Assembly: GCF_021134715.1 (NCBI RefSeq)
Contig: NC_060018.1
Coordinates: forward strand, 248,001-312,000
Direction: 5' to 3'
Length of the DNA stretch: 64,000 nt
From: Daphnia pulex
Lineage: Eukaryota; Arthropoda; Branchiopoda; Diplostraca; Daphniidae
Shown one piece after another: positions 1 to 64,000 of the stretch; the first letter of the stretch is position 1, and every line of letters starts with the position of its first letter. The notes beneath the pieces are model-generated. The model had not been told where the DNA came from. It saw only the letters and a list, made by a program, of their open reading frames with translations, and ran no database searches. A program made the translations under genes and the position numbers.

Positions 1-1028
1 GTCGGGAGATTTGGAGGAGACGGCCACCTGCGACGCCGACGTCGGGAACGTGAATTTAAAGATGCGGTTCTGCGACGGAGTGACCCACATGCGACGCTCC
101 TCTTCCAACCTAAGGACAAACATTTGACTTTTTTAGAAAGAGAGAGATCGGTTGATGGTGAGTCTGATCCTTTATGGACTCACCGCACGTGCAGCTGAGC
201 GTCGACCGACATTTTCAGACTGAACGTCACGTTCGATCGGCTCGACGTGGAAATATCGACAACGATTTGGTTGATGGATCCCATCCATGTCGTCGATTCA
301 GGGCACAACGTCCTCCGGAAGCTGTTGTAACCTAATCTGTATACCAGTGAAAATATGGAATAACCTTTTTTTTTTTACTAATTTCGGGATTAAATTTTTA
401 GCGTGTACTGGTAGCCGGGCGACGACTCGATGACATAAGGCAATTCCCAAGAAGTAATGGCCTTTTGTTGTCGCACCACAAAAAGGATCGGATGTTCGAC
501 ACCAGCGTCGCTACTTTCAACGCTGACGGCGAAATTCGTCTTGAGCTGCGACAAAAGTGAGTTGCCGTGTGACAGTTTTATATTGAAAGCCAATCATTTG
601 TCATTGTCTTACGTCAGAGTAGGAATAGATGAGTCGGTATTCCAGCGAGTGGTTCAATGTTTTGTCGTAGATCTGACTGAAACTGGCCTGGATCACTTCG
701 ATGCAGTTGTTTTCACGCCGGTCGTCGACGGACGAGAGGCACGTCATGGCATTCGATTTGGGCCGAACTTTTGTATCCGTCCAGTTTATCGCTTTGGACC
801 ATTTGTCTTATCAATCACAACAAATTGAATCCAAAAATGCATCAACTTTTGTTTTAATTATTTTTTTGTTTTACCTTTGGTCAGGGGATCTTCGTTTTCA
901 CTGGCCAAAACGCCACGGCTGCCCGGCTGAATCGACACTAAAACGGACACTATTAGCAGACACAAGAGACAATTGTGCAGAGTAAATGGTCGACACGGCC
1001 GAGTCCAATTGGAATCGTGAATGCTCAT
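1..1028 (-). CDS. SID-1 transmembrane family protein (SIDT-like), N-terminal part, runs off left edge
   Basis: Five exons read on the minus strand: 875-1028, 613-806, 409-545, 184-336 and 1-109 (continuing beyond the window). Phases agree throughout. The ATG at 1028 gives a hydrophobic signal peptide (HNCLLCLLIVSVLVSI) followed by the start of the extracellular beta-rich domain. Family marks are a PILFVVRQQKAITSW block (human SIDT2 has PLLFVVRQKEAVVSF), an RRTLCPE block matching the RTLC of SIDT proteins, and INQIVVDIS. SIDT proteins are multi-pass membrane proteins that bind or move double-stranded RNA and cholesterol; the membrane part lies outside the window. The 409/336 boundary was chosen to keep the RTLC frame. 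Family assignment is from remembered motifs, and I cannot say SIDT1 versus SIDT2. Confidence 0.8.
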
Positions 1029-1835
1029 TATCGACTGACATGGATATCCTCGTTGGGAGAAGAGAAGAACTACAATCCTATCCGCACTGTCGGACAATGG
1101 ACTAATATTTTTCGGTGAGTGGTTTTATCAGACATTTGACATTCACCTTGTGATAACAACACCCAAGTTCAGATGCACCACCCAACAGATATTGTTGGAT
1201 TTGAGAGAGCCCAAAGGTCGTGATCCACTCTGCGTTTTCGACCGTCCTGCACTGGCGTCCAATTGTTACCTAAACTTCCAAACATTTCGTTCAATCACAG
1301 TTGCTCGTCGGACTCGTTTTCTTTTTTAAATAATGCGCAGCGATCAAAGTGTAATAACCTACATCGTGGCAGCGCATAACGTTGCGAGACAACACGACGA
1401 GATTACACGAAAACCAGCAGTAGCTGGTGGGCAATCTCAACGATAACCGGAAATATTGCGGATGTGCTGTGTAGTCCAGGATATACATTTTGAATTTCAT
1501 GAGTTAATGGGGCGTGAATGGACTATCTGGTCGACGGAATTAGGCCACAGTGCGGCATTAATGAATTCGATGCGTTTTCAGAATAACTTGATTAGATTTG
1601 ATGATGTAATAAAAATTGTCTAGAACAAGTGCAAGTAAAAGTAACCTTTTTTTTTGTTTCAAGGTTTTTGTCAAAGGGTTAGGTAAGGTAAGCCGTGGGA
1701 AAAAGGGGCGTTTCTAAAAAGTGAACTGCAAAAGCGGAAATTTTGAAGGTCAATGAAACTGTTAACCTTTCGTCTGTTTATCCTCTCAGGTCGAGTTCAT
1801 TACTTCATTTCAGTTTCAACTGTCCTACGCGAAAG
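1029..1835. promoter_or_regulatory. Divergent intergenic region between the SIDT-like gene and TREX-like gene
   Basis: No convincing coding sequence. It must contain the 5' UTRs and promoters of both divergently transcribed neighbours. A minus-strand reading of 69 codons (1291-1500) shows no domain and is treated as chance. A T-rich tract lies at about 1649-1656 and short ATG-bearing leader sequence for TREX lies at 1743-1835, in frame with the gene but not needed. Confidence 0.5.
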
Positions 1836-2662
1836 ATGTCTGTCCCAGATATTCCAGCTGTTTGCATCCAAAGTCTCGTTTTCTTTGATCTGGAGACCAC
1901 CGGACTGCCCAGCGACCACCCGGCCAGGATCACTGAATTGAATTTTTGTGGTGTCGATCGATCCCAGTTTATCGGATGCATGGCCAAAAAAATGCCCCGC
2001 GTCACCAATCGTTTAAATTTGTGCATTGATCCATCCCGTCCGATTGATCCGGTGGCGACTGACATGTCGAAACTTGATAATGCCAATCTCGGCCAGCAGA
2101 GCAAATTTGACGAAAATGTGTACAACATCATCGTCAGTTTCCTTGACAGGTTTTATTCGTAATTTGTATCTATTGTTCATGTTGTAAACTAATATTGTGT
2201 ATTTTGTCTTCAGGCTTCAAAAGCCCATCTGCTTGATAGCTCATAACGGTACGAAATTCGATTTCCCCATCTTTAATGCTGAAATTGCTCAACTGGGAAA
2301 GGTAACAATAACAGCCTTTTCTTGTAGCCCCCTTTTTATTGAAACTGAAAGAAATTATTGCCTTTTATTCTTAGGGATTTCCACAAGATGTTTACTGCGC
2401 AGATTCTCTAGAAATATTCGGGCTATTGCAAGGCATTTCTACAGGACCCCCCAAAGCCAAGAAGATGCGTAAAACGAAGGCTACTTCGCTAAAGCTGAAC
2501 GATATTTATCAAAGGATCTACAAGAAGAAGCCGGAGACGCTCCATGAAGCCGAAGCTGACGTCAAGATGCTATTCTTGTCGGCCATTGCCACCCCGCAAG
2601 AATTTTTAAATTCGGTTGACCGTAATGCAGTGCCACTGAAGAAAATTCCAAAATGCTGGTAA
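1836..2662 (+). CDS. TREX-type three-prime repair exonuclease
   Basis: Three exons, 1836-2149, 2214-2301 and 2375-2662, encode 229 residues. All three DEDDh exonuclease motifs are visible: Exo I FFDLETTGL (Asp18, Glu20), Exo II AHNGTKFDFPIF, and Exo III HEAEADVKML with the His general base. These enzymes bind two Mg2+ ions and remove nucleotides from 3' ends of DNA. The protein ends at KIPKCW without the long C-terminal membrane tail of mammalian TREX1, so in length it is closer to TREX2 (236 aa). An ATG at 1743 is in frame but adds 31 residues that do not belong to the fold; 1836 has a better context (AAGATGT) and puts the catalytic residues at the usual TREX positions. An AATAAA follows at about 2823. 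Confidence 0.92.
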
Positions 2663-3177
2663 CAATTTCTTTCCATGATATCGCAAATTAAAGTGCTGAA
2701 ATGTGAGTTAATTACCCATTTGTGGTGTTGGAAATTTTTCCTAGTTCGTGATCAAGAAACACAGAACTGTCTTTTTAAATTTGTGAACGTGACGTAATGC
2801 GGTGCGTTGAATTTTAAATGCGAATAAAATTCAGACTTTTTGTTAATTTGTCTTCCAGTCATCTCGTGTTAGTTAATAGATTAATCATCTTACTAGTAGG
2901 TAACTAACTACATTTGTGTCACCATGTTGCGGCTGGACGTTTCTTTTAAAGGTATAACTAATAGTTCAACTTGACATTTTTCGATTAATAGTCATTCCAT
3001 AACTACAAATTTCGCAGGTTATAGTTGATTCATTGAGTTTCGGGGTACACATCGGCATATTTGCACCTGCGTCTTTCTCAACACAGAAACCTTTAAGGAC
3101 ACACCATGTGTACTAGTTTTGTTAACTTGTACTATTTTCCAGTTGCCACACAGTCGTTGGCGTAACAACTTTTAAAA
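2663..3177 (+). other. Intergenic: TREX 3' UTR and ionotropic receptor 5' region
   Basis: AT-rich and non-coding. It holds a probable poly(A) signal for the upstream gene near 2823 and the promoter of the ionotropic receptor gene. No repeat or RNA gene was recognised. Confidence 0.5.
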
Positions 3178-6167
3178 ATGCACTTATGCAAAATATTTCT
3201 TACATGTCTGACTGTAATTTGTTTAGCTACGGAAATCTTCAGCCAGAGAATCGGTTTGTTTTTGTTACTATAATCTCATTTCATAAATGTTATGTCAGAT
3301 TTATTTTATCTTTTTAATTTTTTTTTCTCGTTTTTTCTAATGTGATAAGCGCTCATTTGTGACGATGAAATGGACTCGCTCCGTCTCGGTCGCCAAACCT
3401 GTGCATCCATCATTGATGACACTGACTACTTCACTTGTTCAACCTCTACTAGCTTCACGGTTTTCCAGATTTCGAATGATACAGAAATGCTTCTCATATT
3501 AGGTACAGTTTATTGATCGTTGGCGCATCTGTGACTATTCGAGGTCTACCGCATCCGTTTTAGTTTTCTTTCCTACTGGAGCTCATCTTGAAATGGTCAT
3601 CATTGGGAAATTATTCAAATGTCAAAGGAAAGACAAAAACGTTTGAAGGACATTTCCGTGTTTCATTTAATCAAATACTCTCAAACTTGCAAATGTTGTT
3701 CTAATCAGTTAATTTTTAAAAATCTGCTTTTCATTTAGAGAAAGTTCGTAAATTTGACGGTGTAGTTGTAGCAGCTGCTAAGTGCCAAATTTATGATTCC
3801 GTCGAGTCATCAATGAAGAATTCACCAACAATACCATTGCTCAGTTTGCATTTCTCACCGTGTCCAGCAGTTGCTGGATCGCACACTGAGCGGCTTGACC
3901 TTTATCGGTTGAATGTAATCTTTTTCCACTTGTGAGTTGTGACTTATAAAAGCCAAGTATTAAATGAAAAAATATTTTTAAGGACACCAATCGAGATACT
4001 TGCGGCAGCTTTGCATTGAGTGTGTGGCTGGAACATCGCATCTGTTCTTCGTTCATGGACAACGACACGATTCGTTTGCTGCTTGGCAATAATATAACAC
4101 TCGAGTAAGATCCCACATTTCGCTAGCTGTCATCAAAAGAGTTGATTAATTAATCGTTTTTAAATTTCATTTCTAGCGTGAGCAGAGAACTACAAGACTG
4201 CAGTGGCCTCAATGAACTTCAGTGGAGACTTCATCGACAGCCAGTCGCGTTCCAGGACAAATTTACATCCGAAAGTGCCGAATGGCATCGACAACTCAAC
4301 GGAAAACATTTGAGACTGACAACACTGGAGGTACGTTACGTAATTTGTTTACTATATAATTACCTGACTTGTATATCTTGCACGATGAGAACAGCGACCA
4401 CCATTTGTGGTTTTTGAACGCGACTTTAATGGGGTAATAACCGCGCACAAAGGATACTGCTACGAAATCATTCACGCCGTGCAAAAGTTCTACAATTTCA
4501 CGCAAGTTTTAAACGATCACCGACATATTTTAATCGGTTGTTTTGACGCTAACGTTTTGACCATATTTCTAACAGTTATGAAGTTGTGTTCCCTGCTGAC
4601 AAGACATTCGGTAAAGAATTGTCGAATGGAAGTTGGGATGGAATGATTGGAGATATTCTTGAGCAGGTGAAAATTAATCCTTAGTTTGATTATATTGGTT
4701 AAAGTCTCATTCTTTTCGCAGAATGCCGATATTGGTTTAGGCCCATTTTCCGTCACGCACTCCCGCTACAAAGTCGTTGACTTTTCAGTGGGTTTCCACG
4801 AAGAAGCTACCACCATACTGATTCCTCCGCCGGCGGAAGAGAGTCGGCTTTTAGCTTGCACTAAACCCTTCCGTTCGGAGGTAATGATGAAATTGGATTA
4901 ACTATTGTAAAATTTCAACTGACCGAATTTGATTAAATAATTCCAGGTTTGGATTGCATTGATACTTTTTGTAATAGTGCTGCCAGCAATCCTCTGGACA
5001 TACTTGAAGTTGTTACAAATTCCTAACCAGGAAACATCTTCCCCGACTCTGGCGAATCAATTCTTTTTCGTGCTAGGGGTTCTCATCGGACAATGTAGTA
5101 GATTTTACTTACAGTTTATATGTCAAACCTTCTTTATTTCCCTGTTTGTTTGTTATAGCCGGGCAGAGAGTCGTTTCAACTGGATTTTGGTACCGTTTTC
5201 TTGGAGCCGTTTGGTGTTTAAGTGCTGTCGTATTTGCAAGCGCTTACGTTGGAATCCTCGTGTCTTTTTTGCGATTCCCTAAATTAACGCCAATCATTAA
5301 CAAACTGGAAGACCTGCCTGAATCTCAATTGAAATGGTCTGTGTTGCGCGGAACGGCTTTAGAATCGCTTTTTACGGTAATTAATATTGAATCAAAATGG
5401 GCAAGTTAGCTACAAATAGATAACTAAAATATCAAACTTTGGCAGGAAGCTACAACTGGAGTTTACAAGACCATTGGAGGTAAAAATACAATATGTTCAC
5501 ATCTCTTCCACCTTGCTAAATGTCATATCTTTAACAGACGGACTGCTGACGACTCGTGGGAGTGTAGTTGACACCGGATTGAATGGAATTTACGGTGTCA
5601 TTAACGGTAGTTACGCATACATTGAGGTAAATCTAGTTTTATTCAGGATGAGATGCCGTAACGTCATTAAATGCAACTAGATATTAATCTCTTATAAATT
5701 GAAAGGAAAAATCCTATCTTGAGTCGGTCGTTGCGGAGGACTATGAACGAGAGGGTACCTGTCGTCTTAGTCTCACCTACGAAGATTTCTTCAAAGTTAA
5801 TTTAGCATTCCCGTTACCGAAAGCCAGTCCTCTAAAACCACTAATGGATAAAAAGTAAATTCATTGGCGTGCATAGACAGGTCATATTAATTTTTCATTT
5901 TGATTTATTTGTAGGATCATGCAAATTGCAGAAGCGGGGCTTGGGAACTATTGGAAGAAAAAGTATTGGCCGCAATCAGGTGGTAAATGTCCTGATATCA
6001 CGCAATCGAATGCCGGACCCAAAAGTCTTCGCCTTTCAGACTTGCAAGGCGCTTTCCTCATTCTAGCCATGGGATTTGTATCATCTTCCTTCATCTTTTT
6101 AGCAGAGAGATATTTTAATTATTTTCGTCCATGTCCACCCAATCGCCCCGTTTCCTACATTCGTTGA
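3178..6167 (+). CDS. Ionotropic receptor (variant ionotropic glutamate receptor family)
   Basis: Fourteen exons: 3178-3253, 3350-3502, 3739-3914, 3983-4104, 4177-4330, 4395-4501, 4576-4666, 4722-4880, 4947-5094, 5159-5376, 5446-5479, 5538-5626, 5706-5854, 5915-6167; total 642 aa with all phases consistent. Order: signal peptide (MHLCKIFLTCLTVICLATEI), short N-terminal domain to about residue 227, ligand-binding S1 from RPPFVVFERD, GPFSVTHSRYKVVDFS with the Arg that binds the ligand carboxylate in glutamate receptors, M1 (IALILFVIVLPAILW), pore region, M3 with ASAYVGILVSFL in place of the SYTANLAAFL gate, S2, and M4 near residue 610. A Glu after GSYAYI sits where S2 of glutamate receptors binds the amino group. 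The protein is too short for IR8a or IR25a, so a tuning or divergent IR is likely. The intron after 4501 is GC-AG. Confidence 0.9.
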
Positions 6168-7062
6168 AGCTGACCCATATCGAGCTCGTTTGATTGGTAT
6201 CTGCTGGAACCGAAATTAGACTTCTTAACTATTTAGTAGCTAAGACAACAATGCGTCTATAGATGGGTATTGTGCCATACTTTTCAGATAGTCGTCAATC
6301 TTATGCTGATTTATTTCACCTGGAATTGTTTGAAGAAACTATCGGAATACAGTAATCATAAGTAGTCAATAAATCTGCTAACTGGCAGGTTTGCTAGTAT
6401 GTAGGTGTGTCGATTTGGGTTTTGGCAATAGTTCTTGAGCCTTCTTAAGCTTGAACTGCGGTTACTTGAGCCTATACTAGGTAGAATGGACAGGAGAAGA
6501 AAGATTAAAATTGAAAGCGTTAGACCCAGCAGCTATTTTGTAATTTTCAGACTGGCCATTTTTCGAGTTTTTGTTTATCTTTATTATCTACAAGTGGTTT
6601 AATACAAAGTCACTCTTCATTTGTCGAATCGATTTAACATTTTTTGTATTATCTGTAATTTATCTTGTAGAATTTTGTTGGCTTTATAAAGTTTTAATAA
6701 TTTTTTTTGTTATTTTCATGTCCGATAGTAGTAGAACTCCATTGAATTTTAAGTATTTTTTTAAAAATGGGATCTGGCAACTCCGCGAGGGGGGTATGGG
6801 AATCGAAGACGAAGGGCGGAGCTTGTCACCACACACCACGAGACCACAGTTGGAATCTTTTCCCCGCACGACACACAGCTCCGCTCCGTTTTTTTCCCTC
6901 TGTTCGGCTTCACCAGCACCAGCACGTGCAGAGTTTCTTCCTGGGTCGTCACGTAGCGTGGCGTCCTTGTTTAAAGTTAAGTGTGTGTCTTCATTTGTGT
7001 GTGTGTGTCCTGAATTGTTGGAGCCCACGACGGGATCTCCTTTCTGGATCCCACTTTGATTT
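6168..7062 (+). other. Intergenic: receptor 3' UTR and GC-rich promoter of the next ORF
   Basis: 6168-6760 is AT-rich with no gene. Base composition changes sharply at about 6770-7060, where GC-rich sequence with a GGGCGG box (about 6815) and a (GT)n run (about 6979-7010) suggests a promoter or 5' UTR. The overlapping readings of 60-160 codons here on both strands have no recognisable domain. Confidence 0.4.
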
Positions 7063-7335
7063 GTGTCGAGACGCCCGCGTGGTGTGGCAGCCATCGTGAG
7101 CGTCTCTCGTCCCGATTACGAAGAATACATTGCAACACCCTATCTACCAGTGGTGAAAAGGTTTTTCGATATTTTGGCTATAATGGGTTGGCTCTATGTG
7201 GCTATTATGTTTCCGGTCACCGTCTTATTGGTGATTTATTGGCACAAATGTTTAAAAGACGCTGCAAATGCCGTTATGGAAAGCAAAAGAAGAAGAAAAG
7301 AGAGAGAAGAGTTACGTCAGTTTCGTCAAACATGA
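7063..7335 (+). CDS. Small one-pass membrane protein ORF, no ATG start seen
   Basis: An open frame of about 90 codons encodes YEEYIATPYLPVVKRFF, a hydrophobic segment (DILAIMGWLYVAIMFPVTVLLVIYW, shown by composition rather than homology) and a very basic Lys/Arg/Glu-rich C-terminal tail. The organised membrane segment plus charged tail suggests a real small membrane protein or a copy of one. The frame has a stop just upstream (7057) and no ATG before the membrane segment; it opens at a GTG. A first exon ending before the AG at 7089-7090 could supply the start, or the ATG could be lost (ATC at 7092 sits in a good initiation context). An A-tract (about 7358-7371) follows. I do not recognise the family. 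Confidence 0.4.
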   Translation: MSRRPRGVAAIVSVSRPDYEEYIATPYLPVVKRFFDILAIMGWLYVAIMFPVTVLLVIYWHKCLKDAANAVMESKRRRKEREELRQFRQT

Positions 7336-7359
7336 TCAAACCTGAAAATGAAAACCTAA

Positions 7360-10300
7360 AAAAAAAAAAAATATTTTGAAGTGAACAAAAAAAAGGAACC
7401 AGTAAAGTGTATTAGTTCATCTGACGAAGATTCGGATTTCGAAGAAGTTCCATCAGCTCTACCATACCCTGGGAATAGAGTCATCCTTGATATTCCGATC
7501 AATCCTGCAATAGCTGAAGAAGACGACATGTTTGCTGATATATTTACCTCTACCGTTCCCTTGAAAACTGAAAAACCAACACATCAATCGGATGATCTCA
7601 GCTCAGTTGAAACGGATTCGTCAATGGAAGAACCTGATGTTTTCGTTCTACCTGTGGATAACACTACGTCATGCAAATCAACAGAGTCCATTATAGCCAC
7701 TAGCAAAAAAACAGTATTGAGCTCAACCACTACAACTCTTGAAAAAGAAAATATGCTGATATTATCGGAAAAAACACAAGTAATTCATGGAGCGGATTTA
7801 CAACTAAGCGACGAAAACTCTTTTGTTGTCTGTAAAACTGTTGTTGAGCAGCCGCACAGTTTGTCGGAAGTAATTGATGTTCTGGTGCCAAAACCTTTAT
7901 TAGAAAATTCAGCGTTCTCGTCAGCGTTCATCAAGGAACATGTGTCGTCTCCTCCTATCCCTATAGCAAGAATTTCCACTGAACCACCACCAATTGTCCA
8001 ATGTGACAACTTATCCCAGTCTTCCTCAGTTATTACCATTGAAGAAACTTCGAAAATGATAGATACCCACAAACAAAACGATGTTGAAGGTAGCTTTGAA
8101 GTTCGTAATGTTGAAGTAACAGGAGAAAATTCTAGATCTCAAGTGGCTTTTGAAATTTCGCCTAAAACTACGAAGTTAAGTGAGCCACCATCACCAGTAG
8201 TGCACACAATAACAACCAAGAGAAAAGAAGAACTTGAAGAGATGGGAAGAGTTATCAACGAAGAGCAGTCGATTTTAATTCAGGAACATGGACGGCAAGA
8301 ACGCCTAGCTTCATCTATTGCAGACCAGATGTATTCCGAATCCCAGGTATGATTCTATTACTTGATTCCGTAGCTATAGAAGTGTGGTGTTATGTTTACA
8401 CATTACAATGCTGTATTATTGTAGGAGTTGCTGAGGCTATTTGGAATTCCTTATCTTGTCGCTCCAATGGAGGCTGAGGCGCAGTGCGCTTTCTTGGACG
8501 AAGCTGGTCTAACTCAAGGCACCATAACGGACGATAGCGATATCTGGCTGTTTGGAGGACGCCGAGTCTACAAACATTTCTTTAATCAAGGAAAATTTGT
8601 AGAATTCTTCGAAGCCGATGACATATACAATGTTTTCAGTAAGTGTTTTATTTTGCGATTTGTAGTTCACAAAAAATCCTTAAATTATCACATTTTTTTT
8701 CAAGAACTAGGACGCGAAAAACTTGTTCATTTGACTCTTTTAACCGGAAATGATTATACTGAAGGTATTTATAGGCATGCAATATTATTGAGTCTATAAA
8801 GTTTTCATGTTACACTGCATACAACAGGAATTCAAGGTGTCGGACCGGTTTGTGCCCTAGAAATTTTAGCTGAATTTCCAAATCCTGGTTCGGAAGCATT
8901 GGAAGAGTTTAGTAATTGGTATAGAAATCCATTAAATCATTTTTTTAAATGTGTGACTCATAACAGGCTCATTTGTGAATTTTGAAATTCCAAATTCAGG
9001 TTTCACAAAGTCCAGGCCAAGAAAAATGCACCTTCAGAGAATAAGATTCGACAGAAAATACGAAATCTACAAGTTAAACCCGGTAAGTTCTAAACAACTA
9101 TTTCCACTCTAAATCTATCTCCGCTTTTCTCCTCTTCTTTAACTTAATTTTTCCATCTGTAGTAAGAATTTAGAAGTCAAACTCAAAAGTCATGGGCTTG
9201 TTCGGTTTGTTTTACCACAGCAATAGAATTATATTTTATTATCTATAACATTATCATTATTATATTACTCTGGTTCCTTGTAAGTAATAACTTATAACTT
9301 TAAGAGTTACGAAGTTGTATTGTAAAAAAAAATCCAAAAACATATAGATGCTAGTTGTTATACTTAACTTGGCAAACGCGCCAGCAGATAACAATATGTC
9401 GCTGACATTGTTTTGATTGTATATTGGTTTTCTCTTTTCTGGCTCCATCGACAGGATGGACATTTATCTATTTTATTTGATATAACTCTTTGAATGAAGT
9501 TTATTATTGTAACGGTTTGATACAAGATGGTTGTAGGTAACTAAAACAATCAATGATGTAGTTAACTTTTCCATATTGATTTTAATGTAGTCTAAATAAG
9601 TCGAAAATTCATTCATTTTTCAGAAAATTGGGTTAAAAGTCAGAGCAAGGCTTGACAATGTAACCAATTTGCGATCTGATGGAGAAGATTTCCGTTGGTA
9701 TCTTAAGGTATACATTCATAAATTCCTGTGTATTGGCTTGGCAAGCCAAATTCAAATCCAAAACATTCGAGATTGCCCTTAAATGGCAATTTTACTGTCT
9801 TGTTCTCATTAGGTGAAATGTGGAAGTTGCAATGAAGTGTCAGATAAATGGATTTACATCACTCAGTCTGAGTCAAATGATGTGAAGGGAGGGAGAGGGA
9901 CAGCAAACTTAGTGTTCAAGTGTATGTAAGCTTTGTTCCCGAGAAAATAATATGGGTATTATCAAAGATAATATAATATTTCAATATTTCAGTGTCCTAA
10001 ATAATTTAACATCAATCAATCTAGATATCATTTCTGAAAGCCTAACATCTTATAATGATGAAGACCAGGGTAAATTTAAGACCATAGTTAAATTTGACTG
10101 TCATGGTATGGAGCCAACTGATTTTTCACCAAGAGTATGTCAAATTTATGGCCCATTTAAACACTTTTCAATAATGTTTATATTGTTTTTAGAATGGTTG
10201 GCTCGTTGAGGGGTTAGAAAGTGGAACAAAATTTAGCGATGTCGATTTGTCTGACAAAGAGTGGGTTGAATATGATGAAAAGGCAAAAAATGAAGTTGGG

Positions 10301-10928
10301 ATTTACGAGATCGAACATCAGTTTGCACGAGAAAAATAGTGCTGTACGAAAAGCTGAAGTGAAATAAATGTTTTCTTCTCCAAATGTCTTCTTCGGAGTC
10401 TTTGATCAATAATCGTCACGTTTTAATTTAAAAGATGTACGAAAATCTTTGACATTCCATATAAATGACTATAATTCATTTATTTTTGTAAATGTTATAT
10501 TGTAGGTTTTCCGAACAGAGCCGTTGTTGACGCATACCACAATCCAGAAATAAATGCATCTCGCGGTAAATTTTCTTGGACTGATCCTGATATGGATGCG
10601 CTACGAGATTTTCTACATAAAAAAATTGGATGGAATCGAGATAAGTTTAACTCTGTGGTGACCCCAGTTCTCGAAAGATTCAAAGACAAACAAGTAATTA
10701 CTGTTCTAATCTATCCAATTTGTGAGTAATTTTAATATTTTTTACGTTCTCATTCAACAGTGTCAAACGAGAATTGATACTTACTTTTCTGTGAAATTCC
10801 CACCTAAAATGGCTACTATAATAAGTAAAAGAGTTATGAACGCTCTTCGCAAAGCTGACTTTGGTGGGGAAGATACAGAAATAGAGAACACCATCAAAAC
10901 ATCTTCCAACTCCAAAGGCAAAGTGTAA
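7360..10928 (+). pseudogene. 5'-truncated XPG/ERCC5 (Rad2-family) nuclease: spacer, I-region and PCNA motif only
   Basis: Exons 7381-8346, 8425-8638, 8705-8764, 8828-8918, 9000-9082, 10506-10693 and 10761-10928 join in phase. The first is the acidic, Ser/Thr-rich spacer; then the XPG-I core [31 protein letters not shown] and [14 protein letters not shown], keeping the catalytic Glu and Asp residues; then the C-terminal part with a PCNA-binding box (QTRIDTYF). XPG cuts 3' of the lesion bubble in nucleotide excision repair. The XPG-N domain, essential for the active site, is nowhere in this window: upstream lie the membrane ORF and then the complete receptor gene. The frame opens after a stop at 7357 directly behind an A-tract, with its first ATG only at 7528. 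TAA at 10926 ends it, yet phase-matched tail sequence continues (next exon at 11036). Most likely a truncated duplicate; a trans-located N-terminal part is the alternative. Confidence 0.75.
9527..10339 (+). pseudogene. CZIB-like CXXC zinc-binding protein (UPF0587/C1orf123), nested in an XPG intron, one frameshift
   Basis: Exons 9527-9532 (ATG GTT only), 9624-9707, 9813-9955, 10025-10134 and 10193-10339, same strand as the surrounding XPG-like gene and entirely within its 9083-10505 intron. The product resembles human CZIB from end to end: KIGLKVRARLDNVTNLR, EDFRWYLKVKCGSC (first CXXC), [10 protein letters not shown], second zinc motif [32 protein letters not shown], and VGIYEIEHQFAREK at the end. 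Human CZIB has 160 residues and this would have 161. The only defect is in exon 3: TGTA at 9921-9924 is directly repeated at 9925-9928, which shifts the frame and destroys the second CXXC (VFKC then stop). Everything after it is intact and in phase, so this is either a very young pseudogene, a segregating allele or a sequence error. Confidence 0.8.
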
Positions 10929-11035
10929 CGAAAAGCACCTACAGGTATCAAAATAATTTCTGTTCTCGTTATACTTAAATGTATGGCGTATTATGCATTA
11001 ATGTATTTACTTATCTATTGTTTTTTCTACTGAAG

Positions 11036-11340
11036 GAAAAGAACAGCTAAGTCAACCTGCACGTAGTAAGAAGATTTTGAAAACTACAAAATTATAAGTC
11101 GAAGTCGAACCAAAGGCATCTACTTCGGGTGACAGCAGCAAAGCACCTGAAATCATCTGGCAAAAAGAAAATGACAAGACAAAACTAGTAGCAAACAAAT
11201 TAAAAGCAATTGAGTTGTTTAAGAAATCCAGGGGTCGTGGCAGATTCAATCCAGGAGTCGGATTCAAATTAATCATAAATCAGAGCATCGGTAACACAGA
11301 CACCGCAAGTCTTTGCCTTTACTTGCTTGTTCGTTTTTAA
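11036..11340 (+). pseudogene. Remnant of the XPG-like C-terminal tail exon
   Basis: After the TAA at 10926-10928 the same frame runs RKAPT to a donor near 10945, and an acceptor at 11034-11035 opens an exon in matching phase. It reads KEQLSQPARSKKILKTTKL, meets TAA at 11095, then stays open for 81 codons (EVEPKASTSGD ... VANKLKAIELFKKSRGRGRF) to 11340. Lys/Arg-rich low-conservation sequence is what the C-terminal tail of XPG looks like. The preserved exon phase with two in-frame stops suggests decay, though a naturally shortened tail with these stops in the 3' UTR is possible. Confidence 0.5.
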
Positions 11341-12049
11341 ACGATAATTGAAATCATAAATGGTAAATCTAAGTTGAATTAGTGTATGGAATGTTGTGAT
11401 GTTTCACCGAATTTTCTCATAAATGTGTTTCTCTCTCTTTTCACTCCCTCTCCTTCTCTCTCTCGTATACCAACGCGGGGTACTGTTGTATGAAGTAAAA
11501 CCAATAAAAAATACTTCTACCAAATATAATTTCGGAAAGTGAATACATATTCACTAGATCAACAATTCAAATTTCTTTTAAGGTCGTAGTAGCAAATCAG
11601 AATGAATTGAGTCATTGAGTTATTTCCGTGAAAGGAGTTTTAGCTTTCTTTTTTCAGCGCTTTGCCTGCCTTTTGCTTTTATGTTGTTCGTTTGTTCTTG
11701 GATATTTTTGGCCCTTTCCACCATCTTGATTCCTGTTGTTTCCAGCATATATTCGCGTACCCATCTTCGTACTGTGACTTTCGGTTCTGGTCTTGCACTT
11801 GTCAAGCTGTTTTCCAATCCAAGTTCTCTTTTTACGTTCTGCTTCGGTTTTAGTCGCGAGGGAATTCATCGATTCGCTTTCTGTTTTCTTTGCTTTAAGC
11901 CAGCTTTAGCTGCGTCATTGGTATGTTGAGCTGCTTCTTGCAAGTTATAATAATTTGTAAATTTTTTTTTCAGCCATTGTTCCGGACCCCGGTTCCAACT
12001 CAAGTTTCAAATAACAGTAAAATTTCCAAAAAACAAATTGACATCGTCG
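11341..12049. other. Intergenic, no recognised gene
   Basis: Contains a CT-rich stretch (about 11428-11466). A minus-strand reading at 11620-11869 gives Lys/Arg-rich peptides in two overlapping frames; no domain is recognisable and neither is called. The right end (about 12052-12068) has a TCAAAATGGCTGCC box that recurs, slightly changed, in the inverted copy at about 29966 and may be a promoter element. Confidence 0.3.
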
Positions 12050-13270
12050 GAAGTCATTTCAAAATGGCTGCCTCCATTACGTGAAGTGAAGGAAGAGTGT
12101 CACCAGTGTCACCTGCCTAATAAAGTGAGTGTGCTAGAGCCAGATATGAATATTTAATGTAAATTTTTGTGTGGTGAATTATACAGATAATATAGCCTAC
12201 AATTTACACTCGGCAATTCCATCTGAACTGCTTTTTTCCAAAATGTCGTCTCTTGCTGCACGTACCGGCTGTGCGTTTCGTCCCATGTAACCCTAAGGTT
12301 ACACATTTATTTATTTGATGACCTTGTTTCTGATAATAATAGAGTTTTTACTTTTCTATTAACGGCATGGTGAAGTCTGAGGTTCTTCATTGCAGTCCAA
12401 TGTGCTGTGCAGTGTGATTTGTTGCAGCCAGCTGACGAAAGGTGTTCTTCTTGCAGGCTTGCTACCTGTACCATTTATGGCTTTCGTCACATGTAGAAGC
12501 ACTTCCAAACAATTTAAAGTAATTAAATTGATCAACTTTTTTACAGTAAGGCTACACATTAAATTTGTTGAAAACTAGCTGTTTCCTTAACATCTGTCGA
12601 CTTTACAGTTAAGACTGTTTAAAAAGCTTGCCAACTGTTGATTCCTTTGTAAAAGTAATTCTTAGATATTGCTTAGCTTTACTATGCTTCTGTTATTTTC
12701 TAATGTTACACATCACTTTGTTTTCTGATAGTAATTGAGTTTTTTCCCCAAGTAGGATTAACAGCCTCTTGAGGTCTGATCCTCTTTGTTGCAGTCCATT
12801 GTGTACGTGAATCTTGTGCAGCCAGCTAGTGAACGGTGTGGTGAGCTGTTGCATGCAGAGTGTGGTGCTGGTGTCGTTCGTTCACTTAACAATGAACCAT
12901 TCAGTCGTTCGCTTATCGTAAGAAATCTGTCACTTGTCGTAGATGTGTAAAATTGTGTCGACTAGTTGGCAATTGGCAAAGTAGGTTAGCATTTAGTTCT
13001 TGCAGTCGAAGACAAGTGACATCTTATTTTGTGCTTCTATATAAGTGCTTTAGTGAAAAGTACTTCTAAAGAGTTTTAAACTTTTTTTGATGAAACATAA
13101 CAGAAATTCCCTTGCTCTTTAAAAAAGTGAAGTGAAATCTTGATGATCTTTGATCACCTTCTTGATTTCTTTAATTTAGTGTACATTTCAAGTAAATCAT
13201 TATTGGTGTTTTTTTTTACATTTCAAATTTTTATTGTTCTTTTACTTTATAGATTTCCATGGACAGTTTT
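12050..13270 (+). repeat. Block A: non-coding segment with internal tandem units, inverted copy at 28.8-30 kb
   Basis: This stretch matches the reverse complement of about 28790-29970 with clear but imperfect identity (my estimate about 85%); for example GCACGTACCGGCTGTGCGTT near 12258 recurs inverted near 29740. Inside the block a unit starting TTCTGATAATAATAGAG (about 12328) recurs as TTCTGATAGTAATTGAG (about 12722), each followed about 70 bp on by TTGCAGTCCA and a GCAGCCAGCT sequence, so the unit is duplicated at a spacing of about 394 bp. A GTAACC/GGTTAC inverted repeat lies near 12285. The repeated TTGCAG motifs look like splice acceptors, so a spliced non-coding RNA is possible. No long open frame is shared by both copies except a short minus-strand reading (12359-12559) that I do not consider a gene. 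Confidence 0.6.
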
Positions 13271-15327
13271 ATGTTTGAGCTGTTGATGGTGTTGCTGTAT
13301 GAGGTACAGTGGTTTTGCAGTCCTTTTCCAGTTGACAGATGCGCTAGAGCTTGTGCAGACTTGCAGTTGAACATCATACTTTAATATGTCATTTGCCTAT
13401 GTTGGTGTCCATGCAGTATATGCAGTGTTGTGCAAAATAGTCGATGTTGCCTGATGGCTGTCGGGCTTATTTTATCGGCAGCATTTTGTCGATATGTCGT
13501 GTCTTGCAACCTGTATCGCTGTTGAGGTAATGCTTAATGTACAGTCTCATTTAATTATTGAATTTAATTTATTATCTCCGTTTTCATTTCAGTTGATTCG
13601 TTTGCCGCCGTTCCTTAGACTTGATTCACCGGTGAAACTAAGAAGACGTTGCTGAAATTCAAGATTGATCAATAAATTATGTAGATAAATTGCAAGTGCA
13701 TAATCTGGGCTCCCTTCTTCAGTGGCCCCGTTTCCCTAAATAACCACTAACCAACGCCCGCTGGTGGTCACTCACTCGCTGCGACAACCAGGAGGAAGGG
13801 AGATGTCTGGTCGAACGGGGACGTGCAAGGCGCATGATTCGATGAAATCTGTTGGAGGGTCATGATTCTAAGCCGGAAGCCTACTATGATGCATTGCTCT
13901 CTTAAAATCTTTTCCTCGGCTCTCTTCGCTCTTTTTCCGGTTTCTCTTAACCATGGCCGGGTAATCTCCCTGGTCGAGTCAGTCGGGCAGTGTCTTCCCT
14001 TGCTTGACTGGCTGCAGTTTGAACCGGACGGTCTGTTAAAATAAGAATTTAAATCTAGAAAAACGCCTCCTTTGAGTGGCCCGGACAATCCTGAATCCTT
14101 TAGGGTTGCCATTCCATCGAGGCTTAAACGAGGGTACGTAATTACATGTTAGTCAAATTGATAAAGCTACAAATTCAATTGTTTGTATTACCCAGATGAC
14201 TAGGTGTTGCCCATTGAGGGGTTTTGGTGACAAGGAGTCACTAAACGAAACGCTAAACCAAATGAAAACAAAAAATATTAAAAAAGGTAATGCTAGATAC
14301 GACATGAAGCTTTTGCTTTCGCAGAAAATAATGTGAATTTGTTTGCAGCCAACGATCCTTTATATATCCAAGCCGAGTCCTTTCCGTCTACATTCGGTGT
14401 GAAGAGCAAAACCCAAATTTCAACACATTTAACTGCTTAGCAACGAAAACAAAGCGAGTGTCAAAACATTGTTTTACTTGCATACTTTATTGTGGCAGAA
14501 ACGCGTTCGTCATGTAACAGGGTGGATTTTTTCCCCTTTTGTTCATGCAGCATCAAACGACACGCGATAGGTTCCGGCGGTCATCATTTCATCAACTATT
14601 CAAGATGGTAGACCTGTCAATGTAAAAGACAGGGTAAAGGTAGCTCCTGTAAATGTTATTCATTTATGTTAAATAGCTGCCAGTAGGATCTCATTGTTGA
14701 TTTGCGGTTACAAAATCCATAGCCCTAGAGTTCAGGTATTGTCAATCAATCATTTGATTTGCGTTTTAGATACTCCTAAATCAGTTGTGGAAATACCATT
14801 CCCCCCGCTTCTCCTGGATGGTTACTTAGGATCATTTAACTTCATTTATGAGTTATGCGTTGTGAACATAGCTGACGACGACGAACTTTCAGATGGCATT
14901 TCGTATGCAATGCCATCTGGTATTTCATTAATTATTTCGTCTAGAACACAATTTGTATAATTATAAAATGCTCGTTTGCAATTTTTGAATTGCGTGAATC
15001 ACGACTCTGACTTCATTTCAATATAAAAAAAAGAGTAAAAACGAAGGAATGTAAACGGGTGTGAACTGTGTAGGGGGAATGGAAGCGGCGTTGGGCCGGT
15101 TGGGGTGGGGTAATATAAACAGAGAAACAGTGAATCTGGCAATGTTGTCGGACGCCATTTTTTTCTCCATATGCGCCTCCTACAGTTTCATACCCCGCTT
15201 GCTTTTTAACTTGTAAGGGTGTGTCGGTTTGAAACCCTAGAATTTTTTGAATATTTGTTTCTCTAATCTGTACTTTGCACTGACAAGCACTCGTTTGAAT
15301 TTAACAAGACTTTACTGGAATTTCAAA
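13271..15327. other. Intergenic region upstream of lamin
   Basis: No recognised gene. A minus-strand open frame of 114 codons at 13768-14112 has no known domain. A perfect 11-bp stem with an 8-base loop lies at 14890-14919. The last 300 bases, with a GGACGCCATTTTTTT motif near 15150 and splice-like AG sites, should contain the lamin promoter and 5' UTR. Confidence 0.4.
14890..14919. repeat. Short perfect hairpin
   Basis: CAGATGGCATT is followed by an 8-base spacer and its exact reverse complement AATGCCATCTG. It is isolated and has no T-run or neighbouring gene end that would mark it as a processing signal. Confidence 0.6.
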
Positions 15328-18300
15328 ATGTCTACAAGAAGTGAAAGAACACCGGAATCTAGCTCGCAAGCATCCAGCTCGGCTTCCCAATCACGAAGCT
15401 CACCTCTCAGCCCAACACGTTTAACGCGCCTTCAAGAGAAAGTCGAACTGCAAAACTTGAACGATCGTCTTGCCAACTACATCGACCGAGTTCGCCAATT
15501 AGAGTCTGAAAACAACCGATTGACTCTTCAGATCACCACCACACAAGACTCTAGGGAGGTGACTTCTGTGAGAGGTTTATACGAAAAAGAACTTTCAGAC
15601 ACACGTCGACTTATTGATAAAACAGCGAACGAAAAGGCAAGATTTCAGCTTGAAGCACGACGGGCAACAGCTGAGCTGGGAGAATTGACTCCAAAGTAAG
15701 TAAAGTTTTATGAGTTGCTCTCGATTTTACATTGGAATGTGTTTCTTGTTAGATTATAGACGACATGAATTGTTTAACATGGGACATTATCTTTATTGGT
15801 ATCTCAAGTGATATTTGACATTGGATTTGATAAGTTTTTATCAAAAATGGATTTCAGCTTTTTGTATTTGCACTTGAAACTGCATTTCACTGTGCAAGGG
15901 GAATGGTATTGTTTTGTTTTGATGATCAGCTCTAGCGATTTGTAAACAGCTTTTTGAGTGGGTTGGTTTATGTAGTTATAGGTTTGCACCCTTATAACAC
16001 ATCAACTCTTTTTCCAGGCTTGGGAAAACCTAGGCGTTTAACGCGTTCTCTACTTTTAGCCCCCAAGGCAGAGAAGACCGGAAAGTATTCCCATAGACTT
16101 CACTCTGTAGGGTTTGATAATAAGCATAGAGAAGAGAAATGGTTGTGTTGGTTTGCTGGATTTTCTTTCCCGCGTTGTGCAGTTTAACTTCACGTTGTAA
16201 AGTGGAGGGAAATTCGGTTAATTTCACATTTTCTCTGTGTTTCTCTTCTTACAAGATCGTTTATTCTGTTGGGATGTCATTATTTACCTAACTTTGTGAA
16301 AGACGAGACCCGTTTACATAGGGAACGGTCACTAATCCTCAGGCAATTACAGTGTTTGGTAGAAAGCTTTTGGTGGCGTCACTTGTGTTAACTTTTGAAT
16401 AGACCGGGGGGGGGGGGCGTGCTTGTTCTTCTTTGAGAGGGTGAACTCACCGAGGGAGAGCCTTTCCGCTGGGGTCTTGTTTCGCCACTCCCTTGTCCGT
16501 TAAGAAACGTGTACTTTTTGCGTTTTTTAAATTTGGGTTCTCATAAAATGTGTCAAATTTTATTTTAATGGATGCTTATTAAATTTTTGTTTTTTGAATA
16601 GATTCAATAAAGCAATAAATGAGAGGGACAAGTTGGCAAAGCAAGTGTCGGAATTACATCTGGCACTTGAGTCAGAATTGCTGGCCCGCGCCGATTTGGA
16701 AAATCGGAACATGACTCTCAAAGAAGAGCTGTCGTTTAAACAACAGGTTATTCATCTAAAGTTGATTTTTTAAACTCTGTTCCTCATTTCCGTGTTTTAT
16801 TTCCAACAGATGTACGAGCGAGAAATGACCGAAGTAAGATCCAACAAGCAAGTTGAAATCAGCGAGATTGACGGACGCCTTCAAGAACAAAACCAGGCCC
16901 GTCTGCAGTCCACATTGCAAGAACTGCGTGATCAATACGAATCCCAGATTCAACAAAGCCGAGATGAAGTCGAAGTCCTATATCAGAATAAGGTTTGTCT
17001 AGATTAATTATCTTCACAGCTTCAATTATACACTGACTTGCTATCACAGGTTGAAGATTTGGAAGACCAGGTCAAAAAGCAACGAGGTGCAGCTGGCGCT
17101 CATTACGAAGAACTCATTCAAGCTCGTAATCGTCTGAAGGACGCCAACCTTAAACTGTCTGACATGGAGTTGGCTAATTCTCACATGAAGGTATGTAGCA
17201 AACGCGCAATGGCTGGAATTAATTAACTCCAAATGTTATGCATAGTCACATTTTTCTTGTCTTGCCAGGACCGCATTGCTGAGATGGAACGAAACATGGA
17301 AACCGAACGCCAAACGCACGCAACAGCTATGCAGGATGCTTCAGCTAACTCTTCCATGTGTCAGGGAGAAATCACCCGCCTTCGCGAACAAATGGCCATT
17401 CAGTTGCAAGAATACCAGGATTTGATGGATATTCGTACGGCACTCGACATGGAGATTTCCGCTTACCGTAAGCTCCTTGAAGGCGAAGAAACCCGGTAGG
17501 TTGATTATACCACAAGACCATGGAAACGCTTATTTAATAGATTGATGTACTCATGACCCAACTTGCGTTATTTTCTAAACAGATTGAAATTGACGCCAAC
17601 GGCGGGTGCCTCCACCTCACAGAGCACTCGCTCTGGAACTCCGTCCTGCCGCACGCCGACAAGCAAGCGGACCATGCTCGAAGAATCCTCCACTTTCACT
17701 TTGGCCGATTTTATCATCTCTTCAAGCGCAAAGGGAGAAGTGCAAATCGAGGAAGTCGATTCTGAGGGCAAATTCATCCGCCTGGTCAATAAAAGCGAAA
17801 AGGTATCAACGTTTTCTCTCAAGCACTTTGTAATTTAACCTGTAATTTGTCTTTTCAATTTGCAGGAGGTATCGTTGGGTGGATGGCAGTTAGTGCACAA
17901 GGCCCAGGATCTCGAGACCATTTACAAATTTCATCGTTTATTGGAAGTGGCTCCCGGAGGCACAGTGTCCGTTTGGTCGGCAGGTATGCAGCTGTTATGT
18001 CAGCATTCGTTTGGCACGAAACGTGCGAAATCGAGGCGTTGTTTTGTTAACAGTTTTTTTTTTCTGTTTAGACAGCGGAACAGCTCACAAGCCGCCTTCC
18101 ACACTGGTGATGATGGGGCTGCAATGGTTTGTGGCCAGAGAAATGGTGACGCAATTGCTCGACAACAGCGGAAAGGTAAGCTGTTGTCCGAAGTTGTGTG
18201 TGCCCTCCCATATTTATCTCATTATTCGTTGAAATACATTTTGAGTTGTTTTTCGCCCCACGTAGGAAATGGCTCAGTGGGAGAGCAAACCAGCGCATAC

Positions 18301-18504
18301 GCAGGTAAAAAAAGAAAGAAACGAGATTTTTTCGTATTTTTCTTCTTCACATGTTTATGAGTTGCTGCCGACTAGTCGAACACGGAGGGGAAAATCTTAT
18401 CTAACTCATCGTTTGTCTTATTTTTTCTTTTCTTTTTGGCTTCTTTGTCTCTGCCAACTGAACAGGGGGACCCTCCTGGAGAAGCTCTCTGTGTTGTACT
18501 GTAA
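15328..18504 (+). CDS. Nuclear lamin
   Basis: Ten exons: 15328-15695, 16602-16746, 16810-16992, 17050-17190, 17269-17495, 17583-17802, 17866-17983, 18072-18175, 18266-18304 and 18466-18504; 527 aa, all phases consistent. Order: Ser-rich head with a mitotic-type SPLSPTR site, coil 1A ([19 protein letters not shown]), coils 1B and 2 ending in the intermediate-filament helix-termination motif [15 protein letters not shown], a short linker, the lamin-tail Ig fold ([18 protein letters not shown] ... GGWQLVH ... [10 protein letters not shown] ... THKPPST-like region), and a C-terminal CaaX box CVVL. Lamins form the meshwork under the inner nuclear membrane. Two oddities: the linker has only TSKRTMLEE where vertebrate lamins carry a KKRKLE nuclear localisation signal, and the final Leu of CVVL predicts geranylgeranylation rather than the usual farnesylation. 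The ATG at 15328 is preferred to an in-frame one at 15247 because [12 protein letters not shown] matches lamin heads. Confidence 0.93.
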
Positions 18505-19387
18505 TCATCTCATGAGTACTTCATCAAGGTAAGAAAAGAAAACCACAACACGAGAAATTCTGTTGGAAATTTCCTTTGTTGGTCATCTGCAATGATGCTG
18601 ATCGGTTTTCTTTTTTTTTTCTCCCTCTCTTTGCCAGATGTGTTCACCGAAGCTTTTTCAAGTGTCTTACGATTGGGTCAACGAGTTCTATGATTGGAGA
18701 GAGAGAAAAAGAGAGATGAATGTGTGCGTTCAAATATTTCTGACGCAAGCCGCCTGCCATTTATTAAATTCGTTCCACGAGAGAGAAAAATCTAAACACA
18801 AAACAAAATTGTCCGGTTCGTGTCGAGGTGAATTCGTGCGTCTGGAATCAATTCTCACGAGTTGCGCGTACACACTAGTTTTGACTAGATTTTTGCTTGT
18901 TAAATGCAGAGGAACGGCCCATATAGAAAGTAAAACAAAAAAAAAGCAATTCCAATTTTTTTACATCATCATCATTTTTGGAGTTCATTTAAAGTAACCG
19001 AAATTTCTTTTGATGTTTTGCCATCCCCCCCCCCCTTTCTCCCAGCACTCATCTCTTCAAATATTATTTTTCTGTTTTCTTCTTTCTCGGCTGCCGCCTT
19101 CATCTTCATTAATGTGTTGAATACACACCAACCAAATTCTTTTTTTTAAAAAGGGGATGATGTATGCATTTGTTTCGCTTTTTTTTCTCCCTCCCTCAGC
19201 CTTTTTTAACGCGTGGAAGCCAATACTATGTATCATCATAGTATTTGTTGCCTTTCTCCTATTTCCTTATGAACTTCGTTTCAAATAGTGGAACGGCAAA
19301 GAGCGAGGGTGAGCTCGTTATTAATGTAATTTTGTGAAATATGTACTAATGACATGTTTTTCTTCCTAGTTTCTTTTTCGAACAATT
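18505..19387 (+). other. Lamin 3' UTR and intergenic sequence
   Basis: No coding feature. A strong donor (CAAGGTAAGA, about 18527) and an acceptor near 18638 suggest an optional 3' UTR intron or an alternative lamin end. The remainder is T-rich, with a C-run at about 19026-19035. No repeat family was recognised. Confidence 0.4.
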
Positions 19388-19945
19388 TGATTTCTATTGC
19401 AATCTAGTTAAATTGAACGATAAAGATTGCGGTGGCGTTGCAGTCGTACGTTGGCACTGCGTCGTTAAACTTGACATTGTCGGTCAGAAAGCCGAATTTC
19501 ATGATGGCCGTACCAGGGCCGTACCATCACCTACGACAAGTCGACAAGTGCCTATTACCACAGGTAAACATTTTAATGTTCAACGAAATTCGTCTTTAAA
19601 AGTCTCAATGATAACACTTTTATCGAATGTTGAACAGCTTTGATAATCTTCCTGCTAGATAGTATCTGAGAGCCTATTTAAACTGCTAGCGATTTATTTC
19701 TGTGGTTACGAATCACTTAAAAAATGTCCTTCATTTTCTTGCTAGGTGGTAAACGAAAATCTTTGCCTATCCTTGAGCGGTGCCCCTAAAGATGTCCACG
19801 AGCAAGTGACGCTGTTCCGCAACCTCGATGGCCCAGTCCTCCCTAACTATTTAAGCCAATGGACTTTCGAGAAGGTGAAAGCGGAAGACGTTAATGTGGT
19901 GCCCAAAGCTTTTGTTGAGGGTGTAAGTTTGGAAGACTACTAATA
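19388..19945 (+). pseudogene. Apoptosis-inducing factor (AIFM1-like) fragment, middle part, decayed
   Basis: Reads VVKLDIVGQKAEFHDGR, then a disturbed stretch corresponding to the TYEKCLIATGG region of AIF, then GAPKDVHEQVTLFRNLDGP joined directly to LPNYLSQWTFEKVKAEDV and NVVPKAFVEGV. In intact AIF the IGGGFLGSELA dinucleotide-binding block lies between FRNLD and LPNYLS; it is missing here, so a segment has been lost. Two short direct repeats disturb the first exon: GGCCGTACCA at 19506-19515 and again at 19517-19526, and CGACAAGT at 19534-19541 and 19542-19549. AIF is a mitochondrial FAD-dependent NADH oxidoreductase. The next exons lie at 19969-20560 inside the palindrome arm. Confidence 0.7.
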
Positions 19946-19968
19946 TTATTGATTATTATTTAATTAAG

Positions 19969-20560
19969 GTCAAAGCGACATTGACCTTAAACGATGGTCA
20001 AAAGGTAATCAGTTATTTCAAATACATGTCTTGGCGATGTTTATTAAAATCTAAATATTATTCCATCTTAGTAAAACAGACCATATTGTCGCTGCTGTCG
20101 GTTTGAACACAAACACGGAATTGGCTGTCGCTTCTGATTTGGAAATAGATTCCAATTTTGGTGGTTATCGAGTCAATGCTGAGCTTGAAGCACGACCACA
20201 CGTCCGGTTGGTAAGAATCCTTGAACATTTTTCATTTCATATTAATTGTAATACTCGTGATTAAAACTTAACCAACATTGACTGCTCTGATGTTGTTGTT
20301 AGGTAGTTGTTAGATATAAAGTTCTTGTTAAATTAGATTCTAATTATTGGTTTTGGACTTTTATTTTTATTAGGCTGGAGATGCTGCCTTCTTTTGTGAT
20401 AGCAAATTGGGTCGTCATCGTATGAAACATCACCACCATGCTGTTGTATCGGGGCAATTGGCTGGAGAGAAGAATATTGGCAACGAAACATGGATGAACA
20501 ACTGCAGTGCACTGTCACCAAGTGCATTCTTCGTCGTATTATTAGTACGCAATCAGGTAA
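19969..20560 (+). pseudogene. AIFM1-like C-terminal exons in the left palindrome arm
   Basis: Exon-like pieces: 19969-20004 (VKATLTLNDGQK), about 20072-20210 ([16 protein letters not shown] ... [20 protein letters not shown]) and about 20374-20557 ([16 protein letters not shown] then [19 protein letters not shown]). These match the FAD-binding end of AIF (human [56 protein letters not shown]). After GNETW the similarity stops: the expected HQSMFWSDLGP block is absent. Continues the 19388-19945 fragment on the same strand; an exact inverted copy is at 27972-28563. Confidence 0.7.
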
Positions 20561-20694
20561 ATATTCTGTTTCATGGAGTTTGTATCAATTATTTGTTTTT
20601 ATCTGTTAATGTACCAAATTGAATATTAATGTTCAAATCATTTACCGCCTATTTGATTGTAGTGTCGTGCTGTTGCCGTTTGTCGTATCGTTTA

Positions 20695-21488
20695 AGGTTG
20701 GGTCGATCACTGGTGTACCCATGTCTCCTGGGTATGGCGGATACCAAAGCACCACGCCGCCGCCTTGCTACACAACGACAACATTCGCACCAACCGGTTA
20801 CTACACTGAGGGCCACAATTACTACACCACCAAGGCTCCAGAGTATTACACCGCAGCTAATGCTGCCCAGAGCTAAATCACCAAAGATCCTGAGTACTAC
20901 ACCGAGGCTCCCAAATACTACACCACCAAGTCACCGGAGTACTACACGTATGTTGCCCCAGCTTATACACCGAGGCTCCCAAGTATTACTCAGTTCCTAG
21001 CTACTACACCGGGGCTCCAACTAATTACACCACCAAAGCGGCTGAACACTACACCGATCCGCCCAAGTACTACACCACCAAGGCTCCAGAGTATTACACC
21101 ACAACTTATGCTTCCCCGAGCCACTACACCGAAGCCCCGAAGTATTTCTCTGCCCCAAGCTACACAACTACAACTGAGGCGGCCAAGTATTACGCAGCCC
21201 CGACTTACTACACAGCGGCTGCTCCTTCGTACTACGTTGAACCGGAATACTACACCGAGGCTCCAGTTTACTACACCACAACCCACGCTACATCTAGCTA
21301 CTACACCGAGGCCCCTAAGTACTACGCTACCAAGGCACCTGAGTATTATACCACTACTTACGCTGCTCCGACCAGCTACACCGAAGCTCCGAACTATTGA
21401 CTCTATCCCGAGTTACTACACCACTAAGGCACCTGAATATTACACCACACCCTACGCTTCTCCAACTTACTACAGGGACGTTTCTTAA
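20695..21488 (+). pseudogene. Tyr/Thr-rich repeat protein gene, frameshifted (left arm)
   Basis: After an acceptor-like AG at 20694-20695 the sequence reads VGSITGVPMSPGYGGY and then tandem variants of YYTEAPKYYTTKAPEYYTT, with codons such as TAC-TAC-ACC repeated about fifteen times. A TAA at 20874 and several frame changes break it; the last part, after about 21405, returns to YYTTKAPEYYTTPYASPTYY and ends at a TAA at 21486. Such low-complexity Tyr/Thr/Pro proteins are usually secreted, cuticle- or mucin-like; that role is inference. The exact inverted copy is at 27044-27837. Confidence 0.6.
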
Positions 21489-21951
21489 TACTATAGTCGA
21501 ATTTTAATCATGTTCAGATTTGTCGGTTCCTATTTCGCATGTTGGAGGTGACCTATTGCTCTAGTCGCTCTGCATTCCGACGTATTCTAGTGTTTGGACA
21601 AACTTCATTTACAGGGCAAGTTACGAAAGAGACATACTGTGGTGTTTACTAAAAAATTTTGATATTAACAGCTCTGTTTTTAACTTTAGTTGGCGTAACA
21701 TAGGAGTTGCAGATAGTGTATGGTTTCTCAAAGAAGTTTATTTGAAGGGTCTGGAGTTGATCAGTCACTTGCCTTTAACTTATGTAAAACTTCAAAGTTA
21801 AAAAATATACAAGTCGTGAACTAAACAATTTTTTATTATAAGTTATGAGACACAGTAAACAAAAATATTAAAAGGAATTGCTTTATTGTCCCACCTCCAC
21901 CCACAATTCCACCACATTTTACATTCACATACATACATACATACACTTAAG
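21489..21951. other. Arm spacer with TACA repeat
   Basis: Non-coding AT-rich sequence between the repeat gene and the MITE. A (CATA)n microsatellite at about 21929-21946 abuts the MITE insertion point. Nothing else was recognised. Confidence 0.4.
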
Positions 21952-21955
21952 TTAA

Positions 21956-22192
21956 CCCGTTGGCTGCCACGCCATACAACCCGTAGGTTGTACTCTACTG
22001 CTCTACGCGCCACGTCTGAAGGATCCGTGACCAAAGTGGGACTTGCCATTGCTGACAAGTCCGGGCTGACACGGTGACAGGAGAATCCATCACCGCATCG
22101 ACAAGGGGGAACTTGGTGCATTGCCAAACAGGCGCCTTTTGGCGCGGCCCATGCTAAGGAGCGGGGAGAACAAAGGCGTGGCATACAACGGG
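21956..22192. mobile_element. piggyBac-type MITE (left arm copy)
   Basis: A 237-bp element bounded by TTAA on both sides (21952-21955 and 22193-22196). Its ends are inverted repeats starting CCCGTTGGCTGCCACGCC on the left and, on the opposite strand, CCCGTTGTATGCCACGCC on the right. TTAA target duplications together with ends beginning CCC are the hallmark of piggyBac transposons. There is no transposase frame, so it is a non-autonomous element. Confidence 0.8.
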
Positions 22193-22489
22193 TTAACTAA
22201 CACAAACATATTACTAACAACAAATGATGATCCGCGCTGACACTTTGGAGATACCGGCGACGTTATGGTGTCCATCTTCTCGAAATTTCCTCTGCATTAC
22301 CTGAATAAAGAGAAATTCAATTCTTAATTACTGACAGGCCAATAAAAGTTACATAATACAGAAAGAAACAATAATCAGGTTTTTTAGCTCAAAGATTTAA
22401 ATATGCAATTTTTTAAAGTTTAAATCAAGCTTGCAATGTTGAGAACTGTTAACAGAACAAAGCTCACTTGCTAGTCTTTTTAAAAAAAT

Positions 22490-22800
22490 TCCGGAAGTAT
22501 ACCGGAAGTAACCACAGCGCCTCAACCATTGAGCTGTCGTCAAAATAAACCACATATTCGTGATCCCCATGAAATTTGGGGTCGATTAGGTGGGATTTAA
22601 ACGAAATCCAAAATTTGGCCAAAATCGAGAATTTTCCTGAACTATAGTTCAGGAAAATTTTCGAAACCGGAAGTACGAATACGTAAAAAATAAAACATGA
22701 ACTTTACCACAAATTTGACGAGGATCACGAATATGTGGTTCTTTCGTACGTCAGATGAATATTTACTAAACTACAGACTGAAATGAGTAAACCGGAAGTA
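22490..22800. mobile_element. Hairpin (foldback) repeat element with perfect central palindrome (left arm copy)
   Basis: A 30-bp perfect palindrome at 22630-22659 (AATTTTCCTGAACTA and its complement) has its axis at 22644.5. The same axis is shared by an outer inverted pair: ACCACATATTCGTGATCC at 22549-22566 and its near-exact complement ending at 22740. CCGGAAGT is repeated around and within the element (about 22495, 22505, 22670, 22792). This is the layout of a foldback MITE; the superfamily is unknown and the outer limits are approximate. Confidence 0.6.
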
Positions 22801-23055
22801 GAAATAAAAAATCAAATATCGAAAACCTAACAAATGAGCTTTGTTGGGGGAATGGTTATCGGTAGTTATCACTAAATTCTTCAACAAAATAACTGCCAAT
22901 AAATGTTTAAAAAGATGTCAGAGTAATGAAACTGACTGTTTTGACAGCTGCACATTTTCAAAAAGCCATCTAGCGTTAGAAATAACAAACGTCCAAGTAA
23001 AACTTTGTTTGCGCGCAAAAAGGGCCTGATTTTGGAATTATTACACAGACACAGA

Positions 23056-25476
23056 GTTTAACGCAACTAGACTATTGGTAGATAACCTAAGAAAATAAGT
23101 CAATTGTCCGGTACCTGGCCATAATCCCGAGGTAAGTAACTGCAAGTGTGTAACAGCAAAGGGTAGCGACCACGGAAGTGTTCCAACTCGTCGGTGAAAT
23201 AAGACAAGTTGTAGCAGCAAAAGCAGTGAAGCTAGATGAGTGTACGTCGGGAAGATGAGGATGGAGCAAAACTTGCTGGAAGTCTCTCTTCCGTCATGGA
23301 CAAAGGTACGCATTGGCTTAAGGATCTATTACGTGCTCTGTAAAAAAAAAATTTATTGCATTAATGAAAATATAACAGTTAATAAAGCATTTCAATCTTT
23401 ACCTTAAGTAACAAGCTCACTGAAAGTTTCATGATAAAAAACCGTAAAAATGGAAATCACAGCAACCAACAGCCTTACTCCTCAGGTTTAGGTAAATTTC
23501 CTGATGCTAAAGAAAGTGTCATTATGAAGTATTGCAGTAGCGTGGTGATAGGTTATATTGATGCTTACCTTTATCATATGGGTGAATGGTGATGAATTTA
23601 GTAAGGCATTTGACGTGGTGGGGTTGGTAGCAGTAATGGGGAAATACCTCGTCTCCGCACATTTGTATTCCACGATATTTGAGCTTCACATATGAGTTTT
23701 AGGTTTTTGACAACATGATGGGTCTATTTGAGGGAAAGTGACTGAGCGCTAAGTCAACTTTTGGGAATGACTGACAGTATGCATCTAAAATTTGAAGAAA
23801 AAAGTTGGTACAGTATAAAAATAAGGAAATCAGGTCAAGATAAACCTACACAAGTTACGAAGTTCAATTTGATATAAGAAATCACAGGAATATAATCACA
23901 GGAAGTATTAATCAGCTACAATTTGTTTCGCACTTTTCGCCTCGTTTTACGTTATAAAAACAACAAGGGCAACACTAGCGACATCTGGTAATGAGTTTTG
24001 AAATTTGAATCCTAATTTGGTTAATATTATTAAAAATACGTAATTACCCGACAATAGAACCCCACTGACAATAGAACCCCAATATTTTATATTTTTAAAA
24101 ATACTCGACAATAGAACTCCAGTGCTCGACATAGAACTCCACTACGCGACAATAGAACTCCGATAATTTGATCATTTCAGCTGTGACTGCGCAACCAACT
24201 TAGGATTCAAAACTCATTACCAGATGTCACTAGGGTCGCCATTGTTGTTTTTACAATGTTAAATGAGGCGAAAAGGGCGAAACAAATTGTAGCTGATTAA
24301 TACTTTCTGTGATTATATTCCTGTGATTTCTTATACCAAATTGAACTTCGTAACTTGTTTAGGTTTATCTTGACATAGTTTCCTTATTTTTATACTGTAC
24401 CAACTTATTTCTTCAAATTTAGATGCATACTGTCAGTCATTCGAAATTGTTGACTTAGCGCTCAGTCACTTTCCATCCAATAGACCAATCATGCTGTCAA
24501 AAGCCTAAAACTAATGTTTGAAGCTCACACATAGTAGAATACAAATCTGCCGAGTTAAGGTATTTCCCCATTACTACTACCAGACCATTACAATTCAGAT
24601 TTTCGTGTAACATAGGTATCCTTGCACATGAATCATAGGATCTTTTCTGAATCTTGCAATTTTGGTGGCACACCCTGCAATAGCATGTTTGTTGTTATGG
24701 ATGTTAAATTTACTTCGGTTTAGAAGGCAACCCAGCTAAGAGATAGGTACAGTTTTATTTCTCTTAGGTAAATTTGTAAATAATGTAGAGAATTTCCTTG
24801 TCCCATTCCCACTTACAGTTCAGAGACATGAAGCGTGTGAAGTGAATAACCTGCCATATTTATGTACATGTACCAGATTTGCTTGATGAAAGTCAAATGC
24901 TTTATTAAGTTTATCACCCATATGATAAGGTAAGCATCAAAACCACCTATCACGCTACTGCAATACTTCATGACACTTTCTTTAGCATCAGGAAATTTTT
25001 CTCAACATGTGGAGTAATGCTGTTGGTTGCTGTGAATTCCATTTTTACGGTTTTTTCATCATGAGCATTTCCGTGTGCTTCTTAGAAAAGGTAAAGATTG
25101 ATATGCTTTATTCATTGTTATATTTTCATTTATGCAAAACATTTGTTTTTACAGAGCACGCAGTTTCTGTATGGAATCGACGAATCGTGTGGTCCTGTCA
25201 CGGAGATTCTTGTGCCAATGCTGACCTTTGTCCATGACGGAAGAAGGACTTCCAACAACAATCTTCTCCATCTTCATCTTCCCGACGTACACTCATCTAG
25301 CTTCACTGCTTTTGCTGCTACAACTTGTCTTACTTCACCGACGAGTTGGAACACTTCCGTGGTCGCTACCCTTTGCTGTTACACACCTGCAGTTACTTAC
25401 CTCGGGATTATGGCCAGGTACCGGACAATTGACTTATTTTCTTAGGTTATCTACCAATAGTCTAGTTGCGTTAAAA
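23056..25476. repeat. Palindrome core: two diverged inverted halves around a short loop
   Basis: The two halves are still alignable as reverse complements but carry many substitutions and indels. For example 23341-23460 against 25031-25150 shows roughly 80-85% identity by eye, while 23057-23313 against 25220-25475 is about 95%. The halves meet near 24100, not at the arm axis (24266), so indels have accumulated unequally. Open frames such as 25098-25445 are restricted to one half or change between halves, and no protein family is recognisable. Confidence 0.7.
24049..24161 (+). repeat. Five-copy motif at the palindrome loop
   Basis: The 15-mer CGACAATAGAACYCC occurs at 24049-24063, 24066-24080 (first base T), 24106-24120, 24127-24140 (one base shorter) and 24147-24161. 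All copies point the same way and lie between the two inverted halves, so they mark the turn of the hairpin. Confidence 0.8.
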
Positions 25477-25731
25477 TCTGTGTCTGTGTAATAATTCCAA
25501 AATCAGGCCCTTTTTGCGCGCAAACAAAGTTTTACTTGGACGTTTGTTATTTCTAACGCTAGATGGCTTTTTGAAAATGTGCAGCTGTCAAAACAGTCAG
25601 TTTCATTACTCTGACATCTTTTTAAACATTTATTGGCAGTTATTTTGTTGAAGAATTTAGTGATAACTACCGATAACCATTCCCCCAACAAAGCTCATTT
25701 GTTAGGTTTTCGATATTTGATTTTTTATTTC

Positions 25732-26042
25732 TACTTCCGGTTTACTCATTTCAGTCTGTAGTTTAGTAAATATTCATCTGACGTACGAAAGAACCACATA
25801 TTCGTGATCCTCGTCAAATTTGTGGTAAAGTTCATGTTTTATTTTTTACGTATTCGTACTTCCGGTTTCGAAAATTTTCCTGAACTATAGTTCAGGAAAA
25901 TTCTCGATTTTGGCCAAATTTTGGATTTCGTTTAAATCCCACCTAATCGACCCCAAATTTCATGGGGATCACGAATATGTGGTTTATTTTGACGACAGCT
26001 CAATGGTTGAGGCGCTGTGGTTACTTCCGGTATACTTCCGGA
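25732..26042. mobile_element. Hairpin (foldback) repeat element (right arm copy)
   Basis: Mirror image of 22490-22800, with the 30-bp palindrome at 25873-25902. It was copied with the arm and is not an independent insertion. Confidence 0.6.
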
Positions 26043-26339
26043 ATTTTTTTAAAAAGACTAGCAAGTGAGCTTTGTTCTGTTAACAGTTCTCAACATTGCA
26101 AGCTTGATTTAAACTTTAAAAAATTGCATATTTAAATCTTTGAGCTAAAAAACCTGATTATTGTTTCTTTCTGTATTATGTAACTTTTATTGGCCTGTCA
26201 GTAATTAAGAATTGAATTTCTCTTTATTCAGGTAATGCAGAGGAAATTTCGAGAAGATGGACACCATAACGTCGCCGGTATCTCCAAAGTGTCAGCGCGG
26301 ATCATCATTTGTTGTTAGTAATATGTTTGTGTTAGTTAA

Positions 26340-26576
26340 CCCGTTGTATGCCACGCCTTTGTTCTCCCCGCTCCTTAGCATGGGCCGCGCCAAAAGGCGC
26401 CTGTTTGGCAATGCACCAAGTTCCCCCTTGTCGATGCGGTGATGGATTCTCCTGTCACCGTGTCAGCCCGGACTTGTCAGCAATGGCAAGTCCCACTTTG
26501 GTCACGGATCCTTCAGACGTGGCGCGTAGAGCAGTAGAGTACAACCTACGGGTTGTATGGCGTGGCAGCCAACGGG
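26340..26576. mobile_element. piggyBac-type MITE (right arm copy)
   Basis: Mirror image of 21956-22192, flanked by TTAA at 26336-26339 and 26577-26580. Identical to the left copy, including its terminal differences, so it was duplicated with the arm. Confidence 0.8.
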
Positions 26577-27043
26577 TTAACTTAAGTGTATGTATGTATG
26601 TATGTGAATGTAAAATGTGGTGGAATTGTGGGTGGAGGTGGGACAATAAAGCAATTCCTTTTAATATTTTTGTTTACTGTGTCTCATAACTTATAATAAA
26701 AAATTGTTTAGTTCACGACTTGTATATTTTTTAACTTTGAAGTTTTACATAAGTTAAAGGCAAGTGACTGATCAACTCCAGACCCTTCAAATAAACTTCT
26801 TTGAGAAACCATACACTATCTGCAACTCCTATGTTACGCCAACTAAAGTTAAAAACAGAGCTGTTAATATCAAAATTTTTTAGTAAACACCACAGTATGT
26901 CTCTTTCGTAACTTGCCCTGTAAATGAAGTTTGTCCAAACACTAGAATACGTCGGAATGCAGAGCGACTAGAGCAATAGGTCACCTCCAACATGCGAAAT
27001 AGGAACCGACAAATCTGAACATGATTAAAATTCGACTATAGTA

Positions 27044-27837
27044 TTAAGAAACGTCCCTGTAGTAAGTTGGAGAAGCGTAGGGTGTGGTGTAATATTCAGG
27101 TGCCTTAGTGGTGTAGTAACTCGGGATAGAGTCAATAGTTCGGAGCTTCGGTGTAGCTGGTCGGAGCAGCGTAAGTAGTGGTATAATACTCAGGTGCCTT
27201 GGTAGCGTAGTACTTAGGGGCCTCGGTGTAGTAGCTAGATGTAGCGTGGGTTGTGGTGTAGTAAACTGGAGCCTCGGTGTAGTATTCCGGTTCAACGTAG
27301 TACGAAGGAGCAGCCGCTGTGTAGTAAGTCGGGGCTGCGTAATACTTGGCCGCCTCAGTTGTAGTTGTGTAGCTTGGGGCAGAGAAATACTTCGGGGCTT
27401 CGGTGTAGTGGCTCGGGGAAGCATAAGTTGTGGTGTAATACTCTGGAGCCTTGGTGGTGTAGTACTTGGGCGGATCGGTGTAGTGTTCAGCCGCTTTGGT
27501 GGTGTAATTAGTTGGAGCCCCGGTGTAGTAGCTAGGAACTGAGTAATACTTGGGAGCCTCGGTGTATAAGCTGGGGCAACATACGTGTAGTACTCCGGTG
27601 ACTTGGTGGTGTAGTATTTGGGAGCCTCGGTGTAGTACTCAGGATCTTTGGTGATTTAGCTCTGGGCAGCATTAGCTGCGGTGTAATACTCTGGAGCCTT
27701 GGTGGTGTAGTAATTGTGGCCCTCAGTGTAGTAACCGGTTGGTGCGAATGTTGTCGTTGTGTAGCAAGGCGGCGGCGTGGTGCTTTGGTATCCGCCATAC
27801 CCAGGAGACATGGGTACACCAGTGATCGACCCAACCT
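27044..27837 (-). pseudogene. Tyr/Thr-rich repeat protein gene, frameshifted (right arm)
   Basis: Reverse-complement copy of 20695-21488 with the same internal stop and the same frame changes. The shared defects show that the gene was already broken before the arms became identical, or that conversion spread the defects. Confidence 0.6.
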
Positions 27838-27971
27838 TAAACGATACGACAAACGGCAACAGCACGACACTACAATCAAATAGGCGGTAAATGATTTGAA
27901 CATTAATATTCAATTTGGTACATTAACAGATAAAAACAAATAATTGATACAAACTCCATGAAACAGAATAT

Positions 27972-28563
27972 TTACCTGATTGCGTACTAATAATACGACG
28001 AAGAATGCACTTGGTGACAGTGCACTGCAGTTGTTCATCCATGTTTCGTTGCCAATATTCTTCTCTCCAGCCAATTGCCCCGATACAACAGCATGGTGGT
28101 GATGTTTCATACGATGACGACCCAATTTGCTATCACAAAAGAAGGCAGCATCTCCAGCCTAATAAAAATAAAAGTCCAAAACCAATAATTAGAATCTAAT
28201 TTAACAAGAACTTTATATCTAACAACTACCTAACAACAACATCAGAGCAGTCAATGTTGGTTAAGTTTTAATCACGAGTATTACAATTAATATGAAATGA
28301 AAAATGTTCAAGGATTCTTACCAACCGGACGTGTGGTCGTGCTTCAAGCTCAGCATTGACTCGATAACCACCAAAATTGGAATCTATTTCCAAATCAGAA
28401 GCGACAGCCAATTCCGTGTTTGTGTTCAAACCGACAGCAGCGACAATATGGTCTGTTTTACTAAGATGGAATAATATTTAGATTTTAATAAACATCGCCA
28501 AGACATGTATTTGAAATAACTGATTACCTTTTGACCATCGTTTAAGGTCAATGTCACATTGAC
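27972..28563 (-). pseudogene. AIFM1-like C-terminal exons in the right palindrome arm
   Basis: Copy of 19969-20560 on the minus strand. Its first exon reads VNVTLTLNDGQK instead of VKATLTLNDGQK because the arm boundary falls inside that exon. Upstream on this strand (28564-28760) the open frame is Lys/Arg-rich and does not resemble AIF, unlike the left side, where AIF continues. Confidence 0.65.
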
Positions 28564-28789
28564 CGCGACAACACAGACTGGTTTCAATCGCCTTTTCTCT
28601 CTCCTTTTATACGATTTTTTTCTCACCCTCACCTCCTTAGCCTTGCGGCTATTGGACCTTTTTGATAATGAAGCAACACGTGTCGTTCTCACCCAACCTC
28701 TACACCACTGCATGACACGTTTTACGTAATGATCTCCGTGACCTTCGAGCGTCAAGGCCATAGAAAATGGCCTTTTTCTTTCTGCAGGT

Positions 28790-29970
28790 TGACGTTGCTG
28801 GGGATGGGTCTACAATTAACCAATATGACCATGGAAATCTACAAACCGAAAGAACAATAACATTTGAATTGTAAAAAGATAGAAATAATGATTTACTTGA
28901 AATGTACACTAAACTAAAGAAAAAGAAATCAAGAAGATGATCAAAGATCATCAGGATTTCACTTCACCTTTTAAAAAAGCAAGGGAATATCTGTTATGTT
29001 TCATCAACAAAAGTTTACAACTCTTTACAAGTACTTTCCTACAACTTCCTTACAAAAGCACTTATTTAGAAGTACAAAATAAGATGTCACTTGTCTTCGA
29101 CATCAAGAACGAAATGCTAACCTACTTTGCCACCTAGTCGACACAATTTTACACACCTACGAAAAGTGACAGATTTCTTACGATAAACGAACGACTGAAC
29201 GGTCCATAGTTAAATGAACGAACGACACCAGCACCACAGTCTGCATGCAACAGCTCACCACACCGTTCACTAGCTGGCTGTACAAAATGCATGTACATGT
29301 ACTCGGTCTGCAATAAAGAGGATGAGACCTCAAGAGGCTGTTGATCCTACTTCTTAACTGTTAAGTCAACAGATGTAAAGCAAAGAGCTAGTTATCAACA
29401 ATTTTAATGTGTAGCCGTACTGTAAAAAAGTTGATCAACTTAATTACTTTAAATTGTTTGGAAGTGCTTCTGTATGTGACGAAAGCTGCAAACAGTACAT
29501 GTAGGAAGCCTGCTAGAGGAACACCTTTCGCCAGCTGGCTGCAACAAATCGCACTGCATAACACATTGGACTGCAATGAAGAACCTAAGACTTCAACATG
29601 CTGTTAATAGAAAAGTAAAAACTCTATTATTATCAGAAACAAAGTCATCAAATAAATAAATGTGTAACCTTAGGGTTACACCGACATGATCACTTTTACT
29701 GTTATGAAGTATTTCTACATGGGACGAAACGCACAGCCGGTACGTGCAGCAATAGACGACATTTTAGGAGTTTCAGGCCACATGATCAGATGGAATTGCC
29801 AAATATAAATTGTAGGCTATGTTATCTGTAGATGCTCAAAAAATTTACATTAAATAGCCTCAAATGAATACAATCAAGAGTTACCATTTTGATGACGAAT
29901 ATTATAATAACAGGGAGAATAAGTTGAGTTGACTTAGGTCGTGAGGCTGTCAGACTGTCAGCAGCCATCT
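28790..29970 (-). repeat. Block A': inverted, diverged copy of 12050-13270
   Basis: Corresponds to 12050-13270 in reverse complement, including both internal tandem units, the GTAACC/GGTTAC inverted repeat (about 29667-29682) and the ATGGCTGC box (here as CAGCCATCTTGAAAA, about 29959). Identity is clearly lower than in the palindrome arms. Its presence next to the right arm, without the lamin gene that separates block A from the left arm, indicates a larger old inverted duplication with later loss. Confidence 0.6.
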
Positions 29971-30891
29971 TGAAAATAACGCGTAAGGCCCAACATTGCC
30001 GTTTTCAGTTTTGCAACTAAAAAACGTCCGCATCTGGCATCTCTGCAATTTGCAATAGAGTCAATCAGCCAAAAGCGGCAAAAGTTTGACTGTGATCACT
30101 ACTGAATGCAAAGTGTTCAGTTTAACGACAAATTTTTTGATTGATTAAAATTAAAACAAAATCGTGTTAGAATCTTGAATAAAGAAAATGTCGTACCAGA
30201 TCCGAGATCGACCTGATAAGTCCGTATAATGTCTATGAACAATTGGCAAATCACAGGCCACTTCAGCACAACTTCATAGTTGTTACCTTTATTGATGCTC
30301 CGGTTTCGGTAGGATGTCTTTTTATGTAGACTTATTATGCAGAAAGACGAATCACAAACCAAGAGACATGATAACAGATAAGTTGTTTGGGATTTGGGTA
30401 ATATCTGACTTTCTTGATGTTCTTTATCGTCACGCAGCCAAATTCGATCAGGCTGGTAAAAAATCACAAACGTAGCAAAATAAAGAAAATTAGAAAAGTG
30501 TGGTTCTGGCGCGCCATCAGAGACCAGAGGTTGCGTTCTTTTCGGTATCGACATGTCGTATAATTAATTCAATTTAAACTTATCAATCAGGCAACTGCTA
30601 TTTAAAAATTAAATCTGAAACCTTGGTGATGTCGCCAATTAACTCCAGGAGTCGTTGAAGGCCTCCATCGGGACTCTGTCGACGTAAGTCGCGTAGCCAA
30701 TAACAGAAGATACTATTTTCAAATAAAAAAAAAACTCCTTTTTTAAATGCAGCTAATCTAGTCAATTAAGCAAATTACTTTCCATTTATAACTCAACTCT
30801 AAAAGTGTGTAGGAATTGAATGAAGTAACATTGTGAGGACGCCAGGATTTTACAATAGAATTCATCCCCGATCAAACTTTTATTGACAAAA
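29971..30891 (-). other. Intergenic; one unassigned minus-strand open frame
   Basis: A 145-codon minus-strand frame at 30117-30554 starts MSIPKRTQPLVSDGAPEPHF and contains no domain I know. A second minus-strand stretch near 30615-30710 reads LRRQSPDGGLQRLLELIGDI. Both could be exons of an unknown gene or decayed pieces. No start or splice structure ties them together, so neither is called a gene. Confidence 0.3.
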
Positions 30892-32549
30892 TCATTGTTG
30901 GGGCATAACACTTCGATCGTCAAACTGCTTCTGGATTGTGCGCTCCATGGCGTTCAGAAATGATGACAATGTATTATTTGGAGTATCGATACTATGAATG
31001 AAGACCGAACAAGTGAGAAACGGTATTTTCCGTAAAGTTCGACCGCTTAACCCTTGGCTCAACCTGAATTAAATATTAAGATTTTCATCTCATTTTTAAA
31101 CAAATCGAATATATACAATGCACAATTCTTATTTACTTGGAAAGACTCCACAGTTTCATGGTGTGACTGTCCGTTATTCCATCGAAACATACTTCTTCTA
31201 AATCTTGAATCGTTTTTAAGGAGCCAATGGTTTTTAAAATTTCCGTCTAAAATATTTGTACAAATAAAACAGATGGACGGAACAAAATTATGTTTTTACT
31301 TACTCTTATCAATTCCAGAAGACAAGAATAATATATCGCATATATTGCACGAGGAGTGGGAAGTCCGATATATTGTTTGATATCTGCACGATCAACAAAG
31401 GCCAAATCTATTGTTTCCGATATATTGGATGTTGAGAGGATTAGTACATTGGGAAAGCTGCAACAAAAGAGATAGTTTTCGTTTTTAAACTGGCAAAAAA
31501 AAAAAAAAATTAGACGATTGTAATAAATACCGTTTAATTTGATCTATTTGAGTCAAGAGTGCGTTAACTACCCGAACGCTATCAGATGGCTCGTTACCAC
31601 TGCCTGAGGACTGACGAGCACGCGCCAAACTTTCAACTTCGTCGATAAGTACGATTACTAAACAGTCTGGATCTTCTACCAGTTCTTGAATTCTGGCAAA
31701 CATTTTCATCACAAGCTTGCCACTCTAAAATCATACAGACATACATGAATTATTTAATAGAGATTACTTATTCACAAAATATCAAAATAACTTGCCTCAG
31801 AAAACCATTTTGAGAAAAGACTATGAGAATTAATCTCAACCAGTTGGGAGTTTAAATATCTGTGACTTAATCTTATGGCCATTTTCTGAGCAAGAGCTTT
31901 ACACAGGGAAGTTTTTCCAGTTCCCGGAGGACCATGAAGAAGAACAACTCTATTCCAGCTTATTATATTACTGTTAACCCCACGATCAGAAAACAGCATA
32001 GTGGTTTGTACAAAATTGAGTAATTCCACTTTAACATTAGTGTCATATATTAATGTTTCCCAAAGCCCGTGGAACTCCAAAGAAGGAAGTTGCCAATGTG
32101 TGGCAGCTGGTACTTGATCCTCTTTGTCATCAAGTTCTTGTAATTCAGGACCACTGTCTTCAATGGTAAAAATGTGGTACTGGTGCTCAACAGGGCCACT
32201 ACATACCTTGAAAAAAAAAGAAGTTCAATATTGTCTGTTAAATTAACAAAATTAAAGCAATATATCTTACAGAAATGTTTCCTCCCATGTTTGTGTCATC
32301 GTGAAAGGTTATCGAATCCACATTTGAGCACAATAAATCTATTTCATTAGCTTCTCCGTGGTATTCTTTGATACCATATTTCTCCACATATTCTTTCAAC
32401 GAGGGATTTAGCTGTTCTCGTGTTAACCGACTGAAGTAAAAATGTATTAGAAAACTTGAATGCAATCAACTAATTGTTAAAAATTGTTACCTGGATAATT
32501 TTTGAACTACTTCAACATTGATAATTGTATGAATTTGATTACCATTCAT
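30892..32549 (-). CDS. TRIP13: TRIP13/PCH2 AAA+ ATPase
   Basis: Seven exons on the minus strand: 32491-32549, 32271-32430, 31796-32206, 31531-31724, 31304-31457, 31137-31246 and 30892-31063; 419 aa (human 432). The AAA+ core is nearly unchanged from the human protein: [12 protein letters not shown], Walker [10 protein letters not shown] (about residue 165), [20 protein letters not shown], Walker [11 protein letters not shown] (Asp238, Glu239), [21 protein letters not shown], and [17 protein letters not shown]13 remodels closed HORMA-domain proteins (MAD2 with p31comet, meiotic HORMADs), so it acts in spindle-checkpoint silencing and meiotic axis control. The intron between 31796 and 31724 begins with GC (CTGAG/GCAAGT). 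The C-terminal [13 protein letters not shown] helix is present, so the gene looks intact. It diverges from RpS21. Confidence 0.95.
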
Positions 32550-32992
32550 TTTGTGATGTTAACAAATTAACTGAATAAGAATAAAACAATAACTGGAGCT
32601 TTTAATTTAAATGAAGAGTATGTAACATTGAAAAGATGAGAAACTGCAAATGAATTCGAAATTGTTTGCCAGCTGTTTTTTCTTGCCAGATATACAATCT
32701 AATAAATATAAATTTTTTTGATATAAAAAAAAATACTATCAGTATATAATTGAAAATAAAATCTGAATGATTTGAATATAAATTTAGTTTTTGAAATAAA
32801 GTTTAAATAATTTTATTACATTTGGCAATTTCCTAGAGCAAAGCTTATGTCGCCTCCTCTTGCTGTCCGCCATTGCACTCAACGTGTTTCTTTCCTCTGA
32901 TCGCTGTTAACCAAGGTATTAGTTTCTAGTTTACTCTTGCATTTTCAGCTAGCAAAACAATCGTTTTTTTCCTCTTTTAGACATCAATCAAC
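32550..32992. promoter_or_regulatory. Bidirectional promoter region of TRIP13 and RpS21, with RpS21 5' UTR intron
   Basis: 443 bp separate the two start codons. On the RpS21 side a pyrimidine-rich CTTTCCTCT near 32890 fits the 5'TOP leader of ribosomal protein genes, followed by exon CGCTGTTAACCAAG, a donor at 32916 and an acceptor ending at 32980, so a 65-bp intron in the 5' UTR is likely. The rest is strongly AT-rich. Confidence 0.55.
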
Positions 32993-33437
32993 ATGCAGAA
33001 CGACGCCGGAGAAAACGTTGACTTGTACATCCCTCGTAAATGGTAAGAATAAATTGTCTAGCCGCATCAAGTTTCGCGATTTTCCTAACACATATTTCTT
33101 ACGCTTTATTTTTCAGTTCTGCAAGCAACAGAATCATTCATGCTAAAGACCATGCTTCAATCCAAATCAATGTTGCTGATGTTGATGAGAAGACTGGCAT
33201 GGCTCTACCCACCTTCAAGACCTATGCCATCTGTGGTTCTATTCGCCGAATGGTAATCCTCAGCTACATGTTGTACTGAATTACAAATTTAATTAATGTA
33301 TGGTTTGACAGGGAGAATCAGATGACTGCATTAACCGACTAGCCAAGAAGGATGGAGTTCTTGCCAAGTATGTCTTGCTACCAAAATTCAAAAGTTACCA
33401 TTTACTAATCATGTTTTATTGTTACAGGAATTTCTAA
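32993..33437 (+). CDS. RpS21: 40S ribosomal protein S21 (eS21)
   Basis: Exons 32993-33042, 33117-33252, 33312-33367 and 33428-33437 encode 83 residues, exactly the usual animal length. The sequence [20 protein letters not shown], then [33 protein letters not shown] and [20 protein letters not shown], is a close match to eS21 along its whole length. The protein sits on the small ribosomal subunit and helps 18S rRNA maturation. The last coding exon holds only three codons and the stop. Confidence 0.97.
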
Positions 33438-35339
33438 ATTTTTGATTGTCAAGTTCTGGATGGGTTGAATGAAAATACATTTTTTTCTACCCAAATTTCT
33501 TACCTTTTTCTAATCAATTTTTTTAAAACACGTACCAAAGAAAATGTAAGATACCCTACGAAATGAGATATTTCAATCTAGTACGCAATCTTGTATATAT
33601 TCTCATACGCCGTTCTACTGTTGTTATACAGTCATCGCGAAACAAAAGTTGGGTCGTACAAAAAAAATTTACCTCTGAAGATGGGGATCAACAAAACGGA
33701 AAATGGCGATGGGAAAAATCTATCTAGTGGTAAGGGAAGCTGAAAGAAACGTGTTGTACTTCGAAAACATAATCAGGCAAGAAAGGTAATGGAAATAGGG
33801 AAATCAACAAGATGCTCACACAACTAATTCAAACATTCAATATTGCAAAACTGTACAAAAACATTTTCAGGAAACAAGTCTACACACGCGGTATATATTC
33901 GGATTCAAAATGATGACGACACGGTGGCAAAGTAGTCGGGGATAGAGACGGTTTACCTTACATTTCAAAAGTCTTAAGCATGAAATTATTTCGTAAAACC
34001 ATTTCAATTGCCATCTTGCATCGTGCGGTTGCGATAGAGAAAACAGAACAAAATGAACAAAGAAGAAAACGAGATTAAGCGACGATGACGATTTGAACAT
34101 TAGGAGAAAAATATAACTTTTCACTTTTTTCTTTCACAAAATACGAGAAAAAACATTGATCAGTCGACGGTTTGGCCTGAACTAATTCATACTACTTTCA
34201 GCCTCTTCTTCCGTTTTCAAGGCGAAGAGACAATTCCAAAACAGAATTGAGTGCGAAGGGGAGTGGGGGGGGGGGCATGAAAAATAACGAGACAATCAAG
34301 AGACTAAACCAGTTTACAGGCCAACGGTTGATGAACAGGTGGCATTCAGCACAAGACGACAGGAGTGATAGCCCTTGCACGTCTCAGTATAACAAAAATG
34401 AAAAAATAGGTAATAAGCAATGCTATTCACAGAAAATTTCGGTCGACACTTTTGCTTCCGAACAAGAACTGCCGTGTGCTGAACTTGGGCTGGCAAAATA
34501 CAGAAGAGATTGGGACAACAATCTGAGAAGAGAGGACATGGCACTTTGTGTAGTTTCTGGAAGCTGCGCGTTAACTCACGCCACTTGACCACAAAAACTG
34601 ACACCGGACATAGAGCACTTATTGGAGTCGCTCAATAAATTTTCCTTTTTTTTTTCCTTGTCCCGAAAGGCCATCACTTCCGTGGCTCTCACACTAAAAC
34701 ACACACACACACAAAATAGACACGCGCACAAATCAGTTGCTCAAGGCCAACTAGTTGGGATTTTGTTTTCCTCCAACACGAACTGTGACGCTCCAAACCA
34801 TACGGACGCAAGAGACACAGGCACACAATTATATCGGCATTCAATTCAAATGGAGGAGAGAAAAAAAACACTAGCGAAACTAAAGACAATTAACAAAGGA
34901 AAGGGGAAAAAATAAAGATTTGAATATGTTGGTGTGTCGATCAAGTTATTTCACACCATAATAGCGTCCTTAATATGATGGGGGCCAAATCTTTTCTGAC
35001 AATATCTCAAACCCGAATATTTTCGGTGTCGGCTTAATACGAGCAACCGTTTTGATTCTACACTTTTTGCTCCGTCGTTTACAAAAGGATAAACGCGTTC
35101 GCAGATGATGAAGGTAGCAGATGTCCGGAGGGCGAGGCACAAGCTCCGTTTCACCAACGTTAGTAAAAACACACATCCTCGATCCACTACGATGCGGCCA
35201 ATAGAAGACAATTAAATGTCTGCTCACCGCTGGCTTCAACTTGAATAGCAGATGAAAATTAAAAATCCATTTGAAAAATGACAACGTCTACGCGACATTT
35301 ACCTCGAATAGGTGCCATAAGATGTTGAACGACGACCTG
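33438..35339 (-). other. Convergent intergenic region: RpS21 3' end and long FBXO11 3' UTR
   Basis: No coding feature. A G-run (about 34264-34275) and a (CA)n tract (about 34699-34714) are present. Most of it, in minus orientation, is likely FBXO11 3' UTR, since no other gene lies there. No recognised repeat. Confidence 0.4.
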
Positions 35340-38300
35340 TTAATTGACCATCACTGTATGAGACTCTACGGGCGCTGCCGAGTCGTAAAGTGTGTCGGTG
35401 TCTTGCGTAGACTCTCCCTGTAGTTGGCACTGATTGGTCAACGTGCCGGCCCCGCAGTCGCAAAAAAAGCGATCGTGACGGATAAACTCCACGTCGTGCC
35501 CGGCATGACACGTTTTGATGCAATTGACGCAGATAGCGTTCCGGTCCGTTGTGTTGCAGGTGCGACAGCGGTAGAAATCGTGCATTGGGAAAGATGTGTA
35601 GGAAGAGATCTTGTAAAGACACTGACCACCATTCACGGCCTTTTCAACCGCGTCTTGGTTATTGAAGATCTTGTTCCCTGTTTTGATTGATTTAAAAAAC
35701 AAAACATATAGATCTATAGTAAAATGAAGATAGTAAATACACACCTTTACAAATAGGTGTGACACCCGATGCCAGGCACAGTCCCCCAAATCGGTTGTTG
35801 AAGATCTGGTTGAATTCTAATGTGGCCGTCGCGTTGTTAGTAATCTCGATGCCCGCCGCTAGCCCGTCGAAAATACGATTTCGCCGAAGGATCGGGTGCG
35901 ATTGCGTTGAGATCAAAACTCCGGCCTGCGCGTTGCGGAAGATATCGTTTTCTTCCAAGATTCCTTTACCACCGTTAAAGATGCAGATTCCACCGTCTCT
36001 TCCGTCGTAGATTTTATTGCGCTGTCAAAAAGAAAAACAAGCGGTCAAGCACAGTAAACATTTCTAACTTAATAATCTAAAATGAACTTACCTTTAATGT
36101 TGGATTCGAATCTGTTTTTATCCAGACTCCAGCCATTGCATTATCAAAGATTTCGTTCTGTTCCAACAGGCCGAGTCCTCCATTGTAGACGAGAACTCCG
36201 CCGTTTTGTCCACCCCAAATCTTGTTCCGGCGAATGATGGGATTGCTCCCCGTTCGAATCTGCACACCACTGTATAGATGGTTGAAGATGTCGTTGTCTT
36301 CGAGACGGCCATGTCCATTATCGTAAAAATAGACACCCACTTGCTTGCCAGAATGAATTCGGTTTCGCCTTAAAACAGGAGTCGATCCTGATGAGGTGTA
36401 AAAAATGGGTTAATTCAATTCAGAGGAGAAGTACAATTATCAGTTATTTACCTGTGGTTATCCAGACTCCAGCCAGGGTATTGGCGTAAACTTCATTTTC
36501 TTCTATGAGTCCCTGGCCCTTTTCGTGGACGTAGATGCCACCGTGTTGGCCGTGATGGATTTTATTGTGCCGCACGATTGGATCACTGTTGGTGCGGATC
36601 TGTATGCCTGCCAAAGCGTTGCCGTAAATATTGTTGTGCTCAATCAGACCGCGGCCTTCTCCAAATATGTAAACGCCGCCTTGGTGGCCGTTGTAGATTT
36701 CATTCCGACGGATGGTCGGATTTGAATTTGAGGTGATCCAAACGCCCGCAAAGTTGTTGGAATGAATCCGGTTTTCAATGAATTGGCCCTGACCGGATTC
36801 GTGAACGTAAATGCCCCCCGTTTGGCCGTGATGGATTTCACACCGCACCACAGTCGGGTTTGCTCCTGCTATTAAATTCAAATGAAGCAACAATCAGATT
36901 TGTTAGCGAAACAAGGGACGCATTAAAAATGGAAACAAGTCACAAACCTTTCACTTCAAAGCCAGCGATTCTGTTGTTGTGGATATTGTTACTCTCAAAA
37001 TAGCCTAATCCGTTGTCGAAGGTGAAGATGCCGACGTCTCGGCCGTGATGGATATGATTCCTTCTCATAACCGGATTGGCGTGATTTTTCACCCAGATGC
37101 CCGCCAGAGCGTTGCGGCTGATTTCGTTGTCCTCATAAAGACCCTGAGCGTGGTCGGTGATGTAAAGGCCAACGTTCTCGCAGTCGGATATGTCGCAACG
37201 GCGGATAATGGGTTCCGCACCAGACCCGGTTACACATACAGCGGCGCCCACTGCAACATTCGGAGAAAAAAAGATTGAGTCACAAAGCAATGACCAATAC
37301 AAATGACGACAAAAACATACCGACGGAGCTGCTGCGGATGATGCAATGGTCGATAACGGGTGAGCAATTCTCTCCAATTTCAAGGCAGTAATGTTTGTGA
37401 TGCGGAACAGACGATGAGATATCTGGACTGAACTTGAGCGTGACGTAGCCCAGGTAGGAAGATCTCGCACCTTCCATAAACGTCACCGTCGATTCCGTGT
37501 CTCGTTCGATGGTAACGTTTTCGGCCACGTTACCCGAAGAACAACCTAAAATGTTGACGTTGTTCTCCACTACCAGGTACTCGCGCTGGTAGGATCCCTT
37601 GTGCACGAACACGAGCGGACTCTCGGCGTCGTCGAAAAATTCCAGCGCCGACTGGATCGTATCGAAATAGGCAATCGAACGACCTACAAGAATGGAAAAA
37701 GAGATGGAAAAATGATAAAACGTTTAAGCGACGCCAAAGACTTTCACGACAAACCTTTGTAGCGTGACGGGTATTTAAGGGCCTTTTCTTGAAATCCCGG
37801 CCTGACGTGGACGCCGTGATTGAGTTGTTTGAAGCTCTCTTTCCAAGGATTGTCGTATTCGGATTCTTCTATCGCTATAAATTCGTATTTGCAGATTCCC
37901 GTGTGAAACAATGGCGTGTCGTACTCAAAAACGCGCTGATACAACGTTTTCCTGTCGAGACAAAATGTTGATGAATCTCTGAATGATAATCTCGGAAATG
38001 TTTACACCAACATACCAAAGCTCTGTGTCGTTAGCTATACTCTGGAAACGTTTACAGACTTGACTGACCCGACATAAATCTCTCTCAAACAGATAACTGA
38101 ATATGCATATGAGAACTTCATCAGGTAATTCATACTGGAGGTAATGAGCTGCACTTCTTTGCTCATCAACTGAGTTGCCATCTGCAAATTGAATATTAAA
38201 ACAAATTAGGAGACAGCCAGGATAAAACGAAAAATATTTGTCGTACTCTCAGATGATGTGTAGCAGGTTCTTCTCGGCCTCTTTCTTGCAGGTAGCATAC

Positions 38301-38786
38301 ACGTTGCATAGCCACTGGGACCAGCTGCACAAGCTGAATTTGACGAAAGGCTGCCACTCGGATTGCAGCCTGACGGGTAGTTGGGTGCTACAGCTGCAGC
38401 GGCAGGATCATGATGTGGTGACTTGCGCCTCAGATCATAAGGTGGTTGGTGTCCAGCAGCTGAGGCCCCACCGGTGACTAAACCAACAGCCGAAGGGACA
38501 ACAGGTTGAGGAGCAACAGATCCTGAGACTGGATTTTCATTGTTGGCTGACGATGCATTGTTTTGGAGATTTCCTTCACCTGCCCCTTCTTCCCCATCTA
38601 AGGAAAGTTTGTTATTGTGAAACACATTTTGAATGAGAAGTGGGACTGATGTGGGAGAAAGAATGGCGAGATGGACTTACCAGAGTTGACGCGGGAGTTA
38701 TTGCTGGCAGCAGCACCTCTCTTGGTGCCCTTCCGTTTCGACCTTCTCAGGGAGTAGAGGGGTGAACGCAGCGAGGGACTGGGCAT
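35340..38786 (-). CDS. FBXO11: F-box only protein 11 (FBXO11)
   Basis: Ten exons on the minus strand: 38681-38786, 38247-38597, 38016-38181, 37755-37951, 37321-37683, 36948-37250, 36452-36868, 36092-36387, 35745-36021 and 35340-35677; 937 aa (human 927). Order: basic, low-complexity N-terminus ([13 protein letters not shown]), F-box at about 165-208 ([20 protein letters not shown]), a long right-handed beta-helix of PbH1 repeats (many [11 protein letters not shown] / [19 protein letters not shown] units), and a C-terminal UBR-type zinc finger ([10 protein letters not shown] ... [21 protein letters not shown]). FBXO11 is the substrate receptor of an SCF ubiquitin ligase for BCL6, CDT2 and Snail in mammals and DRE-1 targets in nematodes. 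Every exon phase is consistent and no defect was seen. Confidence 0.97.
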
Positions 38787-40701
38787 TTTGCTAACGATTT
38801 TCCCACTTTTCTTGGCGACAGCACAGTAAAACAGTGAAGAATGTCCAGATATGATGATAAACTTGCGAGAAACAATCACTACGGGAGGTTCATAATGCTT
38901 TTTTCATGGGAATATCTCACTTTTTTAGTGTCAACACAACTTGTGACTGAGCGCATACACCATCGGCCATCTTGTACAATGTGTTCTGCTAGAGACATCT
39001 ATGATCGAAAAAAGGAAATGGACGACAAATCTTTTCTTTCGTGGTAAATGCTTCAGGCAATGGCTTCTTTTTCTTTCTTTCGGCTTTTTCTGTATGTGTG
39101 TGTGTTAGTCACATTTTGTTTGGGCTAGTAACGCATTTCCCCCGTTTTCCCTTTCCTTACAACAGAAAATAAAAAGGATAGAGCCCTCGTATTGTGGGGG
39201 CCTTCCGGCGGCATCGGCTGAAATGCTTCTTTGTCCAAACAGCTGTTTTTTTTGGTTGTTATTTGATGGATGTTTATTATCCTCCCACGCGCCGTGAATC
39301 AAGTCACGAAACAATAACAGTCCCGAAAACCACCTAGAAAGAATAAAACGACACTTTTTTTTTGTTAATCAAGTTCTTGTATTTTTTCTTCGATTAGAAC
39401 CCACCAGCCAGCAATCGTTCGTTTTGTCAAAATAGAAGGCCCATAACCAGCCATTATTTCTTGATGGAAGGGGGGATGATAATAATAATAAAAAGACGAC
39501 GAAAAAGATTTAATCCAACAAACATAGAGCTTTCAAGCGTTATTATTATTACAACCCCACAGAGAGAAAGGAAAAAAGAGACACACGAAAAAATAATAAA
39601 AAATAAAAAAAAAAACAATCGAATAAATTTTTTGAGGGAAATTTTTTCTCCAAATTGCTAAATTTTTGTTTCTTTTTTCTTTTTCCTCCTCCAATATTTT
39701 TTTAAATCCTACGTTCCTTTTTTTTAAATTTTTTATAATAATAAAGTTTAATAACAATCGAACACTATCGAGGGACGAACACGAGCGCGCGTGTCAAATG
39801 TGTGTGGGCCGGCCGATCCGCTGCGCTGCAACGAACGGACTTTTTTTTTTCTCTTGTTTTGAGACGAAACAGAAAATGTTCAAAATGCGGCACGTACTAC
39901 GTCAGCTTTAGAAAGAGAGAGAGAACACATTTTGGAAAGAGAAACAGAGGGGAAAAAGAGAAAAGAACACACACAGAACACACGCAATAATACAAAAAAA
40001 GAATCGGTTGGGGTTTTCTTCTTTCTTATTTTTTCTAAATGGTGGTTGGTTGGGGAAGATGGGGAAAGTGCCCTAGAAAAAAAGATGAAGAAACCAAATA
40101 AATTGAGCTCTATCGGATGTGTATAACATATATCGTCGACCTCCTGGCGCGCCCAGCTCTTATCTATTTGCCATTGATCCTACTCGACACACAATTGTTC
40201 TGTACAAACTAAAATATTAGAATTTCTTTTGTTTAACGTCATTTTCAAATATAGCCTCAACGTGTTGGGGAAAAAAAAACAAATTTGACAAAAAGGGGAG
40301 AAAACATATTCCGTCACCAACATCATCACGATAGCAAAAACGTAAATTTCTGACTGAAAAATAAACCGGAGCTAAAAAAAAAAAAGAGAAACCAGAGAAA
40401 TTAAGGAATCGGAAAGAGAAAGGATTGTGTGTCTGTGGTTGGTTGGTGTGTAATACATACATATATATATTATATGTGGTTTGTGTGTGTGTGTGTGTCT
40501 GTACTGTACGTGTGTAAAAAATATAGAGTCTGAGAAGAAGGAGCGAGGATAGAGTTGATTGAGCAGATTGTACAAATGTGACCAAATAAATCTTTTTTTT
40601 TTTCATCTTTTTTTAATTTTAATTTTGTAAATTTTCTTTCAATATTCACTTCATCTTTTATTCTTTGTTTATTTTTCTGGAGAAAGCAAAAGGGCGTCTC
40701 T
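38787..40701 (-). other. Intergenic: FBXO11 promoter side and Smaug 3' UTR
   Basis: No gene. 38787-39300 holds the FBXO11 5' region. 39450-40680 is AT-rich and rich in homopolymers, with a (GT)n run at about 40485-40498 and a purine-rich stretch at 39911-39990; in minus orientation this would be the Smaug 3' UTR, containing TGTAAATT- and TTTATT-like elements near the stop codon. Confidence 0.4.
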
Positions 40702-43700
40702 CTAGATGTCGTTGGCTCCTTCGAGCGCGTGTTCCGTCATGCTGAGGCAGAGCGACTCGAGGCGATGATTCAAATCCATTTCGGAGGCGTCTCTTTCCTG
40801 GCTGAAGAGCAAACTGCTGTTGTTGATGACGCCACCATTGGCCATAGGGGCTGACCTGGCCCGCTGGATCCCCAACTGGCTGGCAAATGGCAACGACTGT
40901 GCAAAAGAGAAATTGCATTGACTATTGCGGCTATTTTTCGTAAGTAAAGAAAGAAACGAACCTCTGACGGAAGTTCATCAAAGTGCATCCGGTGTGGAGG
41001 AGAGAAAGTGAAGGGGTCGGGAGCAGCGACGCCGCACGACAAAGAAGAGTAGCCCTGCGACGACGACGTGCACGACGACGAAGTAGAAGAGTAGAGCGAC
41101 GATTGATGCGACAAGGCGCTGACGCAGAAACTGTTGCGGTGCTGGAGTGGTAAGTGCGATCCCACTTGGAGGGAATGCGGATTGTTGTGCGGCGAGGTGG
41201 TGGTCGGCGCCGGGCCGGGCCGCATTTGAGCCGCGTTCACACCTCCTGGCCAAAACAAAACAAAAACAAAATGTTATTATTCCCGAAATAACACAAAAGG
41301 TGGAGGATTAGCTGATATTTATACCAGCGTGATGGGTGTGCTGGCCATAAGAATTGTGGGTGGGGCTCTGTCCAGCGAATAAAGGACGGGCTAGACTGGG
41401 ACTGGGGCACGGACTGGCGTGAATTCCCCTTTGCTGCTGCTGCTGCTGTTGTCTCGGCGGAAAGAGGCTATAGGCATTGGGCGGAGCGCATCCGAACGAA
41501 GTCTGGGCAGCGCTGCTGCCAGCCCCATCGGCGCTATAGAATCCAGGGTAATGAGCCACATTGCTCCATCGACGGGCGAAACGAGCTTCAGAGCTCTTTT
41601 GCGGCCCACCGCTACCAACAACACCGCCGTTTGTTGCATTCACAATTGCCGAATTGTTGCTACCGCGGCTGCCGGGGGCTGTGCCGTTGCCGAGTCCAGC
41701 AGCCGAAGCCGAAGGAGCCAAATTGTTCCAAATGCGATGGGCCTGTTCCTTCCATGACGCAATGCGCCGACGTTGGCGTTGGGTGAAAGCTTCGTGACTC
41801 AAGCAGCGGTCCATCAAAGCCACAAACTGGCTAACGTTGTCTTCGGCCGGGCAGGACGAGACCAAAAGCTGCGTGCAAACTAATTGAAAGAAAGGGAAAA
41901 TGGTGATGATTGTTATTAGCAAACGAGAGAGAGAGAGGGAGCTAGAGAAAAACGAGTCTTTAATGAAGAGAAAGTTGATTGTACGACTTACTTTTGCCCA
42001 AAAGGCGAGTGATTTGTCCCGGCAGGTCGTCGAGCGACAGGTGAGTCGGCCCGCCAAGCAACTCCAATTCGTTACCGAAGGCGGAGCGAAAGTTGCCCGA
42101 CGAGAGATTGTCGCCCAGCCCGTCGTCGGCCGACGTGTCGCTGCCTTCCTCGGCGCTGTCGACATCCGGAGCGGCCGAAACGATCACCGTCGGCATGTCA
42201 GAGGCCGTCAGGGTCGACCTGCTCGACTGGCCAATGGTCGACGGTGGAGAGGCGGGCGGCGGCTTGGACAGGTCGCTAGTCTCCAAGGCAGTGGGTGAGC
42301 CGGTAGAAAGGCCTCGAGCCGCCGCCAAATTGTCCATGGACCCGTCGAGCGACGAGTAGCCCGAAGTGTCATCTCTCGTCATCAGCGGCGATGGCGACGG
42401 ACTCAAATTGCCGATAAAAAGCTGGTCGTCAGCTACGGGTGGGCCACGATACGGTTTGATGGGCGTCGACAGCAAATTTTTCAGCTCACTCAAGGCATTA
42501 TGCAAACTGCCCGTGTCGACGACCTCCTAATAATGTCAATTTGCAGGGGAAAATAGGCAAAATTAAGCTTATTTTGCTGCTATTTTTAAACTTTTAGCCA
42601 ATCAATTCTGACCTTTTCTAATTGAGCCAAAAGCGTGGGCCGCTCGCGGAGGCGGAGGATACTCAGGGCAATTTTGTGTCTGGCCCCTTTGGTCACTCCT
42701 TGCAGTTCCAGCTGCTCTTCAGTCAGCGCCAGCATTTCGTCGTAAGTGAGCAGAGAGAACAAATGAGCGTACTTGTGCAGCCGCAATCCTTTCAGCCACG
42801 ACGGGACATCTGTGCATCCACAAGGTAATGAAATCAAATCACATTTCTATGTTTAGCGAATTGACACAAAGGGATTGACGGACCTCTCATTCCGCTTCCG
42901 GGGATGTGGAAAGATGACGGTCGGTGGTTATCGTCGCTGTAAATCGAGTCGGATCCGCTTCCGCTGCCGGAAGAGGCCAGCGAATTCTGAGGCGACAGGG
43001 GACAGTGAGATAGGCCGTTGGTCGTTTCGCTCGGGGACGATAAAGACAAGGATCTCGGCTTGATGCGGCCGTTATCGTTCTGGAATTTTAGTTTAGTTTA
43101 GTTTTTCTCTTTTTGGGGTGTGAATGGATAAAACAAAACGGACCTGATTACTCCCCCAAGGATCTTGCGGATAGACCATGGAATTGGACGGTGGAGTCAG
43201 GCTGTTACTGCGCCGGATGCGCTGGATCGTGCAACTGGACGGTGGCGGTTGTTTGGTTGGTGGACCCAATCCGGCGGGACTGGGCGAACTCCAAGGATCC
43301 CATTGCCCGACACCATTGTGCGGCCTCTGTCTCGTTGCCTGTGAATGGAAGGCATCCGGAGATTGCGGATCCGACGGAGGAAACATGTCCAGTCCGCCTT
43401 GATGATTGCTCTCCAGTAATGACAGCGCCATATCTTGATTTCCTTCGTCGTCCAGCTGCCGAATCAGCTCAGCCAGTGACCTGCGTGTGGTGTGTCAGAT
43501 GTAGGTCACGATTAAGTACAGACGGATAAAAACCGTCCGCATTGTGCAGCATATTGTCGTCTAGTTTATAGAGTTATTTGAATCCAGGAGGGTGAAACTC
43601 AATCTGGCCATTAGGGTTAGTATTGGATTACCGTTTGCTTTCCAGCGAGAGGGCCGGATGAATGAGAGCGTAGGTGAGGAGCTGCTGAATTTCGGTCGAC

Positions 43701-46700
43701 TGATGTTGAGCGCTGGATGGCGAAGGTCCCTGGTTAGGATCGTCCTCCAGGAATGAGGCCAACAATCTGCATCGATTCAAACTTTTTCGTTGTATATTTC
43801 ACTGGGGATAAAAATGATAAAGGAATTTACCCGGGTAGGAGGTGGATGTATCCTCGGACTCCATCAGAGTTGGCCGGCCGTAACAGCGGCAGGTAATGCA
43901 ACAGTTGAGAGACGGCTACATCGCGTGACTCGTTGCGTAATCCGTTCAAAAAGGCTGGAAAAGAAAAGGGGAAAATGACATTTACAGACGAGACAGAGAA
44001 AAGAAGAAGAAAAACTTTTGTTTTTTTCTTGTTTTATTTTTCTCCTTCTTGTGGCATTGACACACTTTGAGAGAGTGAGCGCACACAGCGAGTGAGCGAG
44101 CCAAAACGTCGACAATCGACAAAGATAATCACTCGACGAAAACGACAACGACGACCGACTCTTTTGTTTCTTTCGGGCATACCAGCAACTGGCCAAGGAC
44201 GCACACTTACTCGTCTTGTGGAGCAAACAACAAGTGAAACCCCTCAGGTGCGGATCCCGCCAGGAGTTTGAGAAAAACAATTTATGCATAGCAGGACTCG
44301 TTATGTATATAAGCTACCAAGAGAAATTGGAAAGAAAAAAACAAGGATCATCATCTCTGAGAAGAGATGAAAGTGCCGCCGGTGGGGTTTTCTCGCCGTG
44401 AATAGAAATTGCGAGTGCGGTTTTTCTTTTAATCACGAGGGGTTTCTTTCCCCTTCTCCCGATCAGAAAATTGAGAAAGCGACAGCAGCAGCACCGGCCC
44501 TTCACCATTTTATTTTTATTTTTACGAGCGACACAATTAAACTTTCGTCTTACCCGTCATGTCTTCATGGATGGCGAACGTTTTCAATGACCTAATCCGA
44601 TTTTGCGCAAAGACGAGCAAACAAACAATCCACTTTGAACAACAACAAGGCGCACAACAACAACTTTAAACACTGGCGTGAACCAACTCTGCTCCTAAAA
44701 CACTAGTCGCACACTCCATCCAACGGGTCAAAGTGAAAGTGTTTGATTTCCAAATATTCAGGCCAATTGGAATCCGATGGAAGAAAAAATCCTAGCGACT
44801 CTACAGCAAAGTGGCCTGAATGTGATGAAAAGGTAAATAATAATAGTCGTCGAATTTAAGAGTGTCGATGAGGAGTTTGAAAAAGGGACGTCCGGACTGG
44901 AGCAGCGAGGCCAGCCGACTGTGCGGATAGACTCAACAAGTCCAACGAGAGAGGGAAAAGAGAGAGAGAGACAGTAGAACATAACGTGTTGTGCGAGGCC
45001 ATAGAGACTAGAGAGAGAAAGAAAGAAACACGTTGGGAAAAAAGATCTGAAAAGAAAAAGAGCTTTCACCCTGGGTTAGTGTATGTGCTGTGCTGTGGTG
45101 GTCCACCAGCGGTTGGCCTCGAAGCTCTGGCCCCTCCCGTTTCTCCTTTGCCGATCTCCCCCCCGCCACCTTTCCCTTTCTCTTCGACCGTAGAGTTGTG
45201 TATAGAAAACACACGCCGACTGCGGCTACAGCAGCAATATGGACGAAGACGTTCTCTCTTCTCAACACACACCTCTCTACACCTTTCTCTTCGAGTGTGC
45301 TCCGTGTACGGGCAAAACTCGTCATGTCATGTCTCTCTCTCTTTTATTTCAGCTTTCCTCTTCAAAAATCGAATCGAAAAAATGTCTTACAGCTACTACT
45401 GCTGCCTCCTTCTTCTTCTATCCGTTTCTCTCTTTGTATAGGCCTGTCCAAATACGGTCGACTGCAGCTGAAAGAGAAAGCGGCGGCCAACCGGCCCATC
45501 GACTAGTATCCCCCCTTCGTTTTTATTTCTTCCAACAAAAATGTGGCAAGTTCTTTTTCGTTTTTTAAAAATACCTCTCTAAACGAGCACCTGTAATTCA
45601 CTGTTTGCTCTACCTTTCCTTTTCCGTCTGACCACAAAGAAGAAAAACCAAATTTTTTAGCCATATCAACCACGCCCAGTTGGTTGATTTCATTTGCCAG
45701 ATAGAAGAACTAAGCCGTTGAATTGGTAATTAAGTCTGAGATACTGTACGTACGTCTACATATCAAGTCGATCGAATCCATTGTTTCATTCCAACCGGTA
45801 GCCCATTTTTGAATAAAATGAACAAAATTTCTATCGCCAAAATGAAATGAATAAAAACAAAACGTCGAGAGATACGGTCACGATCTGATGATGTCACGAT
45901 AGTCAGACCTCTAGTGAGATTGATGACTGTGTAGATGATGCGGCACCTGTTGGTTCGGACAGACCAGAAAAAAAAAAGAGAAGGGGATCGGGAGAAAAAG
46001 GGAAAAAAACTTTCTCAATTTTTGCGCGGGATAATATGGCGAGTGAACGGCACGGATGAATTTGTTATTTATTCCGACCCGAACCCACGACTCCCGTCGC
46101 TCATTCCCGATCCATCTGGGAAATTCTCCATTAAACAACACACCTGAAAAATACGAAACGTGTCTGTGCCTCCTCCTACCGACTGGGTTGCACGTCGCTG
46201 CCGTTCATAGAGCGGCGTGAAACGCGTCTAGACCTTCGTCGTCGTTCAGCAGTAGGGGAAGAAGAAGCCAAAAATTGAGGGGAAAGTACCTGGCCTGCCC
46301 TAACACACACACACTCTCTCTTTTTTACATGATATTTTCCCTACTACTATCGTCCGTCGTCATCTCTCTACTACGCAGAGTGAAAGCCAAGAGACTCTCG
46401 GTGGCCGCCGGTTTGTCCCGGTCGTCCTCTAGATCGCCAATCCCGACAATAGTCAAAATTAGACGATGCAGCAAAACCACGCAGACTGGCAAAGTGAACT
46501 GGATTCTTTTTAGTCATCCGAAAATGCGCTGAATCAGCGGCGACCCGAAAAAATAAAAACAACCCACCGTAGTACGCGTGCAATAAAAAAGACCCATGCT
46601 TGCACACGAGTTCACTTTTTTGGCGAGACGCTCATAAATGTCTGACACACGTTATTCGGCGGGAGCGTGTACAGTTAGGGGAAGAGCGGCCGACACACAA

Positions 46701-47389
46701 GGCAAGGCGGTGTGTGTGACCCAGTTCTTTCACTTTTCCCAAAAGATTCAAAGTGTCCCGGGAACATTGCCAGAATAGAATTATTTCAAAAAAGAGAAGC
46801 GCAACTTGTGCGCAGCGCATTCGGTACACATTTCGCAAAATTTAGAAAAAAGAAAAAGCTGCCGTGTGTGGAATGGCATCGTAATTAAAAATTGTCGACA
46901 TTGTTGCCGTCCGCCCGTCCCTTATCTTTCTTTCTTCAAACGAGTTAGTCGTCGTCGCAGTAGCAAGTAGTACAAGTAGTGAAAGCCTCTTTCAGTTTGG
47001 CGGTAGCCGTAAAAAATTCGCTTTTTAAATAGGACCGATATGATTGCATATGGCGGGAGACCTTAAAAAGACGAATAAAAAAACAGTTGCCAATCGGGTT
47101 TTTCGAAATGAAGGGAAAACGTCCAGCAATAATAATTAATGAATGAATAAAGGAAAATCTCACCAGGATCGTTGGCCCGTTGAATCTCCTGGCGCCAGAT
47201 GGCGTTGGCGACGAGTAATTGTTGCTGGAGAAAGGAGTGGATCAGGTGAGCGGCTTTGGGATTGGCCCGACTCAGCAATTTGACGGCGATGGTGGCCTGC
47301 TGGGCTCCGTTGCAACTCTCGAACCAAGTTTCAAGCGGCTCCAATTCCTCGACGGTGAATTCACGCGGAGGCTGCGGCGCCATCACCAT
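40702..47389 (-). CDS. smg: Smaug homologue (SAMD4 family), RNA-binding translational repressor
   Basis: Ten coding exons on the minus strand: 47164-47389, 43831-43954, 43632-43766, 43144-43480, 42884-43079, 42613-42809, 41992-42526, 41325-41879, 40962-41245 and 40702-40896; 927 aa, all phases consistent. N-terminal helical region ([52 protein letters not shown]) as in SAMD4. SAM domain at about 340-405: [18 protein letters not shown], then [20 protein letters not shown], the basic surface that binds the SRE stem-loop. A long Ser/Pro/Gln-rich part follows, and the family C-terminus [20 protein letters not shown]. Smaug recruits the CCR4-NOT deadenylase to mRNAs. The start at 47389 (GCCATGGTG) is the best context; 47383 and an in-frame site further upstream are alternatives. 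Intron 1 is 3.2 kb, far longer than the others in the window. Confidence 0.95.
43955..47163 (-). other. Large first coding intron of Smaug
   Basis: No exon or other gene found. It is rich in GAGA/CTCT tracts (for example 44945-44975 and 45000-45030, 45315-45350) and in short purine runs, which in arthropods often accompany regulatory DNA. Open frames of 60-150 codons on both strands here are low-complexity Ser/Leu/Phe or Lys/Glu readings of these tracts. Confidence 0.45.
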
Positions 47390-50207
47390 GGCATCACCAC
47401 CACCAATGACGACTCTGCACCAACAACAAATATTCAACAACAACAAACAAGCAGCACATCCATCACAACACCATCAGTTCTACTAAACTTTTTTTGTCCA
47501 TCAAAATTTTTTCCTTCTTTTTCTTCTCTCCTACCAAAGACAAGAGGCGACGTGGACTGGTTCATTCCGGCGTGATTTGTTTTGGCCTCGGGTCAGCTGA
47601 GCCATCGTTTGGCATTCTGACAAAGTACTACATTTTCTACACACCCACCACAGACGTGTGTGGGTGTACGTGTACGAGACACAAAACCCAAACACACACG
47701 AGACCTACGACGGAAGGAAGACCCGATCCGTTTGTTATTGCCAAACGTCGTCGTCAACAACGGCGTCGTACACACACTACTAATATCAAATGGTCATCTT
47801 TAATTTTAAGGCTAATAGAAAATAAACTCACGCAAGCGCAGACAACTAAAGAAAGTTTTCCATCCAACTGATTGTTGTGATTCGATGAGAAATCAGACTA
47901 ATTCGTATGAGGCCGAGCGTTTCACCTTTCACCTGGCCCGGAATCAAAGTCGTTACTAGGGAATCGATTGAATATAACCTGTTGTTGAGTCTATTCCTTG
48001 GAGAATACATATCGACCAGTTGGATCGAATCAAGGTTGCTACATTATTATGATGAGACAAATATATATACGACATGCCATTCATTAGCTAGGCGAAATCA
48101 TTTTCACAAGTGGTGGGGATCATTTCTCATTTGAGCCACCAGCTGTTGGGCAGCCACCAATGTTTTTCCCCTTCAGTGGTGTTGTTGTGCCAGTGAAAGT
48201 TTTGAAGCCGAAAAAGAGCTAGAGGGCAAGATGGAGTCGTTGGGGAACGGTCGAAAAGAATGGATGGGGAAAATGTCGGTCAGTGGGTCGCTACGGTAGA
48301 AAGTGAAAACTGGGTCAAGTTGTCCGAAAACGAGAGAAGGCGGTTCTTTTTCGCACACCGAGAGAGTGACGGAATCAAATTCACAACAACATTGAGGCCC
48401 AGCAGCTGATCAGCACGCAGACTACTAAACTTACCCTGCACGATCGGCGTCCAATCGACTATGATGGCGGGCTGACCGACGATCCAACACATTTCTCACT
48501 GCACACAAAACGTTCAAGGTGCTAGGCAGCACTACAAATTGTTGACTGATGGCGTGGGAATTGAGTTCAATACTTGGAGTCACCACCACACGATCCAACC
48601 ACCGACAAACACACAAGTTTTCACGTCCGTACGTGGAGCAGCAGACCTCGTTTTCGGCCTTGGCTACGCCGAAAGTTATGGAGCTGCTGCACACACCAAC
48701 TTTTGTGTGTGTTTCTTTTACTCTCTAACCCCCTCTATGTTTAGCAACCCGAATCGTGTGACGTCACGGGGTGCGGCTAAAGAGCAATCCTTTCGCCCTG
48801 CGGCACTTATTCAGGATCTTTTTTCAGCCACACATCCAAGGTCTTTTTGATCTCGTGCCAATTTAGATATGCATCCGAATGATTGTCCAACACACACAAA
48901 GAAGAAAAGAATTATTCATCTTCCAACAAAGCTCACGTGATAATTCAGTAAAACAATGACAAACATTTTGGCGAAGCTTGGAAAAAGTCGCTTCAACGTC
49001 AAATTTTCCACGACGCCAGCACCAAAAACAGATCGTCTGCTATTTTCTAACGTGCGCAGTTTTGAAATAATCCTAACGTTGGAAAATTATTATTATTCGC
49101 CGGATTTTTATTGCTAGACTATATACCACATGTTTCACACATCCCCACTCTCAAGTCTGAGGAAATCGAAAGTTGTAGGCCCTCGGGGCAAACTTAAATG
49201 TACACGTTGATCTTTTTTTTAAAAGCCATCGGAAATGGGGGGAACCAGTCGGCCGTAATATTTCTCTCTCTCTTCTTATTATTCCCCTCTCTCTCTCGTG
49301 ATCCAACAGACAACTAAATAATGTAAAATACCGAGCGTGCGTTCAATGCGACCGGTTTCTGTTACCAAAAAGAAACAAAAGAGAAACTCGACGGCTATAT
49401 AGTTGCTCCTGCACGCAGTCTATATACTTGATAATAACGTGACTGTTACGTTAGCATTCATTCACATCATTTTCATTATTAGAAAACCGCCCGCAGAGTT
49501 GCTGTGTTGTACAAACACTTGCGTATGGACTCGATGGTAACTGGACCCAGACGGAATACATTCGAGATATTGTTTCGCCTTTTCTTATTTCGCTTTCAAG
49601 AATTAAAAACAAGAAAGAAAAGATTCTTTCACTTTCTCTATTCTCGCCGGGCAAAAGTGTTTTGCTGTTTTGGATTTCCTCTTTTTATTGTTGGGTGTGA
49701 ATGCAGCAGCACTTGTGTGTGTCTCATTCAGCAGAAATGGGCTCCGAGACGAGGAAAATTGTGCAACACAAACTGTTTCAAGGTCTTCGATTGTTGTTAT
49801 TCAAAAGATTCTGTATAAGGGATTATTCACCAGCGTAAGGAGGTCAACATCAAATTAGTAACCTACTTTGATATGATAGACGCGTCGAACAGTAAACACA
49901 AAACGTGACACTGATAGAGTCGTCATTTCTCTATACAATAAACGACGATTATCGCAACATTTATGACTGAATGGCCATTTCTGTTCGACAGATGAATATA
50001 TAAAATGTTTGACTGTTGGTATATTGAGATTAAGACAAATCGATTCCATTTGAAATTCGAGTGGTTTAACTGAAGCAACATAATATAATATATAGTCTTA
50101 TGAAAGTAATACAAGGGCACTTGGAAATGGAAAGAGTGAAAATTTGCCGCAGAGGCGATTTCCAACTTACTAGGAATAGCTGGCGGATAAAATGCAGCAG
50201 GACTGGA
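47390..50207 (-). other. Smaug upstream region
   Basis: No gene recognised between Smaug and GCC1. CA-rich and CT-rich tracts (47690-47700, 48700-48720, 49262-49297) are present. It should contain the Smaug 5' UTR and promoter and, at its right end, the GCC1 3' UTR. Confidence 0.4.
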
Positions 50208-52852
50208 TCAAACCAAATTCAGTTTCCATTTGGGATGCTGGGATCGCACTCGCTGGATCTCTTTCGGTGAAAAATGGAGGCAGGCGGCGATGGCGTTGAA
50301 CATGTGAGACTGAGAGGACGGATCAGAGTGGAGAAAAAACTCCAAAAGGACGTTTTTCAGGTATTCCAAATTAGCGCCTTCACGCGATTGATTGCGCTCC
50401 AAACGAGCCAGTTCTTCGTGCAGATGCTGTTTCTGCTCGGCAACTTTATGCTCCATGGTAACAAAGGCCATTTGCATTTCACGGAGAGAGGCTTCCAGCT
50501 GATTCTTGGAACGACGCAGACCAAGAATCTCCCCCTCCTTCCGGGCTAGTTCTTCCACGTAATGCAAAATTTGCCCACCACTGGCAGAAGCTCCTAACGT
50601 CATCGAGGCAAGAGGGGCCAAGGATTCAGGCCACTCGTCATTCGAGTCGCTGGTTTTAGTACTAGAAGTGACAGGAGACAAAGCCGATCCGCTTTTCAAG
50701 TTTAACGATTCGCGGAGGCTGGCGAGTTCTTCGTCCTTTTCCTGCAACAGCGTCAGGGATCGCTCCCTTTGCTTTTGAAGCTGTTGCTCCATATCGGCAA
50801 CACGAACACGACACGTGCGTTCCATTTGGCCCATTTCATCCTTCCACTCGCTACGCTCTTTGGCCCAAGATTCTTGGATCGATCGCATCGAATCCTTATG
50901 CTCCTCTTCACCGTGTTCCATTTCACTGCGGAGGAACTGGATTTGAACACGCATTTGATTGACTTCTTCTTCAGTGTGAGCTGCTACGGCAACTGCTTTT
51001 ACGTCGACTGGTTTTTCATCGCGTTTGTACCATTCAAGTTCATGTTTCAGTTGCTGCAATTCCAACTGACAGGCTTCGTGATGATCAGAGTCTGAACTGG
51101 CATTGTCTAATTCAAAAATCGCTATAAATTGAAATAAAAGAAAAATTACTAATTTTTAAAAATCAGGAAACACCACTAAACAAATTACCAGCGAGATTAA
51201 TGTTTGCATTCGACCGACGGTTGACTTCCATTAACCTATTTTTCAATGAAGTTATTTTATCGATAATTTTTGGAACGTCATATTCTTCTTCGTTGTGATT
51301 GGAAGCTTGGCTTGGTGCACTTTGCATGGTGTTCAATTGCTCCTGATAACCAAAAAAGTTTAAATACTCATCGAAATAATAATTATAGTGATACGTACCC
51401 TAAGTTTCGAGACAGTGGACAGGTCTTGTTGTCGTAAACGGTCATAGGAACCGATCCGCTCGGAAAATTCCGCCAAGCGAGCTTCTAAACTGGCAACTCT
51501 CTTTTCATGAGCTTCGGCTAGCTTTCGCGCATCTTCCTTAGCCTCGAGCGCATTTCGCTGTTCCTGTATTTCATAAGGTAAAGTTAAACATCATAATCAC
51601 CTTTCAGTTTGGACGAAATTTTTACCTGCTGGATAGCCAATCGGTGGTGTATCTTTAAATCAGCCATTTCGTTCTGAAGTTGCATCAAATGAGATGGCTG
51701 TTGGAGTTTTTGCTCGGCAGCAAACAGTTTCATTTTAGTTGATTCAAGTTCATTACTGAGATCCCGAAACCTAAAACATTTAAAAATAAATATTTAAAAT
51801 GACATATTTCATAACAACAGTTTATTAGGGCATTACTTTCTTTCAGCAACTTCCAGTTGGTTTGAAGACTGGTTGCTAGCTTGGTGTGACAATCTAGATT
51901 TACTATTGAGTTCTGATTCAAGGTTTTCTCTTTTTTGCCTCTCTTCTGCAATAGTTTTCTGCAGTTCTCTGCAGAAAATGAAATATTATTTAAAAAAATG
52001 AAACTGGATGAGAGATTTGTTACAGAATCACTTGATTCACACACCTCAGAATCACTTGATTATTTGTTGACTCTCTGCTTCTTTCAGCCTTTTCAGTGCT
52101 AAGATTAGATTTAAGCTCAGACAGTTGCTGCTTAAATGACTGTGAGGCAATGTCTGCCTGATTACAGGCACCTGCTAATGCTTTCTCCAACTATAAAAAG
52201 GAAAAAAATAACCTACACATGATTTTCTTATAATTTAATGAAATTCAACCAACTAGTAAACTTACACTCTCTTTTTCTAGTAAAAGTCTTTTGCGATCTT
52301 GTTGGAAATTAGCTTCACTTCTTGATTTTTCAGCAGTTATGGTTGCCAATGACTCAGATAAAGTAGTCAACTGGGTTTTCAGTAGTCTAAGAGTATCTCT
52401 TTCCTTATTTGCAGAAGCTCCATCCTTAATTTAGTAAATTATAACCATTAGGATTCAGAAAAAAAAATTTCATGAATTATATAATACCTCTGTGTCATTC
52501 TTAATGCCTTCAAGAGATGTAGATGAATCAATTCCAGAAATATTTTCTGCAGAATTTCCATCATCTGCTGAATTTTTGGCCTCAGCCAAAGCCTTTAAAC
52601 TTGCTTCCAAGGCTTCCTTTTCTTTTTGAATGCCTTTGTAGGCTTGAACAACATCTAAGAAACACACAAAAATAATGAAATTAAAATTATATTAAAAAAC
52701 AATGTGATGGTAGAATTCAAACTTAAAACACTTCAAAATATTTAAATAAAATTAAACCTACCCCTCAATTTCTTCTCATAACGACCAAGCTGTTCCTTTT
52801 GCTGTTCAATTACTTCTTTATATTCCTTCTCTTTTTTTGTTAATCTATCCAT
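50208..52852 (-). CDS. GCC1: GRIP and coiled-coil protein 1 (GCC1/GCC88), trans-Golgi golgin
   Basis: Nine exons on the minus strand: 52762-52852, 52488-52654, 52266-52424, 52045-52190, 51837-51968, 51626-51770, 51399-51563, 51189-51342 and 50208-51121; 690 aa. The N-terminus EEKQKEQ-type helix and YEKKLRDVVQAYKGIQKEKE closely match human GCC1 (ARLKDVVRAYKSLLKEKEAL). Nearly the whole protein is coiled coil. The C-terminal GRIP domain (about 637-680) has NLEYLKNVLLEFFLHSD with the conserved Tyr that contacts Arl1, then FSPKEIQRVR. GRIP golgins are recruited by Arl1-GTP to trans-Golgi membranes and tether endosome-derived vesicles. The gene diverges from SPCS1 with a 193-bp gap. Confidence 0.92.
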
Positions 52853-53045
52853 TTCTGCTAATTTATTTAATTTCTTCTATTTACCTACATTGTTTTTTTC
52901 GTTTAACCACATAAGCAGCAGCTGACTTCGCCTAGCGGAATGTATTGTAACTGTGTATACACAGCGGCTGCTAGCTACACGTCACCTCTCGTAGTTGTGT
53001 ACCTGTCAAAAAGCCACTGCTTGAAAACTGTTAATTTGCTTCATA
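52853..53045. promoter_or_regulatory. Bidirectional promoter between GCC1 and SPCS1
   Basis: 193 bp between two start codons on opposite strands, so both core promoters and 5' UTRs must lie here. A CAGCGGCTGCT sequence occurs near 52962 and a TGACTTCGCCTAGCGG near 52921. No TATA box is evident. Confidence 0.55.
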
Positions 53046-53490
53046 ATGGCATTCAATTTTGATACTCACATGGTTAGCATTTATACTTGAAAAATCCTCA
53101 TAAATTGTTTAACGAAAAACTTTTTACTTAGGACTATGAAGGACAGCATTTCGCCGAAAAGTTATCGCACATCATTGTTGTGGTTTTTGGGGTAAAGTTT
53201 TGAATTTTTATGATTATGGTTGTCAGAATAACAATTTCAATTTCAAAATCTGCTGTTAGGTTATTGGCTGGGTTATAGGATACATCAACCAACAATTTTC
53301 TCAGACAATTTTGGTCCTTGGAGTTGGAGTACTAATTGCTGCGATTGTCACACTACCTCCCTGGCCCATGTATCGCAGAAAGAGTCTAAACTGGAGGAAG
53401 CCTCGTAAGGAGGTTACTGTAGATACCACCAAAACAGAACAAAAAGAAGTTGTTACTACTGCATCCAAGCAAAAGAAAAAGAATAAGTAA
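53046..53490 (+). CDS. SPCS1: Signal peptidase complex subunit 1 (SPC12)
   Basis: Exons 53046-53072, 53132-53191 and 53260-53490 encode 105 residues (human 102). MDYEGQHFAEKLSHIIVV corresponds to human MDYKGQKLAEQMFQGII; two membrane segments follow (VIGWVIGYINQQF and ILVLGVGVLIAAIVTL) separated by a short loop, then the family signature LPPWPMYRR and a Lys-rich tail ending KQKKKNK. SPCS1 is a non-catalytic subunit of the ER signal peptidase that helps exclude membrane-anchor segments from cleavage. An AATAAA lies at about 53514. Confidence 0.95.
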
Positions 53491-54305
53491 ACACTGTGTG
53501 ATTTTTCATTGAAAAATAAAAATTTATTAAACATCTAATATTCTAGACTGACCTTTATTCCTGTAAATAGGCTCCTTTAATGACTAAAAAACTGCAGTTT
53601 TGCGTTTTCCTGTTAAAATCAGAAAATTTAAAAATAAGTTGAACTTTAAAGCTATCCATTTTTTTAAATTTACATTCAAGATGAAATTCCATTTAACTAC
53701 TATAGAAATTCTGCTTTCATCGGCGCTTATGCATACTAATAATGAAGTCCCCTCTCCACAGACTGTAGAAGTGATAACACCACTGAAAAAGTAGGCTACC
53801 TGTCTCCCCCCCTTTCCTGTGATCATTGATGATTGTCTCTGCATCTGCAAATATAAAAGTAGTTTTACCATTTAAAAAAAAAGGTTAGGAAGCAGTAATT
53901 TAACTTTGATATAAAATAATAATGAATTCAGTCTCCGTGCAATTGTGCAAAAAACGATGACGATCAGGCAATTCAAGTTGGCTTAAAGTCGCTATCTTTA
54001 TAATAACTAGCGGACAAGTTAAGTCAAAAGAAGAAAAAAAATAATGTTGTCTTCTAACAAACTAAGCCTTGTTTAAAAACAGGTTTGGAACAAACAGGAA
54101 AATGATCCAATATTTATCCCTTTCGATGTTTCCTTCTTTGATATACTAACGATTCATAAATTCTTAAGTATGAAACGCAGCATTCATAAAAATATACGTA
54201 GTAGTTCTACTCTTATTTCTACCGCATCTGTAAAACAGAAACTGTGTCTTATTAACACAAATCTAGGCTGATGTGAGGTTTTACATCTTGGTCAGAGTAA
54301 TCTTG
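53491..54305. other. Convergent intergenic region
   Basis: SPCS1 3' end followed by AT-rich sequence. A minus-strand frame at 53584-53871 has no recognisable domain. It may be the 3' UTR of the exon at 54306-54559. Confidence 0.4.
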
Positions 54306-54559
54306 CTAGGCTAATTTCACGATTTCTTCTTCATGCCATCTGTTTCTCACCATTTGGCCCAATTTTTCTAACGATCTGTGTGGTAACGCACCAAAAAATT
54401 CAAGAGTAATTTGATGGCGGGGATGGTGATATAGCACAATGACATCAGACAAAATTCTCAACTTCGTAACGATAGATCTCCGGTTTTTCGATGAACTCAT
54501 CATTAGCTGTGAGAGATAACGCACGGTAATAGCCAGTTTAAAAAGAGTAGGGATATTCT
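54306..54559 (-). CDS. Unrecognised C-terminal exon, divergent to YAE1
   Basis: Minus-strand exon-like frame beginning after a good acceptor (TTTTTATCTAG, then AGAATATCCC). It reads NIPTLFKLAITVRYLSQLMM, then SSSKNRRSIVTKL, RILSDVIVLYHHPRHQITL and EFFGALPHRSLEKLGQMVRN, ending at a TGA at 54306-54308. The regular pattern of hydrophobic and basic residues looks like a folded helical protein. An upstream exon candidate (54620-54660, LSDDLKTD) does not join in phase, so either the true upstream exon is missed or translation begins at the ATG at 54503, giving 65 aa. I do not recognise the family. Confidence 0.4.
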
Positions 54560-54741
54560 CTAGATAAAAAGATAATAATTTTAACTATAAAAAAATCAAC
54601 AAAAAATGACAATATCCTAACTTACAAATCGGTTTTTAGGTCATCCGACAACTCCGGGATGAAAAAACCTAGATTTGACACTTGACAGAAAAAAATGTTT
54701 AGAAAATCAAACTAAAAACTTCATTATTATACATTACTACA

Positions 54742-55098
54742 ATGGAAAGTGCTGATTCCGATTCCGATGATGGAAACGTTTCAAAACTAACCTGGAATAA
54801 GCTGCAAAATGCATGCCATTCGGTAAATTTTAAAATTCTAATTGCCTTTAATTTGACACTAGGTATAAATACTTTAATTTTCTTTTAGCAAGGTTATCTC
54901 GAAGGTCTTACTGAGGGAAAAGAGCGAAAATTACAAGAGGGTTTCGACCAAGGCTATTTAGCTGGATTTCAACAAAGTCAGCGTTTGGCAGAAATTAAAG
55001 GATTTTTGAGTGCCATCATGCTCAAGAACAGCAGTGATGTACAGCTGAGTGAAAAATTTAAAACAGCTATCACAGAAATCAACCATAACAGCAACTAG
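54742..55098 (+). CDS. YAE1: YAE1 domain-containing protein
   Basis: Exons 54742-54822 and 54889-55098 encode 96 residues. After an acidic start (ESADSDSDDGN) comes the Yae1 N-terminal repeat of spaced glycines: QGYLEGLTEGKERKLQEGFD followed by QGYLAGFQQSQRLAE, the so-called deca-GX3 motif. In yeast and humans YAE1 works with LTO1 as an adaptor that brings the cytosolic iron-sulfur assembly machinery to ABCE1, the ribosome-recycling ATPase. The length is short for animals but the motif is complete. An AATAAA follows at 55140. Confidence 0.85.
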
Positions 55099-55774
55099 GA
55101 TGGTTTGAACACGAACATGATTTCAAGTGGATTTTTCATAAATAAAGTATCATCGTGTGATGCAGTTTTAAGTTCTTACCAATATTTGGTTGCTGGTCTG
55201 ATATTCTGTTGAAAATGGATCAATATATGAATTAAATTGTCCTTACCCCTTTTAGTTTCCATCAAGATTCAACAGCTTCACGTGCAGACCACTGCAATTT
55301 TCGCGACTTCCATATTAAACATGCCTACAATTTTAACCTTTTTTTTTATGAAGCTGGCAATTTATTTTGTTCAATTAAGAAGGGGAGGGAAAGATTAATT
55401 GGACAGAACACCTTTTCGTATTGGAAAACATTTACCCTATTAGTTGGCAATCATAGGGCCCATATCGCTTGTTTGTTCACAAAAAATTAATCACTGAGCG
55501 AGGCAGACAATAAAAAAAAAAAAAAAAAAAAACGGAGCTGTAAGTGAGACTAGGGAGGAAGACAAAAACCGAAGTATTACAACAAAAAATATCAAGAGTG
55601 TTCCAAGTAGAATTTCAATGTTTTTTTTTTTCGTAATGACCTGGATTACAAGTTTGAAGGAAAAAAAAACGAAAAAACAAAAATCATCCCAATTTCATCG
55701 TACAAGAGGAAGGAATTCTTATTTTAAAAAATTTTTGTGAAAAGTGTTTCATCTCTCCGTCACTCATCCATGTT
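55099..55774 (-). other. YAE1 3' end and cofilin 3' UTR
   Basis: Convergent, non-coding. Contains an A-tract of about 19 bases near 55513-55531 and a T-run near 55620, which in minus orientation belong to the cofilin 3' UTR. Confidence 0.45.
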
Positions 55775-57249
55775 TTACATGCGGTCAGTAGACCTCAACT
55801 TCTCTTCAACGGCTTCCGGTGAAGCTTCTGAATGATCAGTCGCCTGTAAAACAAAAAATGGATTAGATCAACTGATGGTGACACGAAATCCTTACTATGA
55901 GCTTACCTGAATGTACTTTGCCACTCCTACGAGAGCTTTCTTCAGAGCATCGAAAGACGAAGAGTACAACATCTTCTTCTTTACTTTCGCGTCATCTGGA
56001 CACCATGACATTAAAAAGAGCTTTTCCTTTTTACCCTGCAGAGAAAACATAAAAGCTATCTACAAGTGTCCAACAAAACCACTGAGAATTTAATCTTACT
56101 TCCTGGGTTCCCTGGCATTGATGAGTGTACTCAAAATCGAAAAGGCCATAACGACATTCCTTCTCGGCTCCATTAACAATCTTCAGCTTTTCCAAGAATG
56201 ATTCGTAGCTAGACTCACGGTCCCCTAATAAGAGAAAAAGAGAATGCTGTTTTACAATGCTTATAATCAATATTTCATTTAATTCCTTACCAGTAGATTC
56301 AACATCAATGAATTTCTCATCCTTGATATAGAATACCACATAACGATAATCCTTCTTGGTTTTGATCTTTTCAAACACTTGCTTGCAAGCATCAGTGACG
56401 GTAACTCCTGAAGCCTGAAAACAAAAAATAATAACTTGATTAGTTATACCCTTGAACTTGATACCTGATAAGCAAAAATTAAAAAAAAAAAAAAATAATT
56501 GATAAAGGTACATTTTAGTTTCAGCTGACTACACATCAAACCCTAAGATTTCGAAATTCTAAATGGTTCTTAAAATGCAACAATCCGGCATATCGAATTG
56601 ACAGCGATGAAACGAGGCTCAACAAGGAAGGAAGTTACTATAATTATGGTCTCGTAAAACCGGAAGTGAGAGAAAATGATAAGACTCTTTCTCGTGTATC
56701 TCATCTTACTGTTCCAAGGTCTAGTCGCCGAAAAGGTGACGTTATCGTACGACTTGCCAATGCCTAACCAGTACAAGTCAACAAACCTCGCAAGAGTTAC
56801 TTGCATCAGCAGGAAATAAAAAAGATTACACACACGTAAGGTATGCATTACTGTACCCCAAATGAGTGAAAAACTAGTGGAACGGAAGTCCATTACTACA
56901 AAGAGATCTTTGGAGAACATGACACCACGCATAGCCGGTAAATGCACTTAACTCTAACTCAGACATTGTGACACAAAAAATTGGTGGCTAAAGTTGAAGA
57001 ATATGTTAGGGAATTTCGCAACCTATGCATAGAGATGTGAGCTTAGACGAAATTTTCAACCGAGGTGAGCTAAATTCAGAATGGGAAGCCGGCCCCCCGC
57101 CAAGCCTTGCCGCGTTCGTCAGTTAAGCACACACAAGGATAGAACTTTTCTCCCTGAATCGAGGACTTTGGGACAGAAATTGGAAGAATTCCACACGTAT
57201 ACAGCAAACACATTTCTAACGACATGACAATATCAACGTTACTCACCAT
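55775..57249 (-). CDS. tsr: Cofilin/actin-depolymerising factor (twinstar)
   Basis: Five exons on the minus strand: 57247-57249, 56291-56414, 56100-56224, 55907-56035 and 55775-55843; 149 aa. The first coding exon is the ATG alone, followed by a GT donor and an 832-bp intron; the same arrangement is known in animal cofilin genes. Product: ASGVTVTDACKQVFEKIKTK (Ser at position 3 is the LIM-kinase site), RYVVFYIKDEKFIDVEST, CRYGLFDFEYTHQCQG, KLFLMSWCPDDAKVKKKMLY (actin-binding long helix) and SSSFDALKKALVGVAKYIQA. Cofilin binds ADP-actin and severs filaments. Confidence 0.96.
56415..57246 (-). other. First intron of cofilin
   Basis: 832 bp, ten times the usual intron in this window. A 125-codon minus-strand frame at 56570-56947 has no domain. 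Large first introns of actin genes and their regulators often hold enhancers; nothing specific is visible here. Confidence 0.4.
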
Positions 57250-58845
57250 TTTGGACTAAGAAAAAAGTCTAGAAAAATTTCACGCAAAGCTCAAAGACGC
57301 CTAAACTGAAAGATCAACCCGAATGACTGCGGGATGAGACGGCACTGGGGGGAGTGAGTGGTGCGAGTGAGAGAGAGAGAGAGAAAATGCCCTCGATAAG
57401 ATTTTACTCGTGGCGCGGCGAAAGAAGAGGGGAAACTCAGAGTAGACTTCTCTACACCGGCCGGGACCTCGCACTGCAAAATGGCGGCTGTTCCCCAAAC
57501 TTGAGAAAACTTGGCGCTACCCAGTCCACACCCAGAAAAGCGCGTCATCTGGGGGTGGAATACAGCGCCGTCAAACGATGCCTATTTCGAACCATATTAC
57601 AAACTTCACTAATTTATCACAAATAAAACATATAATGATAGGCGCATCATTTATCATTTTAAAAATAATTTGTATGACTCTTATTCTGTTTGCTGTTATG
57701 TAAAATCTCAAATGTCGTTAAATGAATTCGGGTAACCGCCAGGGGTCTCTGCTTGCTTAGCGATTGAAGGATGATGCCGATTGTAGAGAATTTTGTGTGT
57801 ACTGGTTGCACATTCTCTGATTGGTTGTCCATATCGGGCGCTTGTTAACCCGAAAAAGGGGAGCCCAAACCACAAACCTGGAGAGAGTTACGAAAAGTAA
57901 CTTTTTCTGTAAAATCCTCTACTCGCAGATTTTTCTGCTTGAGCAAAAAGTTGCCGACTCTAAATGATCATTCCGACTTCCTAATAAATGGTGTGCATCT
58001 CGCATGAGTGTTTTAACGAAAAAAAAAAATTATTGGGCCAGTTGCACACTTATTCTTTCATTCAGTTTCTCGGGGAGGATGACCTTTTATGGGCAGACAT
58101 CGATGACTCACATTTTTACTTCCCCTCCCTCTAATCTGCCCTCCCCTCCCCTATGTATTAAAAATCTGAAACTCTCGGGACCGGTGTCGACAACTTTCTC
58201 TGTTTCTATAATTTAGACCAAAAAGTTTCAATTGCCATAGATCGCCTTCGCACAATGAACAGCCGATAACAGCGTGATTCGAAAGTTTTCGCCGTTTCAG
58301 GATGACTTATCAACAACGCTGGAAAGCGTTCTCCATTGGGGACCATGAGAAAGAATAGTCTGTGCATACGGGGGGAATATGTCCATATATGGCATTAGAC
58401 AAGCTATGCTACATAACATAACATCTGTCGGCTGACAATTGTCAACCGCTTCGGTTTTCTCTTGACTCTACTTTCTGAGGTTTGTATTTCCTTTCCTCTC
58501 GACTAAAACGAATTCCAGTACAGAGTCCCAGACGTCTGACGTCTGGGATTGTAAATGTTTTTCTTGGCAAATTTCATTCTTTTCTTTTCACAACAATTAT
58601 TAGAAATTGAAACGTGTCTCTTAAAAATGTAAGTCAACATTAAAAAACAATTTTTGGCAATTAAATCGCAAATAAGACATAAAATAGCATCAACCGTCTA
58701 ATGCTAATTAATACAATATGACAACGCAGCATGTACGTTTTGTTTACGAAAAACAAGTGAATAACGGTTTGAAAAGTTAAACGAAGCCGGGCTCAAAAAT
58801 ATTCCAAAGAATATTTCTCTATCCGTTTACATCCTTCTATTTATC
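57250..58845. promoter_or_regulatory. Divergent region between cofilin and SmD2
   Basis: No gene recognised. Short purine/pyrimidine tracts lie at 57368-57384 and 58120-58155. A perfect 10-bp inverted repeat with a 3-base loop at 58526-58548 contains two ACGTC half sites. The region should hold both promoters; cofilin 5' UTR sequence probably covers about 57250-57330. Confidence 0.45.
58526..58548. repeat. Perfect inverted repeat with CREB/ATF-like core
   Basis: TCCCAGACGT, CTG, ACGTCTGGGA: arms match over 10 bases. TGACGTC, the core of a cAMP-response element, is formed at 58538-58544. Location about 300 bp upstream of the SmD2 start fits a promoter element; binding is not shown. Confidence 0.5.
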
Positions 58846-59425
58846 ATGGCGTAAGTAAAGCTTAAGTTCAATTTCAAAATAGAAAATTTTTAAATCTATA
58901 TTTTCAGCTAGTTACAGTGTTCCGTGTCTGCAGATTTTTCTCTACTTGACAGTTTCGTATGAGCACTAAATAATAAATGTTTCTTTCCATAGGGCTGTTG
59001 CAAATAAACCCAAGTCGGAGATGACACCGGAGGAATTGGCCAAACGGGAAGAAGAAGAATTCAACACTGGACCACTTTCAGTTTTGACTCAGAGTGTAAA
59101 AAACAACACTCAGGTCTTGATCAACTGCCGTAACAACAAAAAGCTACTGGGACGTGTTAAAGCTTTTGACCGTCACTGCAATATGGTTCTAGAAAATGTC
59201 AAGGAAATGTGGACTGAAGTTCCCAGAACAGGGAAAGGAAAGAAGAAGGTAATTTTCACTATTTCTGCATTCATTCATTCATCTATCAACAGTGACAGTT
59301 GTATATTTATTTTATAGAGCAAACCAGTCAACAAGGACCGTTTTATCTCCAAAATGTTCCTACGTGGAGATTCTGTAATATTAGTATTAAGAAATCCTTT
59401 GGCTGGTACTCCTGGAGCAAAATAA
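58846..59425 (+). CDS. SNRPD2: Small nuclear ribonucleoprotein Sm D2
   Basis: Exons 58846-58850 (ATG plus two bases), 58993-59248 and 59318-59425 encode 122 residues (human 118). Sm1 motif: [20 protein letters not shown] and [20 protein letters not shown]; Sm2 motif: [20 protein letters not shown], ending PLAGTPGAK. The [21 protein letters not shown]-terminal segment is specific to SmD2. It is part of the seven-member Sm ring on U1, U2, U4 and U5 snRNAs. An AATAAA follows at 59457. PSMA6 is transcribed towards it, leaving 113 bp between the two stop codons. Confidence 0.97.
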
Positions 59426-59538
59426 TTGTATGTGTTTATCTCTCACTTTTGTATGAAATAAAAAAATCGAACAGCGGAAAATGTGTTTTATTATCTCGTT
59501 TTATTCCAATGTTGAAAGAAAAAGTTACAAAATCAAAC

Positions 59539-61422
<1,884 letters not shown>

Positions 61423-62448
61423 TCATTTACGATAACGGAAGCTCATTTGTTGCAGCTGTGCTGTTAATATTTGACTAGTTTCCACGCTCATAGTTATTCC
61501 TGAAGTCACAACCAATGAATGCGGGAAACAATGTTTGGCCACCTTTAATCCGCCACTGAGCATAAACACATTTTCGTAACCTCGTTCCATTAGAGTTGTA
61601 GCCACTTGGGGTGCTAGTATTTCATCTTCGTCATACACTACTATAATGTGCTCAGGATGATTTTTCTAAGAAACAAAAATTATGAATAAGATATTTTAAT
61701 TTGAAATAAGTTTTACACCAACATATTTCAGAAGAGAAGATGTTTCATAATTAGCGCGAGAGAGTAGACTTTTAGGATAGTTATCAGCCGTGATTATGTG
61801 ATTTTTGTTGTATTCATCAACATCTCTCACATCAAGAAGGATGTATGGCCTCTGGCTTTCCTTTTTATCTTCATCACTGTTTAAAGATTTATTAATGTAT
61901 TTTTAAAATAAAATATAACGATTTTTTAGATTGGTAAGGATTTCATTACTCATTATCTGGATATGTTCTGTATGAAGAAAGAGTAGACTTTGTCGTAACA
62001 GCAGCTGCTTCTTCCAACTCTTCTTCATTCTTTGCTTGATGAGATTCAGATTCAAGATATACACTTTCACAAATTAAAGATACAAGCAATGATATTTTGA
62101 TCCTAGGAAAAATCTCATCAGGTTTGAAGTGGAAGTTTCTTTGGATGATATCGAAATCCTCCATCATTTTTCCAACATGATAGCCTAATCATTGCAAAAT
62201 AGTAATAAACACGAAGGAAACATTTTTTTGAACTATTACCTGAATTTGTTTTAGGAATGACATTTTCGAATCTGGTCTTGGATTTCTTCAGGTGTAAGTG
62301 AAAATGAATCAAGCACACGATTAGATAAGTTTCAAAGTAAATACTAGGCTTAACATTTCTAATGAACTGATGAAAAGCCTACCGATCGCTGAGAAGCTGA
62401 TGACATTCCCTTGTTGAATGTATTTTCATTTTTTCGGAACTGTGACAT
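61423..62448 (-). CDS. CEP41: Centrosomal protein of 41 kDa (CEP41), rhodanese-like
   Basis: Five exons on the minus strand: 62383-62448, 62240-62285, 61950-62184, 61717-61876 and 61423-61665; 249 aa (human 373). The start MSQFRKNENTFNKGMSSASQ was chosen because it is the only ATG that joins the second exon in phase. Conserved N-terminal stretch KSKTRFENVIPKTNSGYHVG and FHFKPDEIFPRIKISLLVSL (human YRYKKDELFKRLKVTTFAQL). Rhodanese domain: YILLDVRDVDEYNKNHIITA, HIIVVYDEDEILAPQVATTL, ERGYENVFMLSGGLKVAKHC. The catalytic Cys loop of true rhodaneses is replaced by YDEDE, as in human CEP41, so no sulfur transfer is expected. CEP41 is needed for tubulin glutamylation in cilia. The C-terminal tail of the vertebrate protein is absent. 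Confidence 0.85.
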
Positions 62449-62747
62449 ACTTTTATTATAAAAATCGCGTCTGAACTATTAAGATTTATTTAATAAACTG
62501 TCCAAACGAGTGTTTTTATTTTGAAATTTGAAGATCTGGTATCACATCTACTTGAGTTATTTCGTTGCTATGGGCAACCAAAAACGAAAATAATACGTCT
62601 TGTCATCACTAGGTGGTGTTTAATAGATCCCGCCAATCGCTTTGAAATTACAAAAACTAATGAACCCATTCAGAATTTTTCCAAAACAATTGTATGGAGT
62701 TTTGCAGTATGATTTTATCAAAGACATATAGCATCATAAACCAGATA

Positions 62748-64000
62748 CTAATAGTTGAAGCGGTTGCGGATATCACTGAATAGAGGAGCCCACTTGCTAT
62801 CGGCACGGAAAAAGACTGGCGTTTTACCTAAAGTGGCGTTAATCGTGATTGAAGTAGGGCCTTCAACAACCTGCTGATCATCATCCCAAAAGTGTATCCA
62901 ACGACTGGATGGTAAATAAACTTCCTGGTTAGTCTTGGACGGTTCCAAGACAGGCGATACCAATAAATCGAAGCCGTACATGAATTCGTATTGAATTTCG
63001 AAAGTTTCTAAATCCTCAGGAAAATGAAGAAACAGAGGAGACATTGCTGGAGTACCAAGTGTTGATACTTGAGAAACTACTTCTTGGTGATAGGGAGTGA
63101 GCGATGTGTATATCGATGATAAACGAGCGAAGCTCTTTAGAGTTTCGTTGGTTGAATAGACTTGGTGATTTAGTTCCGGTTTGTTCCCTAAACAAATTCT
63201 TTGCAGTTACTTGTGAACACTTCAATTGGCCAATTAATATTTTACCTTCGTGAGTTCTCATTAATGGTGTGAAAACGCTGTATTCAGCCCAGCGCAACAA
63301 CAGTTCTTCACTACGAGTCAATATTCCATTTAGAGTTGTATATCCTCCTATATCGCTGTGACTTAGACCAAAGCCGGACAGACCCAACGAAAGAGCTACG
63401 ATATAAAATAGATTAAACTTGGCATTACTTGATCGCAGATCGTATTTTAAATACCTGCAACAATACTAGAGGGTAATCCATCAGACTTTGACCAGTCCAC
63501 GTTTTGATCACCTGCCCACATCATTGAATGAAAGTATTGGGCGCCTGTAAATCCCGATCTTGCCCACGGTAGAACTGAATTCAATGTGCCACTTTGTTCT
63601 AAAGCGAGTCTGAACAAATGATCATAGGAAGGAGAGAAGATTTAGGAAAGGAAATAATTTTGTTTGCTAAACTCAATCATTTATACCGAACTGTGCTGGC
63701 CCATAGAACAGGCAAAAGATTATGAAATTCATACGGATCTGAAGGTTCGCTGACTGCAACAGCGTCGATTGGCGTATATTCTCCAAAATCTGCCATGAAT
63801 CCTTTGAAACCAAACTCAATAATATTTTTTTGAATGAGATCTAAAATTTCACCAGGATGGAAGGATGAAGGAATTAATACAAATCAAATGGCATAATAAT
63901 AAAAAAATTACATACCAGCGTACCACTGTTTGGCCAGAGGGTTCGAGAAATCAATTGTGCCAGCAAGAAATCCGCCAAAATCCTGTCTATAAGTTTCCCC
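62748..64000 (-). CDS. GH31 glycosidase, sulfoquinovosidase-like, C-terminal half (runs off right edge)
   Basis: Exons on the minus strand: 63916-64000 (continues outside), 63687-63840, 63455-63609, 63246-63395 and 62748-63187; about 328 residues, in phase. The sequence follows bacterial sulfoquinovosidase YihQ block by block: IIEFGFKGFMADFGEYTPID with the nucleophile Asp, GFTGAQYFHSMMWAGDQNVD with the acid/base Asp, LSHSDIGGYTTLNGILTRSE, LLRWAEYSVFTPLMRTHEGN, PLFLHF and GKTPVFFRADSKWAPLF. In YihQ the Tyr of DIGGY helps bind the sulfonate of sulfoquinovose; ordinary alpha-glucosidases have DICGF-type sequence there. The Gln-Arg-Trp part of the recognition site lies outside the window. Hydrolysis of alpha-sulfoquinovosides from plant and algal sulfolipid is therefore likely but not proved. 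Confidence 0.85.

Follow-up and report, generated by a model that had tools for sequence, protein, structure and literature searches.

The palindromes of the primate Y and X chromosomes are large inverted repeats whose arms stay more than 99% identical via arm-to-arm gene conversion (PMC3723533, PMC8981503), and conversion has also been proposed for the inverted paralogous gene pairs of Caenorhabditis, convergent or divergent in arrangement, whose arms co-evolve around a spacer that changes faster (PMC1803023). Palindromic blocks have further been described in Adineta vaga and Folsomia candida, invertebrates with asexual reproduction (PMC7953838, PMC5490193); according to the available part of the former report, Daphnia pulex was left unscreened, annotation being unavailable.

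Here, we analyze a window of 64,000 nucleotides of the D. pulex genome (NC_060018.1, positions 248,001 to 312,000; all coordinates below are those of the window), which harbors a palindrome, hereafter W. As far as the accessible parts of these reports allow comparison, W and its relatives resemble the primate palindromes in being large inverted repeats with near-identical and apparently converting arms, whereas the Daphnia set is multi-copy and dispersed and consists mostly of broken genes. The co-evolving arms and faster spacer likewise recall the Caenorhabditis pairs; those, however, are gene pairs at sites conserved across species, whereas the Daphnia arms extend from 3 to at least 13.6 kb, carry mostly broken genes, and belong to the same palindrome recurring genome-wide. 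The process is known from Y/X palindromes and nematode inverted gene pairs, and what is unusual is the dispersed, mostly pseudogenic palindrome family, of which we found no report in the titles and abstract openings of the Daphnia literature, a scope that leaves most subscription papers outside. With a probability of about 0.85, we propose that W belongs to a dispersed family of convergent palindromes whose arms would be homogenized by arm-to-arm gene conversion.

Structure and Gene Content of the Palindrome

The 8.6-kb palindrome is real in the assembly. The blastn self-comparison and alignment place it at 19968–28564, beyond which the homology between its halves ends. The left arm (19977–23055, + strand) and the right arm (25477–28555, − strand) are exact reverse complements, the pairwise alignment showing 0 differences over 3,079 bp. 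The initial annotation had described a mirror register in which position p pairs with 48532 − p without differences over about 3.08 kb per arm; this holds exactly over 19977–23055 and its partner 28555–25477, and indels cause the register to be lost inside about 23272. The first inner mismatches between the halves lie at 23056, 23145, and 23199 and are dense from 23259 onward, so that the left inner edge of the presumably homogenized zone (23056–23327, + strand; partner 25204–25476) contains 16 mismatches followed by an indel of ~40 bp. Further in, the left copy of core module C1 (23332–23585, + strand; partner 24914–25160) exhibits 86.3% identity to its counterpart within W and that of core module C2 (23622–24002, + strand; partner 24206–24586) 89.5%. 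The alignment also delimits an unpaired center (24003–24205), with a 20-bp tandem repeat at 24102–24161, and an unpaired stretch of ~330 bp in the right half (24587–24913). Overall, the core retains 86–90% identity with indels, in agreement with the divergence claimed for it earlier, although the lowest identity is not found at the center, as had also been stated, given that it rises from 86% to 89.5% further in.

An AIFM1-derived fragment occupies the left flank and arm (19269–20471, + strand), keeping its introns in a decayed frame and aligning in blocks of 81–88% identity with the AIFM1 locus at C7:11.498 Mb; its hand-joined translation matches AIFM1 structures (E 2.6e-43). The corresponding fragment in the right arm (28061–28552, − strand) is shorter and 84.4% identical to that locus. 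Both arms carry a copy of the YYT-repeat gene (20664–21488, + strand, and 27044–27868, − strand), each with a frame broken by frame changes and stops. W is flanked by an older outer inverted homology, detected by blastn self-comparison between 12151–13265 and 28826–29856 at 82–91% identity. On the left, the outer module (12151–14878, + strand) matches the outer parts of other palindromes, with a lamin gene lying between it and the arm; on the right, the module (28592–29856, − strand) has deletions relative to other palindromes. Position 12151, at which many matches start, was considered as a transposon terminus and dropped, since the arms of other copies run beyond it. A plasmid search returned no match.

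A Dispersed Family of Convergent Palindromes

The unit found in W, an AIFM1 fragment together with a YYT-repeat gene, recurs as inverted pairs in convergent orientation elsewhere in the 133-Mb genome. Besides W, 13 further palindromes were read (14 in all), and the family extends over five contigs by sequence and six by score. The main arm blocks of all 14 differ between left and right by 0–0.98% (269 of 90,154 positions), a count that takes in neither the core blocks nor a 282-bp block of C2_0.40 nor the blocks of the C1_5.22 tandem array, and that is halved for C2_12.89 and C2_0.40, both of which align through the center. The highest value, 0.98% overall, belongs to C2_12.89. Arm module A1 has 2 left/right differences in 14,538 positions over the ten palindromes compared (0 or 1 in each), and between different palindromes the same module is 2.9–11.2% apart. 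Core module C2, by comparison, differs between left and right by 9–18% in W, C2_2.17, C2_5.04, C7_0.17, C5_0.35, and C5_0.48, where A1 differs by 0–0.1%. Module A3, which in W includes the inner edge, has no left/right differences in four of nine palindromes and 10–42 in the other five (12 retained in each of C2_2.17 and C2_5.04); homogenization is thus incomplete in some parts, such as this module and C2_12.89. The module comparison excluded three segments with coverage below 60% (A3 of C2_1.47 right, A3 of C4_0.26, and, for core C2, the right copy of C2_13.03), and it did not recover some core segments.

Not every copy has this form. C2_0.40 and C2_12.89 are palindromic straight across the center, the sequence of C4_0.26 has one arm only, and the arms of the pair C7:263537/271496, known from search matches, are unlike in their identity to the query (86% and 83%). 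Sixteen main rows have no partner among the matches listed, of which at least one (C11:3509982) has a partner in another search. Among 41 near pairs of YYT copies (<20 kb apart), scores lay within 1 bit in 24 of 31 inverted and in none of 10 direct pairs, with the reservation that for the 12 of these 24 known by score alone an equal score is no proof of identity. Convergent orientation was observed in 23 of the 24, and a recurrent spacing of 5.2–6.0 kb in 12 of them suggests common descent of the palindromes.

Site Patterns and Trees

In the comparison of W with C2_2.17, the first six 500-bp bins, which cover the arms, yielded 207 concerted sites, 0 side-shared sites, and 1 singleton, and the last three, covering the inner edge and core, yielded 1 concerted and 73 side-shared sites along with 20 singletons and 2 others. 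For C5_0.35 and C5_0.48, nine arm bins gave 121 concerted and 0 side-shared sites with 20 singletons, of which the innermost of these bins held 16, and core C2 gave 0 concerted and 41 side-shared sites, 14 singletons, and 3 others; two bins further in (3 concerted, 0 side-shared, 116 singletons, 7 other) were set aside, as the arm alignment runs into a retrotransposon insertion there.

The trees follow the same division. With A1, the left arm joined the right arm of its own palindrome in ten of ten cases, and with core C2, W right grouped with C2_2.17 left (0.992) and W left with C2_2.17 right (0.747), while the C5 left copies grouped together (0.994), as did the C5 right copies (0.987). The left C1 copy of W differs by 0.8% from the C2_2.17 right copy, and in C2 the left copy of W is 1.0% from C2_2.17 right and its right copy 2.7% from C2_2.17 left. 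W and C2_2.17 have an inner 4.9 kb in common at 97.5% identity in opposite orientation, and their outer arms are ~9–11% apart. Because the members of each pair (W/C2_2.17 and C5_0.35/C5_0.48) share core left/right differences, the palindromes should predate their split. These comparisons strongly support the view that the arms were overwritten after that split, by arm-to-arm gene conversion. Of the three origins offered in the initial annotation, the site patterns of the two pairs therefore favor this one, and duplicating the outer parts a second time would not account for the 0–1 A1 differences in ten of ten palindromes while several cores share an old asymmetry; the third, an assembly join, is taken up below.

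We infer that the ancestral unit comprised an AIFM1 genomic fragment and YYT-repeat gene copies placed tail to tail around a core, and that it spread to many places; the shared cores are observed, and the route of movement would be a matter of reconstruction. Within each palindrome, the arms would exchange sequence by non-reciprocal recombination so frequently that a mutation is either removed or ends up on both sides, presumably by pairing of the arms within or between chromatids followed by repair synthesis. Conversion would fade where core indels and older divergence break the homology, and for this reason asymmetric cores would keep their old left/right differences. The 97.5% block of W and C2_2.17 suggests exchange between different palindromes too, and conversion probably continues today. 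What was observed directly is the identity of the arms, the concerted patterns of sites, the core asymmetry that palindromes share, and the broken reading frames.

Alternative Explanations

A DNA transposon of the foldback type, in which very long terminal inverted repeats enclose host gene fragments that it picked up, would account for copies on many contigs and for the introns retained in the captured AIFM1 fragment. Pack-type elements keep introns in the gene fragments that they capture. In the five palindromes examined, however, the arms cease to be identical at family positions that vary from one to the next, and no convincing target-site duplication was found, the longest words shared by the flanks being 4–8 bp and the 8-bp one AT-only. 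The arms of C5_0.35, moreover, extend over at least 13.6 kb and each contain an open galactosyltransferase frame. Seven further open reading frames gave two retroelement parts, one C2 domain, and four without match in Pfam, and no transposase was detected among the 15 proteins compared with that database, several of which are host genes. Lacking shared ends and convincing target-site duplications, the transposon assignment was rejected, and we regard this origin as improbable.

Drosophila hairpin-RNA loci derive from host genes. They yield endo-siRNAs (PMC10292708, PMC10317233), as the accessible parts of these reports describe, whereas the Daphnia palindromes are known from sequence alone. 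Under a similar explanation, the palindromes would be hairpin-RNA loci kept for siRNAs against YYT genes or AIFM1. The W arm has 37 21-mers in common with the AIFM1 locus and 408–996 with each of four other family copies, and therefore siRNA targets would exist; a single control stretch of the window had none in common with the AIFM1 locus, and the convergent arrangement would yield readthrough hairpins. Against this, conversion by itself explains the arm identity, and identity to the AIFM1 locus is merely 81–88%, so we consider such a function unlikely. Slightly more doubtful still is the idea of a conversion-kept bank of hairpin RNAs that would silence YYT genes or a selfish relative in the germline, in which case conversion would keep the hairpins perfect.

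Each palindrome might instead have arisen recently and independently when a single-arm copy was duplicated by fold-back (snap-back), its arms being alike because they are young. Single-arm copies such as C4_0.26 do occur, and C2_0.40 and C2_12.89 have the uninterrupted center that fold-back predicts, yet in the six palindromes with a diverged C2 the core is far more divergent than A1, the core differences common to W and C2_2.17 and to both C5 palindromes indicate that these palindromes predate their split, and the recurrent YYT spacing suggests common descent. The shared asymmetry opposes fold-back for the asymmetric members; symmetric members could still fit, and as a general account it appears very unlikely.

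Least probable, and disfavored on the sequence evidence, is an assembly artefact, whether from the joining of two near-identical loci, from a fold-back read, or from polishing that transferred the sequence of one arm to the other. The members read do have extremely similar arms, and the A1 counts are so uniform that polishing by reads of the other arm could contribute. Yet there is no N within the window or the palindromes checked, W has differing flanks and a diverged core, the 20-bp tandem array of C1_5.22 measures 353 bp (17.5 copies) on the left and 589 bp (29.5 copies) on the right, convergence of nearly all equal-score pairs is unexpected of random chimeras, and concerted differences between palindromes reach 3–11%.

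Implications and Estimated Rate of the Proposed Conversion

If arm-to-arm gene conversion is the correct reading, many related palindromes with measurable arms and marked cores would constitute a natural experiment, in which replicates, instead of one Y chromosome, could reveal how fast conversion runs, how long its tracts are, and how indels affect it. Since most copies carry broken genes, homogenization could proceed here without selection to preserve what the genes do. The host is probably a cyclic parthenogen, and the family also bears on whether conversion can keep duplicates alike without outcrossing. The GC content of A1 (40.3–43.9% in palindromes and 43.7% in the one single-arm copy, a weak comparison) gave no sign of GC-biased conversion. 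Estimated as 2mu/d, the rate would be 3.3e-5 to 6.6e-5 per site per generation, with an interval of about 9e-6 to 5e-4. The available part of a D. obtusa study gives a conversion-like loss-of-heterozygosity rate of 2.62e-5 (PMC12926508), which applies between homologues and is comparable with the arm rate to an order of magnitude only.

Structure and Gene Content of the Palindrome

Self-comparison of the window resolved the 8.6-kb palindrome (hereafter W) into an inverted repeat pairing 19968–23327 (left arm, forward strand) with 25204–28564 (right arm, reverse strand) at 99.4% identity over 3362 columns, and finer alignment confined the arm differences to both ends, with 0 in the 3079 bp from 19977 to 23055. 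Inward of the arms, the core comprised two paired blocks of 86.3% and 89.5% identity, interrupted by indels, and an unpaired center carrying a short tandem repeat. The identical outer arms and diverged core described in the initial annotation were confirmed, whereas its claim of minimal identity at the center was only roughly true, as the core has diverged without a strict central minimum. A putative MITE-like insertion with inverted ends, judged by eye only, is apparently present in both arms (21955–22198 and its mirror).

The arms contain an AIFM1 fragment with retained introns, adjoined by a YYT-repeat gene copy with a broken reading frame. The window occupies C2:248001–312000 of the assembly searched (133.2 Mb, 13 contigs). 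That assembly contained a single AIF_C match, at 11.498 Mb of contig C7, and this AIFM1 locus aligned to window positions 19269–20471 in blocks of 81–88%. A hand-joined translation of the fragment matched AIFM1 structures (E 2.6e-43), and Pfam returned no family for either of the two YYT pieces submitted. Pfam also supported a lamin-type gene (Filament domain at 15325–15696 and 17227–17496), an LSM protein gene, and a beta-helix protein gene within the window; “lamin” and “F-box” are provisional names for genes of the window. The lamin-type gene (15200–18400) separates two family modules (14878 and 19269) whose interval, in other palindromes, is occupied by about 1.6 kb of different family sequence, and a second, inverted copy lies at C2:465459–468952, with main blocks 94% alike.

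Related Palindromes in the Genome

Probing the genome with 1 kb from the arm's outer end (40 scored out of 593 candidates) yielded at least 102 matches and at least 11 equal-score inverted pairs, W included, spanning about 8–17 kb. Besides W, nine palindromes with W-type arms and one single-arm copy were fetched, and four palindromes with related YYT arms brought the total to 14, in all of which the main arm blocks differed between left and right by 0–0.98% (269/90,154 overall). For the YYT repeat, the best 150 of 316 matches were grouped into 121 copies, forming at least 41 pairs less than 20 kb apart. Among the matches listed, 24 of the 41 agreed in score to within 1 bit, comprising 23 convergent pairs and a single divergent one, compared with none of the ten direct pairs (Fisher p 1.7e-5), an imperfect control given that direct pairs possibly belong to other subfamilies. 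Sequence was read for 12 of the 24 equal-score pairs, all among the 14 palindromes, the other 12 being known by score alone; by its search match, the C7 pair 263537/271496 has unequal arms. Several family copies on contigs C2, C4, C5, C6, C7, and C12 lie less than 0.5 Mb from contig ends, one of them (C12:10743262–10744270) about 1.3 kb from the C12 terminus; these positions hint at a possible subtelomeric preference.

Concerted Evolution of the Arms

Over ten palindromes, arm module A1 showed left/right differences at 2 of 14,538 sites, compared with 2.9–11.2% between palindromes. Module A3, an arm segment nearer the core, had no such differences in four of nine palindromes and 10–42 in five. 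Less homogenized palindromes (named by contig and Mb) included C5_0.48, with 42/1194 differences in A3, and C2_12.89, with 0.98% overall in the arm blocks.

The core behaved in the opposite manner. In core module C2, the left side of W differed by 1.0% from the right side of palindrome C2_2.17, and its right side by 2.7% from the left side of the latter, versus 10.1% between the two sides of W; the labels of C2_2.17 are flipped because its core has the opposite orientation. Likewise, C5_0.35 and C5_0.48 differed by 3.3% left to left and 2.1% right to right, versus about 15–16% between the sides within each. Site patterns were classed as concerted (arms alike within, different between palindromes) or side-shared (an old left/right difference kept in both). 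Comparison of W with C2_2.17 gave 207 concerted and 0 side-shared sites in the first six bins of 500 bp, and 1 and 73 in the last three, which cover inner edge and core; between C5_0.35 and C5_0.48, the counts were 121 and 0 in nine arm bins and 0 and 41 in the core module.

Palindromes with a common asymmetric core would most simply descend from one palindrome, and their arms subsequently became identical within and different between palindromes. As judged from these alignments, the pattern is one of concerted evolution by arm-to-arm exchange. W and C2_2.17 are also 97.5% alike over the inner 4.9 kb and about 9–11% different in the outer arms; therefore, exchange between palindromes or outer-arm replacement also occurred.

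Polishing could partly account for the uniformly tiny arm divergence, but a wholesale assembly artefact is less likely: left and right flanks differ, old cores are common to different palindromes, and the arms of C1_5.22 carry unequal tandem arrays of a 20-bp unit inside a YYT copy (17.5 copies on the left, 29.5 on the right). C1_5.22 has an additional 119-bp array further out in both arms.

Under the D. pulex mutation rates quoted in PMC12926508, the 0/3079 differences cap the last homogenization of W at roughly 1.1e5 to 2.1e5 generations ago, as against 1.1e7 to 2.2e7 generations for the 10% core difference. From the balance 2mu/d, conversion is estimated to proceed at 3.3e-5 to 6.6e-5 per site per generation; two differences underlie this estimate, so its interval is wide.

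The double-stranded RNA proposed in the initial annotation is possible. The W arm has 37 21-mers in common with the AIFM1 locus and 408–996 with each of four family copies, which only show that potential targets of such RNA would exist.

Spread of the Unit

In all five palindromes examined, arm identity stopped at differing family positions, and their flanks held no convincing target-site duplication. The arms of C5_0.35, at least 13.6 kb long, include a 7.5-kb block with 99.97% identity between the two sides, in which lies an open galactosyltransferase frame of 415 residues, identical in both (L031 2592–3836 and its mirror, C5:363493–364737). Large-scale duplication plus ectopic exchange is likelier than a standard transposon as the means by which the unit spread. 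The core of C5_0.48 (L023–L025) carries an inserted Pao-type retrotransposon that has a long open frame; a piece of this element gave Peptidase_A17 and RVT_1 in Pfam.
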